Below, piece after piece: positions 1 through 62,160 of a stretch of 62,160 bases of DNA (its first letter is position 1; each line of letters begins with the position of its first letter). A program made the position numbers and the translations under genes. The notes under the pieces were generated by a model. It saw only the letters and a program-made list of their open reading frames with translations, was not told where the DNA came from and did no database searches. The stretch is from positions 18,899 through 81,058 of the IMG/VR virus record IMGVR_UViG_3300030450_003709; one strand, given 5' to 3'. This stretch comes from a virus.

Positions 1-1101
1 ACCATAGTACCCGCCAATATCGAAGGATATGTAAGTGGTGAGGACTATTTCTTTTTCCGTGTCGATGATGCCGTAATGGTTGTCGATAGCAACGGAGTTG
101 TCGAACATGGTGTCATCACCGCAGTTGACAAGGCTAATGACCAGTTCACAGCAGTATGCCGTGACGGGGCGAATTGGAGTGTTGCCACAACAAACCTTAC
201 CATTGATGTGACAGGTTCCGACTTTGACAAGGGTTCATGTGGGCCAGAAGGATTGCTCGAACTCCGTAAGAAGAAATCTGCCATCTTGAAGCTTATGACC
301 ATCAAGGACGCAATGAAGAGCGAGGGAGGCAAGCGATATGGCTTCTGCTTGGATGCTGCCGATGGGGAATATGCTTGGTACGACGAGAACACCATCAGAT
401 TGCAGAAACGATTGAACAAAAAGGTCGCCAAGACCCTTATGGTGGAAATCGAATCAGTTGATGGATCCGCAGCCCACACCGCAGGGAAGTACGGTACAAA
501 AGGTATGTTCCAAAAACTGGAAGAGGAAGGTCTTGTACACACAGGATATATCACTACCGAAACCGAATTGGAAGCCATTTGTGCATATTGGGATAGTTTG
601 GGCTACAACGGTGACAAGGAATTTGTCGCCCACGTTGACAATACCCAATATAGGCACTTGGAGAAAATTGCAGGAGCAATGGCAAGTTCTTTGAACGTTG
701 ACCTCCAAGTCGTATTAGGGAATACCCCTGACAATATGATGAGGATAGGCTTCAAGTCACTTGTCATCCACGGCTATACCATCCACTTCTCCAAATGGGG
801 GCTTACCGATGGCAACAGCCCTCTAGGCAAGAACCGTATCAAGGACGTAATGCCAAAAGGCGTTATCATGCCAATGGGAACGGTTCCAACCAAGATAAAC
901 GGTGTTGAACGTCAAGTACCTTATGTGTTTAAGGCATACCAAGATTTTGCACAGGAAGGCAAGCCCGGTATGATAAGGACTTTCCTTACTGGTGGATTTG
1001 CAGGAGGAAACGGTTCTGACTGTGAATACTTGAAGATCACCAAGTCAACAACAGTAGGCATTGGAATCCCGGTTCCAGAGGCCTTAACGATCATAAAGTA
1101 A
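1..1101 (+). CDS. Probable major capsid protein, 5' end outside window
   Basis: The reading frame is open at base 1, so the true start lies upstream; 366 residues are visible, ending at TAA. I see no diagnostic motif, but the acidic, mixed alpha/beta sequence, the place at the head of the late operon before connector-type and tail genes, and the strong terminator directly after it fit an HK97-fold capsid protein of the crAss-like/Cellulophaga podovirus type. The C-terminal part is glycine-rich (around GGFAGGNGSD, near 1000-1020). An intact internal ATG at 76 exists but coding sequence continues upstream of it. It could instead be another abundant virion protein. Confidence 0.6.
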   Translation, partial: TIVPANIEGYVSGEDYFFFRVDDAVMVVDSNGVVEHGVITAVDKANDQFTAVCRDGANWSVATTNLTIDVTGSDFDKGSCGPEGLLELRKKKSAILKLMTIKDAMKSEGGKRYGFCLDAADGEYAWYDENTIRLQKRLNKKVAKTLMVEIESVDGSAAHTAGKYGTKGMFQKLEEEGLVHTGYITTETELEAICAYWDSLGYNGDKEFVAHVDNTQYRHLEKIAGAMASSLNVDLQVVLGNTPDNMMRIGFKSLVIHGYTIHFSKWGLTDGNSPLGKNRIKDVMPKGVIMPMGTVPTKINGVERQVPYVFKAYQDFAQEGKPGMIRTFLTGGFAGGNGSDCEYLKITKSTTVGIGIPVPEALTIIK

Positions 1102-1126
1102 ACATACTTTAAATAGTAATTAAATT

Positions 1127-1166
1127 AACCCCATCTTACAATTAAATTTGTTTGATGGGGTTTTTT
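1127..1166 (+). terminator. Rho-independent terminator after capsid gene
   Basis: CCCCATC (1129-1135) pairs perfectly with GATGGGG (1154-1160), extended by flanking AA/TT, and is followed by six T. It separates the capsid message from the endonuclease gene. Confidence 0.88.
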
Positions 1167-1190
1167 AATATACATTTATCAAAACAAAAA

Positions 1191-1217
1191 GCCGATAGAG
1201 CAGCAACCCATATCGGC
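1191..1217. other. Perfect 7-bp inverted repeat upstream of the endonuclease gene
   Basis: GCCGATA (1191-1197) and TATCGGC (1211-1217) form a hairpin with a 13-nt loop. The A-rich run just before it (1181-1190) would be a U tract on the minus strand, so it has terminator form only for minus-strand transcription, although all nearby genes are plus. It may instead be a leader structure or binding site for the gene starting at 1251. Confidence 0.45.
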
Positions 1218-1250
1218 AATTCTAACAATCATTAATTAATCACAGTAATT

Positions 1251-2057
1251 ATGACAGCTTCAACAAATTTACAAAATTTCACGCACGTACATTTAGAACT
1301 TGACCCAAATAAAGTGTTGTTCGCACCAGACAATGAAGGTGTGGTACAATATGAAGAATGGAAGGACATTCCCGGATATGAGGGGTATTACCAATGTTCT
1401 TCTTTTGGAAGGGTAAAGTCTTTAAGGAGATTTATAAAGAGGACTAATCATTACATGGAAATATCTGAAAAGATATTAAAACAACAAATCCCACAAAGAT
1501 ATTTTTGTGTTGGAATAAAAACAAACAATCTAAGAAAAGGATACCAAGTACACCAACTAGTGGCCATGTGCTTTTTAGGACACAAACCAAACGGATTTAA
1601 AATAGTAGTTGACCACAAAGACAATATCAAAGAGAATAATTTTGTATGGAACCTGCAATTGACCACTAACAGACATAATGCATCCAAAGACAAGGAAGGA
1701 GGTACATCAAAATATGTGGGGGTTAGTTGGAACAAGAGAACAAAAAAATGGAGAGCCGTTATATATCATAATGGAAAAGAAACGCATCTTGGTCTATTTG
1801 ACAATGAGGACACTGCATCGGAATATTACCAAAATGCATTAAAAGCAATCAAGGATGGAACCGATATAAAAATTAAAAGAAGAACCGAATCGAGTTCAGA
1901 AGAGGGTATAAACTACCAGAAGCCAAGGGGCAACAGAAAAGGAAGTTGGAAAGCAAGGGTCAGGATTTCAAAAGGTAAAAGACTTCATCTAGGTAGTTTC
2001 GATACAGAGGAAGAGGCTATAAAAGCAAAATATGACTTCCTGAACAACTCTAAGTGA
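1251..2057 (+). CDS. HNH homing endonuclease with NUMOD4 and two AP2-like DNA-binding domains
   Basis: 268 residues. NUMOD4-like segment at about 35-60 (EEWKDIPGYEGYYQ then SFGRVKSL), HNH nuclease core at about 118-146 (DHKDN, WNLQ, RHNA), then two AP2-like beta-sheet DNA-binding modules at about 153-198 and 229-266, each with a conserved LG.FD.E.(D/E)A tail. This is a free-standing homing endonuclease of the kind that mobilises itself within phage genomes. The first 34 residues match no part of the domain set and may be a captured N-terminus. It has its own intergenic flanks on both sides, with a terminator before and another after, and is more AT-rich than the structural genes, consistent with insertion beside the capsid gene. 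Confidence 0.92.
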   Translation: MTASTNLQNFTHVHLELDPNKVLFAPDNEGVVQYEEWKDIPGYEGYYQCSSFGRVKSLRRFIKRTNHYMEISEKILKQQIPQRYFCVGIKTNNLRKGYQVHQLVAMCFLGHKPNGFKIVVDHKDNIKENNFVWNLQLTTNRHNASKDKEGGTSKYVGVSWNKRTKKWRAVIYHNGKETHLGLFDNEDTASEYYQNALKAIKDGTDIKIKRRTESSSEEGINYQKPRGNRKGSWKARVRISKGKRLHLGSFDTEEEAIKAKYDFLNNSK

Positions 2058-2156
2058 ACCGCCCATTACCCATCCCCCACACTTCCAAAAACCATAATGT
2101 TTAATATTGTGCATCCGTTCTTTTGAACAAGGTAATCCATTATTTTTCTTTATTTA

Positions 2157-2185
2157 GGGGGTTGATTTGTTTCAGCCCCTTTTTT
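2157..2185 (+). terminator. Terminator after the homing endonuclease gene
   Basis: GGGG (2157-2160) pairs with CCCC (2176-2179); after one bulged G the stem continues as TTGA against TCAG with one G-U pair. Six T follow at 2180-2185. Confidence 0.78.
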
Positions 2186-2209
2186 GTATAATAATATTTT
2201 ATATATTTG
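2184..2209 (+). promoter_or_regulatory. Bacteroidota-type promoter for the 2235 gene
   Basis: TATATTTG at 2202-2209 matches the TAnnTTTG -7 element and lies 25 nt before the ATG at 2235. A TTG at 2184-2186 could serve as -33 but the 15-nt spacer is short. Confidence 0.6.
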
Positions 2210-2234
2210 TTTCAATAAATAAAGAAAAACTATT

Positions 2235-3014
2235 ATGCCCACCATTTTCAGAACCCTCAAAAAGCACAATGTAATCATTGTAAAGAATCCCTTCATCTAC
2301 ACGGAAAAGTACAAATCAGGCCCCAACATAGGCAAGGCAAAAAAGAAAAGACAGGTCAGGTATGTAGAGCATTTGGACAGTATTTTTATGGATGAACAAA
2401 TCACCATAGACCCAAAGGCAGAGGCAACCCCCGTATATATCAAGAAAGGGGTGAAACTGGTGGAGGACGACAATACACAGTTAGCGGAGTTTTTACGCAT
2501 CCACAACGACAATGAACTGAACGGTGGACGTATATTCAAAGAGGTCGATGTAGAGAAAGAGGAACTCTATGAAATTGAGAAATACGAAGCGGTGGATAGT
2601 GCCAAGGCCAATATCATGAAGGCCGACGACAACACTTTGAGGGCAGCAGCCGTTTTCTTCCTCAATCCAAGCTACATAGACAAATCACCTTCCACATTGA
2701 AGATAAAGTTGAGGCAGAACGTGGAGATAACCACCAACCCAACGGACAAGGAATCTTTTGTTTCCAAGATCAACGCCTTCTTTGCCGAGAAGAACAACAA
2801 CGAAAAACTTTTGACCACCATTGCGCTCAATGAGAACATCATCAAGATAGTGAATGGTAAGAAGATTGCTTGGGACGATTCCAACGAGGTAATCTATGTA
2901 GCGGGTCAGACCAAGGACGTTATACAGGACTTTGCCGTATGGTTAAAGACCGATGAAGAGGGTAGGCAGATGTTGAGCGTACTTTCTGATAAGATTGATA
3001 AACTTAAAAAGTAA
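2235..3014 (+). CDS. Uncharacterised late protein, probably structural
   Basis: 259 residues, family not recognised. Basic N-terminus (about 1-45), then alternating acidic and lysine-rich sequence, ending in a predicted helix with leucine spacing (LSDKIDKLKK). No signal peptide or membrane segment. It has its own promoter and is followed after 6 nt by the next gene, so the two are co-transcribed, between capsid and connector-type genes. A head-associated or assembly role is inferred from position only. Confidence 0.75.
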   Translation: MPTIFRTLKKHNVIIVKNPFIYTEKYKSGPNIGKAKKKRQVRYVEHLDSIFMDEQITIDPKAEATPVYIKKGVKLVEDDNTQLAEFLRIHNDNELNGGRIFKEVDVEKEELYEIEKYEAVDSAKANIMKADDNTLRAAAVFFLNPSYIDKSPSTLKIKLRQNVEITTNPTDKESFVSKINAFFAEKNNNEKLLTTIALNENIIKIVNGKKIAWDDSNEVIYVAGQTKDVIQDFAVWLKTDEEGRQMLSVLSDKIDKLKK

Positions 3015-3020
3015 CAAACA

Positions 3021-3491
3021 ATGGCTAAAGCAGATTTACAAGAAAGAGCAAAAGAACTCAATATCCCTATCGTTGATAGTGATGGGAAAGAACTGACCGT
3101 GGCACAACTAAAGGATTCCATTTCCGAAAAGGAAAAAGAAGTTGTGGAAAAAGTTAAACCTTCCGAAGAAGAAAATGAGGAAGCGGTTGAAGAAACTCCA
3201 AATGTTGAGAGGAAGGAAGAAAAAGTTGAATCTAAAAAAGATAAATCGTTTCCAAAATATCACGACCCATCAGTGATACAGGCCGTAAAAATAGAGACCA
3301 TCAAAAGAAGCATGAACGGTGGGGCAACGTTGAACTTGGTTGATGGTTTTGGTTCTATCGAAGTAGATAACCGTTATGTCCAACAATACAAACCAAGGGC
3401 AGGAGGCTATTTCGTAACCTGTGACAAGGGATGTAAGAAATACAAGTCAGAGGATGACTTTTCAAAATACGTACCTATTGAAGAGAAATGA
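3021..3491 (+). CDS. Small late protein with HeH/SAP-like N-terminus and acidic linker
   Basis: 156 residues. Residues 1-35 look like a HeH/SAP-type helix-extended loop-helix fold (LQERAKELNIP then LTVAQLKDSI), which in phages is common in head-tail joining and replication proteins. Residues about 37-80 are a Glu/Lys-rich, probably disordered linker, and about 82-156 a small globular domain containing two cysteines (CDKGC). Lies 6 nt after the preceding gene and ends just before a terminator. Function unknown. Confidence 0.72.
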   Translation: MAKADLQERAKELNIPIVDSDGKELTVAQLKDSISEKEKEVVEKVKPSEEENEEAVEETPNVERKEEKVESKKDKSFPKYHDPSVIQAVKIETIKRSMNGGATLNLVDGFGSIEVDNRYVQQYKPRAGGYFVTCDKGCKKYKSEDDFSKYVPIEEK

Positions 3492-3517
3492 TGGATTTTT
3501 CCAAGGTGTTTTGAAAG

Positions 3518-3545
3518 AGGGCGTTCCAATAGGACGTCCTTTTTT
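3518..3545 (+). terminator. Terminator after the 3021 gene
   Basis: AGGGCG (3518-3523) pairs with CGTCCT (3535-3540) with one G-U pair; the stem extends inward as TCC/GGA around an AATA loop with one bulged T. A T run follows to 3545. Confidence 0.85.
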
Positions 3546-3564
3546 GTTATTACCCATTTACTGA

Positions 3565-3593
3565 TTGCCAACTTTTCAATTTGCCTATATTTG
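3565..3593 (+). promoter_or_regulatory. Bacteroidota-type promoter that fixes the start of the 3610 gene
   Basis: TTG (3565-3567), 18-nt spacer, TATATTTG (3586-3593). The reading frame of the next gene could be extended back to this TTG, but it is the promoter's -33 element, so translation must begin downstream at ATG 3610. Confidence 0.72.
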
Positions 3594-3609
3594 TGGAAAA
3601 GACTTCCTT

Positions 3610-4305
3610 ATGTTGATCGATACGATTTACCAAACGGTACAGGCAAAGCTGAACAAGGAACAGCTTGGCTATCTCCCGCCCATAAACTACAACCTGTTCG
3701 TCAACAATGGGCAGATAAGGATTTTCAATGAACTCTTCACCAGCCACAAGACCAATGTAAGGAAGATGAACTGGATGTTGGACGGAAAGGACTTTGCCGA
3801 TATATCAGAACGTACAAGACAGCTTTTGGAATACTATGCCTTTGAAACATCAATATCACCAATATCGGCAGGAAACTACAACTTTCCAGATGATTGTGAA
3901 AAGGTCGAGGACGTATTTGACGGCAATATAAGGATAGATAAACTGCACTATTCCGATTTCAAGGACTTGCAACGGAACATCTATGCAGCACCGAATTCCT
4001 GTAACCCTATATGTACAAAGGTGGGGGCAACCTTAAAGGTATTGCCAACAGGGATAGACCCTATTACCATGCACTATATCAGAAGGCCAAAGACAGCTAA
4101 GTGGACTTTTAACGAGGTAAGCGGAAAGCCGATGTTCAATCCCGATGCAAACGATTTTCAGGATGTTGACATACCCTATTCAGAATCCGATGCACTTACA
4201 TCATTGGTGTTCGAGGATGCAAGTATCTATCTAAGGGACTTGAACGCAACGCAACTTGCAAATCAAGAACAACAACAACAGGCTCAACTTGAAAATATAG
4301 ACTAA
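3610..4305 (+). CDS. Probable head-tail connector/ring protein
   Basis: 231 residues from ATG 3610, chosen because the promoter -7 element at 3586-3593 lies inside the longer frame. The N-terminus (IDTIYQTVQAKLNKEQLG) and the segment with ..PTGIDPITMHYIRRPKTAKW.. have the look of ring proteins found just before the large tail protein in crAss-like phages. The C-terminus is Gln-rich. The TAA overlaps the next ATG (TAATG), so translation is coupled to the following 275-residue protein. Role inferred from order and general similarity. Confidence 0.7.
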   Translation: MLIDTIYQTVQAKLNKEQLGYLPPINYNLFVNNGQIRIFNELFTSHKTNVRKMNWMLDGKDFADISERTRQLLEYYAFETSISPISAGNYNFPDDCEKVEDVFDGNIRIDKLHYSDFKDLQRNIYAAPNSCNPICTKVGATLKVLPTGIDPITMHYIRRPKTAKWTFNEVSGKPMFNPDANDFQDVDIPYSESDALTSLVFEDASIYLRDLNATQLANQEQQQQAQLENID

Positions 4306-5132
4306 TGGCAATAACGCTAACGGATCAGGAATACTTCGAGGACAAGACCCAATGGGGCCAGTCACAATACATAACACTTGGGCAGATAATAGACAACATC
4401 CTATTGACCGCCGATGACGATAGTTATTTCAAACACGCCAAGAGGTTCAGGTTGTCCATATTCGGGAAACAATGCCTGAAACGATTGAAGGTGGATCTGA
4501 AATTATCGGATAAAGCCTTTAGTTTCCAATTGGGGCCAGAGAGAATATTCCCATATCCCAAGTACATGACCAACTGGCACAGGGTATCGGTATATAACAA
4601 GTGCAAGAAACTATCCCCTTTGAAGATAAACACAAGCGAAAGGATAAACGACTATTTGCAGGACAGCGAATACAGGCTTCTCTATGATAATGATGGGAAC
4701 GTATTGCAAGGGAATTATTTTGATGCCCAAAAGGGACATTGTTGTTTGGAGGTCGATCCATGTATAACAATAACACCATGTGGTTGTACGGAAGAGGACT
4801 TTTCCAAGAGTTGGGTAAAGCCAGTCAATAAGGCGGGCTATTTTGAGTTCAGCAACGATTTGGTGGACAGGGTAATCATCGTGGAATATGAAACAGCAGG
4901 ACTTGACGAGATAGACGATTGTGACGTAAAAGTCCATACAGATTTGGAACTTACCGTACAAAACTGGATAAAATGGCAGTTTTTGTTAGGGAAAAGGAAC
5001 ACCCCAAGGACAGAGGCAGATTATTTCAGACAACTCTATAAGATTGAAAAGGAACGTTCCAGAAGTCTTTTGACCGATAAGATCTCCATAGAACAGATCA
5101 TCAACATTGTATCAATGCGTTATAATAACTAA
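4305..5132 (+). CDS. Probable connector/tail ring protein
   Basis: 275 residues. No catalytic motif; contains a cysteine-rich stretch (CCLEVDPCITITPCGC) near the middle that could bind metal or form a tight turn. Start overlaps the preceding stop and the stop overlaps the next start (TAATG at 5130-5134), marking a co-translated trio 3610-4305-5132. In short-tailed phages the pair before the large tail-nozzle protein usually forms the collar rings; that is the inference here. Confidence 0.68.
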   Translation: MAITLTDQEYFEDKTQWGQSQYITLGQIIDNILLTADDDSYFKHAKRFRLSIFGKQCLKRLKVDLKLSDKAFSFQLGPERIFPYPKYMTNWHRVSVYNKCKKLSPLKINTSERINDYLQDSEYRLLYDNDGNVLQGNYFDAQKGHCCLEVDPCITITPCGCTEEDFSKSWVKPVNKAGYFEFSNDLVDRVIIVEYETAGLDEIDDCDVKVHTDLELTVQNWIKWQFLLGKRNTPRTEADYFRQLYKIEKERSRSLLTDKISIEQIINIVSMRYNN

Positions 5133-8100
5133 TGCCAAGAATAAAGAATATATTTGCCGAGGGCAAGATGGACAAGGAGAGCAGCCCTGCTTATGTACAA
5201 CAGGGTTTCCACCGTCATGCCGAGAACCTTATATTTAGGGGCAATAGCGGTGACGATGGTGAGGCCAAGAACATCAAGGGCAGCGAACTATTGTCCGATG
5301 CCACTGGTGGCAATACAGACTTCAAGTGTATATGCGCCTATTTCAACAACGATAAGGACTGTATATATTATTATCTGGCCACTTCCGCAAGGATGTTGAG
5401 CAAGGTCATTGAATACGACATCATCAACGAAACGACCACACAGTTGTTGAACGATACCAACGGGGTATTGCGCTTTGCCAAGAACGGCTATATAACTGGT
5501 GTCAATGAGATAAACGGGCTTTTATATTGGTCGGAATGGGAGAACAACCCAAGGATGATAAACATCGAAAGGGCAAAGACCTATGGGACGAACGGCTTTA
5601 CCGAGGACGATATAAAGGTCATCAAAAGACCACCTGTACAGAAGCTTCGCACCACGTTACAGAATACGGTGTTCAACTCACAGCAGGAGAACTTCATCGA
5701 GGACATCATGATACATTTCTCCTATCGATGGAGATACCTTGATGGGGAATACAGCGCACTTGCACCGTTTACCAACCCACAGTTCTACCCAAGGACTTTC
5801 AACTACGACTATTCCGAGCAGTCCAACAAGAGCATGGTCAACAGGTATAACCAAGTGCTTTTGGAGTTTGACACAGGCGACCACAGGGTTGCCGAGATAC
5901 AGCTTGTATGGAAGGAAAGTGGTAGCAAAAACGCTTGGATAATCGATGATTTCGATAAGGCAAAATTAGGCTATGCCGACAATGCCATAGAATCCTTTGC
6001 ATTTGACAACAGTAAGACAAAACAAGCACTCCCACAAGAGGTTTTGAAGCATTATTACGATAATGTTCCCAGATGGTCAAAATCACAGTTCATCATCAAC
6101 AGAAGGCTTTTCTACGGGAACAACTTGGAGAACTACAACCTATTGGACGAGAACAATGCGCCGATAGAGATAGACTATGAACTAGAGCTTGTCTCAACGG
6201 ACAATACCGAACTATCTGGGGGCGAAACGGTTCCAACTTTTGTTCCAAAGAACACAGCAAAGAGCAATAGGGACTATGAGGTGGGGATGGTCTATATCGA
6301 TGAAGATGGAAGGATGACAACCGTGCTCAACTCCAAACTCAACACACTCTACATCGAAGCGAGCAAGAGCATAGCCGAGAACAAGATAAAAGTGGTATTG
6401 GCGCACAAACCTCCATATTGGGCAAAATATTTCAGGTTCTTCATAAGACAGAACAAAAAGGGCTATGACCAATTATTGCCAGTAGTTTTTTATCGTGATG
6501 GTGTATATGCTTGGTTGAAGATAGAAGGCAATGATGCCGATAAGTTGAAGATAGGGGAATTTCTGATTGTAAAATCAGACACATCCGGGCCGTTGTCCAC
6601 GTTGGTAAAGACAAGGATATTGGAAATCGTTGAACAGGATGAAAACTTTTTGGAATCCGAGGTTCCAGACCCTTATGAGGTTAGACAGAGAAAGGGAACA
6701 TATGTAAAGGTAAAGACATCCAATTTTAGCCTCAACCCAAATGCCGTTCAAATTTATGACAGTACCGGAGGTGGTTTTAGGTCATCGGCAACATCAAACA
6801 ATATTGGAAATAACCAGACTTATGTTGAAGACCCGATATATTATAACTTCAACGGTCTTAACGATGTTAATATAACAGGTACTTATTCAAATGCAGATGA
6901 TATTAGATATGAAATTGAAGTATTCACACAAGGAACACCGGACACATTCAGATGGAGAGAATTTAATGTAGTAACAGATACGGTAGGTGTGTGGAACGAC
7001 AACGGTGGATTGGGAATAAACATTACAGGTTCGGCACAGGCATTGTCAAATGGATTATCAGTAACATTTGGTGCAACAACTGGTCATGATATAGATGATA
7101 GGTGGGTCGTAAGCGCAAAATCATTGACAAGGGCAGCATCGTGGAACGAGAACAGTAGCGCACCTCCTGGAAGTTTTGGCAGAAGGGCCATTGTCATGTA
7201 CATGGGCAAACCAATTTCAACGGGAGAGGGAATCCGTGGTGGAGCGCAGATAACCATAAGATATGACGATGATGGTTCAGATGCAGGGGCAGACGGACAG
7301 TTGCCAGCATTCGAGGACAATTTCACATCCACACAGGACTATGCCAATATCGAGGAATGGTTTTATGGTGACAACATAATCTCCCAATTGACATATCCAA
7401 ACACATTGGATAGGGTAATGTTCAGAAGGGGTACTTTTACAAAAGTAGTGGACGGACAGCCACAGATAACAAGTATTGACCCTACTAAAAACATGGTCAT
7501 GTTGTTTATGTCCTCCGCACATTATTCTGGTGGAGAATCCATAAGGGTAGTGGCAAGCATAAATATTACTGAACTAGACAACAGTATTATTTTGGAGACA
7601 GAACCGACACGCCAACAGGAAGATCTCTATTTTGAGATAGGCAAGACCTATAAGACCGTACAGAGTGGTGGCAAGGCAACCTATCATTCAGCCGTTACGA
7701 ATGACTTCGGTACAGAACTGCCCAATACGGCGGGTGACGTTTCACAGGACGGCTCAAACGACTTGGAAGTCACCTTGGACTGGTTCAACGCATTTTGTTA
7801 TGGAAATGGAATAGAGAGTTACAAGGTGCTTGATGCATTGACTGGAAAGGGAACGGATGTCGGACAGCGTTCATTGACCAACCTACTTGACGAATATAAG
7901 GAAACACATAGAACGACAGGAATATCATGGAGTGATGTCTATGACGATGAAACGGGCTTCAACGGGCTTAGCACGTTCAATCTTTCGCTTATAAACTTCA
8001 TAGACCTTGACAAGGAAAACGGTTCCATACAGAAGATGCACGTACTCAATGGTGACCTACTGGTACTCCAAGAGGATGCCGTAGGTATATTGCCAGTCAA

Positions 8101-9130
8101 TAAGAACATCATAACCGATGCACAGGGGAACGATGTGGTTGGGATTTCCACCAATGTGCTTGACCAAAGGAGTTACAGACCGTATGCAAGCGGTAGATTT
8201 GGCATTTCAAAGAACCCGGAGACATTTGTACAGTCTGGTTCACGGAACTACTTTACCGACCAACAACGTGGAGTTCTGATTAGATTGGCTAATGATGGGA
8301 TAACCACCATAGACCAATACTATCTAAGGAGATATTTTTCAGACCAGATGTTGGCGCACAAAAATTCCGTCATGATAGCAGGGTTTGACACCACAAGGGA
8401 TGAATATCTATTATATCTGCCGTTGCTAAACCAGACATTGGCATTCAAGGAGGATATAAACGGTTTTCCTAATTTCTATACATGGCAACCAGACTTTATA
8501 TTGAACGCCAACAACGTGCTTTATGTATGGAGGCAGGGCAAGATGTACAGGATGTACACAAACGAGGTTCATAACAACTTCTTCGGGGTGCAGTATGAGA
8601 GCAGGCTAAAGTTCTATTTCAACCAAGAGTTCAGTACGGAGAAGGTATGGAAGGCACTTTCATTGGAAGGAAGCCATCCTTGGAAGGCAATCATCAAGAC
8701 TGGACTTACGGGGAGGACTATCGAAAAGACGGATTTCGTACAGAAAGAGGACTATTGGTATGTGGAGATAATGGGTAATACCAATGATGATATAAAGGCG
8801 AGCAAGATTCTTGGATTGGGTGAATTTGCCATTACGGGCGGTGAGATATTGACCACTAGACGACCACCATCCATGTCCATAGGGGATTCGATAATAAGCA
8901 GCACATTGCCCTTTGCAGCTAATGTAATAACCGATATTACAGCAGATAGGATAATATTACAGGACAATATTACCGTAGCAAGTTCGTTCTTGATGTACAA
9001 GAAGAACCAGACGGTTGACGGGAACAGCATCAGGGGGGATATTTTGGAGGTGGAACTTATCAATGACGATACGGAAGAGGTTACATTGAGGTGTGCAAAT
9101 GCAGAATTTACGAAAAGTTTTTATAGTTAA
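5132..9130 (+). CDS. Large tail 'stabilisation/muzzle'-type protein
   Basis: 1332 residues. The N-terminus (GKMDKESSPAYVQQGFHR, then AENLIFRGN and EAKNIKGSE) follows the pattern of the crAss-like tail stabilisation/muzzle family, where a G.mN.D...v..G.YrdA.N beginning is followed by a G...NI.G turn. Long beta-rich repeats fit a tail-nozzle protein of the T7 gp12/P22 gp10 type. No signal peptide. A more AT-rich block at about 6720-7150 (residues about 530-670) probably encodes a variable surface domain. The gene is followed by a 430-bp gap with structured RNA candidates. Confidence 0.8.
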   Translation: MPRIKNIFAEGKMDKESSPAYVQQGFHRHAENLIFRGNSGDDGEAKNIKGSELLSDATGGNTDFKCICAYFNNDKDCIYYYLATSARMLSKVIEYDIINETTTQLLNDTNGVLRFAKNGYITGVNEINGLLYWSEWENNPRMINIERAKTYGTNGFTEDDIKVIKRPPVQKLRTTLQNTVFNSQQENFIEDIMIHFSYRWRYLDGEYSALAPFTNPQFYPRTFNYDYSEQSNKSMVNRYNQVLLEFDTGDHRVAEIQLVWKESGSKNAWIIDDFDKAKLGYADNAIESFAFDNSKTKQALPQEVLKHYYDNVPRWSKSQFIINRRLFYGNNLENYNLLDENNAPIEIDYELELVSTDNTELSGGETVPTFVPKNTAKSNRDYEVGMVYIDEDGRMTTVLNSKLNTLYIEASKSIAENKIKVVLAHKPPYWAKYFRFFIRQNKKGYDQLLPVVFYRDGVYAWLKIEGNDADKLKIGEFLIVKSDTSGPLSTLVKTRILEIVEQDENFLESEVPDPYEVRQRKGTYVKVKTSNFSLNPNAVQIYDSTGGGFRSSATSNNIGNNQTYVEDPIYYNFNGLNDVNITGTYSNADDIRYEIEVFTQGTPDTFRWREFNVVTDTVGVWNDNGGLGINITGSAQALSNGLSVTFGATTGHDIDDRWVVSAKSLTRAASWNENSSAPPGSFGRRAIVMYMGKPISTGEGIRGGAQITIRYDDDGSDAGADGQLPAFEDNFTSTQDYANIEEWFYGDNIISQLTYPNTLDRVMFRRGTFTKVVDGQPQITSIDPTKNMVMLFMSSAHYSGGESIRVVASINITELDNSIILETEPTRQQEDLYFEIGKTYKTVQSGGKATYHSAVTNDFGTELPNTAGDVSQDGSNDLEVTLDWFNAFCYGNGIESYKVLDALTGKGTDVGQRSLTNLLDEYKETHRTTGISWSDVYDDETGFNGLSTFNLSLINFIDLDKENGSIQKMHVLNGDLLVLQEDAVGILPVNKNIITDAQGNDVVGISTNVLDQRSYRPYASGRFGISKNPETFVQSGSRNYFTDQQRGVLIRLANDGITTIDQYYLRRYFSDQMLAHKNSVMIAGFDTTRDEYLLYLPLLNQTLAFKEDINGFPNFYTWQPDFILNANNVLYVWRQGKMYRMYTNEVHNNFFGVQYESRLKFYFNQEFSTEKVWKALSLEGSHPWKAIIKTGLTGRTIEKTDFVQKEDYWYVEIMGNTNDDIKASKILGLGEFAITGGEILTTRRPPSMSIGDSIISSTLPFAANVITDITADRIILQDNITVASSFLMYKKNQTVDGNSIRGDILEVELINDDTEEVTLRCANAEFTKSFYS

Positions 9131-9141
9131 ACGAAAAGGCA

Positions 9142-9149
9142 TACATTTG
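9142..9149 (+). promoter_or_regulatory. -7 promoter element for the small RNA
   Basis: TACATTTG fits TAnnTTTG. Initiation about 6-8 nt downstream would place the RNA 5' end right at the first hairpin (9157). No clear -33 TTG at the usual distance, only a T-rich stretch inside the end of the preceding gene. Confidence 0.5.
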
Positions 9150-9154
9150 TAATC

Positions 9155-9258
9155 AAGAACTTGTCGGAGAAGTTCAGGAAAAAATATTAAAGATGTGGTG
9201 CCAGTCTCCACAATATATCGACCCTAAGACAACTCCGACAAGTCTTAGGGTCTTTTTT
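9155..9258 (+). ncRNA. Candidate structured small RNA with two mutually complementary hairpin loops
   Basis: Three hairpins can be read directly. H1: GAACTT (9157-9162) with AAGTTC (9170-9175), loop GTCGGAG. H2: TGTGG (9194-9198) with CCACA (9208-9212). H3: an 11-bp perfect stem, GACCCTAAGAC (9220-9230) with GTCTTAGGGTC (9242-9252), loop AACTCCGACAA, then a T run 9253-9258, so H3 is also the terminator. The H1 loop GTCGGAG is exactly complementary to CTCCGAC (9233-9239) in the H3 loop, and the complement extends to 11 nt (9159-9169 with 9233-9243). This is a kissing-loop or alternative-fold arrangement. There is no open frame of note. No known RNA family is recognised. The H3 terminator could also act as an attenuator for the gene at 9561. 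Confidence 0.7.
9220..9258 (+). terminator. Strong terminator forming the 3' hairpin of the small RNA
   Basis: Perfect 11-bp stem 9220-9230/9242-9252, 11-nt loop, six T. It lies 90 nt after the end of the 1332-residue tail gene, so it probably also ends that message. Confidence 0.92.
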
Positions 9259-9295
9259 ATTCGTCCATTGACACGGTTCGGAAAGACCTTTAAAA

Positions 9296-9350
9296 CCTAG
9301 TAAAATGGGATATTATCAAACTAGGATGCCAATGCGAAATAGGGATGGCA
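9296..9350 (+). other. Non-coding stretch with two short hairpins
   Basis: CCTAG (9296-9300) pairs with CTAGG (9321-9325), and TGCC (9327-9330) with GGCA (9347-9350). These directly precede the three-way-junction RNA and may be part of the same transcript. No coding potential seen. Confidence 0.3.
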
Positions 9351-9375
9351 GATAATGAATCACCGATAGAGGATT

Positions 9376-9476
9376 AAGCCCTAAACTTTTGCTGAACGGT
9401 TAAAGCAAAAGACCTAAAAGAACTCAAAACTCAGTTGAACTGAAGAAGTTTTAGGTATATGCAAGTCTTAGGGCTT
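9376..9476 (+). ncRNA. Candidate three-way-junction RNA in the leader of the 9561 gene
   Basis: All pairs are perfect Watson-Crick. Closing helix AAGCCCTAA (9376-9384) with TTAGGGCTT (9468-9476). Inside it, hairpin a CTTTTGC (9386-9392) with GCAAAAG (9405-9411), and immediately abutting hairpin b ACCTAAAA (9412-9419) with TTTTAGGT (9449-9456), capped by TCAGT/ACTGA (9431-9435/9439-9443). Helices a and b touch with no unpaired base, which favours stacking; 11 nt join b to the closing helix. The 12-mer CAAGTCTTAGGG occurs here (9462-9473) and in the terminator of the upstream RNA (9239-9250). No D, anticodon and T arms, so not a tRNA. It may be a leader controlling the 9561 gene or an independent RNA. 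Confidence 0.55.
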
Positions 9477-9560
9477 GCTATACCCGTTAGAATCTAAAAT
9501 CTAGTTACCTGAAGTAAGTTTTATATTAAGTATTATAAAGAGGTAAATAAAAAAAATATC

Positions 9561-9857
9561 ATGGAAAAAACAGTCTATCTATTGTTCGTCGGAAAAATGT
9601 TCGATGAAATAGGAGAGGAAAGAACAATCGAAATTTTAAAGGAATGTATGGAAGAACTGTCTGATACAACCACGAAAAGAGATATAGATTATAACGACCA
9701 GATTAATTTAAGCGCACAGGATTGGTTGGACAGTAAAAAAGAATTTAAATGTTCAAGTTGTGGAAGGATAAGTATTTCGGTCGCAAATGGGCATATAGAT
9801 AAAATGACACAGCCAAACGGAAAACCTTGTGGTGGTGTATTCAGACCAAACAGATAA
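9561..9857 (+). CDS. Small protein with a possible zinc-binding CxxC motif
   Basis: 98 residues. N-terminal helical part, then CSSCG (about residues 64-68) and a lone cysteine in GKPCGG near the C-terminus, suggesting an incomplete zinc ribbon. No recognised family. No TAnnTTTG promoter was found between 9477 and 9560, so it may depend on read-through of the terminator at 9220-9258 and on the structured leader before it. A purine-rich AAAGAGG lies about 15 nt upstream of the ATG. Converges with the minus-strand gene ending at 9872. Confidence 0.7.
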   Translation: MEKTVYLLFVGKMFDEIGEERTIEILKECMEELSDTTTKRDIDYNDQINLSAQDWLDSKKEFKCSSCGRISISVANGHIDKMTQPNGKPCGGVFRPNR

Positions 9858-9871
9858 GTTCCTCTGAATTT

Positions 9872-10300
9872 TTACTGGTTATCGACATAAATCATTTCTT
9901 GACAGTTCTTACTTCCATATAAGAAACCACATTCGTTTAAAGATTCAATAAGGTTTTTCTTGCCTTCCCAAATATTGGTATAAATAAGTTTTGCTCCCAT
10001 CTGCTTGCACATATAAATTAATCCTGTTATAAGAAATTTAAGGGCTTCATCCCTAATTTGTCTATCTTTCACTTTATATGTCGAAACAATGAACTCAACC
10101 TTAAATAATTTGCTTGCGGAAGTAGTGTATATGAACCCTGCACAAATATTTTCCCCGTCCTTTGATACCATAAGCCCACTTGAAAAGTCGTCTGGGAGCA
10201 TTATCCTAACGGGAGGTGTGAACTTATGCCATTTCCACCAATCCACCAATTCTACATAATCGGCCTCTTCCGTGTTCCTTACATCGAATTTGTTTTCCAT
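9872..10300 (-). CDS. GNAT-like N-acetyltransferase
   Basis: 142 residues from ATG at 10300. A longer frame reaches 10336, but the promoter-like element at 10305-10312 lies inside it. The fold pattern is GNAT-like: an N-terminal strand-helix (FDVRNTEEADYVELVDWW), central strands containing ICAGFIYTTSAS and FKVEFIVS, a helix, then LIYTNIWEG.KNLIESLNECGF near the C-terminus, matching the usual GNAT motif B. The motif A pyrophosphate loop is weak (KVKDRQIRDEAL), so activity is uncertain. It is a lone minus-strand gene within the late plus-strand cluster, divergent from the 10383 gene. Substrate unknown. Confidence 0.68.
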   Translation of the reverse strand: MENKFDVRNTEEADYVELVDWWKWHKFTPPVRIMLPDDFSSGLMVSKDGENICAGFIYTTSASKLFKVEFIVSTYKVKDRQIRDEALKFLITGLIYMCKQMGAKLIYTNIWEGKKNLIESLNECGFLYGSKNCQEMIYVDNQ

Positions 10301-10304
10301 GAAC

Positions 10305-10312
10305 CAAAGATA
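10305..10312 (-). promoter_or_regulatory. Minus-strand -7 element for the GNAT-like gene
   Basis: TATCTTTG on the minus strand fits TAnnTTTG but ends only 4 nt before the ATG at 10300, which would give an almost leaderless message. No convincing -33 TTG. Confidence 0.42.
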
Positions 10313-10329
10313 ACGAATTACCGACCTTA

Positions 10330-10361
10330 TTGACACATTGACCGTTAATTATCTATATTTG
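10330..10361 (+). promoter_or_regulatory. Promoter for the virion-cargo operon
   Basis: TTG (10330-10332), 21-nt spacer, TATATTTG (10354-10361), then 21 nt to ATG 10383. A second TTG sits at 10338. It is arranged back-to-back with the minus-strand promoter at 10305-10312. Confidence 0.68.
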
Positions 10362-10382
10362 TTGTTAAATCAAATTTGCATC

Positions 10383-11039
10383 ATGCCAGGAGTTACAACA
10401 GCAATCGCCGCAGGAGCAGGACTATTATCAGCAGGAAGTTCTGCAATAGGGGCAATCGGCAGCAATAGAAGGGCAAGGGACTATGAGCAACAGATAGCCA
10501 ACTTTCAAAGGCAAGACCTTGAAAATCCCTATAAGAACATACGTATAAATACTGATGCAGCAGACCAACAGACCGAATCATTGTTGTCAAGCGGTGCATC
10601 AAGTATATCCGCACTCCAAAGAGGTGGCATACGTGCCGTAATAGGTGGCATACCACAGATAAACGAGAGCAACATCCTTCTCCAAGAAATGATCTCACGG
10701 GACATAACCAACCAACAAAGGGAAAGGGACTTGATGATAGCAAGGGGAGAGGAACAGATACAGCAGTTACAGGAGAGACGTGAGGAACAGGCTTTGTTGG
10801 GTCTTGGTCAGGCGTACCAAACGGCAAGACAGGACACACAGAGCAATTTCAATAATTTTATAAGTTCAGGGCTTTCCTTTGCATCGGCATTCGGTGGATT
10901 TGGTGATGCTTCTGGAGGACAGGCAACCACAACGGCACAAGTCCCAAATGGCGCAAGGGTTCCCGTTGGCACTTTTCAAGTAAGAAACCCATTGTTCACG
11001 GGAACGGCTATAAACCCCATAACAGGGCAACCCTATTAA
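10383..11039 (+). CDS. Probable internal virion protein with glycine/alanine-rich N-terminus
   Basis: 218 residues from ATG 10383; the frame can be extended to a TTG at 10338 but that sequence is promoter. Residues about 4-27 are a Gly/Ala-rich hydrophobic helix (TAIAAGAGLLSAGSSAIGAIG), followed by a long charged, Gln-rich helical region to about 150, and a low-complexity Gly/Ser/Thr tail. This resembles small ejection or internal core proteins of podoviruses that insert into membranes during DNA entry. First gene of a tight operon with the 514- and 2243-residue proteins. Function inferred. Confidence 0.7.
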   Translation: MPGVTTAIAAGAGLLSAGSSAIGAIGSNRRARDYEQQIANFQRQDLENPYKNIRINTDAADQQTESLLSSGASSISALQRGGIRAVIGGIPQINESNILLQEMISRDITNQQRERDLMIARGEEQIQQLQERREEQALLGLGQAYQTARQDTQSNFNNFISSGLSFASAFGGFGDASGGQATTTAQVPNGARVPVGTFQVRNPLFTGTAINPITGQPY

Positions 11040-11048
11040 TACTACCTA

Positions 11049-12593
11049 ATGGCGACAAATACCAACGCAGCAGCACTTAACAGGCTAAGGCCATTGGAGA
11101 ACGTCAACACGGGTTCCATCATAGAGGAACATATCCGATATTGGAACAAGTACAAGGACGAGAACGAGGCCAAGGAACTTGCAAGAAGGGCAAAGCAGCA
11201 GGAACTTCAAATGAAGCTTGCGGGGGACACCTTTGAACTTTATGAAGGTTTGCAGCCATCCGATGTAAAAGGCTTTCTTACAGCGCAGATAATGGAGAGG
11301 TTTGAGCAGAACAAGCCTTATTATATGCAGCTTGCAAGGGCAGCAGCGGGTGGAAGTATGGAGGCAAGGTTAAAGATAGCCGACGAAAAACGTAAGATGC
11401 AGACCGCCATCAACGCAAGTGGGGCATATTCCGCAAAGATGGCCGAACTTGAAGAACTGAAACAAAAAGGCACTTATAACGAATATCTGGACAGCGAGGT
11501 CGATAGGTTCAAGGATTCCATAAAAAAGGGCAAGTTCAGGTTCAACGATGATTGGTCGTTGGATGTTTACAGCCCAGCACTCGAAGAAGCCTTTAAGGGA
11601 ACAGAGGCACAGGCTTTCAATGATGGCATGGTAAGATTGGATTCAGCCTCTTTGTTGAGCAATGACTTTTTAAACGCCACCTACCATAAACAACCCGATT
11701 TCATAGCCAATGGAAGTACTATAGCGGAAAACCTTTTGGATTCGGTGGACGGCAACAAGTTGGTTACACCACAGACCAAGACAGAGGGCATAAAATTGGT
11801 GAAAGGGCTATTTGCACAGGATTCAACAGAGGCACAGAGTTTCTTTGCCGATGCACAACGCAGGGGATTGACAAGTTTTGAAAAGCCATTGGGACAACTT
11901 GACCAAGTTGAAATGAACACTTTGGCAGAGAGATATTACGAACAATATGTTATCCCTAATATACAAGAGGTGGATAATTCGGCATTGAACGAATCCCGTA
12001 GATTACAGAACCAAAGGACAAGACAGCTTATCAGACAGGGCGAAAGGGAAGAGCAGGAAGGAGCATCAAGGGTATCACTTTCAACAGATGAAGAAGGCAA
12101 TGCACTTGTCATGTCGAGCATACAGACCGAAAAAGGAGTTGAACCAACTGAAATATCAACCATATTCAACCTTGGAGGTCAACCTATAACGGTAGGGGTA
12201 CAAGGCAAATCAGGAAGCAATAGGACGTTCAACAGTATTGCAAGAACTGAAAGCGGAAAGGTATATGCCGTTGGAGAGGAAATATCAAGGGAGCAAATCC
12301 CTCTTTTCAACGAAGATGGTTCACCACAATTGGACGGCAATGGCAATGAGAAATTCAGGATAGAGGAAACAGTTGTTCCTTACATAGAGGAAAACCCAAC
12401 AATACTCAACAACATAGCAAGACAATTGGACAACGAACAAGGAAAGAGGTTCAATAATTTGAGTGAATTAAGGACGTATCTGAACAGCCTTGAAAGAACA
12501 AACACGACACAAGAATCAACGACACAGCAACCTACACAAGAGACACGGGAGCAAAGAATAGAAAGATTGAGAAGGGCAGCATCAAACAACTGA
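11049..12593 (+). CDS. Probable virion cargo/internal protein
   Basis: 514 residues, largely alpha-helical and charged with no membrane segment; the C-terminus (about 470-514) is Gln/Thr/Arg-rich. No enzyme motif recognised. It lies 9 nt after the preceding gene and its TGA is one base before the next ATG, so it is produced together with the giant protein. Place between tail and packaging genes matches the cargo genes of crAss-like phages; identity is inference. Confidence 0.68.
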   Translation: MATNTNAAALNRLRPLENVNTGSIIEEHIRYWNKYKDENEAKELARRAKQQELQMKLAGDTFELYEGLQPSDVKGFLTAQIMERFEQNKPYYMQLARAAAGGSMEARLKIADEKRKMQTAINASGAYSAKMAELEELKQKGTYNEYLDSEVDRFKDSIKKGKFRFNDDWSLDVYSPALEEAFKGTEAQAFNDGMVRLDSASLLSNDFLNATYHKQPDFIANGSTIAENLLDSVDGNKLVTPQTKTEGIKLVKGLFAQDSTEAQSFFADAQRRGLTSFEKPLGQLDQVEMNTLAERYYEQYVIPNIQEVDNSALNESRRLQNQRTRQLIRQGEREEQEGASRVSLSTDEEGNALVMSSIQTEKGVEPTEISTIFNLGGQPITVGVQGKSGSNRTFNSIARTESGKVYAVGEEISREQIPLFNEDGSPQLDGNGNEKFRIEETVVPYIEENPTILNNIARQLDNEQGKRFNNLSELRTYLNSLERTNTTQESTTQQPTQETREQRIERLRRAASNN

Positions 12594-12594
12594 T

Positions 12595-15500
12595 ATGGGA
12601 AAAGTATCGACAGAACCGCAATATTTGACACAGGAAGAGTTTGACAACAGGCTTGATACTGAAATCGGGAACCTTATCGACAAAGGTTTTTCGGACGATG
12701 ACATATTGCTATATACCGAGGACTTCAACAGTCGTTTTTCCGTAAAAAAAAACGAAAGTTTGGACGTTTCCCAAACGGGTTCTCAATCAGTTTCTCCCGC
12801 AACAGGTTCGGTTTCGGAAATTCAAAATGGTTCTTTGGGTTCACCAAGACCACAATTCCCAAAGATTGACACAGGAACTAACGACAAGTTCCAAGAACTT
12901 ATCAATAAAGCCCCATTGGGCGTAGGAGGCACAGATTCCTATGCGTTCAACGAATGGGAGGCTATAAGGCAGGAATATCAACAAAGACCACCTATGGCAG
13001 TAGATAATTCTGACCTATTGCAGAGATTGGAAGAAATACAGCCCGCACCAAGAACAGCCATCGATTTACAGGTACAGACCGTAAGGGACTTGCGCCAGAA
13101 GATGAACGAGAAAAAACTCCGTGCGGATGTCATTTCAAAGGCAACTGGAAAATCAAGGGACGAGATATTGGCGGGCGACCAAGACTATAAGCAACTCGAA
13201 AAAGCAGAGGTCAATCTAAAGGGAAATGATTTTTCAACCGTGTTCGGCTCAAACCTATTCAATGCAAGTGCAGGAATAGCGGGTACGCCAAACGCCATCA
13301 TAGAAAGTTTGGGCAAGATGTTCGTTTCGGACGAGGAATACCAGAGCATCCCAGAGAACATGAGGGAAAACTTCTTCACCGACATACTTCAATCCGTACC
13401 ATTACCAAACATACAGGGAATAGCAAGGGTGGCCGAAAGCGGAAAGGAAAGGCAGATAGACCTATTGGAAGATAGCAAGAAACTCCGTGAACTTAGCACA
13501 CAGTATGAAACATCCATAACCGAGGATTTGGGAAACGTGGATTTGGCACAGGCAGGAAAAAGACTTGCAGTTGAAGGAGTTGGTTCTATTCCAAGCCTTG
13601 TACAGGCCGTAATTCCTTATGTAGGACTTGCAAGTATAGTAACGGGGACTTCCGCAAACAAACTCCAAGAGAACAAACTGGATGGCGACCTTACAAACAG
13701 GGATGTAGCCGATGCTTGGATAAACGGTGCGGCGGAAGGGGTGTTTGAAGCAGTTACCCGTGGTCTTGCCAAAAAAGCCGTAAGGTCATTTGGGAACGTG
13801 GGAGAGGAAGGAGCAAGGACATTCTCAAAAAGTTTGATAGACAACCTCGTTTATTCGCCTTTGAAGGAAGGGGCAAGTGAGGCAGCTACATCCGTTGTAC
13901 AAAACCTTTCAGAGGCTTTGGTAAGGGGCAATGAAGTGGATGTAAAAGATGCTATGTACGAAGTGTTCGATTCCTTCCTTATCGGTGGACTTGTGGGTGG
14001 TGGACTTGGGAGCGTAACAACATTAGGGGATGCTATAAGCACCAATAGACGTGCAATAGAAGGTGATGAACAGGCACAACAACAATTGGAAGAGAACCCA
14101 AGGTTTGAGAACGAAATAGTAGAGTTGAACATCCCCGCAGTAGAAGAAACCCAGCAACAGCCAACAGAAGAAGCCACAACCGAACAACCTACTGAAACCA
14201 CGGAAGAAACCGAAACACCAGTTGACACACAAGAGGAAATTGTAAAACCTACCGAAGAAGCAATAGTCGATGAAGAAAAACTTCCAGTATCGGAAGATGC
14301 ACAGGCTTTTGCAAATGAACTTGGAAGTCCACAGGACATATCCGACATCATAAGCGGTGGCACAAAAGTACCCATAGGAAATACCAATGTAATCCTAAAG
14401 AGCGAAGGCGACAATATCAAGATAGAAAGCATACAGACCCCAAGGAATCAAAGGGGTCAGGGTAGTGCAAGAAATGCAGTCCAACGTATCACAGAGGTTG
14501 CCGACCAACAGGGAAAGACACTTGAACTCAATGTTGTGCCGTTGGACAACCAGACCGATGCCCAACAGTTAGTAGATTTCTATGAAAGCGTAGGTTTTGT
14601 AAGGGACGAAGGATTTACCTTGGACGGAGGCAGGATGACAAGACAGCCCAATGTTAAGGGAACAAATATAAATCAACCAATAAGAATATATAAATTATCA
14701 GAATCAAAAAATGCCCCTGAATATAAAGTTGAATATAATAATGGAAGATTAGATATAAGCGATATAAGCGGAAATGAACCATCTTATAGCACTAAACGAA
14801 AGATTATAGAAAAATATGCTGATGATTTTGATTTCAATCAAGGTGAACGGGCAGTATTACCAATAGGATTTAATGGAAACATAAATGAATTTGTAGCTAA
14901 TAATTCCAATAATCCCACAGAGATTGCCCAATTATTAAACGATACCAACACGGATCAGTTCATTGAAAACCAAGTTGATTTTAAAGCACGAATCATTGCA
15001 GATGCAATACAAGGCAACATTGATCGCAACAGTTATATCAATTTCGGCGACAAAAACAACATTGGTTTTAATATAGCCAAATCATACTTTGCTAAAAAAG
15101 GGCAAGGCAGAAAAATAGACACCTTAGCGCAAGAACTATCAGAAGATAGCGGCATTGAGATTTCCCCGCAGGATATTGTTGATCACATGGAGCAATACCA
15201 AGGAGGTAAAAACGATATTTACAAAGAAGTACGTGACGATTTTGTTACACCCCTTAAAGATGCATTTACAAGAATTACTGGATTACCAGCAACCGATAAA
15301 TTCATCAAGAAAGCAATTGACAGTCAATACCGTAACAATGAAATTTATTTAATTACGGATGTTTATACTAATGAAGAATTAATAAATTTACTAAATGAAA
15401 GAGAACAATTCACAGAGACAGAAGCCACAGAAATTACTCAATCTGACCCCAGCAATGAGGGCAGGATTACGAGGGAAGATAACAGACAAAGCCAGCAAAA

Positions 15501-18500
15501 ATTCAGAGTTCAAGAAAAAGGTAATGAAAATGGCAGATTCCAAGAAACAACACAAGAAGCCACAACAGATGGAGAAGGAACAGTACAGCAATCAATAACC
15601 GATGTTGACATAAAGACCCCCAACGGACTAAACAGGGCAATTTCTTTCTTGGAATCATTGGAGAATGACCTCGATAACTTTGGGCGTGAGACATTGGGGA
15701 TGAATATGCCAGTTGCAATTGCAAGAGCGGCCATAACCACAATGAAGGCTTCCCTGCAAACTGCAAACTCAATGGCAGAGGCAATCCAAAAAGGTGTTGA
15801 CTACATCAAATCTACGGATTGGTACAAGAACCTCAACAACACCGATAAATCAAATGTACAGGACTTCTTTGAAAGAGAGGTGCTTAAAATCCCAAGACCC
15901 GAACCCGCTAAAAATTTCACTAGGCAACAGGGCAAAAAATCAGTTTTCAACAGGGTATATGAGGGAGAAACCGAACAATCCCTAAAGGATGCCGTTGAAA
16001 GGAACGGACTGAACTATAAGATAGAGAGCCAAGAAAAGGCACAACGGGCAGCGAAGAAGTTTGTCAAGGACGTTGGTGTCAACAAAGCACTCAATGCCGT
16101 AAGGAGAAACGAGATCAAAGGTGCTGAAAAAGCATTTGTATATGCCGAGATATTGGATGCGGTGTCCAATGCATCGGAAGGGGCAAGTATCGAGCAAATA
16201 TCAAAGATACAGGAGGATTATTCGTTGATAACCGAAGAGGCGCTTTTGGCATTCGATGAAGAGGCAAGGGATGCAGGACGCTTCATTTCCGCACTAAACA
16301 AGGTCTATAACACGTCCAAGATAAAATATGCCCTTGCCAAACAGGTAAACGACTATAAGGCCAATAACAATGGTTTCATAGATGAAGAGACATTGGCAAA
16401 ATTCAAGGAAGCTGACAAAAAAATAAGGCAGCTTGAAGAAAAAATACAGAAACTAGAGGAAAAACGCCTAGAACAAGAGGGCGAAAGAACCATTGAGAAC
16501 ATCAAGGAGGGCGAACAGCGAAAGAAGAAAAAGCCATTTACCAAAAAAGAGGCCAAGCAGATTGCGGATAATATCCGAAAGGCAAAGATACACCGCCCTG
16601 GAATCTTCTCTTCGGCAACCCCTGCAACATTGGTGTGGGACGGGGCAATAGAGGTGGTCGCCAAGGCAGTAGAGACTGGTGGAACGGTTGCAGAGGCCAT
16701 ACAAAAAGGCATTTCATTCATAAAGAAGAGCGATTGGTACAAGTCTTTGAGCAATGCCAACAAAAAACTTGCTGAAAAAGAATTTAGGAACAACATACTC
16801 AATACTTCTGGCGAACCTTCCGTTACGGTCACCGATGAAGGCGACCTACGTATTTCGGAGCAGACATTGAGGACTTTGGTTGAAGGCGGAATCAATGACA
16901 TCAACGAACTTGCAGAGGCGGTGCTTGACATGATAAGGGAATCCGACCCCAACACCACAATGACATTGAGGGATGTAAGGGACACTATTACCAAATATGG
17001 CAGACAGATAAACCCTAGCAAGGACGAGATCAACCAAAAGATTGCCGAACTTAAAAGGGTCGGTAGGCTGATGTCGGCACTTGAAGATGTAGTAGGTGGC
17101 AGAAAGCCAAAGAGAAGCGGTTTCCAAAGACCGAAGCCCACACAGACCGAAAGGGAACTCATGCGTCAGGTCAACGATGCCATGAGGGACTTGCCAATGG
17201 ACGAAACAGAGATCAACGAGGCTTGGAAAACAGCACTTGAAAAGACAAAGACACGTCTTAACAACCAAATCGAGGATCTCGAAAAACAGATTGCCAACAG
17301 GGAAAAGAGAAAGGTCAAGCGTGAACCGATAAAACTCGACCAAGCGGCCATTGAACTAAAGAACAAGAGGGATGCGCTAAAAGAAGAACTCGATAATCTT
17401 GTAGGTAAGCCCGAACTTACCGAAAAACAGAAAATTAAACGCGCCGAAACATATCTTGAAAGGCAGATAGAAAGATTGACGGAACAGATTGCCACCAAAG
17501 ACATTGAATTTAGGGAAACAAGAGAGCCTGTTACATCGAATGAAATCGAAAGGCTTAAAAATGAGAGAAAGGCATTGCAGGACGAGATCAACAGATTGCG
17601 CAATGAAGAAGGCATAATCGAAAGGAGAAGGTTGAAACAGTCAAAGGAACGCCTGAACAGACAAATCGAGGACTACCAAAGAAGGTTGAGGGAAAGAGAT
17701 TTTTCCAAAAGGGAACCCAAACCATTGGAGGCCGACCAAGAAATGCAGGAACTTCTTGCTGAAAAGATAAAATGGCAGGAGGTATTTGAAAAGGAGAGAT
17801 ACCAACTTGAATTGAAGAACAGGACAAAGGCAGAATACGCCAAAGACCTTGTTGTGGGGATATTGAACATCCCAAGGATATTGATGGCAGGGGGTGAAAT
17901 GTCGATGGTACTTATCCAAGGTGGAATACAGACAGTAAGTTTGGCAACAAGAAATCCTGTACAATTGGTAAGGACGTTCGGGAAGGCTTTTATGGCGGTC
18001 GGAAGCCAGAGAAAGATGGACGAGTACGAAGCCACATTGAAGGCAGACCCGAACTACAATCTAATGAAGCAACATAAACTTGCCCTTACCGAAGCGGACT
18101 ATAAAATGGAACTTCGGGAAGAGGAATTTATAGGCAACAACCTTGTGTATGGATTGTGGAACCTTATGGGCAAGGGAGTTGAATATGGGTCGAAAAAGGT
18201 TTTTGGTATCAGGGACGTGCCGTCCATAGGTACATCATTGTTATCATTGGTAAAAAAGGATATTGAAAAGAACACGATTCCCATATCGGAGAGGATAAAG
18301 AACATGAATCCCTTACTTGCATTTGAACGTGGCAACACTGTTTATATGAACGAAATGAGGCGTTTGAGGTTCTTGGACGGGATGAAAAAAATCCAAATGG
18401 AAGGAAAGAACGAGAATGACCATCCACAGGACTTTAGACAGTTGGCAAGAACCGTAAACACACTTACGGGAAGAGCGGAGATAAACTGGAAGGTTGGCAA

Positions 18501-19326
18501 TAAACACCTTTCCTTGGAGAGTGTGAACGATGTGATAGGAACAGTTTTCTTCTCCTTTAAGAACACCGTTTCCGTGTTCAACCAACTCAATCCATTTTGG
18601 TACGTTGCACAGCATTCACCGAACGACCCAATAACAAAACCATCGGTGGCACAGAAGATAGCTGTTAGGGATATGATAACATTTGTTGGGACTACCACAG
18701 CTTTTATGTACCTTATGCAAGCAGCAGCGGGAAGTGATGACGACGAACCATTGATACAGATAGAGACAGACCCTAGAAGTTCTGATTTTATGCAGATGAA
18801 ATTGAAGGGAAGGAGCAAGTATATCAGGTTCGACCCTTGGCACGGCATGAGGACACAGGTGGTTTTCTTTGCAAGGCTGTTTTCGGGAGAACAGAAGAAC
18901 AGCAAAGGAGAGATAAAAAGGATAGGACAGGGATATAAGGCAGATACCCAATGGGACATCTTTACAAGGACATACATCGAGAACAAGTTCAGCCCATCGG
19001 CAGGGATGGCCTATAAATATCTTGACAGCGAGATAAAAGAGGTCGGTGGAGAGGAAATGAGGGTAAGGTTCGGTGAGCCATTGTCGGAAACCTATAAGGA
19101 GAACTTTTATCCCATGTACATCAATGCGGTAAAGGAAATCCAAGAGGAAGATCCAGACCTTATGACCTCTTACTTGACAGCACTATCTTTCTTTGGACTT
19201 AACACAGGCGTATATGGTGATATAGACGAGAAAAAATATGAGACAAAAAGGATGACCAAGGAAGAGGCTAATAAAATAAGATTGGAAAATGCAAAGAAAA
19301 GGGAGCAATTGAGAAATCAACGATAA
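12595..19326 (+). CDS. Giant 2243-residue polyvalent virion protein with embedded GNAT domain
   Basis: Multi-domain. Hydrophobic/glycine-rich stretches at about 326-356 and 460-482 suit membrane insertion; about 505-560 is a Thr/Glu/Gln-rich linker. A GNAT-type domain follows at about 585-685, with the acetyl-CoA loop RGQGSARNAV at about 619 and LVDFYESVGF at about 658. Residues about 689-945 are encoded by noticeably AT-richer DNA. A module of about 70-85 residues occurs twice: AEAIQKGVDYIK..DWYK at about 1061 and AEAIQKGISFIK..DWYK at about 1364. Long coiled coils lie at about 1262-1322 and 1516-1746, and hydrophobic segments at about 1752-1785 and 2027-2047. The build matches phage polyvalent proteins, which are injected with DNA and act early on the host. 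Its TAA overlaps the next ATG. Confidence 0.82.
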   Translation: MGKVSTEPQYLTQEEFDNRLDTEIGNLIDKGFSDDDILLYTEDFNSRFSVKKNESLDVSQTGSQSVSPATGSVSEIQNGSLGSPRPQFPKIDTGTNDKFQELINKAPLGVGGTDSYAFNEWEAIRQEYQQRPPMAVDNSDLLQRLEEIQPAPRTAIDLQVQTVRDLRQKMNEKKLRADVISKATGKSRDEILAGDQDYKQLEKAEVNLKGNDFSTVFGSNLFNASAGIAGTPNAIIESLGKMFVSDEEYQSIPENMRENFFTDILQSVPLPNIQGIARVAESGKERQIDLLEDSKKLRELSTQYETSITEDLGNVDLAQAGKRLAVEGVGSIPSLVQAVIPYVGLASIVTGTSANKLQENKLDGDLTNRDVADAWINGAAEGVFEAVTRGLAKKAVRSFGNVGEEGARTFSKSLIDNLVYSPLKEGASEAATSVVQNLSEALVRGNEVDVKDAMYEVFDSFLIGGLVGGGLGSVTTLGDAISTNRRAIEGDEQAQQQLEENPRFENEIVELNIPAVEETQQQPTEEATTEQPTETTEETETPVDTQEEIVKPTEEAIVDEEKLPVSEDAQAFANELGSPQDISDIISGGTKVPIGNTNVILKSEGDNIKIESIQTPRNQRGQGSARNAVQRITEVADQQGKTLELNVVPLDNQTDAQQLVDFYESVGFVRDEGFTLDGGRMTRQPNVKGTNINQPIRIYKLSESKNAPEYKVEYNNGRLDISDISGNEPSYSTKRKIIEKYADDFDFNQGERAVLPIGFNGNINEFVANNSNNPTEIAQLLNDTNTDQFIENQVDFKARIIADAIQGNIDRNSYINFGDKNNIGFNIAKSYFAKKGQGRKIDTLAQELSEDSGIEISPQDIVDHMEQYQGGKNDIYKEVRDDFVTPLKDAFTRITGLPATDKFIKKAIDSQYRNNEIYLITDVYTNEELINLLNEREQFTETEATEITQSDPSNEGRITREDNRQSQQKFRVQEKGNENGRFQETTQEATTDGEGTVQQSITDVDIKTPNGLNRAISFLESLENDLDNFGRETLGMNMPVAIARAAITTMKASLQTANSMAEAIQKGVDYIKSTDWYKNLNNTDKSNVQDFFEREVLKIPRPEPAKNFTRQQGKKSVFNRVYEGETEQSLKDAVERNGLNYKIESQEKAQRAAKKFVKDVGVNKALNAVRRNEIKGAEKAFVYAEILDAVSNASEGASIEQISKIQEDYSLITEEALLAFDEEARDAGRFISALNKVYNTSKIKYALAKQVNDYKANNNGFIDEETLAKFKEADKKIRQLEEKIQKLEEKRLEQEGERTIENIKEGEQRKKKKPFTKKEAKQIADNIRKAKIHRPGIFSSATPATLVWDGAIEVVAKAVETGGTVAEAIQKGISFIKKSDWYKSLSNANKKLAEKEFRNNILNTSGEPSVTVTDEGDLRISEQTLRTLVEGGINDINELAEAVLDMIRESDPNTTMTLRDVRDTITKYGRQINPSKDEINQKIAELKRVGRLMSALEDVVGGRKPKRSGFQRPKPTQTERELMRQVNDAMRDLPMDETEINEAWKTALEKTKTRLNNQIEDLEKQIANREKRKVKREPIKLDQAAIELKNKRDALKEELDNLVGKPELTEKQKIKRAETYLERQIERLTEQIATKDIEFRETREPVTSNEIERLKNERKALQDEINRLRNEEGIIERRRLKQSKERLNRQIEDYQRRLRERDFSKREPKPLEADQEMQELLAEKIKWQEVFEKERYQLELKNRTKAEYAKDLVVGILNIPRILMAGGEMSMVLIQGGIQTVSLATRNPVQLVRTFGKAFMAVGSQRKMDEYEATLKADPNYNLMKQHKLALTEADYKMELREEEFIGNNLVYGLWNLMGKGVEYGSKKVFGIRDVPSIGTSLLSLVKKDIEKNTIPISERIKNMNPLLAFERGNTVYMNEMRRLRFLDGMKKIQMEGKNENDHPQDFRQLARTVNTLTGRAEINWKVGNKHLSLESVNDVIGTVFFSFKNTVSVFNQLNPFWYVAQHSPNDPITKPSVAQKIAVRDMITFVGTTTAFMYLMQAAAGSDDDEPLIQIETDPRSSDFMQMKLKGRSKYIRFDPWHGMRTQVVFFARLFSGEQKNSKGEIKRIGQGYKADTQWDIFTRTYIENKFSPSAGMAYKYLDSEIKEVGGEEMRVRFGEPLSETYKENFYPMYINAVKEIQEEDPDLMTSYLTALSFFGLNTGVYGDIDEKKYETKRMTKEEANKIRLENAKKREQLRNQR

Positions 19327-19658
19327 TGGAAAACAAAGAAGAAAAAAAACGGATAAAAAGGCATATAGAAGCCCTTGAAAAAAGCTATGAAAACCTCATA
19401 ATAATACTCAATGAGGACATCGAAAAGGACGAGGAAACAGGAAAGGTTAAATTGAAGGATGCACAGAAAAAGGTTTTTGCCGAGGGCATAATGAAGGCTT
19501 CCGAGGCAGCTACATCACTTATCAAAATGATCACCGACAAAAAAAAGGAACTCAAAGAACTGGACAATGAAGAAACCGAAGAAAAACAAGAGGTAAAAGT
19601 AAACGACAAACGCAAGGTAGAGGAAGAGGACTATCCTTTGGAACAACATTTGAACTGA
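19326..19658 (+). CDS. Small coiled-coil protein before TerL, candidate small terminase subunit
   Basis: 110 residues, highly charged: helical region 1-80 with heptad-like leucine/isoleucine spacing, then an acidic tail. Start overlaps the stop of the giant protein (TAATG) and its stop overlaps the TerL start (TGATG). Size, helical content and place are those of a small terminase subunit, but no DNA-binding motif is evident; it may simply be a terminase or cargo partner. Confidence 0.65.
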   Translation: MENKEEKKRIKRHIEALEKSYENLIIILNEDIEKDEETGKVKLKDAQKKVFAEGIMKASEAATSLIKMITDKKKELKELDNEETEEKQEVKVNDKRKVEEEDYPLEQHLN

Positions 19659-21931
19659 TGCGAAACACAAGTTATCGAGATAGCATAGCTGAAAAGATAA
19701 ACCCATATTCCTTCATCAAAAAGGAAACATATACCTCATGGAACAAAGAGAGGAAATGGACGTACGGCTTCCATAAGGAATTTGATGAAAACTTTATCTG
19801 TATATCCAAGGACGGCACATTGGGGGAAGTCTATAAAGTGGGCGACCTTATCATAGGGCTTCCAAGCCAAAAGGACAAGGAGATAATCAATGCAGACCTA
19901 TCCCCGGAAGAATCCATTTGGAGAAGGACGGAGATACCCGAAGAGTTTCTTGAACTGGAAGAAAACTATCGTTCAAACCTTGTGGATTCGGGTTCACAGA
20001 ACGAGACAAAGAAGATACGCAACACCTATCGTGAGAGCAGGAGGCTATTGCTTAAAAAATACAAGGACTTCATAGCCAAGGAATATGAACGAAGAAAAAA
20101 TGGACTTTTCATAAAGATAGACGAAGAGGTCTTTTACATGACGGGATCCAACTATATGTTCCTGAACTATTACTATCTTACCGATTCCGATATGTACCCA
20201 CTTTTCAGGACAACGGCCGTGCATACATGGTGGCATTGGGAGGCTGTAAAAGCGGATGACAGGGTGTTCGGGGAACTTAGGTTCAAGAGTAGGCGTGTGG
20301 CATGGACATCGGAGGCAGCGAGCGAGGCACTCAACGCCATGACCATAACAAGATACGGCAACATTCCCGTGGTTTCGGAAAGAAGGGAACTTGCATGGGA
20401 ACTTTTCCAATCCAAGATAGTTGACCCTTTCAAATACTATCCGACATATTTCAAGCCCGTAATCAACGACCCGAACGACCTTCCAAAGACCAAGATAGAG
20501 ATAACCCATGATACGCCAAAGCGTGAGACATCGAGGATAAACACCTATCCCACAAAACTTACGGCCTATGACAGTACAAGGGTAACACCATTTGCCATCA
20601 ACGACGAGGTTTTCAAGTTCGAGGATGTCAACTTTTCGGATTTCAGGGCAAGGCATAAAAGGTGTTACAACAAAAGTAAGGACACCAAGCCAAAGGGCAA
20701 GTTCGGTTCGACAACTGGCGATAAGAAACTTAACATAGATTCCGCTAGGCACGAATGGGAAAATTCAAGCCCGTTGAAACGTGACAAGACGGGTACAACA
20801 GGAACTGGTCTTGTGGCATTGTTCGTTGATGCCTGTTATACATGGGGTGAAGAGGCCATGTTCGACAAATGGGGCTATCCGATAGTACACGACCCCGTTG
20901 AACCTATAGAGAACGAAATAGGCGGTATAGTTGAATTTGGGGCAATCACCAAATGGAACGTAGAGGAAGAGAACGCCAAGAAAATGAAGAAGAGCGAACT
21001 GAACTCCTTCTACCGAAATGTCCCACGTACCATAGAACACGCTTTAAGGCACGAAGGCGGTATTAACAACGACTTTGATATAGATAACCTTAACAACCAC
21101 TATGAGTTTTTGGATAGGCTTTCTGAAATAGAAATTACCGAAAGGATTTTTAGAGGCAACCTTAACTGGATGGGCGACCCGTTTGATTCCAAGGTACGTT
21201 GGGATCCCAATCCAAAGGGAAGGTTTCAAACCACATGGATTCCAAATACTGATTTACAGAACCAATTTTCCAAGAAGAACTTCCACGGTTCGATGATAAA
21301 TATGCCAGATAATTCAGACCTTGGATGTTTCGGGGTGGACAGTTATGACATCATAGGAAATGCTGCAAGTGGCGGTTCGGATGGTGCGATAGTGGGATAT
21401 TCCAAGTTCAACATGGCCGGCGCACCTTCCAATTCCTTCTTTTTGGTCTATAAGGAAAGACCTGAAAAAAGGGACGATTTCTTTGAAGACGTGATAAAGA
21501 CAGCTAGGTTCTTTGGGATGTTCGCACTTGTGGAGAGCAACAAATCAAGGTTGTTGGAATTTATGTACGATAACGGACATACGGGATGGTCGCTTAGAAG
21601 GCAGGACAAGAAATGGAAAGACCTCACCGATGCAGAAAAACTATGGGGTGGAATACCCTCTTCCACAGAGGTCATAGAAGATCAGACAAGTGGATTGAAG
21701 GATTATATCGTTGACTATGTTGGAATAGACCTTGAAAACGACTGTAAGGTATGGTTCAAGGAACTTATCAAGGAATGGATAATGCTAAAACCTGATAAGA
21801 GGAAGGAATTTGACCTTGGCGTTGCATCGGGATTGGCAAAAATGGGAGCGCAGTACAAGGTAAGGCAGCGTAAAACGGTAGAAGGCTTCAATAACAATAG
21901 CGGGCTTTCGTTTTCTATGCTTTCGGCTTGA
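19658..21931 (+). CDS. terL: Terminase large subunit
   Basis: 757 residues. The nuclease half is clear: GVDSYD (D561, D564), LVESN (E626) and FDLGVASGLA (D near 718) give the RNase H-like acidic set, with the Y.....RPEKRDDFF.D segment typical of crAss-like terminases. The ATPase half is less canonical: the expected Walker A region reads FKSRRVAWTSEA at about 208-219 without a GK(S/T), and VALFVDACY (about 386) may be the Walker B strand. It packages concatemeric DNA into the head through the portal, whose gene follows after 65 nt. Confidence 0.88.
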   Translation: MRNTSYRDSIAEKINPYSFIKKETYTSWNKERKWTYGFHKEFDENFICISKDGTLGEVYKVGDLIIGLPSQKDKEIINADLSPEESIWRRTEIPEEFLELEENYRSNLVDSGSQNETKKIRNTYRESRRLLLKKYKDFIAKEYERRKNGLFIKIDEEVFYMTGSNYMFLNYYYLTDSDMYPLFRTTAVHTWWHWEAVKADDRVFGELRFKSRRVAWTSEAASEALNAMTITRYGNIPVVSERRELAWELFQSKIVDPFKYYPTYFKPVINDPNDLPKTKIEITHDTPKRETSRINTYPTKLTAYDSTRVTPFAINDEVFKFEDVNFSDFRARHKRCYNKSKDTKPKGKFGSTTGDKKLNIDSARHEWENSSPLKRDKTGTTGTGLVALFVDACYTWGEEAMFDKWGYPIVHDPVEPIENEIGGIVEFGAITKWNVEEENAKKMKKSELNSFYRNVPRTIEHALRHEGGINNDFDIDNLNNHYEFLDRLSEIEITERIFRGNLNWMGDPFDSKVRWDPNPKGRFQTTWIPNTDLQNQFSKKNFHGSMINMPDNSDLGCFGVDSYDIIGNAASGGSDGAIVGYSKFNMAGAPSNSFFLVYKERPEKRDDFFEDVIKTARFFGMFALVESNKSRLLEFMYDNGHTGWSLRRQDKKWKDLTDAEKLWGGIPSSTEVIEDQTSGLKDYIVDYVGIDLENDCKVWFKELIKEWIMLKPDKRKEFDLGVASGLAKMGAQYKVRQRKTVEGFNNNSGLSFSMLSA

Positions 21932-21953
21932 CATTACTTTTTGCCCATACACA

Positions 21954-21977
21954 TTGATTTGTAAAGGGTTATTTTTG
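21954..21977 (+). promoter_or_regulatory. Promoter before the portal gene
   Basis: TATTTTTG (21970-21977) fits TAnnTTTG and lies 19 nt before ATG 21997. The nearest TTG (21954-21956) gives a short 13-nt spacer. Confidence 0.5.
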
Positions 21978-21996
21978 ATAATAATAAGAAATACAG

Positions 21997-24474
21997 ATGA
22001 ACTACTTGTATTCGTTTTTCCCAGATGATTTTGTTTCCAACGAGGAAAAGAACAGTCCTGAATATGGCTTGAAGATAGGCCGTGCCATAGATACCCAATG
22101 GTTCCAAGGCCAGTTATCGGCAAGGAGAAGGTGGATAGAAAAAATGAGGGCATATTCCCGTGGGGAGCAGACCACCGATTACAAAAGGATGATAGAGGGG
22201 CCGACACCAAGGACAAACTCACAATCGGGCGGTGACCCCAACAAGATAGGGCATAAAAACTACAAGATAGACTACACCGAGACTTTACGGATATTGCCCG
22301 TTTTCAAGGATATTTTGACCAATGCCATAGACGAGAGCCTTTTCAAGCCAAAGGCAGAAGCAATAGACATTACAGCGGTCAACAAGAAAAGGGACTATTT
22401 TCAGAAATTGGAGCAGGACTTCTACACACAGGACTTTGCGCAGATAATCAGCCAAGGATTGGGAATAGATGTTACATCGGACAACACGCCAAAGACAGAG
22501 CGTGACCTCAATATGATGAAAATGGACTATAAGCCCAAGATCGAGGTCGCACAGGAACTTGCCATAGAGAACGTTTTCAAGCACCAGAAGTTTGAAATGA
22601 TAAAGGACAAGGTTGACGAGGACTTGGTTGACCTTGGCATAGGCGTTGTATGGCACCATACCGACAACAGGGAAGGTATCAAGATGAAATATATCGACCC
22701 CTATTATTTCATTCACAGTTCATTTGAGGAACAGGACGGAAGGGATTTGAGGTACAAGGGCGTTGTCAAAAAAGACACCATAGGCGAACTGATGAAGATT
22801 TCCGATAGGACGTTCAGTGATTCCGAACTTTTGAAACTTAAAAATCTTGCGACTGGAAACGCCAATGGAACAGAACCATACGACCACGAAGAGGACAGCG
22901 ACAGACTCATAGAGTACATCGTTTTTGAATATGCGGTTCACAAGAGCCGTGTTTTCAAGAAATTAAGAAAGAACAAGTCCATAAAGCTTATAGATAGGAG
23001 CCTTGATGGATATGACCCTGCAAATCAAAACAAAAAAATAAAGATACCTTATGTATGTTGGTACGAGGGAATCTATGTGCCGACTGCACAATTGTTGCTG
23101 AAATGGGAAGAGATACCCAACCAAGTCGAGAAAGAGGCCAATAATCCCGTAAGCAATTTTGTTGTCATGGCACCAAAGGTCAAAAGGCTTTCCGAGACGG
23201 GTGCGGTAAGGTTCAACAGCCTTACACAACGTGCCGTTCCCATTGTGGACGACATACACCGTGACTGGTACAAGCTGCAACAGTTAAAAATGGAACTTAG
23301 GCCGAATACGGTAACAATCTCCCCAAAGGCCATAAGCAAAGTAGTACTGAACGGAAGCCAGATACCATCCAAAGATGTGATGTCACTCTTCTTTGGACGA
23401 GGTATATTGTTGGCGGATGAATTTGACGAGGACGGAGAACCAATAGGAAGATCCATAAAGGAGGAAAACGGAGGAATCAACAACAACGCCATAATGTTCT
23501 TGTCGCAAGAGTTCAGCAACAACTACAATAGATTGAGGACACTTATGGGGATAAACGAAGTCCGTGACGGTACTACGACCCCAAATAGCAAGACAGCAGT
23601 AACCGTACAGAAGATATTGTTGGCAAGTTCAAACAACGCCACCAACCACATAGTAAAGGGCAGTTTCAATATGTCGCTCTCAATGGCAGAGGTGACCTCA
23701 TTGAGATTGTATGACGTGCTAACCACAAAGGTATTGAAGGACAAATATATGAACATCATAGGGTCGGACAACGTTGACCTATTGGATGCCATCAAGGAAC
23801 TTCCAATGCACAGGTTTGCCATCTACTTTGACTTCAAGCCAGACAATGAGGAAAGGCTATCTTTCGAGCAGTCATTGATAACGGCATTTGAAATGCAACA
23901 GATAACCGTTCCGCAGTACAACAAGGCAAGGCAGATACGAAATACCAAGAGTGCGGTCAAATACCTTGAATATTGCGTTGACGAGAACACCAAGCAGCGT
24001 GAAGCAGAAAAGATACGGGCATTGGAGGCACAATCGGCAGCACAGGCAAAGACCAATGTAATAGCTGAACAGGCCAAACAGCAGACCGTCACGGCAGAAT
24101 ACATGAAGGAAAGAAACCTTTTGTTGTTGAAATACAAATTAGAGGATGAATCCAAGCGCAAGGAAGCATTGACCAAGGAACTGATGAACAACCAAAAGCA
24201 TATCAGGGACATGGAACTAAAGGAACTTGAAAGCCGATATATGCTAGAAAAGGAGAATCTGAAAGAGGACAGAAAGGATGAAAGGGTGGATCAACAGAGC
24301 CAGAACCAAGCTGTTCTGATAGAAAAGCGTAAAGACCCGTCCAAGCAAGTCAACTTTGAAAGAGGGAACAACAACGATTCGATCGAGGCAAGGTTGAACG
24401 AGATATTTAGCCAGACAGAAGTGGATTTTGGTGAACAACCATTACCAACGACAAAGGGAAACCAATCATTATAA
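21997..24474 (+). CDS. Portal protein
   Basis: 825 residues, the length and style of crAss-like portal proteins. N-terminal helical region with a SARRRWIEKMRAYSRGEQ segment, a central KYIDPYYFIHSSFEE wing/stem region, an HRDWYKLQQLK region, and a long Glu/Lys/Gln-rich C-terminal helix (about 690-800) suited to a portal barrel or crown. It forms the dodecameric DNA channel at one head vertex and docks the terminase encoded just upstream. Confidence 0.85.
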   Translation: MNYLYSFFPDDFVSNEEKNSPEYGLKIGRAIDTQWFQGQLSARRRWIEKMRAYSRGEQTTDYKRMIEGPTPRTNSQSGGDPNKIGHKNYKIDYTETLRILPVFKDILTNAIDESLFKPKAEAIDITAVNKKRDYFQKLEQDFYTQDFAQIISQGLGIDVTSDNTPKTERDLNMMKMDYKPKIEVAQELAIENVFKHQKFEMIKDKVDEDLVDLGIGVVWHHTDNREGIKMKYIDPYYFIHSSFEEQDGRDLRYKGVVKKDTIGELMKISDRTFSDSELLKLKNLATGNANGTEPYDHEEDSDRLIEYIVFEYAVHKSRVFKKLRKNKSIKLIDRSLDGYDPANQNKKIKIPYVCWYEGIYVPTAQLLLKWEEIPNQVEKEANNPVSNFVVMAPKVKRLSETGAVRFNSLTQRAVPIVDDIHRDWYKLQQLKMELRPNTVTISPKAISKVVLNGSQIPSKDVMSLFFGRGILLADEFDEDGEPIGRSIKEENGGINNNAIMFLSQEFSNNYNRLRTLMGINEVRDGTTTPNSKTAVTVQKILLASSNNATNHIVKGSFNMSLSMAEVTSLRLYDVLTTKVLKDKYMNIIGSDNVDLLDAIKELPMHRFAIYFDFKPDNEERLSFEQSLITAFEMQQITVPQYNKARQIRNTKSAVKYLEYCVDENTKQREAEKIRALEAQSAAQAKTNVIAEQAKQQTVTAEYMKERNLLLLKYKLEDESKRKEALTKELMNNQKHIRDMELKELESRYMLEKENLKEDRKDERVDQQSQNQAVLIEKRKDPSKQVNFERGNNNDSIEARLNEIFSQTEVDFGEQPLPTTKGNQSL

Positions 24475-24476
24475 CT

Positions 24477-24484
24477 TATTTTTG
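24477..24484 (+). promoter_or_regulatory. -7 element before the 24501 gene
   Basis: TATTTTTG fits TAnnTTTG, 16 nt before ATG 24501 and just after the portal stop. No good -33 TTG. Confidence 0.42.
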
Positions 24485-24500
24485 ACTTAAAACATTACCG

Positions 24501-24815
24501 ATGGGCGTCATAAACAACGAAGATCTTTATCCCATAACATCAATGGTCGCCGATGCCACCATGATAGGGTCATTGCCCAATGGAGATACAGTACAGTTCT
24601 CTATTTTGGGAATAGTGGACTACATAGCGGGTGAATTTGATTTTGTGAACTATGACAAGGCAACACGGGCAGGACAGCACATCATAGGCAACGACCCCGA
24701 TTACCCCGATACGATAAACAACAACATCAATGATGGGAACAAGTATTTTGCCACCATCAAGAACTTCCCGCCAAATAGCAATGCGGATGTTAAATTCATA
24801 GTCAGACTAAGATGA
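24501..24815 (+). CDS. Small uncharacterised protein at head of the fibre operon
   Basis: 104 residues, acidic and Asn/Asp-rich, ending in a short strand (VKFIVRLR). No signal peptide, in contrast to the three genes that follow. Its stop overlaps the start of the next gene (ATGA-type overlap at 24812-24815). Possibly a fibre adaptor or baseplate-like protein; no family recognised. Confidence 0.65.
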   Translation: MGVINNEDLYPITSMVADATMIGSLPNGDTVQFSILGIVDYIAGEFDFVNYDKATRAGQHIIGNDPDYPDTINNNINDGNKYFATIKNFPPNSNADVKFIVRLR

Positions 24816-26086
24816 AAAAACTGATATTCATAGCATTATTTTTGATGTCCTTGGTAGGATGGTCACAGGAATATATCCCCATCAATACGGGATATGGTTT
24901 CGAGCAGACCACTACGTCAGACCTGAACGCCCTTACAAAAAAGGCAGAAGGTGATATTTTCTTCAACTATACCACCAAGACACACATCTATTGGGACGGA
25001 ACGAACTTCGCCAACTTTTCAAGTAAATCGTTCATAGACCTTTTAAGCCCTATAAGCGATTTTGACTTTGCCTTGGGTACTTACAGCGAACTGAATTCCG
25101 AATCGTTCTTGGGCAATACCATACTGATACCCACCGATGCATATCCAGGAGACGTGGTTACAACCGATGCCTATCTTACAGGGCTTACCCTTGGTCTTTC
25201 AGGTAGCGACCTTACATTGACCGCTACAAGGAACGGACTTTCCAATGTGGTTAGCAACACGATAGAATTGCCAGAAAGTGGTGGGTCAGGTGATATGACC
25301 AAAGCCGAATATGATACCGACGATGATGGAACGGTAGATGATTCGGAAGGTCTTAGCGGTATAAGTTCAAGTCAATTCATAAGGAGTGATGTAAGCGATA
25401 TTAAAACAAGTGGGGCATTAAAATTCAATGATAATGTAGAATTACAGTTTGGAACAGGAACATTTGCAAGGATGTTTGGAAACGGTTCAAATACTTTATT
25501 GAATTTAGGAAATGGGAATTTTATTATCCAAGATGGTGGCGTAAACAAAATAACTTTCAATAGGACTGATGGTAATATAGTTACAGGGGGATATGTAAGT
25601 GTTGGTGATGAAGCATATAATTCTATATCTTGGAACGGTTCGCCGCAAGTCCCTACAAAAAATGCGATAAGGGATGTAATAGAAACCTTGGGTTCTACCG
25701 AAAAAGATACATTTACTCCCGTTCTGGAAGCGGGATCATCCACCCCTTATACCTATGACGTTGATGCCTATTATATAAAAGATGGAGATTTGGTATATGT
25801 ATGGATCCAATTCACTAACATAAACGGTTCAGCAGCATCAGGGAATTTAGAGGTAACAGGACTTCCATATAATGCAAATGTATCTGCATTTTCAAGCGAA
25901 CAACAGATGTTCCCATATTTTATAAGTGGAACATCATCGGCGGCGATAACCAATCCAATAGGTGAGGTTTCCAGTAATACTTTGAGATTGAGAAACCAAG
26001 ACGGTGTGACCAATTCGGGAAATGCAGGGGTTGATTTTGGAGGTTCAGGAAATATCATCATAAACATGACCTATATAGCACAATAA
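24812..26086 (+). CDS. Tail-fibre-type protein with N-terminal Sec signal peptide
   Basis: 424 residues. Residues 1-18 form a textbook signal peptide (MKKLIFIALFLMSLVGWS with cleavage near SQ-E). The rest is beta-rich, Gly/Ser/Thr/Asn-rich; the C-terminal 125 residues (FTPVLEAGSSTPYTYDV.., then GNLEVTGLPYNAN) match the receptor-side domain often seen at phage fibre ends. The segment encoded by 25370-25690 is AT-richer than its surroundings, consistent with domain exchange. First of three consecutive fibre or enzyme genes that all start with signal peptides, an odd property for a virion part assembled in the cytoplasm. Confidence 0.75.
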   Translation: MKKLIFIALFLMSLVGWSQEYIPINTGYGFEQTTTSDLNALTKKAEGDIFFNYTTKTHIYWDGTNFANFSSKSFIDLLSPISDFDFALGTYSELNSESFLGNTILIPTDAYPGDVVTTDAYLTGLTLGLSGSDLTLTATRNGLSNVVSNTIELPESGGSGDMTKAEYDTDDDGTVDDSEGLSGISSSQFIRSDVSDIKTSGALKFNDNVELQFGTGTFARMFGNGSNTLLNLGNGNFIIQDGGVNKITFNRTDGNIVTGGYVSVGDEAYNSISWNGSPQVPTKNAIRDVIETLGSTEKDTFTPVLEAGSSTPYTYDVDAYYIKDGDLVYVWIQFTNINGSAASGNLEVTGLPYNANVSAFSSEQQMFPYFISGTSSAAITNPIGEVSSNTLRLRNQDGVTNSGNAGVDFGGSGNIIINMTYIAQ

Positions 26087-26088
26087 CG

Positions 26089-29000
26089 ATGAAAAAGATA
26101 TTATTCATAGCGATATTCCTTATAAGCCTTTGTGCAACGGCACAGAATACCTATTGGGTGGCAAATACGGACAGGCAGAAAGTGACCACTTTTGAAATGA
26201 ACGGGCCAGTCCTTGAATTTCAGATAGAGAACGATGAACTTCAAACAGTTGACCTTTCACAATTTTTGGACGCACCTACGGCTTCCGAGATAGTAACTGC
26301 ACTCAATACCCAATTAGGGAACACAAGGTGGAGTGTTGTAGAAGTCCCCGCAGGGGGAACAACAGGACAAGTTTTGAAAAAAGATACCAATACAGATTTT
26401 GATTATTCATGGCAAGATGATGGAGGTTCAGGAGGTTCAGTCCCAAGCGACACAGGGTCAAGTAATGGTGATGTGCTTACAACAGATGGGGCAGGTACTT
26501 ATACTTGGGAGACGCCAACAGGTGGTTCATCAATAGAGGTAGAGGATGAAGGTGTTTCCTTGACAACGGGAGTGACCAAGTTTGATTTTGTCGGTGGTGG
26601 CGTAACAGCAACTGAACCCACTGCGGATGAAGTGACCGTAACCATAACAGACGACCAAACAGCAAGTGAGGTCAACATAACCGATAGCGGTGGAAACTAC
26701 ACAGGAACAACGGTAGAAGCAGCATTAACGGAGATTGCGGATTCATTGGCGGTAAAGTCAAATATTGACCCTAACAGCCCCATACAGACCATTGCTTTGG
26801 CTTTGGCCGATACACAGGCGGAACTTGAATCAGCTTCTTTAGGAGCAAATACAATAGGTTTTTCCAAAGATGGGGGTTCCACATTATCATTGAATAGTTT
26901 AACAGACGTAACAAAAGGAAGCCCTGCAACAAATTCAAGTGGAACATTAAGGGTGTTGGCAGACCCTAACGAAGATGGGGATTATAATGAGATCGATTGG
27001 ACACCGCCAAGTGGTGGTGGAGCATCCGAACTATCAGACCTATCAGATGTAAACACATCTACACCTACAAATAGAAATGTATTGGTAGCTGATGGAACAG
27101 ATTGGGAAAGTAGGCCATTGGTAGAGTCTGATATTAGTGATTTTGGGGATTATGTTGATTTAACATCTACCCAAACAATAACGGGCCAAAAAGAATTTTC
27201 AGGGGGAGTAACATCGAACAACATTCTACTTAACGGGAATCAAGGAGTTATCATAATACCAGAAATTGATACAAATGCAGCATCCGTTAGGTATCAAACC
27301 CCTATATCCCCGTTAGGTAAAATATCTCCTTCTGACGACCAAGGAATAACATGGTTCAATACCGATGGTTCATTTAATATTGGGTACACTGACAATACTT
27401 CTTCTAATAGAACTATTGCATTTGATTTTTCTGGAATAGGTCTGACAAAAAGAACCTACGAACTTCCGGACGCAAGCGGAACAATAGCTCTTACTTCTGA
27501 TTTAGGTGGGGATGTACCAGACGACACGGGCTCTAGTGATGGAGACGTACTTACAACAGATGGGGCGGGTACTTTTACTTGGGAGACGCCAAGCGGGGGT
27601 TCTATCGATGCGATTGATGTGTCTTTTACACCTGCCGGAAATACATCAAGCACAAACGTACAGACAGCTATACAAGAATTACAGGGAGATATTGATGTTA
27701 TAAATGCTACCCCGTCTTTTACCACGCTTACGACTTATGAAAATATTGCAGCTTTGCCATCGGTTACAGGAAGTGAAGCTGATGTTTATTGTGTGGTCAC
27801 GGATGACCCTAGCGGTGATAATGGGTTGTACGGTATCGTAGACGGAGCATGGGAGTTTCTTTACTCAAAACATAATCCATTGGCCCCGTTCAACAGAACT
27901 TCAAACAATGTAATCGATGAAGACGACCCTAACTATCAATCCGGTTTTGATATTGATGCTACGGGCGCAGTCGTCGTAGATGCTGCAAAATATGTGTCAG
28001 GATATATCCCTGTAAACCCAGGAGATAGATTCTATGGACATGACGATTTCAACAGGTATGCATTGTACGACAAAGACTCTGTTCTCATTGCAGTGACAAA
28101 CCCACCATATTTGAGCGGAAACAATGGTGGCTCCGGTGTAAACCTTACGGTCAATATACCCCCTTCAAGTTATTATGATGAAGGAGTCAGATTTATAAGG
28201 TTCGATGGTCAATTGACGGATATTGGTTCTGCTGATGAGATTGTAAGAGGATATAATCATACTTCTGGTGGAAAATCCATTACATGGACTGATTTTGATG
28301 CGGGATATACAAGAGACAATGAAAATTATATCTATGAAGCGGAAGGGGTGGTTATACCAAAATTGAGTACAAATCTTTATGATTACAAAAGGGGCAATTA
28401 TACAGGTGGATTTCTGGCCAATGGAAGTGCATCAAGTAACCCATCAACTGGCTACATTCCGGTAAAGCCAAGTTACGAGTATCATCATAACTACGGTTCA
28501 AACCAGAACATATCATTCTTTACTTCTGATTTTACTTATATATCCGGGGCAACTGGTCAATCAGCAACAGCACCATCAACAGCAAGGTATATGAGCGTTC
28601 TCATACCTACATTCAATCCCGTTGTTGATTTTAATGAGTTTACAATTACCCAAGGAAAAAGACAGGTTCAGATTTCAGATGTAAGGACAAATACACTTGA
28701 AAATATATTTATCGAACCAGTCGATGTTTGTTTGATAGGGGATTCAATTGGAACAGAAGGAGAAGCCTACGCAACATATTCTGCTTATGGTGGAGTCATG
28801 GCCGATTTGTTGAAATATGAGAATTATATCAATATGTCCGTTTCTGGTGGTTCTCTACGAGATTATGCGGATAAGACAGTAGGATTTTTAGGGGTAACAA
28901 CTCCTTTGGCGGATTTGTATATTGTGACGCTTGGAACAAACGATTTCGGGTATAACAGGACGATTGGCGATATAGCTGACGTTCATCCAACAGATGACAC

Positions 29001-29364
29001 TACATTTGGTGATTTGGATGGTATTGTGGACGATATTCTTTCTGTAAATGCAAATGCCAAGATAGCGTTTATAACACCACTTCCAAGGGCAACGCAGGAC
29101 AATGAGAATGTAGTTGATAATCTATTAGTAGATTACGCTGATGCCATTATAGAGTTTGCAAGGGAAAACGGTTATCCTGTATTGGATTTGTTCAGATTAT
29201 CACAGTTTGAACCAAGGATTACAACTATATCCGAAAACTGGACAGAAGATGCAAGTGATGTCCCCGGTGATGGACTTCACCCAATAGATGCGGCGCATGA
29301 GATTTATTTATACCCGCACGTTGCAGCATTCATTAAAACTAATTTAGAAAGAGCAAAAAAATGA
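26089..29364 (+). CDS. Tail fibre with C-terminal SGNH/GDSL hydrolase and Sec signal peptide
   Basis: 1091 residues. Signal peptide at 1-18 (MKKILFIAIFLISLCATA-Q). Residues about 60-560 are fibre-shaft sequence containing two copies of DTGSS(N/D)GDVLTTDGAGT encoded near 26452 and 27522. The C-terminal domain (about 878-1085) is an SGNH hydrolase: GDSI (S near 886), GG in SVSGGS, GTND (near 950) and DGLHP (H near 1063). Such domains deacetylate surface polysaccharides, so this probably trims capsule or exopolysaccharide during adsorption. It overlaps the next gene by 4 nt. Confidence 0.85.
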   Translation: MKKILFIAIFLISLCATAQNTYWVANTDRQKVTTFEMNGPVLEFQIENDELQTVDLSQFLDAPTASEIVTALNTQLGNTRWSVVEVPAGGTTGQVLKKDTNTDFDYSWQDDGGSGGSVPSDTGSSNGDVLTTDGAGTYTWETPTGGSSIEVEDEGVSLTTGVTKFDFVGGGVTATEPTADEVTVTITDDQTASEVNITDSGGNYTGTTVEAALTEIADSLAVKSNIDPNSPIQTIALALADTQAELESASLGANTIGFSKDGGSTLSLNSLTDVTKGSPATNSSGTLRVLADPNEDGDYNEIDWTPPSGGGASELSDLSDVNTSTPTNRNVLVADGTDWESRPLVESDISDFGDYVDLTSTQTITGQKEFSGGVTSNNILLNGNQGVIIIPEIDTNAASVRYQTPISPLGKISPSDDQGITWFNTDGSFNIGYTDNTSSNRTIAFDFSGIGLTKRTYELPDASGTIALTSDLGGDVPDDTGSSDGDVLTTDGAGTFTWETPSGGSIDAIDVSFTPAGNTSSTNVQTAIQELQGDIDVINATPSFTTLTTYENIAALPSVTGSEADVYCVVTDDPSGDNGLYGIVDGAWEFLYSKHNPLAPFNRTSNNVIDEDDPNYQSGFDIDATGAVVVDAAKYVSGYIPVNPGDRFYGHDDFNRYALYDKDSVLIAVTNPPYLSGNNGGSGVNLTVNIPPSSYYDEGVRFIRFDGQLTDIGSADEIVRGYNHTSGGKSITWTDFDAGYTRDNENYIYEAEGVVIPKLSTNLYDYKRGNYTGGFLANGSASSNPSTGYIPVKPSYEYHHNYGSNQNISFFTSDFTYISGATGQSATAPSTARYMSVLIPTFNPVVDFNEFTITQGKRQVQISDVRTNTLENIFIEPVDVCLIGDSIGTEGEAYATYSAYGGVMADLLKYENYINMSVSGGSLRDYADKTVGFLGVTTPLADLYIVTLGTNDFGYNRTIGDIADVHPTDDTTFGDLDGIVDDILSVNANAKIAFITPLPRATQDNENVVDNLLVDYADAIIEFARENGYPVLDLFRLSQFEPRITTISENWTEDASDVPGDGLHPIDAAHEIYLYPHVAAFIKTNLERAKK

Positions 29365-31880
29365 GAAAGTTAATATTGATTGTATCGTTACTGTTCTTTG
29401 CCTTTTCACAGGCACAGATAATCAACCCGTCCAATGTAAACCTTATTGAGATAGTTGTAGGGGGTGGAGTATCAAGCCTTGACCCTGACGCTGTTGAAGT
29501 GGATTCTCAATCAGACCTTAGTGCTGTCGGTAGTCAAAATAAAAATCTTTACATAACAACAGATATTACGCTTACCGGAAATGTTTCCGTAGCTAGTGGC
29601 GCAACATTGATAGGGCTTGGCGGTGTCATTACTTTGGGTTCAAATACCATCACATTCCAAAACAACGGTTTTAAGTCAATAAATTACCAAACATTCATCA
29701 ATGTAGGGTCTAGTGGTGTTATCAGCGATTCATCTACGTTTAAGGATGAACTTGGTTCGTATTCTTTAAATTGGTTCGGATTGGTAAATGATGGGGATGC
29801 CGATGCAAATACAGGAACCGACAACAGGAATATTTTAAAGCAAGCTGAAAAAGTAGGTAGATATTCGGGTGCTTCAATGTCAATAGATATAGCTGGTGAT
29901 TATGTTTATTCCCCATTGGATTATGAGCAGACAGAGGACTACCCAGACAATTTTGTACTTACCGGAACATCAAGCCTTTATTTGGCAAAAGATGTAACCC
30001 TTGGAATATTGACATCGACAACCAACAGTTACGCTGTTCTTGAAATTTGGGATGCACACAATATAAGGGTCTATGGTCAAGGTCAGATAAAAGGTGATTT
30101 TTTTACTAGGGATTTTGCAACCTATGGGGATCAAGATGGACATGGGGTGATGGTCAAGCAGAACAGCGACCACGTTTATATAGAAGTTCCGGTTTCACAA
30201 GTTGCAGCTGATTGTATAATAGCTAGGTATAACCCTAATTTTGTACACCTAAATTCATTGGTAGAAGCAGCGTTCACCAAAAACTTTTATATAGACGACA
30301 CGGGTAGTTTTGTTGCGAGCAACGACTTTGCTTATTCAAATCTGTTCAGCTTAACCAATACATCTTTTGCAGACAATGGTGGGTTTGTTTTTGGCGGGGG
30401 TTCGTTCTCAGGTACTTTCGGAATGAAGGGTAGCCAGTATAGGGCAGCATTCTATACAGCAGGAGGTACTTTTATATCGCTTTCCGATTTATTGGAGATA
30501 TACGAGAAAGTTCCTATACCTGACACGGCCACACAAGTAAGGGTGGTAATATCGACGCCTGATGTTTGGGGGGATTTAAACGGTAGCATATACGCCCCAA
30601 CAACATCTAGCCATATCTATGTAAAGTCACCATTTTTGAAATACGGGCCAAGACAAGGAATATCAAATCTCCACCCATATTCGGTAATCGATGGCGTCAC
30701 TTTTGACCTTAATGGTAGGCAAGCAGATGGGACAACGGTTCCACCTGGATATAATTTCGACTCCGAGGACGGCTATCAAAACCTAAGATATGTAGAAGTA
30801 AAGAACTCTATTTGGAGAAACGGGAAAGGCGGTGACATTATCTTAAAAGGTGCTTGGCACTTTAACATACATGATAACCACTTTGCATATAACAACGTCC
30901 CTGAATGGGTGAACGTAAACTCCATAAGCCTTAATAACGGACACAATACAAGATTTTATAATAATTGGGTTCAGGACAGGACTTTTGGAATGGGTCGTGA
31001 AGATTATGTATACGATAATACCTTTGAGGATTCGATGATTGAGTTTTCTTATGAAAAATCTGTTTTCCATGACAACAAAGGATTTAATGTAAAGGATTTT
31101 AACTCCGCAATAGACGAGGATGTGGATGGCTACACAACCATTAAAAATAACATCTTTAGATATGATAAACCATTGGACGCCACAACTTATATTTTCAGGG
31201 AGCATTCACAAGTCAGATGGATAGATAATGAATTTATATTCGATGATTTGGTAATGAGCAATTCCAATAGGGTAGCTAATTTATCAGCAGTTCCGAACAA
31301 TGAGGGTATTCCTTTAGGGTACATAGACGGGATGAAAGTGGAAGGTCTTAAGGGCAATACCCTATCAAGTGATGGGTGGCAAACGTATGCTTGGAATATG
31401 GACAATATGGATTTTTCATGTTCGATAGATGTTAGGAGAGGGGCTACACATGACTGGTATATAAAGGATACGAATATAACAGGTTGGCTTTATCTAAACT
31501 TAACGGATTACCCAACAACAAACGGAGGTAATTCAAGTTTATACGACACAACTACATTAGACGATGTTAACATTACGATAGATGACTCTGGATTGATTTC
31601 AGGAACTGCTTATGCTTTTAGGGTTTCTGCTGATGATGTAAATGTTGTTTGGAACGGTGGCGAGATAGATATGCAAGTTGCATCGAACAGATTCATGGAT
31701 TTGAACCATTACGGAACTACTACTTTTAACAATGTAACCTTTATAGCAACTTCTGCCCAGACAATTGATTTGACCACATTGGCAAGCGGTGATGACGTGA
31801 TATTCAACAACTGTACGTTCATCAACGTAACCGTGACATTGAGAGCCGGTGATCAAAATAACAACCCCACAAACCTCTAA
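29361..31880 (+). CDS. Beta-helix tailspike/depolymerase-type protein with signal peptide
   Basis: 839 residues. N-terminal signal peptide (MRKLILIVSLLFFAFSQAQ, about 1-19). Then repeated short strands with Asn/Gly turns characteristic of a right-handed parallel beta-helix (for example FNNCTFINVTV near the end and YNNVP..NNGHNTRFYNN near the middle), as in pectate-lyase-like tailspikes. Catalytic residues cannot be assigned by eye. Last of the signal-peptide fibre trio; its stop is one base before the next ATG. Could act as a tailspike or as a secreted polysaccharide lyase. Confidence 0.78.
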   Translation: MRKLILIVSLLFFAFSQAQIINPSNVNLIEIVVGGGVSSLDPDAVEVDSQSDLSAVGSQNKNLYITTDITLTGNVSVASGATLIGLGGVITLGSNTITFQNNGFKSINYQTFINVGSSGVISDSSTFKDELGSYSLNWFGLVNDGDADANTGTDNRNILKQAEKVGRYSGASMSIDIAGDYVYSPLDYEQTEDYPDNFVLTGTSSLYLAKDVTLGILTSTTNSYAVLEIWDAHNIRVYGQGQIKGDFFTRDFATYGDQDGHGVMVKQNSDHVYIEVPVSQVAADCIIARYNPNFVHLNSLVEAAFTKNFYIDDTGSFVASNDFAYSNLFSLTNTSFADNGGFVFGGGSFSGTFGMKGSQYRAAFYTAGGTFISLSDLLEIYEKVPIPDTATQVRVVISTPDVWGDLNGSIYAPTTSSHIYVKSPFLKYGPRQGISNLHPYSVIDGVTFDLNGRQADGTTVPPGYNFDSEDGYQNLRYVEVKNSIWRNGKGGDIILKGAWHFNIHDNHFAYNNVPEWVNVNSISLNNGHNTRFYNNWVQDRTFGMGREDYVYDNTFEDSMIEFSYEKSVFHDNKGFNVKDFNSAIDEDVDGYTTIKNNIFRYDKPLDATTYIFREHSQVRWIDNEFIFDDLVMSNSNRVANLSAVPNNEGIPLGYIDGMKVEGLKGNTLSSDGWQTYAWNMDNMDFSCSIDVRRGATHDWYIKDTNITGWLYLNLTDYPTTNGGNSSLYDTTTLDDVNITIDDSGLISGTAYAFRVSADDVNVVWNGGEIDMQVASNRFMDLNHYGTTTFNNVTFIATSAQTIDLTTLASGDDVIFNNCTFINVTVTLRAGDQNNNPTNL

Positions 31881-31881
31881 A

Positions 31882-32490
31882 ATGAACGATACAAAAACAT
31901 TCGCTAAAATCTGTTTGATTGCCCATATAACCATGGGAATTATCATGGTCGTATTGGGGATATATGAATCGTTCAGCCAAAGTGCCACGAGTCCGGACGG
32001 GGATAAGTTCCTTAGGCTTTATTTGAGTGGAGCTCAATGGACATTCCTTATTCTGGCATTACGGGCCAAGGATGCCCAAAAACCTATAGAACTTCGATGG
32101 GCGAAAATCCGCCATTGGCATATATGGTTGGTGATATCGGTTTCTTTTGTAGGGATATCGGCCACCAATGTTATCGATTATTCATTGTCCGACCCTAACC
32201 AAACGGATTCAACCAAGGTTTTGTTCCACTACATTTTCACTGCATTGGGAGCAGCTTCGGCTACATTCTTTGCATGGCACTATTTTCCAAGATATACCGA
32301 TGAAGGAAAACCAAATCCAGAAAGGAAATGGGCAATACGAGCTTGTTTGGTCGGTGCTGGAACTTTTGCAATAAGTGTATTGGCCACAAAATTAGGCTGG
32401 TCATTTTTAAGTATAGCAATAGGGGAACTGGTCATTTCCACTATGATAGCTTTTGTTGTATGGCCAGTGATAAACGAACAATTAAATTAA
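31882..32490 (+). CDS. Multi-pass membrane protein at the start of the lysis cassette
   Basis: 202 residues from ATG 31882; an in-frame ATG at 31849 lies inside the preceding gene. Five to six hydrophobic segments (about 8-26, 48-60, 76-95, 108-125, 145-165, 168-185). It directly follows the depolymerase gene and precedes a small two-span protein, so a role in lysis timing or membrane modification is plausible. No family recognised. Confidence 0.68.
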   Translation: MNDTKTFAKICLIAHITMGIIMVVLGIYESFSQSATSPDGDKFLRLYLSGAQWTFLILALRAKDAQKPIELRWAKIRHWHIWLVISVSFVGISATNVIDYSLSDPNQTDSTKVLFHYIFTALGAASATFFAWHYFPRYTDEGKPNPERKWAIRACLVGAGTFAISVLATKLGWSFLSIAIGELVISTMIAFVVWPVINEQLN

Positions 32491-32495
32491 TCATC

Positions 32496-32774
32496 ATGAC
32501 ACTGAATAAATTAACCGAAAAGACGGAAAGCCAAACAGAAAAAAACTGGTCGAGAGCATTTGGATGGATAGGATTCGTAATGTTCTTCGCTGCAATTTTT
32601 GAAACATTGGTTTCAATGTTTTGGATAGGAAAGGAAGAGATTTCTATGTCAACTTTCAAAATATGGTTCGCGGTAGTAGGATTCGTTTTTGCTTTAGGAA
32701 ACAGGCAATTAGGGGTTTTTGCAAACAATCTAGGAGCTATAATGATTGAAAAATTCAACAACTTCTTCAAATAA
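32496..32774 (+). CDS. Holin candidate
   Basis: 92 residues from ATG 32496. Charged N-terminus, two hydrophobic spans at about 22-42 (FGWIGFVMFFAAIFETLVSMFW) and 52-72 separated by a short loop, and a polar C-terminus: holin size and topology. It sits just before two M15 peptidase genes. Assignment rests on topology and context. Confidence 0.6.
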   Translation: MTLNKLTEKTESQTEKNWSRAFGWIGFVMFFAAIFETLVSMFWIGKEEISMSTFKIWFAVVGFVFALGNRQLGVFANNLGAIMIEKFNNFFK

Positions 32775-32780
32775 TAAACT

Positions 32781-33416
32781 ATGCCCCCAAGTGCTTACAA
32801 GAACTTAATGCAAGGAATCGATTGGCTGCTTCACCCTAAAAATAAGTGGAGAAGATTCTTTAAAGTCCTGAATATTTCCATGGCCATTACCCTTGTCTTT
32901 CAACAGGTCAAGTATAATCGATTGGATGAGTGGCAAAAGGAAGCTATGGAAGTTATGAGTATTCAGGCTGAAAAAATAAATGCATTGGAACGTGATAACG
33001 CTCAAAAGACAATCGAGAGTTATGAGTTCAATGCTGTACTTCAAGCTATGAACGAAAGTCCAGTAGCTTCATGGACCAAAAAAGTAATCAAGCTTCCAGG
33101 AGGTCAGCAAGTATATGTGATGAGATATTTCAATAAAGCCTATGTGGATATTTTTTTGAATCCAAGAGGAATCGACCCTTCCATTTATGTAGGACAAGAG
33201 GATTATGTTGCTTGGGATAGCACCATTGTAAAGGAGTTCACCAGAAGAGACAGCATTGTTTTTGCCACTAAAAGACCATACAGGGGAACAATCACCTTAC
33301 CTGACAGCCTTGGCAACATGGTAAAATGGAACATAAATAAATATCCAGTATTCTTTGATGGTGAACCAATATTCATTTCCGGAATAGCATTTAAAGCAGA
33401 CGGGCAAAGCAAATAA
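32781..33416 (+). CDS. Membrane-anchored protein with periplasmic coiled coil, lysis cassette
   Basis: 211 residues. A weak membrane span at about 26-43 (VLNISMAITLVFQQ), a coiled-coil region at about 48-80, then a globular domain of strands to the C-terminus. It lies 6 nt after the holin candidate. It may modulate the holin or endolysin; no family recognised. Confidence 0.62.
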   Translation: MPPSAYKNLMQGIDWLLHPKNKWRRFFKVLNISMAITLVFQQVKYNRLDEWQKEAMEVMSIQAEKINALERDNAQKTIESYEFNAVLQAMNESPVASWTKKVIKLPGGQQVYVMRYFNKAYVDIFLNPRGIDPSIYVGQEDYVAWDSTIVKEFTRRDSIVFATKRPYRGTITLPDSLGNMVKWNINKYPVFFDGEPIFISGIAFKADGQSK

Positions 33417-33427
33417 AATTTCCACTT

Positions 33428-33838
33428 ATGAAACTTAGCGAAATCCAACAGGAATTTACTTATCACATAGCTTGCCTTATTCATTATGCTTACGATGTTC
33501 ACGGCATAAGGTTGACTCTTGGTGAAGCACACAGGACCGAAAGCCAAGGGCTGTTAAACTATTTTGGTTATAAAGTAGTAAAAGGGGGGCCTCTCGGGGT
33601 CCAATTGGTCAAGTCAAAAAAATTAAGCTGGACCCTATCGAGCTTGCATTTTGATAGGTTAGCCATCGACTTCAATTTTTTTATTGATGGAAAACTGACC
33701 TATGATTTTGACAAGATAAAACCATTAGGAGATTACTGGGAGTCCTTGCACCCAAAAAATAGATGGGGCGGTGACTTCAATAAAAATGGTATTGAGGATG
33801 GTTCTGTAGATACACCACACTTTGAAAGACAAAAATGA
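33428..33838 (+). CDS. M15-family peptidase, endolysin
   Basis: 136 residues. LGEAHRTESQ, SLHFDRLAIDFNF (the SxHxxxxAxD zinc-ligand motif) and PHFE near the C-terminus provide the H, D, H zinc set of M15 D-Ala-D-Ala/L-Ala-D-Glu peptidases. An insertion with HPKNRWGGDFNKNG matches phage M15 endolysins. It lacks a signal peptide, so release through the holin candidate is expected. Stop overlaps the next start (ATGA). Confidence 0.85.
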   Translation: MKLSEIQQEFTYHIACLIHYAYDVHGIRLTLGEAHRTESQGLLNYFGYKVVKGGPLGVQLVKSKKLSWTLSSLHFDRLAIDFNFFIDGKLTYDFDKIKPLGDYWESLHPKNRWGGDFNKNGIEDGSVDTPHFERQK

Positions 33839-34143
33839 AAAAGTACGGACCACAAATATTGATTGCTGTTTTGTTGTTGACCAATTTATGGCAATGCCAC
33901 AATAACAGGGGAACCAGCAAGGCTATTCAAAGAATTGATCAAAACTTGGCAAAGTCCGTGACCAGAATGGAAATGTTCGAATCAAATTTTAAAGCAAAAG
34001 AGGAAGAGCATAAGGTAATATCAAGGGATTCTTTTAAAATCAATGAGAAGCATGAAAAAATTCGCAACAACATTATTACTGATCCTGTTCGTGACAGCCT
34101 TGCCCGCTCAATCAACGAAAGAGGTCAAAAACGATTCGATTAG
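33835..34143 (+). CDS. Spanin-like inner component or lipoprotein
   Basis: 102 residues. N-terminal hydrophobic span at 7-17 (ILIAVLLLTNLW) followed by a cysteine (QC21), which could be either a membrane anchor or a loose Bacteroidota lipobox; then a charged helical stretch likely to form a coiled coil. It overlaps the endolysin by 4 nt and the following gene by 92 nt in another frame, the nested arrangement typical of Rz/Rz1-type spanins. Confidence 0.55.
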   Translation: MKKYGPQILIAVLLLTNLWQCHNNRGTSKAIQRIDQNLAKSVTRMEMFESNFKAKEEEHKVISRDSFKINEKHEKIRNNIITDPVRDSLARSINERGQKRFD

Positions 34144-34399
34144 GTTAGCCCTTAGTTATGGTGCCCAAGCTTTTGATATGCTAGAGGTATATGAAAAGCT
34201 TCTTGTGAACCAAAAGGCACAGACAGCACAATTGGGACTAGCCTATAAAGAGGCAAAGATACAGACAGAACTTCTTACTAAAAAACTTGAAACCATTGAG
34301 AATCCTGGATTTTGGAGAAAACTTTGGATATGGACAAAGAGGATAGGTTGGACATTGATAACTTTGGGAACTGGATATGTAATAGGGGCAGCGATGTGA
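34052..34399 (+). CDS. Exported coiled-coil membrane protein overlapping the spanin-like gene
   Basis: 115 residues from ATG 34052 (an ATG at 34043 would add three residues). Signal peptide MKKFATTLLLILFVTALPAQ, a helical central part, and a C-terminal hydrophobic segment (about 95-112, WTLITLGTGYVIGAAM). First 92 nt overlap the 33835 gene in a different frame. The pair is a spanin candidate, although a C-terminal anchor is unusual for an outer-membrane spanin partner. Confidence 0.6.
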   Translation: MKKFATTLLLILFVTALPAQSTKEVKNDSIRLALSYGAQAFDMLEVYEKLLVNQKAQTAQLGLAYKEAKIQTELLTKKLETIENPGFWRKLWIWTKRIGWTLITLGTGYVIGAAM

Positions 34400-34400
34400 T

Positions 34401-35072
34401 ATGGAAAGTTTGATACGTAATATTATTGCATATTTTGTGAATAAAAAAGTCGCAAAACCAACTGTAAAGGAAAACTTGACAGTTCAAAAAGAAGAATCCG
34501 TGGAAAAAGAACCAAAAGAAATCGAAGTGGAGTTTGAAGAGGTGGAACCATCTGTAATGATGCCCACCAACGAACCATTGATTACCACACGGCAGATAAT
34601 AGACATCTATGGTGAACCTGATGAAACGGGAAGCTATCTTACAACAATAGACCTACCATACCCTATGAGGCTTTCTTGGGACTTGGACAGGACTGTAACA
34701 AGGATGCGCTGCCATAAGCTATTGGCTGATAAGTTCCTTGCCGTGTTCAATGATATTTTGGTGCATTATGGTATCGAAAGGATAAAGGAACTAGGTATTG
34801 ACCTTTTTGGTGGTTGTTTTTCGTTCAGAAAGATGCGTGGTGGAAAGGATTGGTCACGGCATTCCTGGGGGATTGCCATTGACCTTGACCCATTTAGGAA
34901 CGGACTTAAAACAAAATGGAAGGATGCACAGTTTTCAAAGGAAGAATATAGGCCAATGATGGAAATATTCTATAAGCACGGATTCCAGAACCTTGGATTG
35001 GAAGCGGACATGGATGCAATGCACATGCAAGCCAGTTATAAAATGTCTAAGGAAATGTCTAAGAATGTCTAA
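34401..35072 (+). CDS. Second M15-type peptidase with acidic N-terminal linker
   Basis: 223 residues. Residues 25-55 are a Glu-rich linker; the catalytic region has DWSRHSWGIAIDLDP (H and D zinc ligands) and DAMHMQ (third ligand) near the C-terminus, the M15_4/VanY-like pattern. The N-terminal 15 residues are amphipathic. Two M15 enzymes within 1 kb is unusual; this one could be virion-associated for cell entry while the 33428 gene acts in lysis. It overlaps the convergent gene ending at 35069 by 4 bases. Confidence 0.82.
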   Translation: MESLIRNIIAYFVNKKVAKPTVKENLTVQKEESVEKEPKEIEVEFEEVEPSVMMPTNEPLITTRQIIDIYGEPDETGSYLTTIDLPYPMRLSWDLDRTVTRMRCHKLLADKFLAVFNDILVHYGIERIKELGIDLFGGCFSFRKMRGGKDWSRHSWGIAIDLDPFRNGLKTKWKDAQFSKEEYRPMMEIFYKHGFQNLGLEADMDAMHMQASYKMSKEMSKNV

Positions 35073-35452
35073 TTTAGGGCAAGTGCCATTTGGTCTTTAT
35101 CGACCTTCACGGTCTTTCTTTTGATGGGCTTGTCCAATATCAGTTTACCCACCACATCACCTACATGATAAATCTCTTTCTTTTCCGTTTCATATTCCTC
35201 AAAATTGCGCAAAGTCTCTTCAAATATTCCCTGATAGAAAACAGGTGTTACATTGCTCGATGCATAGACCACTTTCATGTTGTTGTGGGAAATCAATGTC
35301 GGGTTCAGTATCAAGTCCTTTTCAAATATGTCGTTCGGTGCCACAACGTGTCCCATATATCCATTAATCAAGGTTATGCTTGGCCTAACATGATAGACTA
35401 TGAAGAACTTGGTGAACTCTATCCGTTCCGCTATAAGGTCAACAACCGTCAT
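35069..35452 (-). CDS. Uncharacterised small protein
   Basis: 127 residues, mixed strands and helices with a basic C-terminus. No motif or membrane span. Start lies 14 nt inside the end of the upstream gene (35439-35810), so the two form a minus-strand unit. The plus-strand frame over the same stretch is hydrophobic and lacks a promoter, so minus is preferred. Confidence 0.58.
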   Translation of the reverse strand: MTVVDLIAERIEFTKFFIVYHVRPSITLINGYMGHVVAPNDIFEKDLILNPTLISHNNMKVVYASSNVTPVFYQGIFEETLRNFEEYETEKKEIYHVGDVVGKLILDKPIKRKTVKVDKDQMALALN

Positions 35453-35810
35453 CTATACGCTTTTTGAGTGATTGGCATATCTTGTAGATGGCAAACCTTT
35501 TTTGGGTAAGGTAAGTTGGTGGATAGTTGTATATGATGGACATATTGAACATATAATGCAGCTTGTTTGTCTTTAAGAGGTTTTCAGATTCACGCTGCTT
35601 CCTAAGATAGGTGTTATAGTTGAGTATTTCAAATACCTTGTCTATTGAATAGAATTTAAGTAGTGGCTCGAAAAGGTAAAGTCTCTTGTGCGAGGTAGGT
35701 TCCATCTGGTAGATAAGGTTGTTCCCGCTGAACCTCTTTTTTAGGGAATAGGACTGTATCTTCGTATCGAAGATCATGCCGTCCTCTATCAAAAATCCGT
35801 ACTTGACCAT
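35439..35810 (-). CDS. Uncharacterised small basic protein
   Basis: 123 residues, Tyr- and Lys-rich. No family recognised. It is the first gene of a two-gene minus-strand unit read from the promoter at 35831-35838, which is back-to-back with the repressor gene starting at 35902. Confidence 0.6.
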   Translation of the reverse strand: MVKYGFLIEDGMIFDTKIQSYSLKKRFSGNNLIYQMEPTSHKRLYLFEPLLKFYSIDKVFEILNYNTYLRKQRESENLLKTNKLHYMFNMSIIYNYPPTYLTQKRFAIYKICQSLKKRIDDGC

Positions 35811-35830
35811 AAGTAATCCCTATTATAAAC

Positions 35831-35838
35831 CAAATATA
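35831..35838 (-). promoter_or_regulatory. Minus-strand -7 element
   Basis: TATATTTG on the minus strand, about 20 nt before the ATG at 35810. Divergent from the plus-strand promoter of the RHH gene. Confidence 0.55.
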
Positions 35839-35856
35839 TATAATATTTTCCTATAC

Positions 35857-35889
35857 TTGTTATCTATTAAAAAATATTAGTTACTTTTA
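35857..35889 (+). promoter_or_regulatory. Weak promoter for the RHH-led early operon
   Basis: TTG (35857-35859), 22-nt spacer, TACTTTTA (35882-35889), a one-base variant of TAnnTTTG, 12 nt before ATG 35902. Confidence 0.42.
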
Positions 35890-35901
35890 CAAAAAACATT
35901 C

Positions 35902-36060
35902 ATGGCAGAGGATAACAGCATAGTAAGTTTCTATATTCCTGATGAACTTTTAAGGGAATTGAACGAATTTGTTGATAACAAAAGATTGGAAACCGATAGG
36001 AGCAGGTCTAGTTGGCTTGTTCTTGCTACACGTGAACTACTTAAAAATCATAAGAAATGA
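35902..36060 (+). CDS. Ribbon-helix-helix (Arc/CopG-type) transcriptional repressor
   Basis: 52 residues. SIVSFYIPDELLRELNEFV followed by a second helix (SRSSWLVLATRELL) is the classic beta-strand/helix/helix RHH pattern; RHH dimers bind operator half-sites with the N-terminal strand. It lies between two divergent promoters (35831-35838 minus and 35857-35889 plus) and probably autoregulates both. TGA overlaps the next ATG (ATGA). Confidence 0.75.
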   Translation: MAEDNSIVSFYIPDELLRELNEFVDNKRLETDRSRSSWLVLATRELLKNHKK

Positions 36061-36233
36061 GAGAATGGATTTCAGTAAATGAAAAATTACCCAACGTGCC
36101 GATAAACAAGGTTGAATATTTTAATGTTAAATATGAAGATGGAACAGAGGATTTTAAACCTTTTAGAAACAGACCTAGCAAGAACATATATGGTTTCATG
36201 TCCGAAAAAGATGTTATAGCATGGAAAAAATGA
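36057..36233 (+). CDS. DUF551-like small protein
   Basis: 58 residues. Begins REWISVNEKLPNVP and ends VIAWKK, which follow the WISV...LP and ..V..W pattern of DUF551 proteins, common as orphan early genes in phages. Role unknown. Overlaps the RHH gene by 4 nt. Confidence 0.6.
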   Translation: MREWISVNEKLPNVPINKVEYFNVKYEDGTEDFKPFRNRPSKNIYGFMSEKDVIAWKK

Positions 36234-36245
36234 AATAAAGAAGAA

Positions 36246-36554
36246 ATGAGAGAAATAAAATTTCGGGCATACGATTCTATATCAAAAAAAATGTGGGAAT
36301 GGGAAGATATAAAAGATATAAGCCTTAACGAGTTTCTTACAAAGGAACACTATACAATAATGCAATACACCGGACTAAAGGACAAGAACGGAAAGGAAAT
36401 CTATGAGGGGGATATTCTAAAAGGTGGAATATATGCTTCCTATGAGGTTAAATGGGATGGAGAAAACACCACATTCAACTTGTCTGAATATAATGTAAGA
36501 GAAGCTTTTGAAGTAATCGGAAACATCCACGAAAACAAAAACCCACTAAAATGA
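36246..36554 (+). CDS. YopX-family protein
   Basis: 102 residues. REIKFRAYD...KKMWEWED at the start, then [19 protein letters not shown] and EVIGNIHEN match the YopX family well. Widespread in phages of low-GC and Bacteroidota hosts; molecular function not established. Overlaps the next start by 4 nt. Confidence 0.88.
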
Positions 36555-36886
36555 CCGATAAACAGCCAAAGAAAGTAGTACGAAAGCACGTAAAGGTAAA
36601 GCAATACGAGACGGTGAAGAAGAACCTTGCCAAATCTAGGTACAACAAATTCCAATTGTGGATTGCCAAGTTGTTCAAACTTGAACTTCTAGACACTTAT
36701 CAATACCTTTTCAGGGTCGAATATTTCGGCTCTACAAGACTAAACGTAAACGATATAGTGTTCAACTCAACTGGACAGATATTCGTTGTCATAAGGGAAC
36801 AGAATAGACTTGCCATGTTGGTATCAAAGGATTCATGGGCAGAGAAGCCAAATATGTACGGAACGCTTACAATACTTGACAAATAA
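36551..36886 (+). CDS. Uncharacterised basic protein
   Basis: 111 residues. Lys/Arg-rich N-terminus (about 1-40), then a beta-rich part with [17 protein letters not shown], reminiscent of an SH3-like barrel. Starts 4 nt inside the YopX-like gene. No family recognised. Confidence 0.62.
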
Positions 36887-36906
36887 TTAAACTATAAATA
36901 AAAACT

Positions 36907-37257
36907 ATGGAAATCACAGGAACAATAAAATTTATCGATAAAACCAATGAGGTTGGAAGCAATAACTTTAGAAAAAGAGATATTGTCGTTACAACTGATG
37001 AACAATACCCACAGGACATATTGGTTCAATTTGTACAGGATAAATGTGATATACTAAATAATTACGCAGTAGGTCAAGGTGTAAAGGTCAGTATAAATTT
37101 AAGGGGCAGAGAATGGGTAAACCCAGAAGGTGAAACCAAATATTTCAATACCATTCAAGGGTGGAAGATTGAACATACAGGAAAGAACGCCAATGCAAGC
37201 CAAGATGAACCAGTAGATGATATAAATCCTGATGATGGTTCTGACTTGGCATTTTAA
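36907..37257 (+). CDS. SSB-like DUF3127-type protein
   Basis: 116 residues. The EITGTIKFIDKTNEVG..NFRKRDIVVTTDEQYPQDI start and the INLRGREW segment are typical of DUF3127, an OB-fold family found with Bacteroidota phage replication genes. The C-terminus is acidic and ends GSDLAF, like the interaction tip of bacterial single-stranded-DNA-binding proteins. Likely coats single-stranded DNA for the NinG-like and Rad52-like recombination proteins. Confidence 0.72.
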   Translation: MEITGTIKFIDKTNEVGSNNFRKRDIVVTTDEQYPQDILVQFVQDKCDILNNYAVGQGVKVSINLRGREWVNPEGETKYFNTIQGWKIEHTGKNANASQDEPVDDINPDDGSDLAF

Positions 37258-37269
37258 CGAAACCCACAG

Positions 37270-37476
37270 AGAGGGATAAAGGTGGACAATTGTAGATGGT
37301 ATATATGGGCTTCTTTTCGATTTTTTCCGTTTCAGAAAGGGAGCAACATCAAAAAACGGACTACAAGAGTTTAGCAGCAACCTTATCCCGTTAGACAGAC
37401 GGATGGGTGGAGATAGCATCAAAGCCCATTCAATTGAAATAATGAACCAATATAAATTCAAGACAAATGAAAGGCA
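37270..37476 (+). pseudogene. Open frame without a standard start, possible broken or frameshifted gene
   Basis: From the TAA at about 37279 to TAG 37474-37476 there is an uninterrupted frame (segment YGLLFDFFRFRKGATSKNG, then LDRRMGGDSIKAH) with no ATG until about 37404. An ATG at about 37299 lies one frame away (MVYMGFFSIFS) and the two frames cross at a T-rich run near 37320. Either a frameshift has broken a small gene, frameshifting occurs, or translation begins at the internal ATG giving about 24 residues. It overlaps the next gene by about 10 nt as in a real operon. Confidence 0.35.
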
Positions 37477-37883
37477 TTAGAGGAAATTTACATTGGGATG
37501 GTGAAGAAGGAAATTCCAATCCCATTTTTGTCCCAGAAATTAATGGAACACATAACATGATTACAAATCAAAAAAATGGGACTTCTATTATTTTTAAAAT
37601 AGGAGAATCATGGTCTATTAAAGATGATGAAGATTTGAAAATTAAAACTTACGAAATTATTCCAACTGGCAGGAAGAACAAAGATTCTGAACGTCTTGAC
37701 AAACTTGAATCCTTGGCTACTGGATATGGTAAAGGTTGGATTTTAAGAGAATCTATAAATGGACGTGGAATGAGATTGCACGAAACTTCACAGGAAGGAG
37801 CATATCCAACTGTTAGGGAAGCAATAGATAATTATAAGCCACTCTATATTGGAGGAATAGACCCTTATGAAACTGAAAGATAA
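37467..37883 (+). CDS. Uncharacterised early protein
   Basis: 138 residues, mixed composition without membrane segments. N-terminus GNLHWDGEEGNSNPIFVPEI; no catalytic motif recognised. Within the RHH-led plus-strand operon. Confidence 0.65.
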   Translation: MKGIRGNLHWDGEEGNSNPIFVPEINGTHNMITNQKNGTSIIFKIGESWSIKDDEDLKIKTYEIIPTGRKNKDSERLDKLESLATGYGKGWILRESINGRGMRLHETSQEGAYPTVREAIDNYKPLYIGGIDPYETER

Positions 37884-37888
37884 AAGCC

Positions 37889-38023
37889 ATGAAATACAAG
37901 AAGCCATTGAGGGACGTTGATAAATTCTATATAGAAGTTTACAATAAAATGAAGAACATAGACGAAACTTTAAAGGTTGTTATTTTTAGGGGTGAAAGAA
38001 GATTTGTTATTATAAAAAATTAA
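37889..38023 (+). CDS. 44-residue hypothetical protein
   Basis: Short basic protein (RGERRFVIIKN at the end) starting 5 nt after the preceding stop and ending 4 nt before the next start, so packed like a real operon gene. No family. Confidence 0.5.
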   Translation: MKYKKPLRDVDKFYIEVYNKMKNIDETLKVVIFRGERRFVIIKN

Positions 38024-38027
38024 GCCG

Positions 38028-38261
38028 ATGAAAACGATAAGACTATTGCTCATATTATTGGTATTGGCCTCATTTTCGGGGAGTGATTATTGTGACGGAT
38101 TTGAAGAGGGATTTTGCGAAGGAGTGAAATTTGTTGAAGGGGATAATGCAGTATGTCCACCTACACCCGTATGTCCTATTCCAGAAGCCGATGAAAACAC
38201 ATATAGGGATGGCTACAACCGAGGATTCGCAAGGGGAAGAGAAGAGGCTGATAAAGATTAG
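38028..38261 (+). CDS. Small secreted, cysteine-containing protein
   Basis: 77 residues. Signal-peptide-like N-terminus (MKTIRLLLILLVLASFSG), then a short mature part with four cysteines and a repeated G(F/Y).(E/R)G(F) pattern (DGFEEGFCEG and DGYNRGFARG). A small exported phage protein, possibly acting at the host envelope. The next gene starts 53 nt inside it. Confidence 0.58.
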   Translation: MKTIRLLLILLVLASFSGSDYCDGFEEGFCEGVKFVEGDNAVCPPTPVCPIPEADENTYRDGYNRGFARGREEADKD

Positions 38262-38400
38262 TGATAGGCTGTATAGAATATATTCAAACGGTAGGTACAA
38301 GGATTGTTGGATAAGACATGGAAAGATATTGCCACCTGAAAACCCATATAACACGCTTACACCAACAGAACAAATGTTGATTGAAATGGAACTTTTTTAA
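38209..38400 (+). CDS. Uncharacterised protein overlapping the secreted-protein gene
   Basis: 63 residues from ATG 38209; a longer frame begins at 38131 but would be wholly embedded further. Basic middle (YRIYSNGRYKDCW) and acidic C-terminus. The 53-nt overlap is longer than usual here, so the start is not certain. Confidence 0.48.
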   Translation: MATTEDSQGEEKRLIKISDRLYRIYSNGRYKDCWIRHGKILPPENPYNTLTPTEQMLIEMELF

Positions 38401-38409
38401 TAAAAACAA

Positions 38410-38604
38410 ATGCAAGATATACAGATCAGAAAGAGACAATTGGAAGAGGACTTGAAAGCCGTAATAGACAAGTTCCATGAAGAGAACAAAATCTACAAGG
38501 TGTCCTATGTATCGGTTGCATCAAAGGAAACCATAATAACAGGGAGGAAGAACGAGATACACAATTCAACCGTAAAGGTATCAGTAAATATTGAAGTGAT
38601 ATGA
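38410..38604 (+). CDS. 64-residue hypothetical protein
   Basis: N-terminal helix followed by strands (YKVSYVSVAS, VKVSVNIEVI), amphipathic. Its stop overlaps the next start. No family. Confidence 0.52.
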   Translation: MQDIQIRKRQLEEDLKAVIDKFHEENKIYKVSYVSVASKETIITGRKNEIHNSTVKVSVNIEVI

Positions 38605-38822
38605 CACCCGAAGAACAAGCAAAGGCAATTTACGAATCCATGAGGGGATTCCGTGTAAAGACACACCATATCAAAAAATGTGCTTTGGCGTGTGTTCAAC
38701 ACATCATCGATGCATATCCAACAACAGTTGAAACTTTCAACAATTCAAAAGGTCTTAATGTTGTCCATGTTGATAATAGAGATTATTGGAATGATGTAAA
38801 AACCGAAATAGATAAATTGTAA
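38601..38822 (+). CDS. 73-residue hypothetical protein
   Basis: Helical N-terminal half with TPEEQAKAIYESM, a pattern frequent in small phage early proteins, then a short strand. Overlaps both neighbours by 4 and 1 nt. Function unknown. Confidence 0.58.
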   Translation: MTPEEQAKAIYESMRGFRVKTHHIKKCALACVQHIIDAYPTTVETFNNSKGLNVVHVDNRDYWNDVKTEIDKL

Positions 38823-39583
38823 TGCCAAAGAACAAACGCTGCAAAGGAACTGGTATAGCAAAAGGATTTGGATGTGGAAAGGAACTCCCATACACCGAAA
38901 AGAACGGCATTCGTTCCTATAAGGCAAAGTATGGATTGGGATTGGATTGTAGATGCCTACACAATTGGGCGATAAACAATGAAAAAGGAAAGAAATGGCT
39001 AAAGCAGCAGTCTATATCCAAAATGCAGAAAAAAGAGAAAAAGGAAAGGATTGAACGCACCAAGTTAGACAGGAAAATGAAGATTGAACTAATGTCAACT
39101 TCTGAATATTGGTCAAAGGTTTTCCAGTTAAGGTTCAATGAACTTATCAGATTGGTCGATAATGGAAATGGTTGTATATGCACAAACTCAACTTTGGGCA
39201 AGATGAATGCCGGGCATTTCTACTCGGTAGGGTCAAACAAGACATTGAGCCTAAATGCCCATAACGTTCATATCCAGTCAGAGCATTCAAACAGCTTCAA
39301 AGGAGGGCAACCATTAGAGTACAGGGATGGTATCAAAAGAGTTTTCGGAGAGGAATATCTTGACTTTATGGAGAATTTGAAACGTTGTCCCGCACTCAAC
39401 ATAACCAAGATTGAGTTGATGGAGAGATATGAAACGGTTTTGAGATTGAAAAGGGAGTTTAAGGCAGGAGAATATTTTTGTCTAAGCCCTATGGAAAGGA
39501 TAGAAATGAGAAACCATATCAATAAAGAACTAGGGCTTTATCCAGATGATTTTTCGGAATTTGACACAACAAAAATAATTTAA
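38822..39583 (+). CDS. NinG/Rap-like recombination endonuclease
   Basis: 253 residues. N-terminal zinc-binding cysteines (C7, C18 and C43/C45 region), a basic helix rich in Lys (about 58-90), then the NinG signature: C-x-C (CICT), AGHFYSVGSNKTL, NVHIQSEHSN and GG..LEYRDGI. NinG/Rap proteins are HNH-related nucleases acting on branched recombination intermediates. Fits with the SSB-like protein upstream and the Rad52-like annealing protein at 60967. Confidence 0.82.
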   Translation: MPKNKRCKGTGIAKGFGCGKELPYTEKNGIRSYKAKYGLGLDCRCLHNWAINNEKGKKWLKQQSISKMQKKEKKERIERTKLDRKMKIELMSTSEYWSKVFQLRFNELIRLVDNGNGCICTNSTLGKMNAGHFYSVGSNKTLSLNAHNVHIQSEHSNSFKGGQPLEYRDGIKRVFGEEYLDFMENLKRCPALNITKIELMERYETVLRLKREFKAGEYFCLSPMERIEMRNHINKELGLYPDDFSEFDTTKII

Positions 39584-39585
39584 CA

Positions 39586-39840
39586 ATGGGAGCGGAAACA
39601 AAAGAATTAGCAAAAATAGCCTATGTAACAGATACCGATGTATCTTATTACGAAATTGGAGAGGTAGAAGGTTCATTTCGTGAAAGTGAACTAAAAGACT
39701 ATATCAAAAGGCATGGACATGAAAAACTATGCGCACAATTGGGATATATGCAGTTTCAGATATGGAGGACATTAAGGGAAATCAATGGAGAAAAAGACCA
39801 AGAAGGGGCAAAAGAAAATTGCAAAAGTGAGCAGTTATAG
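39586..39840 (+). CDS. 84-residue hypothetical protein
   Basis: Mixed alpha/beta, ending in a charged tail. 2 nt after the NinG-like gene and overlapped by the following basic peptide gene (39785). No family. Confidence 0.55.
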   Translation: MGAETKELAKIAYVTDTDVSYYEIGEVEGSFRESELKDYIKRHGHEKLCAQLGYMQFQIWRTLREINGEKDQEGAKENCKSEQL

Positions 39841-39955
39841 ACCACTTAAAGGATGTTGCCACAAAGGAAAGAGGATAGGTAACTTTGTCCTTTGTAAACT
39901 CCACGGATGGAAGTATCTTAGAGAAGAAATTGTTGAACAACTAAAACTGTTCTGA
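39785..39955 (+). CDS. 56-residue basic protein
   Basis: Lys-rich with C-C, C and H residues (GCCHKG, LCKLHGW), possibly a small zinc-binding peptide. Overlaps the preceding gene by 56 nt; its TGA overlaps the next ATG (TGATG). Confidence 0.5.
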   Translation: MEKKTKKGQKKIAKVSSYRPLKGCCHKGKRIGNFVLCKLHGWKYLREEIVEQLKLF

Positions 39956-40092
39956 TGGGACAAGACCTATATTATCCAGATGGAAAGACCGTAAAGGCGG
40001 TGTTCGTAAAGAAGCTTGGCAATGAATGCGAGTGCAACTACGATAACAATACTTACATAATCAAGAACGGAAATATTTACAAAAGGGTATGA
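39955..40092 (+). CDS. 45-residue hypothetical protein
   Basis: Mostly beta (VKAVFVKKLG, TYIIKNGNIYKRV) with a C-x-C. Coupled by stop/start overlaps on both sides. Confidence 0.5.
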   Translation: MGQDLYYPDGKTVKAVFVKKLGNECECNYDNNTYIIKNGNIYKRV

Positions 40093-40265
40093 CAAAAGAA
40101 GAACTTGAACTCATGCGCATTGCCGAACAGCATCCCGATGATGAAGAGGCGAACAAGGCAATGAAACAACTAAGGGAGAAATATGACCCCACATACGGTT
40201 GGTGCATGGACTGTGATGGGCTTGTGTGCAAGGAAAAGGATTGTTGCCTGAACAAAAATAAATAA
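40089..40265 (+). CDS. 58-residue cysteine-rich small protein
   Basis: Acidic helix followed by a short zinc-finger-like tail with CxxC and further cysteines (CMDCDGLVC, DCC). Linked to its neighbours by 4-nt and 1-nt overlaps. Function unknown. Confidence 0.52.
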   Translation: MTKEELELMRIAEQHPDDEEANKAMKQLREKYDPTYGWCMDCDGLVCKEKDCCLNKNK

Positions 40266-40654
40266 TGAAGAAACATCTTACCAAAAAGGAAATCAAGATA
40301 CCAATATACACAGGGACACTTTTGCTAATTGATTCAAACTCCAAAAAGAAAGTAAAAAAAGAGGTAAAGAACTTTGATAAACATGAGATATATGCAACTT
40401 CCGTACTCTTTGAGCATAAAAGCAAAACTGGTTACGGTATAGTTTTCAACTTTGATTACAAGCACGCAAAGATAAGCCACGGTGTAATAGCCCATGAAGC
40501 CTACCATATATCATCTTTCATTGCCGAGGAACATCGCATACAATGGGATCCTGCAAACGACGAACCATTTGCATATCTCATAAACTGGATAGTTGACCAG
40601 ATATACCTTTTTACAAAAGAGAACAATCTGAAAGTACACTTAGAAAAATATTGA
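40265..40654 (+). CDS. Putative zincin-like protein with HExxH motif
   Basis: 129 residues. GVIAHEAYHISSF contains HExxH (HEAYH) and is followed by EEHRIQWDPANDEPFAYL, where the downstream acidic residue could be the third zinc ligand. No export signal, so it would act in the cytoplasm. This resembles small phage proteins of Bacteroidota annotated only as hypothetical; activity is not established. Confidence 0.6.
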   Translation: MKKHLTKKEIKIPIYTGTLLLIDSNSKKKVKKEVKNFDKHEIYATSVLFEHKSKTGYGIVFNFDYKHAKISHGVIAHEAYHISSFIAEEHRIQWDPANDEPFAYLINWIVDQIYLFTKENNLKVHLEKY

Positions 40655-40657
40655 CCT

Positions 40658-40933
40658 ATGCACACTAATAAAATACTTGAATTTATTTCCCTATGTGAGA
40701 AGATATGGGGGTTCTATCCTGAATATTCAGGGGGATGCTATAAGTTCTCAAAGCTTCTGATAAGCGTTTTCGGAGGGGAAATGTACTGGACAACTGGACA
40801 CGTAATAACAGTTATAGAAGGGGTTGCCTATGACAAGAATGGGATTACGGAACTTACCGATGACTTTTTTAAAGTAGGCAGTAAAGATTGTACCTATGAA
40901 TTTATCGAACGTATTTATAAAGAGTACCTTTAA
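40658..40933 (+). CDS. Putative papain/transglutaminase-like small protein
   Basis: 91 residues. GGCYKFSKLL (Cys at helix start), TTGHVITVIEG (His on a strand) and AYDKNGI (Asp) give the order Cys-His-Asp of papain-like folds. Adjacent to the HExxH protein and only 3 nt downstream of it. Could be a host-targeting hydrolase or an inactive fold. Confidence 0.55.
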   Translation: MHTNKILEFISLCEKIWGFYPEYSGGCYKFSKLLISVFGGEMYWTTGHVITVIEGVAYDKNGITELTDDFFKVGSKDCTYEFIERIYKEYL

Positions 40934-40966
40934 AAACAAACTATCTATTTTTAAATTAGAAAAAGT

Positions 40967-41776
40967 ATGAGCCGTTATTTTTTAGACACAGAATTTTTAG
41001 AAGGCCCACAGAAAAAACTGTTCGGGCAGACCAAACCAACGATAGACCTTATATCAATAGGTATCGTTTCAGAGGACGGAAGGGAATATTATGCGGTTTC
41101 CAAGGACTTTAATTTGAAAGAAGCATGGAACCGTTATCAAATGAAACAAGTATATGGTGATGCACGTAATCGATTTCCAGAGGGAATAAGGGAGTATTGG
41201 ATTCGTGAAAATGTACTAAGACCCATCTTTAAAGAATGGAAACAGGAAGCAAACGGCAAAATAATAAGATTAGGGCTTCCAATACCATTAAATGAATTAA
41301 AGTTCAATTACAAGAATTTTAAGGATTGCATCAAATGTGTTGGTAAATCAAACGAGCAAATTGCCAATGAAATAGTAAAATTTGTTTATCCAAATGCAAT
41401 TTATAACCATCCTAATTGTAATCATTCAGATTTAGAGGTGACCAACTGTGCTGATAGTGAAAAACCAGAATTTTATGCCTATTATGCCGATTATGATTGG
41501 GTGGCATTCTGTTGGCTGTTCGGAAAGATGATTGACCTTCCAAAAGGTTTTCCGATGTATTGTAGGGATTTGAAGCAAGAGTTGGACAGAGTTGGTAACG
41601 ACAAAAAACTTACCACAGAAACTTTGGACAGTTGGTTGGATTTGGTTAAAAAAAGAAAAGATTATCCAAAACAAACCAATGAACATAATGCGATTGCCGA
41701 TGCTAGGTGGAACCATGAACTTTATAAGTTTTTGAACTCTTACATCTTTGAACCAATAAAAGAAAAAACCCGGTGA
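40967..41776 (+). CDS. DEDDh 3'-5' exonuclease (DnaQ-like)
   Basis: 269 residues. RYFLDTEFLEG supplies Exo I (D7, E9), YYADYDWVAF Exo II (Asp) and EHNAIADARWN Exo III with His four residues before Asp (DEDDh). The layout matches phage 3'-5' exoribonuclease/DNA exonuclease proteins of the DUF5051 kind. Last gene of the plus operon, ending at the bidirectional-looking hairpin 41762-41786. Confidence 0.82.
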   Translation: MSRYFLDTEFLEGPQKKLFGQTKPTIDLISIGIVSEDGREYYAVSKDFNLKEAWNRYQMKQVYGDARNRFPEGIREYWIRENVLRPIFKEWKQEANGKIIRLGLPIPLNELKFNYKNFKDCIKCVGKSNEQIANEIVKFVYPNAIYNHPNCNHSDLEVTNCADSEKPEFYAYYADYDWVAFCWLFGKMIDLPKGFPMYCRDLKQELDRVGNDKKLTTETLDSWLDLVKKRKDYPKQTNEHNAIADARWNHELYKFLNSYIFEPIKEKTR

Positions 41777-41786
41777 TTAAACCGGG
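41762..41786 (-). terminator. Terminator for the minus-strand operon
   Basis: CCCGGT (41769-41774) pairs with ACCGGG (41781-41786); on the minus strand the stem is followed by a U tract (A run 41762-41768 on plus). On the plus strand it has only a weak tail, so it mainly ends leftward transcription. Confidence 0.78.
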
Positions 41787-41851
41787 CTTCCCATGAAAAT
41801 AAAAAACAAATGGTCGGGGGTATGTGTAAACAAATGGATAATCAAAGATAG

Positions 41852-41950
41852 TCAATTTTTTCTTTCTTGCCTTATCAGTAACAAGAAAAAAAGTCCGTAT
41901 ATCAGCACATAGGCCAATAATCCGATCAATATGCCCATCAACGTGTTCAT
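41852..41950 (-). CDS. 32-residue single-span membrane peptide
   Basis: MNTLMGILIGLLAYVLIYG continues into a hydrophobic helix ending in RQERKN, one membrane span with a basic tail. ATG overlaps the TGA of the upstream minus gene (ATGA). The last gene before the minus-strand terminator. Possibly a small holin-like or regulatory peptide. Confidence 0.55.
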   Translation of the reverse strand: MNTLMGILIGLLAYVLIYGLFFLLLIRQERKN

Positions 41951-42720
41951 CTGACTATTATTTCTGCCAATACACCCCTAACATCAACTTCTACCTGTGT
42001 GCTGTCAACGCTTGAAGTGGCCAATACACGAACATCGGAGTTTAAAGGTACGATTATGGGCGAATCCTTCATATCCTTTTCAAAAGACCTTGTACCACTC
42101 CCTATCGATGCGGAATGTACAGTTTTGAAAACACCACCGTTGTTCCTTACCTGGATTCTGAAATCAACGTTTGCTGCTGCCTGTCTCAACAAAGAATACT
42201 GGATTGATGTTATGATGGCATATTCGTTGTTCGATGTGCTAAAGGCTCCTTTTAGGCTCCTATTGTCGGTTCCGTTCAATGTCAAGTGAATATCGGAAGC
42301 AGGAACTCCTGTGGTATAGGTAACGTCCTGTGAGAAGGTTACCGTTCCCGCAAGAACAGTAGCACCTAAATTCTCGACATTGGTTATCCGTGCCAATGGT
42401 GTTCCCAAAGCCGTCTTGGTCTGTCCTGCCAAAGTAACTGTCTGGTACACGTAGGTAAGAAGTCCATCTTCATCAATCGTATGCCCCTCAACTCCCAAAA
42501 CTTGGTCATCCCCGGCATTGGATGATGCAAAGTGTGTAATATCGTTGTCGGTTGGAAGTGTCTCGCTGCCACCAGTAAGCCATACCATTTCCTCAACGCC
42601 AGTAGCTATTGCGGTGTTCCTTCCATAAACTGAAAGTGCCTTTCTATATGCCTCAACGCTTACCGTCTGTGCATATTTCTCTTCTATGAGTGTCTTATAA
42701 TACTCGAACATATCTTTCAT
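41947..42720 (-). CDS. Probable virion decoration or head-fibre protein
   Basis: 257 residues. N-terminal 45 residues are helical; the rest is Thr/Ser/Val-rich beta sequence ending in a domain containing VRNNGGVFKTVHSASIGSGT and DVRVLATSSVD, a pattern seen in phage surface and decoration proteins. No signal peptide. Encoded on the minus strand next to another small virion-type gene, far from the late cluster. Role inferred from composition. Confidence 0.62.
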   Translation of the reverse strand: MKDMFEYYKTLIEEKYAQTVSVEAYRKALSVYGRNTAIATGVEEMVWLTGGSETLPTDNDITHFASSNAGDDQVLGVEGHTIDEDGLLTYVYQTVTLAGQTKTALGTPLARITNVENLGATVLAGTVTFSQDVTYTTGVPASDIHLTLNGTDNRSLKGAFSTSNNEYAIITSIQYSLLRQAAANVDFRIQVRNNGGVFKTVHSASIGSGTRSFEKDMKDSPIIVPLNSDVRVLATSSVDSTQVEVDVRGVLAEIIVR

Positions 42721-42746
42721 AGCTGTGAATTTAGATAAATGTAATC

Positions 42747-42770
42747 AAAAAAAGGGACAAAACGTTGTCC
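42747..42770 (-). terminator. Minus-strand terminator after the 106-residue virion-type gene
   Basis: On the minus strand GGACAA pairs with TTGTCC (plus 42755-42760/42765-42770) and is followed by a C and seven T. It isolates the 42801-43121 gene as a single-gene transcript. Confidence 0.82.
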
Positions 42771-42800
42771 TGCCCCTTTCTCCAATGGTACACTACTGAA

Positions 42801-43121
42801 TTATGCTCCCGTAGGTTGGTCGATGAAGGCGGCAGCAATTCCAGATACCGCAAAAGGCAATTCGATGTAACCAGAGCGTCCAACCACGTAGATAGGGTCG
42901 TTCCAAGGCTGCTTCAATACCGCTTCGATAGCATCTTGTATCGCATCCCTTTCTGTCTCAACTCCTGCTCCCGCAGTTGCGTGGGTCAACGTCAACTGTA
43001 CACCTCCCTTATAAAGGATGGTAACGGTAGTGGTGGTAGCCTGTGCCACCAAAAGTACGTCCGTGGCAGGAACCAATTGGGTCTGCTCATTGGTAACGGG
43101 GATTCTCAAAAACTTTTCCAT
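42801..43121 (-). CDS. Small abundant-type virion protein candidate
   Basis: 106 residues, MEKFLRIPVTNEQTQLVPATD then alternating Thr/Val-rich strands (VTILYKGGVQLTLTHATAG) and a helix (ERDAIQDAIEAVL). Small beta proteins of this style are found among capsid-auxiliary proteins of Bacteroidota podoviruses. Own promoter (43166-43173) and strong terminator suggest high, independent expression. Function inferred. Confidence 0.62.
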   Translation of the reverse strand: MEKFLRIPVTNEQTQLVPATDVLLVAQATTTTVTILYKGGVQLTLTHATAGAGVETERDAIQDAIEAVLKQPWNDPIYVVGRSGYIELPFAVSGIAAAFIDQPTGA

Positions 43122-43165
43122 GATAATGAAATTTAGGTTAAAACTGTAATGTTAACTAATCAACC

Positions 43166-43173
43166 CAAATATA
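43166..43173 (-). promoter_or_regulatory. -7 element of the virion-type gene
   Basis: TATATTTG on the minus strand, 44 nt before the ATG at 43121. No clear -33 TTG at the expected distance. Confidence 0.5.
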
Positions 43174-43212
43174 ATCAATGGTGCAGTATGTGTAGTTCTT
43201 AATGGGTAATGG

Positions 43213-43413
43213 TCAGTTGTTTATTATCTCGTTAGCGTGTTCAACGGCTTCCCTTCCATCCTGTGAATTGTGGATTATCAGCATCCATCCGTTTTCTTCC
43301 TCTACCCTTGGTCTGCATTCACATCCTTCAAATTCAAGATGCTCAATGGTATCATCAAGTGGTAGGACATTGATGTTGCGCATATCATCGTCTTTTAGAG
43401 TAAGCCATGCCAT
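43213..43413 (-). CDS. 66-residue acidic hypothetical protein
   Basis: Acidic protein with CxC (EGCECRP). Lies between the tRNA cluster and the virion-type gene on the minus strand. No family. Confidence 0.5.
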   Translation of the reverse strand: MAWLTLKDDDMRNINVLPLDDTIEHLEFEGCECRPRVEEENGWMLIIHNSQDGREAVEHANEIINN

Positions 43414-43466
43414 GTCTGTTTTCCTTTCTTTCTATTTTCCTTCTCTTGTTCAATCTTTATGGCTAT

Positions 43467-43673
43467 CTATTCCTCCGATATTCCTATTTCACGCATACAG
43501 GCTATATGGAACACATCGGCACCATTTTCAAGATTCATAAACTGGTCACGGGAACAATAAACTGTTGCAATAAATGACCTTTCTTTATTAGTCTCTTCGG
43601 AATATAATTTTTTCATGGCCTTTTCAAGTTGTTCAAGGTCTTCAAATGTGGAAATATATTTTGTGTCTGCCAT
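43467..43673 (-). CDS. 68-residue hypothetical protein
   Basis: Helical N-terminal half (FEDLEQLEKAMKKLYSEE) and a short strand region (FIATVYCSRD). Starts directly downstream of the tRNA-Ser gene on the same strand. Confidence 0.5.
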   Translation of the reverse strand: MADTKYISTFEDLEQLEKAMKKLYSEETNKERSFIATVYCSRDQFMNLENGADVFHIACMREIGISEE

Positions 43674-43687
43674 GTATATTATTTTAG

Positions 43688-43771
43688 CGGAAGGTATAGG
43701 AATCGAACCTATGTGACGTTTCCGTCTCGCCAGTTTTCAAGACTGGTGCATTACCGCTCTGCCAACCTTCC
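43688..43771 (-). tRNA. tRNA-Ser, anticodon UGA
   Basis: On the minus strand the acceptor GGAAGGT pairs with ACCTTCC; the anticodon arm CCAGT/ACTGG has loop CTTGAAA with anticodon TGA; a long variable arm (GACG/CGTC hairpin) marks a class II serine tRNA; the T arm has TTCGATT. The discriminator is G; CCA is not encoded. 84 nt. Its codon UCA suits the AT-leaning phage. Confidence 0.95.
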
Positions 43772-43777
43772 TTTTTT

Positions 43778-44104
43778 TTATTTTAAATATCTGAATCCTT
43801 GGAATCCCTTCATGGGGAATGGTTCAATCCTATGGAAAGCACCGCTTCTCTGTACAAAGTTGCCCTCCCAATGCATACCTGTTACCGAACATACAAAATT
43901 GTTCTCCTTAAGTCCGACTATCTCCATCCATCCAATGACATATCCATTATAACAAAGATAGCACCTTTCACCTATACTTGTGTTCTTGGGTATGTGTGGA
44001 ACCTTGAAGTTCAATACGGATTTACCGTCCTTTACGGCATTGAGTTCCTTTTCGTACTGTTCCCACTTTATTGATTTGGGGAGTGTTATTACTATGTCCA
44101 TCAC
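43778..44104 (-). CDS. Uncharacterised protein beside the methyltransferase
   Basis: 108 residues. C-x-x-C (CYLCYNGYVIGWMEI) and a segment with GERCYLCYNG then GMHWEGNFVQRSGAF, reminiscent of small ASCH- or SH3-like barrels. Its start directly abuts the methyltransferase stop, so the genes are co-translated. Confidence 0.6.
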   Translation of the reverse strand: MMDIVITLPKSIKWEQYEKELNAVKDGKSVLNFKVPHIPKNTSIGERCYLCYNGYVIGWMEIVGLKENNFVCSVTGMHWEGNFVQRSGAFHRIEPFPMKGFQGFRYLK

Positions 44105-45334
44105 TTATAGATTCAGTTTTTCAATTATTGATGCAAGCACAGCGACCACTATTGAATTTCCGGCCTGCTTATAGGTCTGTGAATCGCTACAAACTATCTT
44201 GAACGAATCTGGAAAGTCCATCAATCTTAGGCACTCCCTTGGGGTAAGTCGACGGATTTTGTATTCGTTCAAAACACCCCATTTACCACAAGCTCCATCA
44301 AGCGTTGTTGAAACGCCATTTCCATCATAAACCCTATTCTGTTGATAAGGTTGTTTTCCTCCTGATTCTTTTGAGGGGTTCAATTGGATTACCCCCTGAT
44401 TACAGGACGTATCAAGTGTCTGTGCCACTTCCTTTCCGACCCTACCCCGTCTTGTCTCGGAATTTGGCTGTGAAAAGTTTATGGAATCGTTCTCGGTTGC
44501 CGTTTCATAACCTTTTGATGTGGCGGATTTGATTTTTAGATATGGGTCTTGCCTTCCCATTTTATGAATACGGGCGGTTATTTCGGGACTTACTTTTTCT
44601 ATATCACATGGTATGGCTGGTGAAAATTGATTTTCAGAACCACTACTTGTTTCAAATAGGGTATGAATTAGTTTATCACTCAAAAAATACTTTTCATCAA
44701 CATTTTCTTCCAGGACATCCTTTAATTTTTTGGTAAGCGGAAAAGGCTTTGGCCAATTGAAAACATTATCCGAATCATCACGTATGCCAACTATGAAAAC
44801 ACGTTCCCTATTTTGAGGCACTCCGTAATGCTTTGCATTCAAGACTTTCCAATATATGTGATATGGTACACTTTCTTCGTGAGGAAATATGACAGGATTT
44901 CCATTGACCGATTTACCACCAAGGAAGTCAAGCCATCTTTGAAAAGTTTTTCCGGAATCATCAGAAAGCAAGCCTTTCACGTTCTCAAAAATAAAGTAAC
45001 GAGGCTTGTTCTTTTGGATAAATTCGTGGCTGTTATAGAATAGCACACCTCTTTTATCGGTTTCGCCTTTTCGTTTTCCGGCCAATGAAAACGCTTGGCA
45101 TGGCGGTGAGGTCATGTAGATGTCTAAAGAATGTCTAGGGATTTCACGATCATAGACATTTTCAGGATAGTATTTTGGCTCTCCATAATTTGCTATGTAT
45201 GATTGTCGGGTATATTTATCCATATCACAGGCATAGACCGTTTCATATTCAATACCCAATCTTTTAAAAGCGTTGTCAAAAGCGCCTATTCCCGAAAAAT
45301 CACTACCTACCCTTAGTTTTCCATTTTTACCCAT
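44105..45334 (-). CDS. C5-cytosine DNA methyltransferase
   Basis: 409 residues. Motif I DFSGIGAFD (12-20), motif IV SPPCQAFSLAGKR with catalytic C79, motif VI FENVKG (E117), motif VIII QNRERVFIVG (174-183), a variable target-recognition region about 230-350, then motifs IX-X (RRLTPRECLRLMDFPD; KQAGNSIVV). Complete family length. No cognate endonuclease nearby, so it probably shields phage DNA from host restriction. Confidence 0.95.
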   Translation of the reverse strand: MGKNGKLRVGSDFSGIGAFDNAFKRLGIEYETVYACDMDKYTRQSYIANYGEPKYYPENVYDREIPRHSLDIYMTSPPCQAFSLAGKRKGETDKRGVLFYNSHEFIQKNKPRYFIFENVKGLLSDDSGKTFQRWLDFLGGKSVNGNPVIFPHEESVPYHIYWKVLNAKHYGVPQNRERVFIVGIRDDSDNVFNWPKPFPLTKKLKDVLEENVDEKYFLSDKLIHTLFETSSGSENQFSPAIPCDIEKVSPEITARIHKMGRQDPYLKIKSATSKGYETATENDSINFSQPNSETRRGRVGKEVAQTLDTSCNQGVIQLNPSKESGGKQPYQQNRVYDGNGVSTTLDGACGKWGVLNEYKIRRLTPRECLRLMDFPDSFKIVCSDSQTYKQAGNSIVVAVLASIIEKLNL

Positions 45335-45351
45335 TTATCCGTTTTTTAGTT

Positions 45352-45822
45352 TTAATCAACCCATTTTACTGTAATTCCATTTTCTGAAATCCATTTAATC
45401 TGTGACCATTCCGTTATGTCAAAAACATTAGCCCCATCATCCGAAAGATGTATAGGGGATTTACCTATCCCTGAAACCAAAAAATATTCCCTACTGTTTT
45501 CGGCATGGTAGTTTTCGATGAACAACTTTGCCTTTGGGGTATAGTCTGGAATGTTACTGATAATATATTCGAGAAGCCATTTGTTCAAATTCCAGTCATC
45601 CCTTATCCCAAATTCATAATTAGTCTTTATTGGATTCAGGTCAACGATGTCTAAAATAGGTATTCGTTCTTCCAAATCGTATTTTTTATCATCATCTTGA
45701 ATAGAGACCTCAATGAACTTGTCATTGTAATATTCTTTTTTCCTCCGCTGTTTGATATAGTCCCATTGATAGTCTCCATATTCAGCATAGAACTTACCTA
45801 TTCTTGCAATATATCTTCCCAT
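45352..45822 (-). CDS. Uncharacterised protein
   Basis: 156 residues, Tyr/Asp-rich and lacking motifs or membrane spans. N-terminus ARIGKFYAEYGDYQWD. In the same minus-strand unit as the methyltransferase, 17 nt upstream of its start. Confidence 0.6.
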   Translation of the reverse strand: MGRYIARIGKFYAEYGDYQWDYIKQRRKKEYYNDKFIEVSIQDDDKKYDLEERIPILDIVDLNPIKTNYEFGIRDDWNLNKWLLEYIISNIPDYTPKAKLFIENYHAENSREYFLVSGIGKSPIHLSDDGANVFDITEWSQIKWISENGITVKWVD

Positions 45823-45894
45823 AATTTTTTAATGTTTTTTTAGTTTTCATGTCAGTCTATATAGAGTGAACGTAGTTTGTCCATTAGTATTGTT

Positions 45895-46764
45895 TTAAAA
45901 GGGGCTACATACGGAACCGCAGCCTTCCTCAAAATCAAAAAGGTCACTTTCATAAATATATTCATCGGTGGCCATTGAGAAAGGATTTGATGCCATTTCA
46001 ATTATATCATCTATGCTTTTGTTCTCCCTAAAGAAGTTCATGCCGCCATTGATCGCATAACTATTATATCCATTTTTGCCTTCTATTGGGATGTGTGAAT
46101 ATTTCTTCATCATATCGCCCCACCATTTTGGAATATCAGGACGCTCCTTCTGTATTGTCATCAGCTTTCTGAAAGACTTTTCAAAGCAATAATCGCAATT
46201 GCCCTCATAGGCAGCTATTCCAAGTCTTATCTTTTGTGTTGACCAGAATTTGTTTCTATCCCGTGTGGTAATATTTCTTTCGACCAATGGGTAGAAAACA
46301 TTGTTGCTCTTATAGTCTGCACTTATCCTGTCCATTTCATCCGCTCTTATACCTATTGCAATCGAGTAGTTGTTCTTGCCAAAAACAGAATCGGCAAATT
46401 TTTTTATCGGGCGTTTCTTCAAATCCCTATTGCACCATTTGTTCATCTTTGAAGGTATGCCAAGTTTCTTTATACCTTGCTCAAATATCTCACCTTTTAT
46501 TTTTAGAGCATCAAAATCCACAACACTGAAACTCACTCCTTGCCCATGTCCATTGAAAATTGCCTCTACCCAATTAAGTCCAAGGCCAAAATGTTTATCA
46601 CATTTATCCATGAATCTAAGGCTTTCAATCCTTTCTTTGGACGTGTTCGCCATAACATAGAGTATTTCATGGTCTGGATACCAATCTTTCATCATATAGG
46701 CCATCATTACACTTGAATACCCGGACGACACGGAACATACTATGTTCTTATTGTTTAATTTCAT
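45895..46764 (-). CDS. PAPS-reductase-like/N-type ATP-pyrophosphatase protein
   Basis: 289 residues. The PP-loop reads VCSVSSGYSSVMMAYMM (residues about 10-26), a variant of SGGxDS with Tyr and Ser in place of Gly and Asp; downstream GIRADEMDR, NCDYCFEK and a WWGDMMKKYS stretch match phosphoadenosine-phosphosulfate-reductase-like phage proteins. In phages these are thought to adenylate substrates in sulfur or nucleic-acid chemistry. It may cooperate with the nearby methyltransferase in DNA modification, but that is inference. Confidence 0.75.
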   Translation of the reverse strand: MKLNNKNIVCSVSSGYSSVMMAYMMKDWYPDHEILYVMANTSKERIESLRFMDKCDKHFGLGLNWVEAIFNGHGQGVSFSVVDFDALKIKGEIFEQGIKKLGIPSKMNKWCNRDLKKRPIKKFADSVFGKNNYSIAIGIRADEMDRISADYKSNNVFYPLVERNITTRDRNKFWSTQKIRLGIAAYEGNCDYCFEKSFRKLMTIQKERPDIPKWWGDMMKKYSHIPIEGKNGYNSYAINGGMNFFRENKSIDDIIEMASNPFSMATDEYIYESDLFDFEEGCGSVCSPF

Positions 46765-46801
46765 ATACCCCTCTATTCTTTATTTTCAATTTTATTGGTA
46801 T

Positions 46802-47227
46802 TTATTTCAGATGTTCCATTAATTTACCTATTCTTTTTTGAAGTCTTTCGTTGTTTATATCAGTAGGTTTTCTACCGATCCATTCATGTTCGTAAACTGT
46901 GTCAACATCAAAGGAAGGGTTCCCATCCCAACTTTTTGAAAAGAATGCCCGAACCTCCTTGTCCTCTTGGTCGATATGGAGTATCTTGAAGAATACGTTG
47001 TCATACTCGAACCACTTTCCTATGTTTTCGGAGGCTTCATCCAACATATTGCCTTGACGCACCTTTCTTATTTTTTCGATCACATCTTTCTTTTGTTGTT
47101 CCAGACTTTCTTTTTGTTCGTCCAAATGGTCAAGTATCTGATGCTTTAGCCTTGATTTTACACTTTCCTCAATCTTTGGATCATTGTACTTTTTCAACCA
47201 ATCCTCTATAATGTTGTTCTTTTTCAT
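46802..47227 (-). CDS. Uncharacterised protein with coiled-coil N-terminus
   Basis: 141 residues. Residues about 20-60 form a charged coiled coil (HLDEQKESLEQQKKDVIEKI), followed by a beta domain. No family recognised. Confidence 0.58.
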   Translation of the reverse strand: MKKNNIIEDWLKKYNDPKIEESVKSRLKHQILDHLDEQKESLEQQKKDVIEKIRKVRQGNMLDEASENIGKWFEYDNVFFKILHIDQEDKEVRAFFSKSWDGNPSFDVDTVYEHEWIGRKPTDINNERLQKRIGKLMEHLK

Positions 47228-47236
47228 AAAATATAT

Positions 47237-47791
47237 TTAACCATTACTTTTCTTATCCTTCTTTTCATTAAAGAACTTGTTGATCCTGTATGGGTCTAAT
47301 CTATAGAAGTTTTCTTTATCGCAAGGAACGATGAATCTGTTTTCTATGAATTTTGATATTGCCAAATTAAAGGCATCAGGGAAAAAGTAACGGAACAATG
47401 ATTTTTCCATATTTTCCTCCCTGAACCTATTAAAATCATATTCATTATTGAATTTACACATAACAGCTATCAATATAGCCCTATCTATTGTATTTATATT
47501 TTCATGTGATATGTTTGTGGCGTTTTCAAATGAAATGTAAAATTCCCTTATATCCTCCAAATAGATTATAGAAAAATCAACTTCCTGTTTCGATATGTCA
47601 AACCATTCATTCAACACCTTTTTATCTGATAAGAAGTCCTGAAAGAACCTCTCGCTATGAACCCCTCCTTCAATTTTCCTATACATCTCCAACTTTCTAG
47701 GATTGGCCGTTTGCAATGCAGCCATTCTCTTTTCAGGATTATTGGAACTACCTATTTTAAAAGCAGTACCATCTGTTATAAAGTAAACCAT
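47237..47791 (-). CDS. GIY-YIG-like (T5orf172/MUG113-type) protein
   Basis: 184 residues from ATG at 47791, one base after the stop of the upstream gene; an ATG seven codons earlier (47812) would overlap that gene. VYFITDGTAFKIGSSNNPEKRM then VHSERFFQDFL and NEWFDI give the T5orf172 version of the GIY-YIG fold (Y3..., KIG, R, E). The C-terminal half is unrecognised. May cleave or bind DNA. Confidence 0.75.
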   Translation of the reverse strand: MVYFITDGTAFKIGSSNNPEKRMAALQTANPRKLEMYRKIEGGVHSERFFQDFLSDKKVLNEWFDISKQEVDFSIIYLEDIREFYISFENATNISHENINTIDRAILIAVMCKFNNEYDFNRFREENMEKSLFRYFFPDAFNLAISKFIENRFIVPCDKENFYRLDPYRINKFFNEKKDKKSNG

Positions 47792-47792
47792 A

Positions 47793-48215
47793 CTATTCTT
47801 CTTTATATTCAATCTTTGGATTATAGATTTTTATGATATGTTTTGGGTTCAATATATAATAGTCCCTAAAAGGGGTCTTTACCAAAAGTTCCAACTCCAA
47901 AAGCTTTCCCTTTGTCTCATACCACTTCCTCTCGCTAGAAATATCCTTATAATCATCATACCTGAAAAACAGCCCACCACTCTCAACAGGATTCCTCCCC
48001 CTTTTTATCTTGCCCAATAACCTGAACCATATCTTATAATCAACACATACAAACTCCTTCTCCAAAACATCCGTAATACTAGAAGAATGCTTAAAAAATC
48101 CACGGGATGAACCATAGAACTCATAACGCTCACCATTCCTCAATATCTCCCTCCTAATAGCATTATAATAAGAATCCACCCAACCATACAATTTTTCCAA
48201 GTCAACCTCTTTCAT
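47793..48215 (-). CDS. Winged-helix-type protein next to the origin, replication or regulatory candidate
   Basis: 140 residues. The C-terminal part, with KLLELELLVKTPFRDYYILNPKHI, has the helix plus beta-wing ending ...YYILNP typical of RepL-like and other phage/plasmid winged-helix proteins. First gene of the leftward operon, starting next to the iteron region, a usual place for an origin-binding protein or operon regulator. Assignment tentative. Confidence 0.6.
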   Translation of the reverse strand: MKEVDLEKLYGWVDSYYNAIRREILRNGERYEFYGSSRGFFKHSSSITDVLEKEFVCVDYKIWFRLLGKIKRGRNPVESGGLFFRYDDYKDISSERKWYETKGKLLELELLVKTPFRDYYILNPKHIIKIYNPKIEYKEE

Positions 48216-48239
48216 ATCAAAAACATTTTATCTATATTA

Positions 48240-48270
48240 CAAATCTACATTTTTTTGCAACCATCTGCAA
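48240..48270 (-). promoter_or_regulatory. Leftward promoter at the origin
   Basis: On the minus strand TTG (plus 48268-48270), 20-nt spacer, TAGATTTG (plus 48240-48247), then 24 nt to the ATG at 48215. Drives the minus-strand operon. Confidence 0.68.
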
Positions 48271-48584
48271 TAAATATACCCGAAATTATACAATTTACTT
48301 ACTTCATCTGCACCTATTTTTTAACACAACATTCTAAAAATCAGTTTACTAAACATAAAATAAAACAAATCTAACATAATCTGTAATATAGATTTTACTC
48401 AAACACGAATAATCTCTCCTTTCACATCACATTAATCCCATTAAATGTCTAGGCTTAGCACTACGATTATCCCCTCTTCCGCACATGGGTAAACCGTTTT
48501 TCAGAAGCACCCCCACCTCTTGTTATTTGACGATGCCTTGAAAGTTTTTAGCTTTTTGTGGTGTGTGCCTGGGCTTATCGATAT

Positions 48585-48746
48585 ACTATTTGAGTATTTG
48601 TAAACTATTCTTTACTATTTGTTACCATAGTGATATACCAATCGGGTAAAACTTACTATTTGTAATACATATCCCATTATACCGTTACACATCGTAAGGT
48701 AAATACATTATTAGTTGAGTATTTGTAAAGAATTGTTGCGTATTTG
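48585..48746 (+). repeat. Six iterons (A/C)(C/G)TATTTG, mostly on 21-bp phasing
   Basis: ACTATTTG at 48585, 48614 and 48655; AGTATTTG at 48593 and 48718; CGTATTTG at 48739. Start-to-start distances are 8, 21, 41, 63 and 21, close to multiples of two DNA turns for all but the first pair. None has TA four bases before TTTG, so they are not simple promoter -7 sites. Confidence 0.7.
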
Positions 48747-48980
48747 TATAAAAGTGTAGGGTAAGAACCTTAGAAATAAATGGTTATTGTTTGTGTTGGT
48801 GGTTTTGGTGGTTGATAGGGTTGTTTGGATGTGTATTGTTTGGTCTGGTAGTCTGGCTTGGTTGTATATATTGTTTTGGTGTATATAATGTATGTATGGT
48901 TTGTTGTTATAGATTTTGTCTATTGGATTAATAGGTATGATATTCTTTTTCTATTGTACTATTTTTATTTGAATAAATAG

Positions 48981-49010
48981 TTGTTCGGTTAAATAATAGT
49001 GTTATATTTG
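48981..49010 (+). promoter_or_regulatory. Rightward promoter at the origin
   Basis: TTG (48981-48983), 19-nt spacer, TATATTTG (49003-49010): a full match to the Bacteroidota consensus. 38 nt before the ATG at 49049. Confidence 0.78.
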
Positions 49011-49048
49011 TATCAGTAAATAAAACAACAAATCTAAATTTTGGTATT

Positions 49049-49177
49049 ATGAAAAATGTAAACTTATCTACCGACACAATTGTTATGGTTGTTAGTCTTG
49101 GTTCTATACTGGTTCTTGTTGGTTCTTTGGTGTATGCCATTGCCACGGGCCAGGTTGACGTATCTCAACTCAATTAA
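49049..49177 (+). CDS. 42-residue single-span membrane peptide
   Basis: Residues about 11-32 form a hydrophobic span (IVMVVSLGSILVLVGSLVYA), with a short polar tail. First gene of the rightward operon, therefore likely expressed very early. Function unknown. Confidence 0.6.
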   Translation: MKNVNLSTDTIVMVVSLGSILVLVGSLVYAIATGQVDVSQLN

Positions 49178-49199
49178 TAACCTTAAAAAACTTAATAAT

Positions 49200-49448
49200 A
49201 TGAAAACTGTAATACCACAACAAAACAACACTTTGCTTTTCATTAAGGCAATCAACCAAAACTGTAAAGATATTTGCAAGTATTTGGGGCAGCCCGAAAA
49301 CCTTTTCAAGGAAAAATATAATCGGTTGGTTGCGGATGTTGAAAAGAACATAAAACCCGAAAATCTTCCATACTTGGCACCCGAAGAATTTTACAGACGG
49401 GTTTATAACGAATCTGTAATAAGGTTAAAACAAGTAAAACCGATTTAA
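49200..49448 (+). CDS. 82-residue hypothetical protein
   Basis: Helical, basic. ATG 49200 is chosen; a longer frame from 49080 would run through the preceding peptide gene. Segment KYLGQPENLFKEKYNRL is amphipathic. No family. Confidence 0.6.
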   Translation: MKTVIPQQNNTLLFIKAINQNCKDICKYLGQPENLFKEKYNRLVADVEKNIKPENLPYLAPEEFYRRVYNESVIRLKQVKPI

Positions 49449-49477
49449 ACATGAAAATATACTTAAACTAAAAAACC

Positions 49478-49516
49478 TCCCTCCGCTTTGGGCGTGTCAT
49501 TCGATTGAGAGAGGGA
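49478..49516 (+). promoter_or_regulatory. Structured leader before the 49544 gene
   Basis: TCCCTC (49478-49483) pairs with GAGGGA (49511-49516). Its 3' part, TTCGATT..AGAGGG.ACTAAC, is shared with the leader at 52478-52540, so the two are related elements. Confidence 0.5.
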
Positions 49517-49543
49517 ACTAACAAACACTAAAATTATATTATC

Positions 49544-49831
49544 ATGGAAAAACACGAATTAATGTCAAAGGCTGGTATACCTTTGGTTTGGGAAAATCTC
49601 TATACTATTAATGAGCAGGGAACTATATTGTTTGAAATAGTAAGCGACAGCGAACACCCATCCGGTATATTAGAAGTTTTCCCAAATAACTACAAGCAAG
49701 CCATTAAAGAGGCTAAAAGAAGGATAACTGGGGATTATGCTACAGATCAGAATATATTTTATGCTATTTCAGGGCAATTCTTTATAGATAACGAAAAACT
49801 GCAAAGGCTATTCTTTGAGACAATAAATTAA
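49544..49831 (+). CDS. 95-residue hypothetical protein
   Basis: Mixed alpha/beta protein without membrane span (N-terminus MEKHELMSKAGIPLVWENL). Preceded by a structured leader. No family. Confidence 0.6.
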   Translation: MEKHELMSKAGIPLVWENLYTINEQGTILFEIVSDSEHPSGILEVFPNNYKQAIKEAKRRITGDYATDQNIFYAISGQFFIDNEKLQRLFFETIN

Positions 49832-49868
49832 ACAAACACTTATTATTAATCTTTAAACAACAAACACA

Positions 49869-50132
49869 ATGGAAACAATTATTAACACAAAACGCAATGT
49901 TTATGCGCTGAAATTTAGAAATAGCGTAGAGACTTACATTTTTTCGACTGATGAGCAGTTGAACCAAATTTTAAGTCTCCCCAATACTAAATATGGTGTT
50001 GATAGCATAAAAGTATTCGACAACGCCAAGAGCCGATTTAAAAGGGCTTCAAAAAAAGACCTTAAAACGTGGTTTTCGTGGAACACCGAAGCCATGCAGA
50101 TTTTAAAGAGAGTAAATTTTTTCAACCAGTAA
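49869..50132 (+). CDS. 87-residue hypothetical protein
   Basis: Basic protein; C-terminal half (KSRFKRASKKDLKTWFSWN) is rich in Lys/Arg and aromatics and could bind nucleic acid. It lies 14 nt upstream of the DUF3560-like gene. Confidence 0.58.
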   Translation: METIINTKRNVYALKFRNSVETYIFSTDEQLNQILSLPNTKYGVDSIKVFDNAKSRFKRASKKDLKTWFSWNTEAMQILKRVNFFNQ

Positions 50133-50146
50133 AAAGCATTGACAAA

Positions 50147-51067
50147 ATGGAAAATTCATTGAACACATATAAAAAGTATTGCCCTAACGTATTCGTGGCT
50201 AAATGCCCAGAGCAGCACGAAAAAGGGGAAACGATTGTACTTACTACCAAGTACGGCAAAGAGCATGAATGTATCGTTTTCAACCAAGTTGGGAAGGATA
50301 AAGACGGTTCTTATTATTACTCGATAGTACGTGCCGATGGGTACAATGCCCAGGAGAGGGCCAAGGCGAAAGCGGAGAGGTTGGGCGGTTATGCTGCCAA
50401 TGCTGAGAAGCGCAGCACCGAAGCGTTCAAAAAAGCCGACATGAGCGAAGAAGCTACAGGCATCCCGTTTGGTCAACCTATACTGGTGGGCCACCACAGC
50501 GAGCGCAGACACCGCAAGACCATTGAACGGGCCGACAATGCCATGCGCAAGAGTATTGAAGAGGATAAAAAGGCCGATGAATACCGAAGAAGGGCGGAGT
50601 ATTGGGAGGATAAAGCCAATGAGGTGAATTTGTCCATGCCCGAGAGTTTGGAGTTCTACGAGTATAAGTTAGAAGCAGCCAAGAAGCATCACCAGTTGTT
50701 GAAGGACAAACCAGAATTGCGCGATCACAGCTATTCATTGACCTATGCGAAGAAAGCCGTTAACGAGGCCCAGAAGAACGTTGAACTGGCTGTTAAATTA
50801 TGGGGAAGTGGGGAAGAGATTGAGCAAATCCATAAAGAAAAGGAAGAGGAAGCCAAAAAGAAAATCAAGAATAAAACTGGTTTTGATGCTCTTTTAGAGC
50901 AATATGGCGGTTTTTGGTTTTTCGGTTCTGATGGTGAAGCATTCAAAGCAAAGTACAACAAACTTAAAGAAGATGGTTTTGTTGAGGATGGTGAGAAGGT
51001 TTGCCATATAGTAGCGGGGCTTTACATCCCAGTTAAGCATAAGGACGAATTTATTAAAGCACTTTAG
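50147..51067 (+). CDS. DUF3560-like protein
   Basis: 306 residues from ATG 50147; a longer frame overlaps the preceding gene. AKAERLGGYAANAEKRS, then GIPFGQPILVGHHSERRHRK and a helical ERADNAMRKSIEEDKKADEYRRRAEYWE are the DUF3560 hallmark. The family is common on flavobacterial plasmids and conjugative elements, so this gene hints at exchange with such elements. C-terminal 60 residues form a separate globular part. G+C is higher than its small neighbours. Function unknown. Confidence 0.82.
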   Translation: MENSLNTYKKYCPNVFVAKCPEQHEKGETIVLTTKYGKEHECIVFNQVGKDKDGSYYYSIVRADGYNAQERAKAKAERLGGYAANAEKRSTEAFKKADMSEEATGIPFGQPILVGHHSERRHRKTIERADNAMRKSIEEDKKADEYRRRAEYWEDKANEVNLSMPESLEFYEYKLEAAKKHHQLLKDKPELRDHSYSLTYAKKAVNEAQKNVELAVKLWGSGEEIEQIHKEKEEEAKKKIKNKTGFDALLEQYGGFWFFGSDGEAFKAKYNKLKEDGFVEDGEKVCHIVAGLYIPVKHKDEFIKAL

Positions 51068-51069
51068 TC

Positions 51070-51312
51070 ATGGAAACAGTATTTGTAGTTTATAAAACAG
51101 ATGCCCATCATAGTTATGCGAGCCGAGATATAATAGGGATAGCCACAGATAAAAACGAGGCTATAAATATTTGCCAGTTACAAGCCAAAAAAGAGGGTGA
51201 AGTAATTACCACAGATGAAATGTTCAATCTTGAAAACATTACCCAAACACAGGGTTATAATGGTGAGGGAGAGTTTCAATTTGAGGAACTGGAATTAAAT
51301 AAACTCTACTAA
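51070..51312 (+). CDS. 80-residue hypothetical protein
   Basis: METVFVVYKTDAHHSYASRDIIGIATDKNEAINI: a compact alpha/beta start seen in small plasmid and phage proteins; acidic C-terminus. 2 nt after the DUF3560-like gene. Confidence 0.58.
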   Translation: METVFVVYKTDAHHSYASRDIIGIATDKNEAINICQLQAKKEGEVITTDEMFNLENITQTQGYNGEGEFQFEELELNKLY

Positions 51313-51314
51313 CC

Positions 51315-51506
51315 ATGGCACTGAACAGCGTAAAAGTAAAGTTTGCGGACAAGTCTAATAATTACTGGACTTCGGTAAGCCAGAAAGCAACAAAAGAGAG
51401 TTGCGAAAAGTATTTTGTCGGTTCAATTTTCAATGTGGGTATTTATCCCGTTGAGGATATGAAGGAATGTATCGGAATTGAATTTAAAGACAACAATATT
51501 AATTAG
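51315..51506 (+). CDS. 63-residue hypothetical protein
   Basis: Strand-rich, VKVKFADKSNNYWTSVS at the N-terminus. 2 nt after the preceding gene; same operon. No family. Confidence 0.56.
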   Translation: MALNSVKVKFADKSNNYWTSVSQKATKESCEKYFVGSIFNVGIYPVEDMKECIGIEFKDNNIN

Positions 51507-51523
51507 TGTTTGGTTTGTTGTTT

Positions 51524-51552
51524 CCCCGGTTCCTTCTTTTCACGGGCCGGGG
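51524..51552 (+). promoter_or_regulatory. GC-rich intergenic hairpin
   Basis: CCCCGG (51524-51529) pairs with CCGGGG (51547-51552), followed only by TTTAAC. Too few T for a strong terminator; more like a leader or processing hairpin before the 51585 gene. Confidence 0.5.
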
Positions 51553-51584
51553 TTTAACAGACCGACCAAGATAAAAAAACTATC

Positions 51585-51821
51585 ATGGCAATAGATTTGA
51601 CATACTTAACGACTGGATTTTTCACCACATTTTTTCCTGAATCAAAAGAGGGTGAAGCGGCTTATAAGGAAATGATAGAGCAAAATGAAAGCCCTAAGAT
51701 ATTGACCAGGGATTTGAAAAACGTTCTTCATCAACTTAGAAAGGCGGGGTATTCCGTAAAAAAGGCTAAAAAACCTACTCAATCAATTGATGATATTTTG
51801 AGCGAATTAGACCAACTATAA
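51585..51821 (+). CDS. 78-residue hypothetical protein
   Basis: Helical basic protein (LTRDLKNVLHQLRKAGYSVKKAKK) with an acidic C-terminal helix. No membrane span or motif. Confidence 0.57.
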   Translation: MAIDLTYLTTGFFTTFFPESKEGEAAYKEMIEQNESPKILTRDLKNVLHQLRKAGYSVKKAKKPTQSIDDILSELDQL

Positions 51822-51829
51822 AAAATAAA

Positions 51830-52468
51830 GTGATGGAAGCAAAACATAAATTTAGAGAGGGGTGGATCATGTTGTTAAGACCATTTAAATTTGCGGAACT
51901 TAAAAAGCCTTTGCAAAAATTGACCGTGCTATACGCCTACTCTGAAAAACCCATTATAAACATGGTTTTGAGCGAAAAGGGCGAAGAAGATCTAAAGGTA
52001 TTAAATTCATATTGGAGCAATGGCGGGGCTTTGTCTTTTTTTAATCATGATAAAATGTATTCCAAAAGATTTGGGGAGACCATCGAGGAGTACGACGAAC
52101 GTATGGGCCGGTATTTGGATGATATATTCAGGCTACAATGTACCAAGGAAGATTATAAAGGGGAGATAGTACAATGCTATGTTGAAGGGCAATTGTGTAG
52201 GTTTTACCCCGAAGAGTACAAAGTAATAGGCAGGGACACGTTTGACCATCTATTAACGTGCGATGAACACGAATACAAATTAGAGGTCGAAAATCCATCC
52301 TACTATCAAATGAAGGATATAAAGTCAAAGATTTTCTACATAAGGAACAGGGGTATTTCTGAAACAAAGGCCATGAAAATGTCATCCAATGAAGCTAAGG
52401 ACAATGCTATTTTCAGGCCACAACAGGCCTTGTTGGAATACTTTTGCAGACCACAAGAAATATACTAA
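51830..52468 (+). CDS. Uncharacterised 212-residue protein
   Basis: Mixed alpha/beta, Tyr- and Glu-rich, without catalytic motif. Begins at the first of two Met codons (MMEAKHKFREGWIML). Follows the 78-residue gene by 8 nt. No family recognised. Confidence 0.6.
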   Translation: MMEAKHKFREGWIMLLRPFKFAELKKPLQKLTVLYAYSEKPIINMVLSEKGEEDLKVLNSYWSNGGALSFFNHDKMYSKRFGETIEEYDERMGRYLDDIFRLQCTKEDYKGEIVQCYVEGQLCRFYPEEYKVIGRDTFDHLLTCDEHEYKLEVENPSYYQMKDIKSKIFYIRNRGISETKAMKMSSNEAKDNAIFRPQQALLEYFCRPQEIY

Positions 52469-52477
52469 AAACAAAGC

Positions 52478-52540
52478 CTTTGCGAGGTGCGCCCCTAAAA
52501 TAATACGGGGTTTGGGTTCGATTCCAAAGAGGGTACTAAC
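52478..52540 (+). promoter_or_regulatory. Structured leader with a T-arm-like hairpin
   Basis: CTTTG (52478-52482) with CAAAG (52525-52529); CCCC (52492-52495) with GGGG (52507-52510); TTTGG (52511-52515) with CCAAA (52524-52528) around GTTCGATT, so pairings compete. Shares TTCGATT...AGAGGG.ACTAAC with the leader at 49478-49525. Confidence 0.5.
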
Positions 52541-52556
52541 TTAAAAACTAGAAATA

Positions 52557-52808
52557 ATGAAAACAATAACAGCAATTGAAACAACTTATTTAAGGCCAAA
52601 CGTTACAATAGAACAATTATTGATAAATGAAATGGGGGAAATGCAAATACATTACCTAATCAATGAAAAAGGTATTTGTTATAGGTATTTTACAGAATTA
52701 GGGGAGTTGCTAAAATACTTTTCGGATGGTGACGGGGAACATCAAACCTTTGAAAGTGAAACCGCCTTTGATGATTTTCTTGAAGGATGCGGAATTGAAT
52801 TTGTGTAA
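52557..52808 (+). CDS. 83-residue hypothetical protein
   Basis: Acidic, begins MKTITAIETTYLRPNVTIEQL; beta strand followed by two helices. Located after the structured leader. No family. Confidence 0.58.
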   Translation: MKTITAIETTYLRPNVTIEQLLINEMGEMQIHYLINEKGICYRYFTELGELLKYFSDGDGEHQTFESETAFDDFLEGCGIEFV

Positions 52809-52890
52809 CAGTAAACAGGTTGAACGGTTCCAATAGCTTTAATGATGAACAGCTTTGGTAAATTTAAACACGGTCGAAATTTAAAAACAG

Positions 52891-53040
52891 ATGAAAGCAA
52901 CAAACAAAATCTTATTGGTTATCGGGATTATTATCGCTTGTACGGTTGGATATGGGTGTTATTTAAACTATTTGGAACATGGACACATTATCAAAGGCGA
53001 CAAACTCTATAGTGTAGATGTAAAAAAGGAAAATCAATAA
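52891..53040 (+). CDS. 49-residue membrane or exported peptide
   Basis: N-terminal hydrophobic span (ILLVIGIIIACTVGYGCY) and a short polar tail with GDKLYSVDVKKENQ. An alternative frame starting near 52843 is less protein-like. Function unknown. Confidence 0.5.
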   Translation: MKATNKILLVIGIIIACTVGYGCYLNYLEHGHIIKGDKLYSVDVKKENQ

Positions 53041-53056
53041 ATAAAGCTATTTAACC

Positions 53057-53200
53057 ATGAACGAGGAACAATACAAAGACCAGATTAACAAATTCCTGAT
53101 ATACTTGGAATTTCAAACAGCGTGCAGCATGGAAATGCAAAACCTTAATTTCAAGGCGCAAGATGATTTGACCTATAAGAATCCAATATACCTAAACTAA
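53057..53200 (+). CDS. 47-residue hypothetical protein
   Basis: Helical, MNEEQYKDQINKFLIYLEF. Its TAA overlaps the ATG of the next gene (TAATG), supporting it as real. Confidence 0.5.
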   Translation: MNEEQYKDQINKFLIYLEFQTACSMEMQNLNFKAQDDLTYKNPIYLN

Positions 53201-53421
53201 TGAAAAAGGAATACATACAAGGGGTAAGCGATGCCAATCTAATACAAATGTACTGTAATGCGGTAAGAACAAAACAAATTACCCGTAACGATGTTAAACA
53301 GCACATGAACATTAGTAGGGTGGGTATTTATATCGATGAAATCCAAAGAAGAAATTTAGATATCCCCGATTATGAAGAAGTAAAGAAAATAGGAGTATTC
53401 AACGGGGAAGGAAGTATTTAA
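53200..53421 (+). CDS. 73-residue putative DNA-binding protein
   Basis: Contains ARN-type helix-turn-helix spacing (NDVKQHMNISRVGIYIDEIQRR). Coupled to the preceding gene. DNA binding is a weak inference. Confidence 0.52.
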   Translation: MKKEYIQGVSDANLIQMYCNAVRTKQITRNDVKQHMNISRVGIYIDEIQRRNLDIPDYEEVKKIGVFNGEGSI

Positions 53422-53438
53422 CCAAAAACTAGAAACAA

Positions 53439-53612
53439 ATGGAAGATTTAAAGATAATAGCCGGAACAGTATTAATAGCCGTTACATTCTTTGTAATGGG
53501 GATTATAGCAAGGCAGGAAACCATGGAAGAAAGAGCTTTGAAGATAGAGCAAAAAGATTGTTACAACTGGCAGGACATAGAGATTGTACTGTTCGGGGAA
53601 ATTCAGGAGTAA
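53439..53612 (+). CDS. 57-residue single-span membrane peptide
   Basis: Hydrophobic span about 5-23 (IIAGTVLIAVTFFVMGIIA), then a charged cytoplasmic helix. Small phage membrane peptide of unknown role. Confidence 0.52.
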   Translation: MEDLKIIAGTVLIAVTFFVMGIIARQETMEERALKIEQKDCYNWQDIEIVLFGEIQE

Positions 53613-53628
53613 ATTTTTAAACTATATT

Positions 53629-53829
53629 ATGAGCCAAAATAAATGTCCATGCGGAGAAAGAACCACGCCAGACCCATGTTGTGATATGTGTGATGGATGG
53701 ACAAATGACCCTGATACTGGTTGGGGTGGATTTACTGACGGTTATCTGAAAAAACATTTCAATTCAGAAGAAGAAAGAAAAGATTACATAGAAAAAAACG
53801 GATATGTCCCAGAAGAGGACGAAGATTAA
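53629..53829 (+). CDS. 66-residue cysteine-rich zinc-finger-like protein
   Basis: Start ATG 53629, not the longer frame at 53584 that overlaps the previous gene. Cysteines at CPCGE and PCCDMCDGW could hold one zinc; then an acidic helix. Sits just before the AAA+ gene. Confidence 0.58.
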   Translation: MSQNKCPCGERTTPDPCCDMCDGWTNDPDTGWGGFTDGYLKKHFNSEEERKDYIEKNGYVPEEDED

Positions 53830-53852
53830 TTTTTAACCTAAATAAAAACAAA

Positions 53853-54668
53853 ATGGAAATCGTAGGACAAGACAAAGTAAAAAAAGAGGTTCAAAGGATT
53901 TTGGACATTTTCAAGAACAGCAATTCAGAGATCAGGCCACATTTCATCCTAACGGGTTCGTCGGGTTCTGGAAAGAGCGCAACGATAAAGACACTTGCGG
54001 AAATGAACAAACTTGGATTTCTTGAAATAAACGCTGCCCAATTGACAAAAGAGGGAACAAGCGGGAACAGCCTTAGCAAGGCATTGACACCGCTGGTCGC
54101 TGCGGGGGGTAGGCAGACCGTTGTATTCGTGGACGAGTTTGACAAGCTTTTCATAAGCGGAAATTCAAACAGCGACCTTGCCCATGAATCCACCAACGGG
54201 GTACAGAACGAATTTTTAAAGGTTCTGGAATCCGATACCGCTACCGTGTTCGGTGATTATGGTAAATACATATCCGCACCGACAAAGGACGTACTATTTA
54301 TCTTTGCAGGGGCATTCAATGGAGAGGAAGATATTGACATTGACAGACTTAGGGAACTTGGCATAAAAACGGAGTTTCTTGGGCGTGTGGGGTTGGTGTA
54401 CAACCTCAAAAAATTGACACTTGACGACCTTTACAAGATACTCGACAATTCAAATCTATTGGACAGCTATCTAAAATTGTTCACAGATGTTGACAGGGAG
54501 AAAGTTGTATATGAGATAAAGGCGCATATACAAAAGATATTCCAAGAAAACACTATCGGGGCAAGGGTCATAAACACCCTTATCAACCAGTATTTCATCA
54601 ATGGGGGATTGACCAGGGAATCGGTTGACAAGATAACCTTTCAAAAGACAATGAAACTTAAAGACTAA
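53853..54668 (+). CDS. ClpX-like AAA+ ATPase
   Basis: 271 residues. Walker A GSSGSGKS (35-42), Walker B VVFVDEFDK (90-98), and the ClpX-type FLGRVGLVYNL segment (about 170-182) with a C-terminal lid. It lacks the zinc-binding N-domain of bacterial ClpX and no protease subunit gene is nearby, so it may hijack host ClpP or act as an unfoldase/remodeller on host or phage proteins. Stand-alone AAA+ of this kind in a phage early operon is uncommon. Confidence 0.85.
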   Translation: MEIVGQDKVKKEVQRILDIFKNSNSEIRPHFILTGSSGSGKSATIKTLAEMNKLGFLEINAAQLTKEGTSGNSLSKALTPLVAAGGRQTVVFVDEFDKLFISGNSNSDLAHESTNGVQNEFLKVLESDTATVFGDYGKYISAPTKDVLFIFAGAFNGEEDIDIDRLRELGIKTEFLGRVGLVYNLKKLTLDDLYKILDNSNLLDSYLKLFTDVDREKVVYEIKAHIQKIFQENTIGARVINTLINQYFINGGLTRESVDKITFQKTMKLKD

Positions 54669-54672
54669 ACCC

Positions 54673-54984
54673 ATGAGAAAAAACACATTTTACGCAATCC
54701 AGTTCATTCTTATCATCCTATTAGTCGGAATTATGACCGCACAGGCACAGAGCAAGGACAGGAAGCCACATTACATCATCAACGGTGACAAGTTGGAGAA
54801 AGTGGAAGAAAACGCCTTAGAACCGCTTAAAACAAGTTGGACTATTTCAATCAAGGATTCCATTTATCCAGTTTGGAAGGGAACCAAGGGAGGTTATTTC
54901 ATCATCCGCACCAGTAAAAAGACAGGTAAGGAGTACAGACAGTACATTGAAATAGAAAATCCGTTGGAGGAAAAAGACAATTAA
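54673..54984 (+). CDS. Small exported protein
   Basis: 103 residues. Signal peptide-like N-terminus (FYAIQFILIILLVGIMTAQAQS) with AQAQ-S cleavage, then a basic beta domain (YFIIRTSKKTGKEYRQYIEI). 4 nt after the ClpX-like gene. Probably acts in the host periplasm or envelope. Confidence 0.62.
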   Translation: MRKNTFYAIQFILIILLVGIMTAQAQSKDRKPHYIINGDKLEKVEENALEPLKTSWTISIKDSIYPVWKGTKGGYFIIRTSKKTGKEYRQYIEIENPLEEKDN

Positions 54985-55004
54985 AAATCAGTTTGGTTGG
55001 TTGC

Positions 55005-55034
55005 GCCATCCGAAAGCTAAGCGAGTAGGATGGC
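55005..55034 (+). promoter_or_regulatory. Intergenic hairpin before the 55065 gene
   Basis: GCCATCC (55005-55011) pairs perfectly with GGATGGC (55028-55034). No U tract follows, so it is not a standard terminator. Followed by AACACTAAAA, as in the leader at 49478-49516. Confidence 0.5.
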
Positions 55035-55064
55035 ATCCACCGAACACTAAAACTTTAAACAAAA

Positions 55065-55424
55065 ATGGAAACAACGACATTGATCTTGATAATAGCAATG
55101 CTATTTGTTATGTCAATAGGGCTTTTCTTCATATTCAAAGCGGATGCTGAAAGAAACGGCAAAAGAATCAGGGAACGCCTTGATTTAGAACTGATAATCA
55201 AAAGACTTGACTACACTCTTTCGGATATAGGATATATACACAAAGGGTTTGATGATATTGAGGAAATGTTGTATAGACTTATGCTTGAAAAGATAATGGA
55301 AACGCCATTCGACGAAGAAGAGAGGGATTTCTATATAAACCAACATTTCGGGAATAATGGAAAAGGATTTATAAGTATGTTTTTCTTCAAATCGGAGAAA
55401 GAACTAATAAGGCATATTACGTAA
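55065..55424 (+). CDS. Single-span membrane protein with cytoplasmic domain
   Basis: 119 residues; hydrophobic segment about 5-24 (LILIIAMLFVMSIGLFFIF), then a charged helical region likely cytoplasmic. Unknown role. Confidence 0.57.
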   Translation: METTTLILIIAMLFVMSIGLFFIFKADAERNGKRIRERLDLELIIKRLDYTLSDIGYIHKGFDDIEEMLYRLMLEKIMETPFDEEERDFYINQHFGNNGKGFISMFFFKSEKELIRHIT

Positions 55425-55469
55425 ACCAACACACTATATGGAAATGGCATAACGCTAAATCCATAAAAA

Positions 55470-55571
55470 ATGAAATTCATAAAAAATAATTGGGAACTGG
55501 TGCTATCGCTTGTTTCCCTCACAATAGGGCTTGTATGCCTTGTGAAAGAAAGTATTAACCTTTTAAACTAA
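55470..55571 (+). CDS. 33-residue single-span peptide
   Basis: MKFIKNNWELVLSLVSLTIG then a hydrophobic stretch and short polar end. Shorter than usual but packed 6 nt before the next ATG. Could be a small membrane modulator. Confidence 0.42.
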   Translation: MKFIKNNWELVLSLVSLTIGLVCLVKESINLLN

Positions 55572-55576
55572 AAATT

Positions 55577-55729
55577 ATGTTCAAAATCAAAATCAATGAT
55601 TCATTCGTTGAGTACGAATACCAAATAGACAGGGATGATATTTCTATTGACGACATAGCGGAATCGATAAGAAAGGATTTTCCAAGCCTATCAAGGGGCA
55701 AAATGGTCGATAAAGACAAATATTATTAG
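55577..55729 (+). CDS. 50-residue hypothetical protein
   Basis: Basic/acidic mix, MFKIKINDSFVEYEYQIDRDD. Ends 3 nt before the next start. No family. Confidence 0.48.
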   Translation: MFKIKINDSFVEYEYQIDRDDISIDDIAESIRKDFPSLSRGKMVDKDKYY

Positions 55730-55731
55730 CC

Positions 55732-55959
55732 ATGAAGAACGGCAAACTAAAATCATTCAGGGAAAGGCTCATGGAAACGGAGTATTTCAATGGGCTTCCA
55801 AAAGTGGTGCAGAAGATAGCACTACAAAAGAACAACCTCAACCATATAGAGCATGGCTATAACGTTGCCATGAACATAGGGTTTGATAAATGGGAATCGC
55901 AGAGCGGTTTCTCGTTCAGGAACAAGGAAATAATAAGGGAACTTATCCAAAATCAATAG
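55732..55959 (+). CDS. 75-residue hypothetical protein
   Basis: Charged helical protein (MKNGKLKSFRERLMETEYF). Followed directly by the winged-helix gene. No family. Confidence 0.55.
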   Translation: MKNGKLKSFRERLMETEYFNGLPKVVQKIALQKNNLNHIEHGYNVAMNIGFDKWESQSGFSFRNKEIIRELIQNQ

Positions 55960-55961
55960 AT

Positions 55962-56222
55962 ATGGAAAGGCAAGTTGAAATTCTAAAGGTTTTCAAGGAC
56001 ACGGAGGAAGTACTTTCTAAAAAGGAAATCAAGGAAAGGTCTGGAATATCGTACTATTACAACACCGATAAGCATCTTGGCGACATCCTTTCCAGAATGG
56101 TCAACAACGGGCTTTTGGTAAGACCGAAAAAAGGACATTACAAATGGAGCGGAAGGACAACGCCCAACCATCTCAACAAAGATGTCATACAACCGAAGGA
56201 ACAGCAAAAACTAAATTTATAG
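55962..56222 (+). CDS. Winged-helix DNA-binding protein
   Basis: 86 residues from ATG 55962. EILKVFKDTEEVLSKKEI, SGISYYYNTDKHLGDILSRMVNNGLL and GHYKWSG give the helix, recognition helix and wing of a small winged-helix regulator. Likely an early transcription regulator. Confidence 0.66.
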   Translation: MERQVEILKVFKDTEEVLSKKEIKERSGISYYYNTDKHLGDILSRMVNNGLLVRPKKGHYKWSGRTTPNHLNKDVIQPKEQQKLNL

Positions 56223-56224
56223 AC

Positions 56225-56506
56225 ATGGCATTTAAAATTGGACAGAAAGTGGTTTGTGTTGAAAAACTAGAGTTTTATCAATTAGAGTTTGATTTGGGAG
56301 TTAGATACCCTGTGGTTGGAGAGATCTACACTATTAGGAATTTTTATAAAGGGTATTTAAGATTTGTTGAGATAGTAAATCCGAAAATTAATTATATCGA
56401 AGGATTTAATGAAGTTGCATTTATACCAGATAAATTTCGTCCACTTGACTACGAATTTGTAGAGGAAGTAATAAAACAGGTTAAACCACAAAAACAAAAG
56501 GTATGA
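56225..56506 (+). CDS. 93-residue SH3/KOW-like protein
   Basis: Begins FKIGQKVVCVEK and ends VAFIPDKFRPL, the pattern of small phage SH3-barrel proteins with conserved VVC and RFRPL-like ends. Start at ATG 56225; the longer frame overlaps the winged-helix gene. Confidence 0.6.
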   Translation: MAFKIGQKVVCVEKLEFYQLEFDLGVRYPVVGEIYTIRNFYKGYLRFVEIVNPKINYIEGFNEVAFIPDKFRPLDYEFVEEVIKQVKPQKQKV

Positions 56507-56787
56507 AAAAACTATCATTCAAGATACGGGCTTTCAAGAGAAAGAACGATATAGACTGTATCAAAACGGAAAAAGAGAGCCTTAAACAGGTGATATTGGA
56601 TGCCCTGAACCATAGGGGAAGCCTTAACAGGGTACAACGCTCACAGGTACTATGTGCCATAGTGGACGAGTGGAAGGCACAGGAACAGGCAAACGAGACG
56701 GAGAGCAAAAAAGCCTTTTTAGAGGCAGAGGAATCAAACGATATAGCAAAGGGAATAAACCTCTTTGATGTCATTAAAATCAATTGA
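56503..56787 (+). CDS. 94-residue hypothetical protein
   Basis: Basic helical N-terminus, acidic C-terminal half. Overlaps the previous stop by 4 nt. No family. Confidence 0.57.
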   Translation: MKKLSFKIRAFKRKNDIDCIKTEKESLKQVILDALNHRGSLNRVQRSQVLCAIVDEWKAQEQANETESKKAFLEAEESNDIAKGINLFDVIKIN

Positions 56788-56788
56788 T

Positions 56789-57094
56789 ATGAAACATAGC
56801 AAGAATTACATGGATAGTAAATGGGTGGTGCAAAACCCTGAAAAGTACAACATAGGTGATGTAGAAAGAGCAAACTCTTTTATACTGGCTTATGAAGAGG
56901 GGTACAATCAAGCATTAAATTTAACTGATATTGTCAGTCGTTTGGAATCTCTAAAAAAGTGGGACTGCTCAACTGGTGATAGTGGCCCGTTCGCATCAGA
57001 AATTGATTGGGAAGAAAGTCTTGATGGTGAATGGATAAATAAGGAAGATGTGAAGGAACTAATCAACGAGTTACAATCTTACAAAATCAATTGA
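56789..57094 (+). CDS. 101-residue hypothetical protein
   Basis: Start ATG 56789, one base after the preceding stop. Acidic and Trp-containing (SKWVVQNPEKYNIGD, EIDWEESLDGEWI). No family. Confidence 0.57.
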   Translation: MKHSKNYMDSKWVVQNPEKYNIGDVERANSFILAYEEGYNQALNLTDIVSRLESLKKWDCSTGDSGPFASEIDWEESLDGEWINKEDVKELINELQSYKIN

Positions 57095-57096
57095 CC

Positions 57097-57672
57097 ATGA
57101 AAAAAACAAACATAATCTTAACAATACTGGCAATCCTTGTATGGGGTCTTTTCTTTACCCTTACTGCACAAGAGAAGGATTCCATATCAGAACTATCTAA
57201 CGGTAAATTCATAACACATCCACAAGCTGGGCATATTTTTATAATCGACTACCCAAGCAAAAAGCAACAGGAGTACAATTACGTTTATCCGACCATCCAT
57301 CTTATGGAAATGTACATGGATGATATAAAAGACCAAAAAGTACATATCGGTTGGAGGTTCATATCCCAAGAACAGGATTTCGGCAATGGAGGCTTATTTT
57401 ATATGTCCCAATGTCTTTATTATCCAATAGCCTTGGATTATTTATATCCTTATGACTATGACCATGATTATAGAGGCTCGATATCTTATGGTTTAGACCC
57501 TAATATTCCTATTGAGAATTATGGATATATCTTAAAGGAATACGGCATTATGCCATTTGACAGGGTTGAAAAAATCATGGAACCCAAAAAGCCATCTTTT
57601 GACGACTTCTACAACTGGACAATTCAATATTTCAAAGAACAGAAAGAAACCATTAAAACCAATTTCCAATGA
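57097..57672 (+). CDS. Exported protein upstream of the metzincin
   Basis: 191 residues from ATG 57097. Signal peptide MKKTNIILTILAILVWGLFF then LTAQ-E cleavage. The mature part is Tyr/Asp-rich and beta-like with no motif recognised. Its stop overlaps the metzincin start by 4 nt, suggesting a partner or inhibitor of the metalloprotease. Confidence 0.68.
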   Translation: MKKTNIILTILAILVWGLFFTLTAQEKDSISELSNGKFITHPQAGHIFIIDYPSKKQQEYNYVYPTIHLMEMYMDDIKDQKVHIGWRFISQEQDFGNGGLFYMSQCLYYPIALDYLYPYDYDHDYRGSISYGLDPNIPIENYGYILKEYGIMPFDRVEKIMEPKKPSFDDFYNWTIQYFKEQKETIKTNFQ

Positions 57673-58244
57673 AACCACTAAGATACTTATTCCTTATCAT
57701 ACTTTTTGTATCGTGCGAGAAGTACGAACCGGAACTAAAGAACCACTACCCCTATGACCCACAACAAAATCTAGTAATGGATGTGGAGGTAATACCCGTT
57801 GGTGATGTCCTTATGGAATTTGAGGATATGCAGATTGAAGTGAACGCCGATTATTTCAACCGATATGGGATAGGTGTAAACCTTCTTTTGAAAGAAGGCA
57901 TACCATATCCGGTGGAAGGTGAATCATTGCTCAAATACGAACTAAAAAAGATAATGGTGTACGTTGTTCCCATGGAATACATAAAGATGTCAGGAGTGGC
58001 CGCATATACGGTCAGGTGGTCTAACAATGACGGTGTAAGGGCAAATATAATCTTGGGGGAGGACTTCCAGACCAATAGGACATTGGCGCATGAACTTGGA
58101 CACGCCTTTGGGCTTAACCACGTAAGATTGAAGAACAACGTAATGACGATAGGTGTCAGCAATGCACAATATTGGACACCCAATGATTTTGTGGAAAAAC
58201 AGATTGATACGATAACCTCTAATTTTGATTGGTATTCAAACTGA
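57669..58244 (+). CDS. Metzincin-type zinc metalloprotease lipoprotein
   Basis: 191 residues. N-terminal hydrophobic stretch then ILFVSC with C16 as lipidated cysteine. AHELGHAFGLNHV has H141, E142, H145 and H151 (HExxHxxGxxH), and NVMT (M159) is the Met-turn, the full metzincin set. No pro-domain of note. Expected in the inner or outer membrane facing the periplasm or cell surface. A small lipoprotein protease of this kind in an early phage operon is rare; it may cleave host envelope proteins or receptors. Confidence 0.85.
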   Translation: MKPLRYLFLIILFVSCEKYEPELKNHYPYDPQQNLVMDVEVIPVGDVLMEFEDMQIEVNADYFNRYGIGVNLLLKEGIPYPVEGESLLKYELKKIMVYVVPMEYIKMSGVAAYTVRWSNNDGVRANIILGEDFQTNRTLAHELGHAFGLNHVRLKNNVMTIGVSNAQYWTPNDFVEKQIDTITSNFDWYSN

Positions 58245-58271
58245 AAAAATAACCTTTAAAAATCTAAAATT

Positions 58272-58595
58272 TTGTACTACGTAATAACATCAAAAAAGTG
58301 GAAGAGATTGGTCGCCACAAGGTCTTTTGACGAGGCATACGACTTTATAATGAAGAACAAGGATGCCAAGATAAGGAGAATGGACTATACGGCAAGACCT
58401 AAAATCATGGATAAAAGATTGTTCATCAAGGAAATGTACGAGGACAGCCAAAAGACACCAGAGGACAAACAGAGGGTCTTTAAAATGACCGATAGGCTGA
58501 TAAAAGGGAAGAACAACCACAGGGACTTTCTTGTGCTTATGGGGCTTAGAGAAGAATATCTGCTTTGGAAGGAAATAACTGATAAAATTTTATAA
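58272..58595 (+). CDS. 107-residue basic protein with TTG start
   Basis: The frame begins at TTG 58272; the first ATG inside is well downstream, so a TTG start is likely. KKWKRLVATRSFDEAYDFIMKNKDAKIRRM looks helical and basic, possibly nucleic-acid binding. No family. Confidence 0.52.
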   Translation: MYYVITSKKWKRLVATRSFDEAYDFIMKNKDAKIRRMDYTARPKIMDKRLFIKEMYEDSQKTPEDKQRVFKMTDRLIKGKNNHRDFLVLMGLREEYLLWKEITDKIL

Positions 58596-58597
58596 AA

Positions 58598-59026
58598 ATG
58601 AGCGCAATGACATATTTACTTGACAGAGATACACCCCCTTTTTTGTGGTCTGGCGATTATACTCCAATATTGAAGCATGGGGGAAATAAATTTGAAATCA
58701 TAAATGAACTTAGGAATTTGCTGACTGGAAAATTCAGGATGGTTTTAAGGTTATCTAAAATCCAATCAAACCTATACGTTAGCGGGAAGCCCTGTTTGGT
58801 GAGAAAACATAAATTTAAAGAAATAACGGTTTATCCAAACGTAAAAATATTAGAGGGTACTGATGCTGGTGTGGGGGGTTCTAATTCATATCCATGTATT
58901 TCATTTAAAGAGGGATATTGTGTGGTTGAGATAATTACAAATGGTTTCCCGCACCTTGAATTAAAGACCTATGAAATGAATATTGAAATACTTGAATTTG
59001 AAAAAATATCCAAAAAATTAGATTAG
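58598..59026 (+). CDS. 142-residue hypothetical protein
   Basis: Beta-rich, no motif recognised. ATG lies 2 nt after the preceding stop. In the Rad52-upstream part of the rightward operon. Confidence 0.57.
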   Translation: MSAMTYLLDRDTPPFLWSGDYTPILKHGGNKFEIINELRNLLTGKFRMVLRLSKIQSNLYVSGKPCLVRKHKFKEITVYPNVKILEGTDAGVGGSNSYPCISFKEGYCVVEIITNGFPHLELKTYEMNIEILEFEKISKKLD

Positions 59027-59030
59027 TATC

Positions 59031-59210
59031 ATGGAAAAATTCACCAAGACCGACTACATTCTTTTAATGCAGATACTCAACAGAGCGGAGAAGAGTATGC
59101 ACTTTTCAGAACACACCAAGAAAAACATCCCAAGGCTTTTCCGTAAGGTCCATGAAAGGTTGTTAAAAATGATTGAGAAAGAGAAAAATACACGGCAAAA
59201 GACGGATTGA
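59031..59210 (+). CDS. 59-residue basic helical protein
   Basis: Helical, MEKFTKTDYILLMQILNRAEK then a His/Lys-rich second helix. Could bind nucleic acid; no family. Confidence 0.5.
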   Translation: MEKFTKTDYILLMQILNRAEKSMHFSEHTKKNIPRLFRKVHERLLKMIEKEKNTRQKTD

Positions 59211-59244
59211 CAAAAAGAGAGATTAAATACTTAATTAGCTAAAA

Positions 59245-60012
59245 ATGAAAATTATACCAATTTTATTCAGCACGCCAATGGTCAAGTCCATACTTGACGA
59301 ATCAAAGACCCAAACACGTAGGATTATTAAACCACAGCCAGATTTTGATTCTGCATGGAAAAACCTAACAAATATAGGAGGGTTAGTGTCAGAAGCATTT
59401 TTGAACAAAAAAATGGAAGGAAGGAATATTCCACAAATAAATTTATCTGGCTATCATTTGGGTGTTACTTCAAGTGATGGGTTTGGAACAGGAATTTGTA
59501 CGCCAAATATTAGAGTAAAAGTTCATAAGGGAGATATATTTTGGGTCAGGGAAACTTGGCAGTTTGACTATCACTGGACACAAGGCAAAGGAGGGTTTGT
59601 CTATAAATCGGATTTCCCGCCAAAATCATTGATGCTTGAAGAAAAGTGGAAACCCTCCATATTTATGCCAAAGGAAGCGTGCAGGATATTCTTGAAAGTC
59701 GCCAACGTCCGTGTAGAGAGGCTGCATGATATTTCTGAGGAAGATGCCAAGGCAGAGGGGGTTGAAAGAATACACGTGGAAATAGCCCCAAGCCCACACA
59801 ATGACATGGCCGGAGGTTTTGATTACGCTTTTGTTGATTATATGCACCGTGGGGAATATGCTGGATGGGGAGGTGACGCAGGATGTTGCAGAACCGCCAA
59901 AGAATCATTCTTCACTCTATGGGAATCCATAAACGGAAAGGAATCACTTGAATCCAACCCATTGGTTTGGGTGTATGATTTTGAAAGAATCGAAAAACCT
60001 GATAACTTTTGA
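59245..60012 (+). CDS. ASCH-like phage protein
   Basis: 255 residues. IPILFSTPMVKSILDESKTQTRRIIKPQP at the start and VRVERLHDISEEDAKAEGV later are the classic ASCH-type phage arrangement (substrate-binding barrel beginning with the PILF...TQTRR stretch). Function in phages is not settled; ASCH domains bind RNA or nucleotides. TGA overlaps the next ATG. Confidence 0.8.
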   Translation: MKIIPILFSTPMVKSILDESKTQTRRIIKPQPDFDSAWKNLTNIGGLVSEAFLNKKMEGRNIPQINLSGYHLGVTSSDGFGTGICTPNIRVKVHKGDIFWVRETWQFDYHWTQGKGGFVYKSDFPPKSLMLEEKWKPSIFMPKEACRIFLKVANVRVERLHDISEEDAKAEGVERIHVEIAPSPHNDMAGGFDYAFVDYMHRGEYAGWGGDAGCCRTAKESFFTLWESINGKESLESNPLVWVYDFERIEKPDNF

Positions 60013-60263
60013 TGTTCAAGTTACAGACATCGACGGGAATAATAGTAAAGTCCTACGATGTGGAGGAACTTGTTGACTTCATAGAGGAAAACAAAGGGGA
60101 AACCTACCAGTTCTTCCATAATTACAGGCCGCTTTCACATAGGGAGTTCGCCAAAGCGTTCCTTGACCAGTCCAAGGACATTGACAGATATATAAGACTG
60201 GAATCACTGATTTATCCACGATTAGACCTAATAGACTATGCCACGAGGACTGAAAACATTTGA
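60012..60263 (+). CDS. 83-residue hypothetical protein
   Basis: MFKLQTSTGIIVKSYDVEEL start, alpha/beta; ATG 60012 used rather than TTG 60009. Overlaps the ASCH stop and the next gene. Confidence 0.55.
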   Translation: MFKLQTSTGIIVKSYDVEELVDFIEENKGETYQFFHNYRPLSHREFAKAFLDQSKDIDRYIRLESLIYPRLDLIDYATRTENI

Positions 60264-60660
60264 AAAGGTAATGGAAGAGGCCAAAAAGGTAATGGCTGAA
60301 CATAACCTTTCACTGGACGAAGTGGAACAGAACACGGGGGTTGAACAGGACTTCATAAGGATTCTTTTCGACCCCACCACTAGGACATCGGAGAACATTT
60401 CAAAGATATTCGAGTTCCTAAAGATTAGGCTGTTCACGCAAAACCTATTGTTCACACCGTACAACGTGCTTTCACGGGGCAACATATACCGCATAAGCAG
60501 GGTCATACACCCAAAATGCACCATGTTCTACGATAGAAAGACCGACACGTTCTATAAGTTCAAGTATAAGCTGAAAACACAGACCCATAGCGAGGTATAT
60601 ACCGACATCATAAAGAACGAAATGAGGCAATGTGTATATCAACATATTCTAAACAAATGA
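60238..60660 (+). CDS. XRE-like helix-turn-helix protein
   Basis: 140 residues. NLSLDEVEQNTGVEQDFIRILF then TTRTSENISKIFEFLKI resembles an XRE-type five-helix DNA-binding domain. The C-terminal half is basic. It precedes a strong promoter and may regulate the recombination operon. Overlaps the previous gene by 26 nt. Confidence 0.6.
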   Translation: MPRGLKTFEKVMEEAKKVMAEHNLSLDEVEQNTGVEQDFIRILFDPTTRTSENISKIFEFLKIRLFTQNLLFTPYNVLSRGNIYRISRVIHPKCTMFYDRKTDTFYKFKYKLKTQTHSEVYTDIIKNEMRQCVYQHILNK

Positions 60661-60680
60661 TATTTTTTTGTTGATTGTTT

Positions 60681-60710
60681 TTGTGGTCTAAGTAAATATT
60701 ATTACATTTG
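60681..60710 (+). promoter_or_regulatory. Promoter of the recombination operon
   Basis: TTG (60681-60683), 19-nt spacer, TACATTTG (60703-60710), 15 nt before ATG 60726. Full consensus. Confidence 0.75.
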
Positions 60711-60725
60711 GTAAAAATAAAAACA

Positions 60726-60983
60726 ATGGACTTCAAGAAAACGAATATGGACATTAGGTTTCCCTCCTTCCCCGTCGAGTACGGTTGGATTGAGAGGGAC
60801 TACGAAAGGTGCAAGACCTTTTCGGATTATGTGGCATTCATTCACAAATGCTTCAACGAGGGGGAAAACTGTTTCAACCCCGTGAACAAAAAACTCTACA
60901 TTGACACAGCTTTAAAGGTGTATTCAAAACTCATGGGAACAAATTACGAATCAATAATTTTTACAAATGGAAGAGAAGATTAA
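60726..60983 (+). CDS. 85-residue hypothetical protein
   Basis: Start ATG 60726 downstream of the promoter. Overlaps the Rad52-like gene by 17 nt, suggesting coupled expression. Basic/acidic mix; no motif. Confidence 0.6.
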   Translation: MDFKKTNMDIRFPSFPVEYGWIERDYERCKTFSDYVAFIHKCFNEGENCFNPVNKKLYIDTALKVYSKLMGTNYESIIFTNGRED

Positions 60984-61764
60984 AAAATTACAGGAACCCC
61001 TTGGAATAGAGGACATTGATTTCAGGGTACAATCGGTAAGCACGAAGGGATATGTGACCCTGCTTGCCTATAAAAATGCCCGTGTGGACATGGATAGGCT
61101 AGATAAATCGGTGGGTGCAATGAACTGGAAAAGGGAGCATACCCGTGAAAACCACAACTGTATAATCTCCATTTGGGACGATGAAAAAAAGCATTGGGTT
61201 CCAAAGGAAGATACGGGGGTGGAAAGTTTTTCCGAAAAAGAAAAGGGTCTTGCGTCCGATAGTTTCAAAAGGGCTGGGTTCAATTGGGGAATCGGAAAAG
61301 AGCTCTACAACTATCCTTTTATATTCCTTCAACTCTATCCAAACGAATTCAAGGTAGAGGGAACAAAGGCAAAAACAACCTTTGACTTCAAGTTGGACAA
61401 ATGGAAATGGGACTTGAACATGAAGGATGGGAAGGTAATAAAACTTACCGCACACGACCAGAACGGAAGGCTTCGCTTTGATTCAACAAGGGATTTCAAC
61501 TGTATTCCAAAAGACGGTCAAACAACCGCACAACAACCACAACAGACCGCACCCAAGCAGACACCACCACCGAAGCAGGAAAAGCCAAAGAACGTATCTG
61601 GCAAATTAAAGATGTCGGATGCAGTTTACCAAAAGGCAATGCAATCGGAGAAGATAGATGTGCTTACAAAGGCATTGACGACCTATGACCTTACGACAGA
61701 CCAAATGGGCAACATTTCATTGAGGATAGAGGCACTTAAAGAAAAACAAGGGAAAAATCAATAG
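60967..61764 (+). CDS. Rad52/Sak-like single-strand annealing protein
   Basis: 265 residues. GLASDSFKRAGFNWGIGKELY (about 93-113) is the hallmark Rad52/22 segment (..SFKRA...WGIG..LY), following VGAMNWKREH. A Gln/Pro-rich linker at about 184-212 leads to a C-terminal helical region. It anneals single strands during phage recombination and likely works with the SSB-like and NinG-like proteins. Confidence 0.85.
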   Translation: MEEKIKKLQEPLGIEDIDFRVQSVSTKGYVTLLAYKNARVDMDRLDKSVGAMNWKREHTRENHNCIISIWDDEKKHWVPKEDTGVESFSEKEKGLASDSFKRAGFNWGIGKELYNYPFIFLQLYPNEFKVEGTKAKTTFDFKLDKWKWDLNMKDGKVIKLTAHDQNGRLRFDSTRDFNCIPKDGQTTAQQPQQTAPKQTPPPKQEKPKNVSGKLKMSDAVYQKAMQSEKIDVLTKALTTYDLTTDQMGNISLRIEALKEKQGKNQ

Positions 61765-61768
61765 AGAT

Positions 61769-62160
61769 ATGAAAAAACTAGAAACGCTTACACCAGAGCA
61801 AGAGGCATATATCCCTGTTCTTAGAAAGAAATGGGAAGATGTATTTTACAAGAACGAATCCTTGGATAGGGAGAGTGCCGAGAAATACATTGGATGGTTG
61901 TATAAGACCTATCTAAAAAAAGAACCTCCCGTTGTAATGGTTATGAAAAGTCCTTTGGGATGTCAAGTCTTGATCCACTTGCTTAAAAAAGCAAATATTG
62001 ACACGGCCAACCTTTGGGCCAACCTTTGGGACAACCTTAGGGCCAACCTTAGGGACAACCTTAGGGCCAACCTTAGGGACAACCTTAGGGCCAACCTTTG
62101 GGACAACCTTTGGGACAACCTTAGGGCCAACCTTAGGGACAACCTTTGGGCCAACCTTAG
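61769..62160 (+). CDS. DUF6745-like protein with tetrapeptide repeats, truncated by window end
   Basis: At least 130 residues. LTPEQEAYIPVLRKKWEDVF, DRESAEKYIGWLY and VVMVMKSPLGCQ match the start of the DUF6745-like family. From about residue 79 it turns into (A/D)NL(W/R) repeats, about 13 copies to the window edge. The repeats could build a short-period helical or solenoid surface. The 3' end is outside the window. Confidence 0.7.
   Translation, partial: MKKLETLTPEQEAYIPVLRKKWEDVFYKNESLDRESAEKYIGWLYKTYLKKEPPVVMVMKSPLGCQVLIHLLKKANIDTANLWANLWDNLRANLRDNLRANLRDNLRANLWDNLWDNLRANLRDNLWANL
62006..62160 (+). repeat. 12-bp tandem repeat coding for (A/D)NL(W/R)
   Basis: Units G(C/A)CAACCTT(T/A)GG repeat about 13 times, alternating in blocks of ANLW, DNLR and DNLW. 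The unit period is exactly 12, so reading frame is kept when copy number changes. The array runs off the window. Confidence 0.9.

Follow-up and report, generated by a model that had tools for sequence, protein, structure and literature searches.

A candidate RNA switch or small RNA with complementary hairpin loops downstream of the muzzle gene of a crAss-like phage

Directly downstream of the muzzle gene of a crAss-like phage, we describe a predicted RNA of about 105 nt in which the loops of a 5' hairpin (H1) and of an intrinsic terminator hairpin (H3) are complementary. From its sequence, it appears to be a single-copy element with well-defined limits, and a good candidate for an RNA switch or a small RNA of this phage rather than a proven system. 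The pairing between the terminator loop and the 5' end of the RNA is probably functional in some way. The specific reading that we favor over a stand-alone or multimeric small RNA is a folding switch that would decide termination, with the kissing loops as its locked OFF form; this reading is put forward tentatively, as possible rather than probable.

The window (the whole stretch of DNA analyzed, 62,160 nt) is part of a virus record of 81,058 bp. Directly upstream of the candidate, positions 5132-9130 encode a muzzle protein of the crAss-like phage type (Pfam crAss_MUZ, E 1e-20). It shares 46% identity with its counterpart in Tenacibaculum phage Gundel_1 (Pachyviridae) and 36% with those in Cellulophaga phages phi38:1 and Calle_1; the nearest IMG/VR contig found shared 63% of the portal sequence. 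Given these relationships, the phage is assigned to the flavobacterial crAss-like phages, and its host is most likely a flavobacterium. The gap at 9131-9560 (430 nt) is non-coding, ranks third by length in the record and second in the window, and lies in an accessory slot flanked by two structural genes. A small cargo gene on the minus strand (9872-10300) belongs to PHROG 17252 (unknown function) and is acetyltransferase-like by eye only; relatives L021 and L024 carry it at the equivalent position (46-49% identity), with different adjoining cargo.

The first-pass annotation had described H1, H3, both loops and an 11-nt complement between them, and all of these were found exactly where it had placed them (Table 1). 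The complement is perfect (9159-9169 with 9233-9243): seven bases match loop to loop, nine lie inside the H3 loop, and the outer bases fall in both stems. Both GTCGGAG and CTCCGAC occur once in the window. H3 has the makeup of an intrinsic terminator, as six of its stem pairs are G-C and TTTTTT follows. A 35-codon open reading frame (9193-9300, MWCQSPQY...) crosses H3, with an A-rich start region of the flavobacterial type and a start codon overlapping H2. Leader-peptide attenuation through this frame was considered as a possibility and set aside, since its length is unremarkable and its start lies inside H2.

Table 1. Coordinates of the features of the candidate RNA and of the neighboring gene
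Feature	Position	Strand	Basis or description
-7 box TACATTTG, flavobacterial sigma-A type (TAnnTTTG)	9142..9149	+	enrichment before phage genes
Predicted short transcript, promoter to terminator	9154..9258	+	start 12 nt past box beginning, end in T run
Alternative long-range helix, 5' strand (AAG-a-ACTTGTCGGAG)	9155..9169	+	complement and forced fold
H1, 5' hairpin GAACTT-GTCGGAG-AAGTTC	9157..9175	+	6 bp, loop GTCGGAG 9163-9169
H2, small hairpin TGTGG-TGCCAGTCT-CCACA in the H1/H3 interval	9194..9212	+	weak, z -0.49 for 9176-9219
H3, intrinsic terminator hairpin	9220..9252	+	11 bp, 11-nt loop AACTCCGACAA 9231-9241
Alternative helix, 3' strand CTCCGACAAGTCTT	9233..9246	+	H3 loop and first five bases of H3 3' arm
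Terminator T run TTTTTT	9253..9258	+	sequence
98-aa accessory gene with zinc-ribbon-like CxxC...C pattern, possible readthrough target	9561..9857	+	open reading frame

The TAnnTTTG element expected to start the RNA just before H1 is real. The motif corresponds to the -7 box found in sigma-A promoters of flavobacteria, which in Flavobacterium occupies positions -12 to -5 (PMC9723704). Fourteen of the 39 plus-strand boxes fall in non-coding DNA, which makes up 9% of the sequence (p=3.8e-6), and the intergenic boxes lie mostly 23-55 nt upstream of a start codon; the 9142 box is one of only two on the plus strand located more than 150 nt from the next gene. Placing this box at -12 to -5 predicts that the RNA starts at 9154/9155 and that H1 follows two or three bases later; this start, together with H3 and the T run, outlines a promoter-to-terminator unit of about 105 nt. 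Folding of 9150-9258 gave a z of -3.42. Transcription from the 9142 box is presumed from the letters of the DNA, and it is at this sequence level that the earlier proposal of a small RNA running from promoter to terminator with complementary loops is supported.

With three further pairs, the 11-nt complement grows to a match of 14 bp that links the very start of the RNA with the 3' arm of H3. These pairs join AAG (9155-9157) to CUU (9244-9246), with a one-base bulge between them and the complement, and this alternative helix begins right at the predicted start. The predicted energies, which are computed without pseudoknots and leave kissing out, are -29.2 kcal/mol for the fold with H1, H2 and H3 and -27.0/-27.1 kcal/mol for the long-range helix fold when the 11-nt complement is forced to pair. 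Since the 14-bp match enters the 3' arm of H3, the two folds are exclusive and of near-equal energy, and the alternative helix breaks the terminator. The long-range helix is the lowest-energy fold for nascent RNAs from 9236 onward and reaches a predicted probability near 1 in those that end at 9240-9251; the terminator fold wins once base 9252 emerges (0.59, rising to 0.92 by 9258). Leaving H1 while H3 has yet to form is predicted to meet a barrier of about 9.8 kcal/mol, and the barriers after completion of either final fold are 26-28 kcal/mol. These barriers suggest that the choice of fold would be made while the polymerase passes over the terminator and would then be fixed. The 7-bp loop-loop duplex, estimated alone at about -12.9 kcal/mol, would further stabilize the state with H1 and H3; the predicted ensemble leaves the H3 loop more than 90% unpaired, and intramolecular kissing appears sterically plausible.

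The first-pass annotation had also raised the possibility that the RNA switches folds and controls the terminator for gene 9561. Of the three functions it offered, fold switching at the terminator gained support from the models, with two exclusive folds within about 2 kcal/mol and a helix that reaches the 3' arm of H3; transcription, the switch itself, the kissing contact, the opening of H1 and gene 9561 as the target are what we infer. Under the proposed mechanism, the promoter would start the RNA at 9154/9155, and its first bases would either fold as H1 or pair (9155-9169) with 9233-9246. Where H1 holds, H3 would form and transcription would stop near 9258; the exposed H1 loop would then kiss the H3 loop, locking the terminated state, and an RNA of about 105 nt would be released. 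Where H1 opens, the 14-bp helix would form once the H3 loop emerges and block H3, and the polymerase would read on through a 300-nt structured leader into gene 9561.

The extension of the complement into the 3' arm of H3, which a pure kissing design does not need, argues for such a switch within the fold models. Against it, a competing fold is expected wherever 11 nt complementary to a terminator loop overlap a hairpin, and the extra 3 bp carry a bulge and come cheap. Furthermore, with a predicted barrier of 9.8 kcal/mol, H1 may persist and H3 may always terminate, and the arrangement is known from a single sequence. As for the putative target, gene 9561 starts 300 nt past H3, no TAnnTTTG box was found for it between 9259 and 9560, and its product matched no family above the cut-off in PHROGs, Pfam, PADLOC or NCBIfam. 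Since many genes of this phage have no TAnnTTTG box, 9561 could be transcribed from a different class of promoter. A second structured non-coding stretch lies at 9370-9486 (z -3.58, 0 of 200 shuffles; no Rfam match above the cut-off). It contains a 12-nt copy of CAAGTCTTAGGG from the 3' side of H3 (9239-9250 and 9462-9473), and its loop could pair with the 5' arm of H3.

Coincidence is a serious rival to the switch, and we allow it a substantial, although minority, probability: H3 would be an ordinary terminator for the structural-gene operon that closes with the muzzle gene, and both the complement and the hairpin upstream would have arisen by chance and be idle. In keeping with it, L022, L034 and Gundel_1 (L011/L033) have a strong terminator 3' of the muzzle gene, and L035 has a terminator-like hairpin there, all four without a partner hairpin. 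Descriptor scans of about 100 related loci found no other terminator with the same architecture, and box-before-terminator pairs in relatives occur at about the chance rate (a rough estimate of our own) and without the complement. By our own estimate, the chance of a TAnnTTTG box in a 90-nt AT-rich gap is a few per cent. L022 does have a box and a terminator at the same place; its complement is weak, G-U-rich and seen by eye, and it was not counted.

The frequency of such arrangements was assessed in 600 dinucleotide-preserving shuffles, each scanned for a terminator hairpin and an upstream hairpin with a loop matching the terminator loop. A loop-loop match of at least 7 appeared in 7 of the 600, and one of these had at least five G/C; a match of at least 8 appeared in none. 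In a smaller run under the same rules, 1 of 12 shuffles had a loop-loop match of 8. The chance of such an arrangement is therefore roughly 1 in 600 windows or less, and this matters once many windows are scanned: an arrangement of this kind is unlikely in a single window, yet to be expected somewhere in a large search. What weighs against coincidence is that three independent features meet here, namely, an 11-nt complement containing G+C, a hairpin presenting exactly that stretch, and a box that would start the RNA there. None of the 600 shuffles had a total complement of at least 11, in agreement with the earlier remark that a chance match was improbable, and in none was a kissing pair preceded by a TAnnTTTG box. 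Likewise, among 395 terminator-like hairpins (about 1.4 Mb, nearly all from crAss-like loci), a G+C-containing match this long together with a hairpin was found only here, and the remaining matches of 9-10 in a looser scan of about 100 related loci were A+T-rich.

Searches for homologues were consistent with a single occurrence. In L021 and L024, the slot opens with an ORF of 181-185 aa followed by the same minus-strand gene as 9872-10300; as other relatives have the terminator without a partner hairpin, the RNA sits where relatives carry other cargo or nothing. A decayed copy of the relatives' slot ORF was considered, and no trace of one was found in 9131-9560. No homologue of 9100-9560 was recovered from phages by blastn, and low-stringency blastn of the gap against all loci returned chance matches only, one of them a 17-nt stretch within a gene of the nearest relative. 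In IMG/VR, the exact H1 pattern had 8 matches, none with an H3 partner, and the paired pattern had none. A search for the exact H3 loop and arm gave 2 matches, which lie inside a coding frame. The paired pattern had 34 matches in 84,980 prokaryote genomes, and those examined were coding or contiguous palindromes. In line with the first reading, which recognized no known RNA family, a search of 9000-9700 against Rfam 15 gave no match at the gathering threshold and, at a relaxed one, only two microRNA matches of chance level.

After the switch, the next best functional reading is a stand-alone late small RNA, which we consider unlikely. Here, H1 and H3 would kiss within one molecule, making it compact and exonuclease-resistant, and it would act in trans on a host or phage RNA or protein. 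The promoter-to-terminator unit with its strong fold, the energy of the loop-loop duplex and a 44-nt linker long enough for a stack of about 24 bp (our own estimate) are compatible with this possibility. However, the complement is larger than the loops, no homologue was found, and no significant trans target was detected among the phage translation starts, the best match to the H1 loop being a tRNA. Separately, a phage-encoded tRNA-Met (L018 1690-1763) has a T arm (AACTCCGA) that is similar to the H3 loop, with the potential to pair with the H1 loop; this is probably chance.

Assembly between molecules, with H1 of one RNA joined to H3 of another in dimers, chains or rings, is very unlikely. 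The loops are complementary and the H3 loop is predicted to be largely open, so pairing in cis or in trans is conceivable. However, with so long a linker the intramolecular contact should win at ordinary RNA concentrations, no Rfam family of this kind was matched, the RNA has no pRNA-like closed 5'/3' helix, and the locus adjoins the muzzle gene. The initial comparison with pRNA and ring-forming phage RNAs gained no positive support beyond self-complementarity. Finally, a DNA element, either a REP-like repeat or an invertible segment with short inverted repeats, is the least probable reading of all. In its favor, the core CTTGTCGGAG/CTCCGACAAG also makes intergenic palindromes in genomes of Cytophaga and Hymenobacter. 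These, however, are long uninterrupted stems that lack H1 and a terminator; no tyrosine or serine recombinase was matched in the phage, and the element is single copy in the window. A repeated Cytophaga palindrome, CTTGTCGGAGACCCAAGG...CCTTGGGAACTCCGACAAGGGCG, is intergenic (L103 3197-3418, L110 2774-2842, L114 181-250, L115 5855-5927, L121 83-603), reaches three copies within 600 bp and is REP-like; related GAGCTTGTCGGAGC palindromes occur in Hymenobacter (L116, L123, L126, L129).

To our knowledge, few studies have addressed the non-coding RNAs of crAss-like phages, and what is known of late transcription in these phages comes mainly from gene order. At 105 nt, the predicted RNA, which has a promoter and a terminator of its own and two predicted exclusive folds, is short enough to be tested in a single in vitro transcription experiment. 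If the folding switch is real, a terminator loop can be the docking site for its own antiterminator, and the RNA could act as a genetic on/off switch. Elsewhere, the longest non-coding gap of the phage (48216-48927, 712 nt) holds repeats around GAGTATTTGTAAA and a TG-rich tract, and is possibly a replication origin or control region. Short G+C-rich hairpins lie directly 5' of several small genes without a TAnnTTTG box (49450-49543, 51507-51584, 52469-52556 and 54985-55064); the one at 52469-52556 resembles the 3' half of a tRNA (GGTTCGATTCC), for which ARAGORN and Rfam make no call.

Among known systems, type III toxin-antitoxin loci (ToxIN, AbiQ) consist of a promoter, a structured RNA, a terminator and then a gene, an order also seen here. 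This candidate was rejected: there are no tandem RNA repeats before the terminator, the 98-aa product of 9561 matches no toxin in the databases named above, and the distance from terminator to gene is 300 nt. Like phi29 pRNA and ring-forming phage RNAs, the candidate is of phage origin and has two mutually complementary loops in one RNA. In contrast to them, it has no closed end helix, one of the partners is a terminator hairpin, and its complement of 7-11 nt allows pairing in cis; there is no sequence or structure match, and the covariance models of pRNA, ROOL, GOLLD and OLE (Rfam 15, gathering and relaxed thresholds) gave none at 9000-9700. Rfp18 is an independent flavobacterial sRNA, host-encoded and conserved in its genus (PMC9723704). 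It shares with the candidate a short independent RNA, a flavobacterial promoter and a strong predicted fold of several hairpins, whereas the phage RNA is single copy and has self-complementary loops.

The closest functional analogue appears to be the antiterminator/terminator pair of transcription attenuators, such as riboswitch and ribosomal-protein leaders (PMC2965389, PMC4538822). As in these, there is a 5' leader, an intrinsic terminator, an exclusive long-range helix that would block it, and a 5' hairpin that would sequester the antiterminator strand; a promoter with a start before the 5' element can be read from the DNA, and the antiterminator is of comparable predicted stability (-27.1 versus -29.2 kcal/mol). 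Unlike attenuators, the phage RNA has no known ligand domain and no known relatives, and its gene lies 300 nt downstream. The phage antiterminator also differs in its target, which is the loop of the terminator together with the start of the 3' arm rather than the 5' arm; for such a helix, loop-loop contact would be a natural first step of capture. A bolder and quite improbable extension would make the terminator loop a sensor, whereby the nascent 5' end captures the loop and invades the 3' arm; the kissing complex and the antiterminator would then be two ends of one pathway, and the RNA would represent a new class of self-sensing attenuator, or one whose same contact, made in trans, chains RNAs into multimers.
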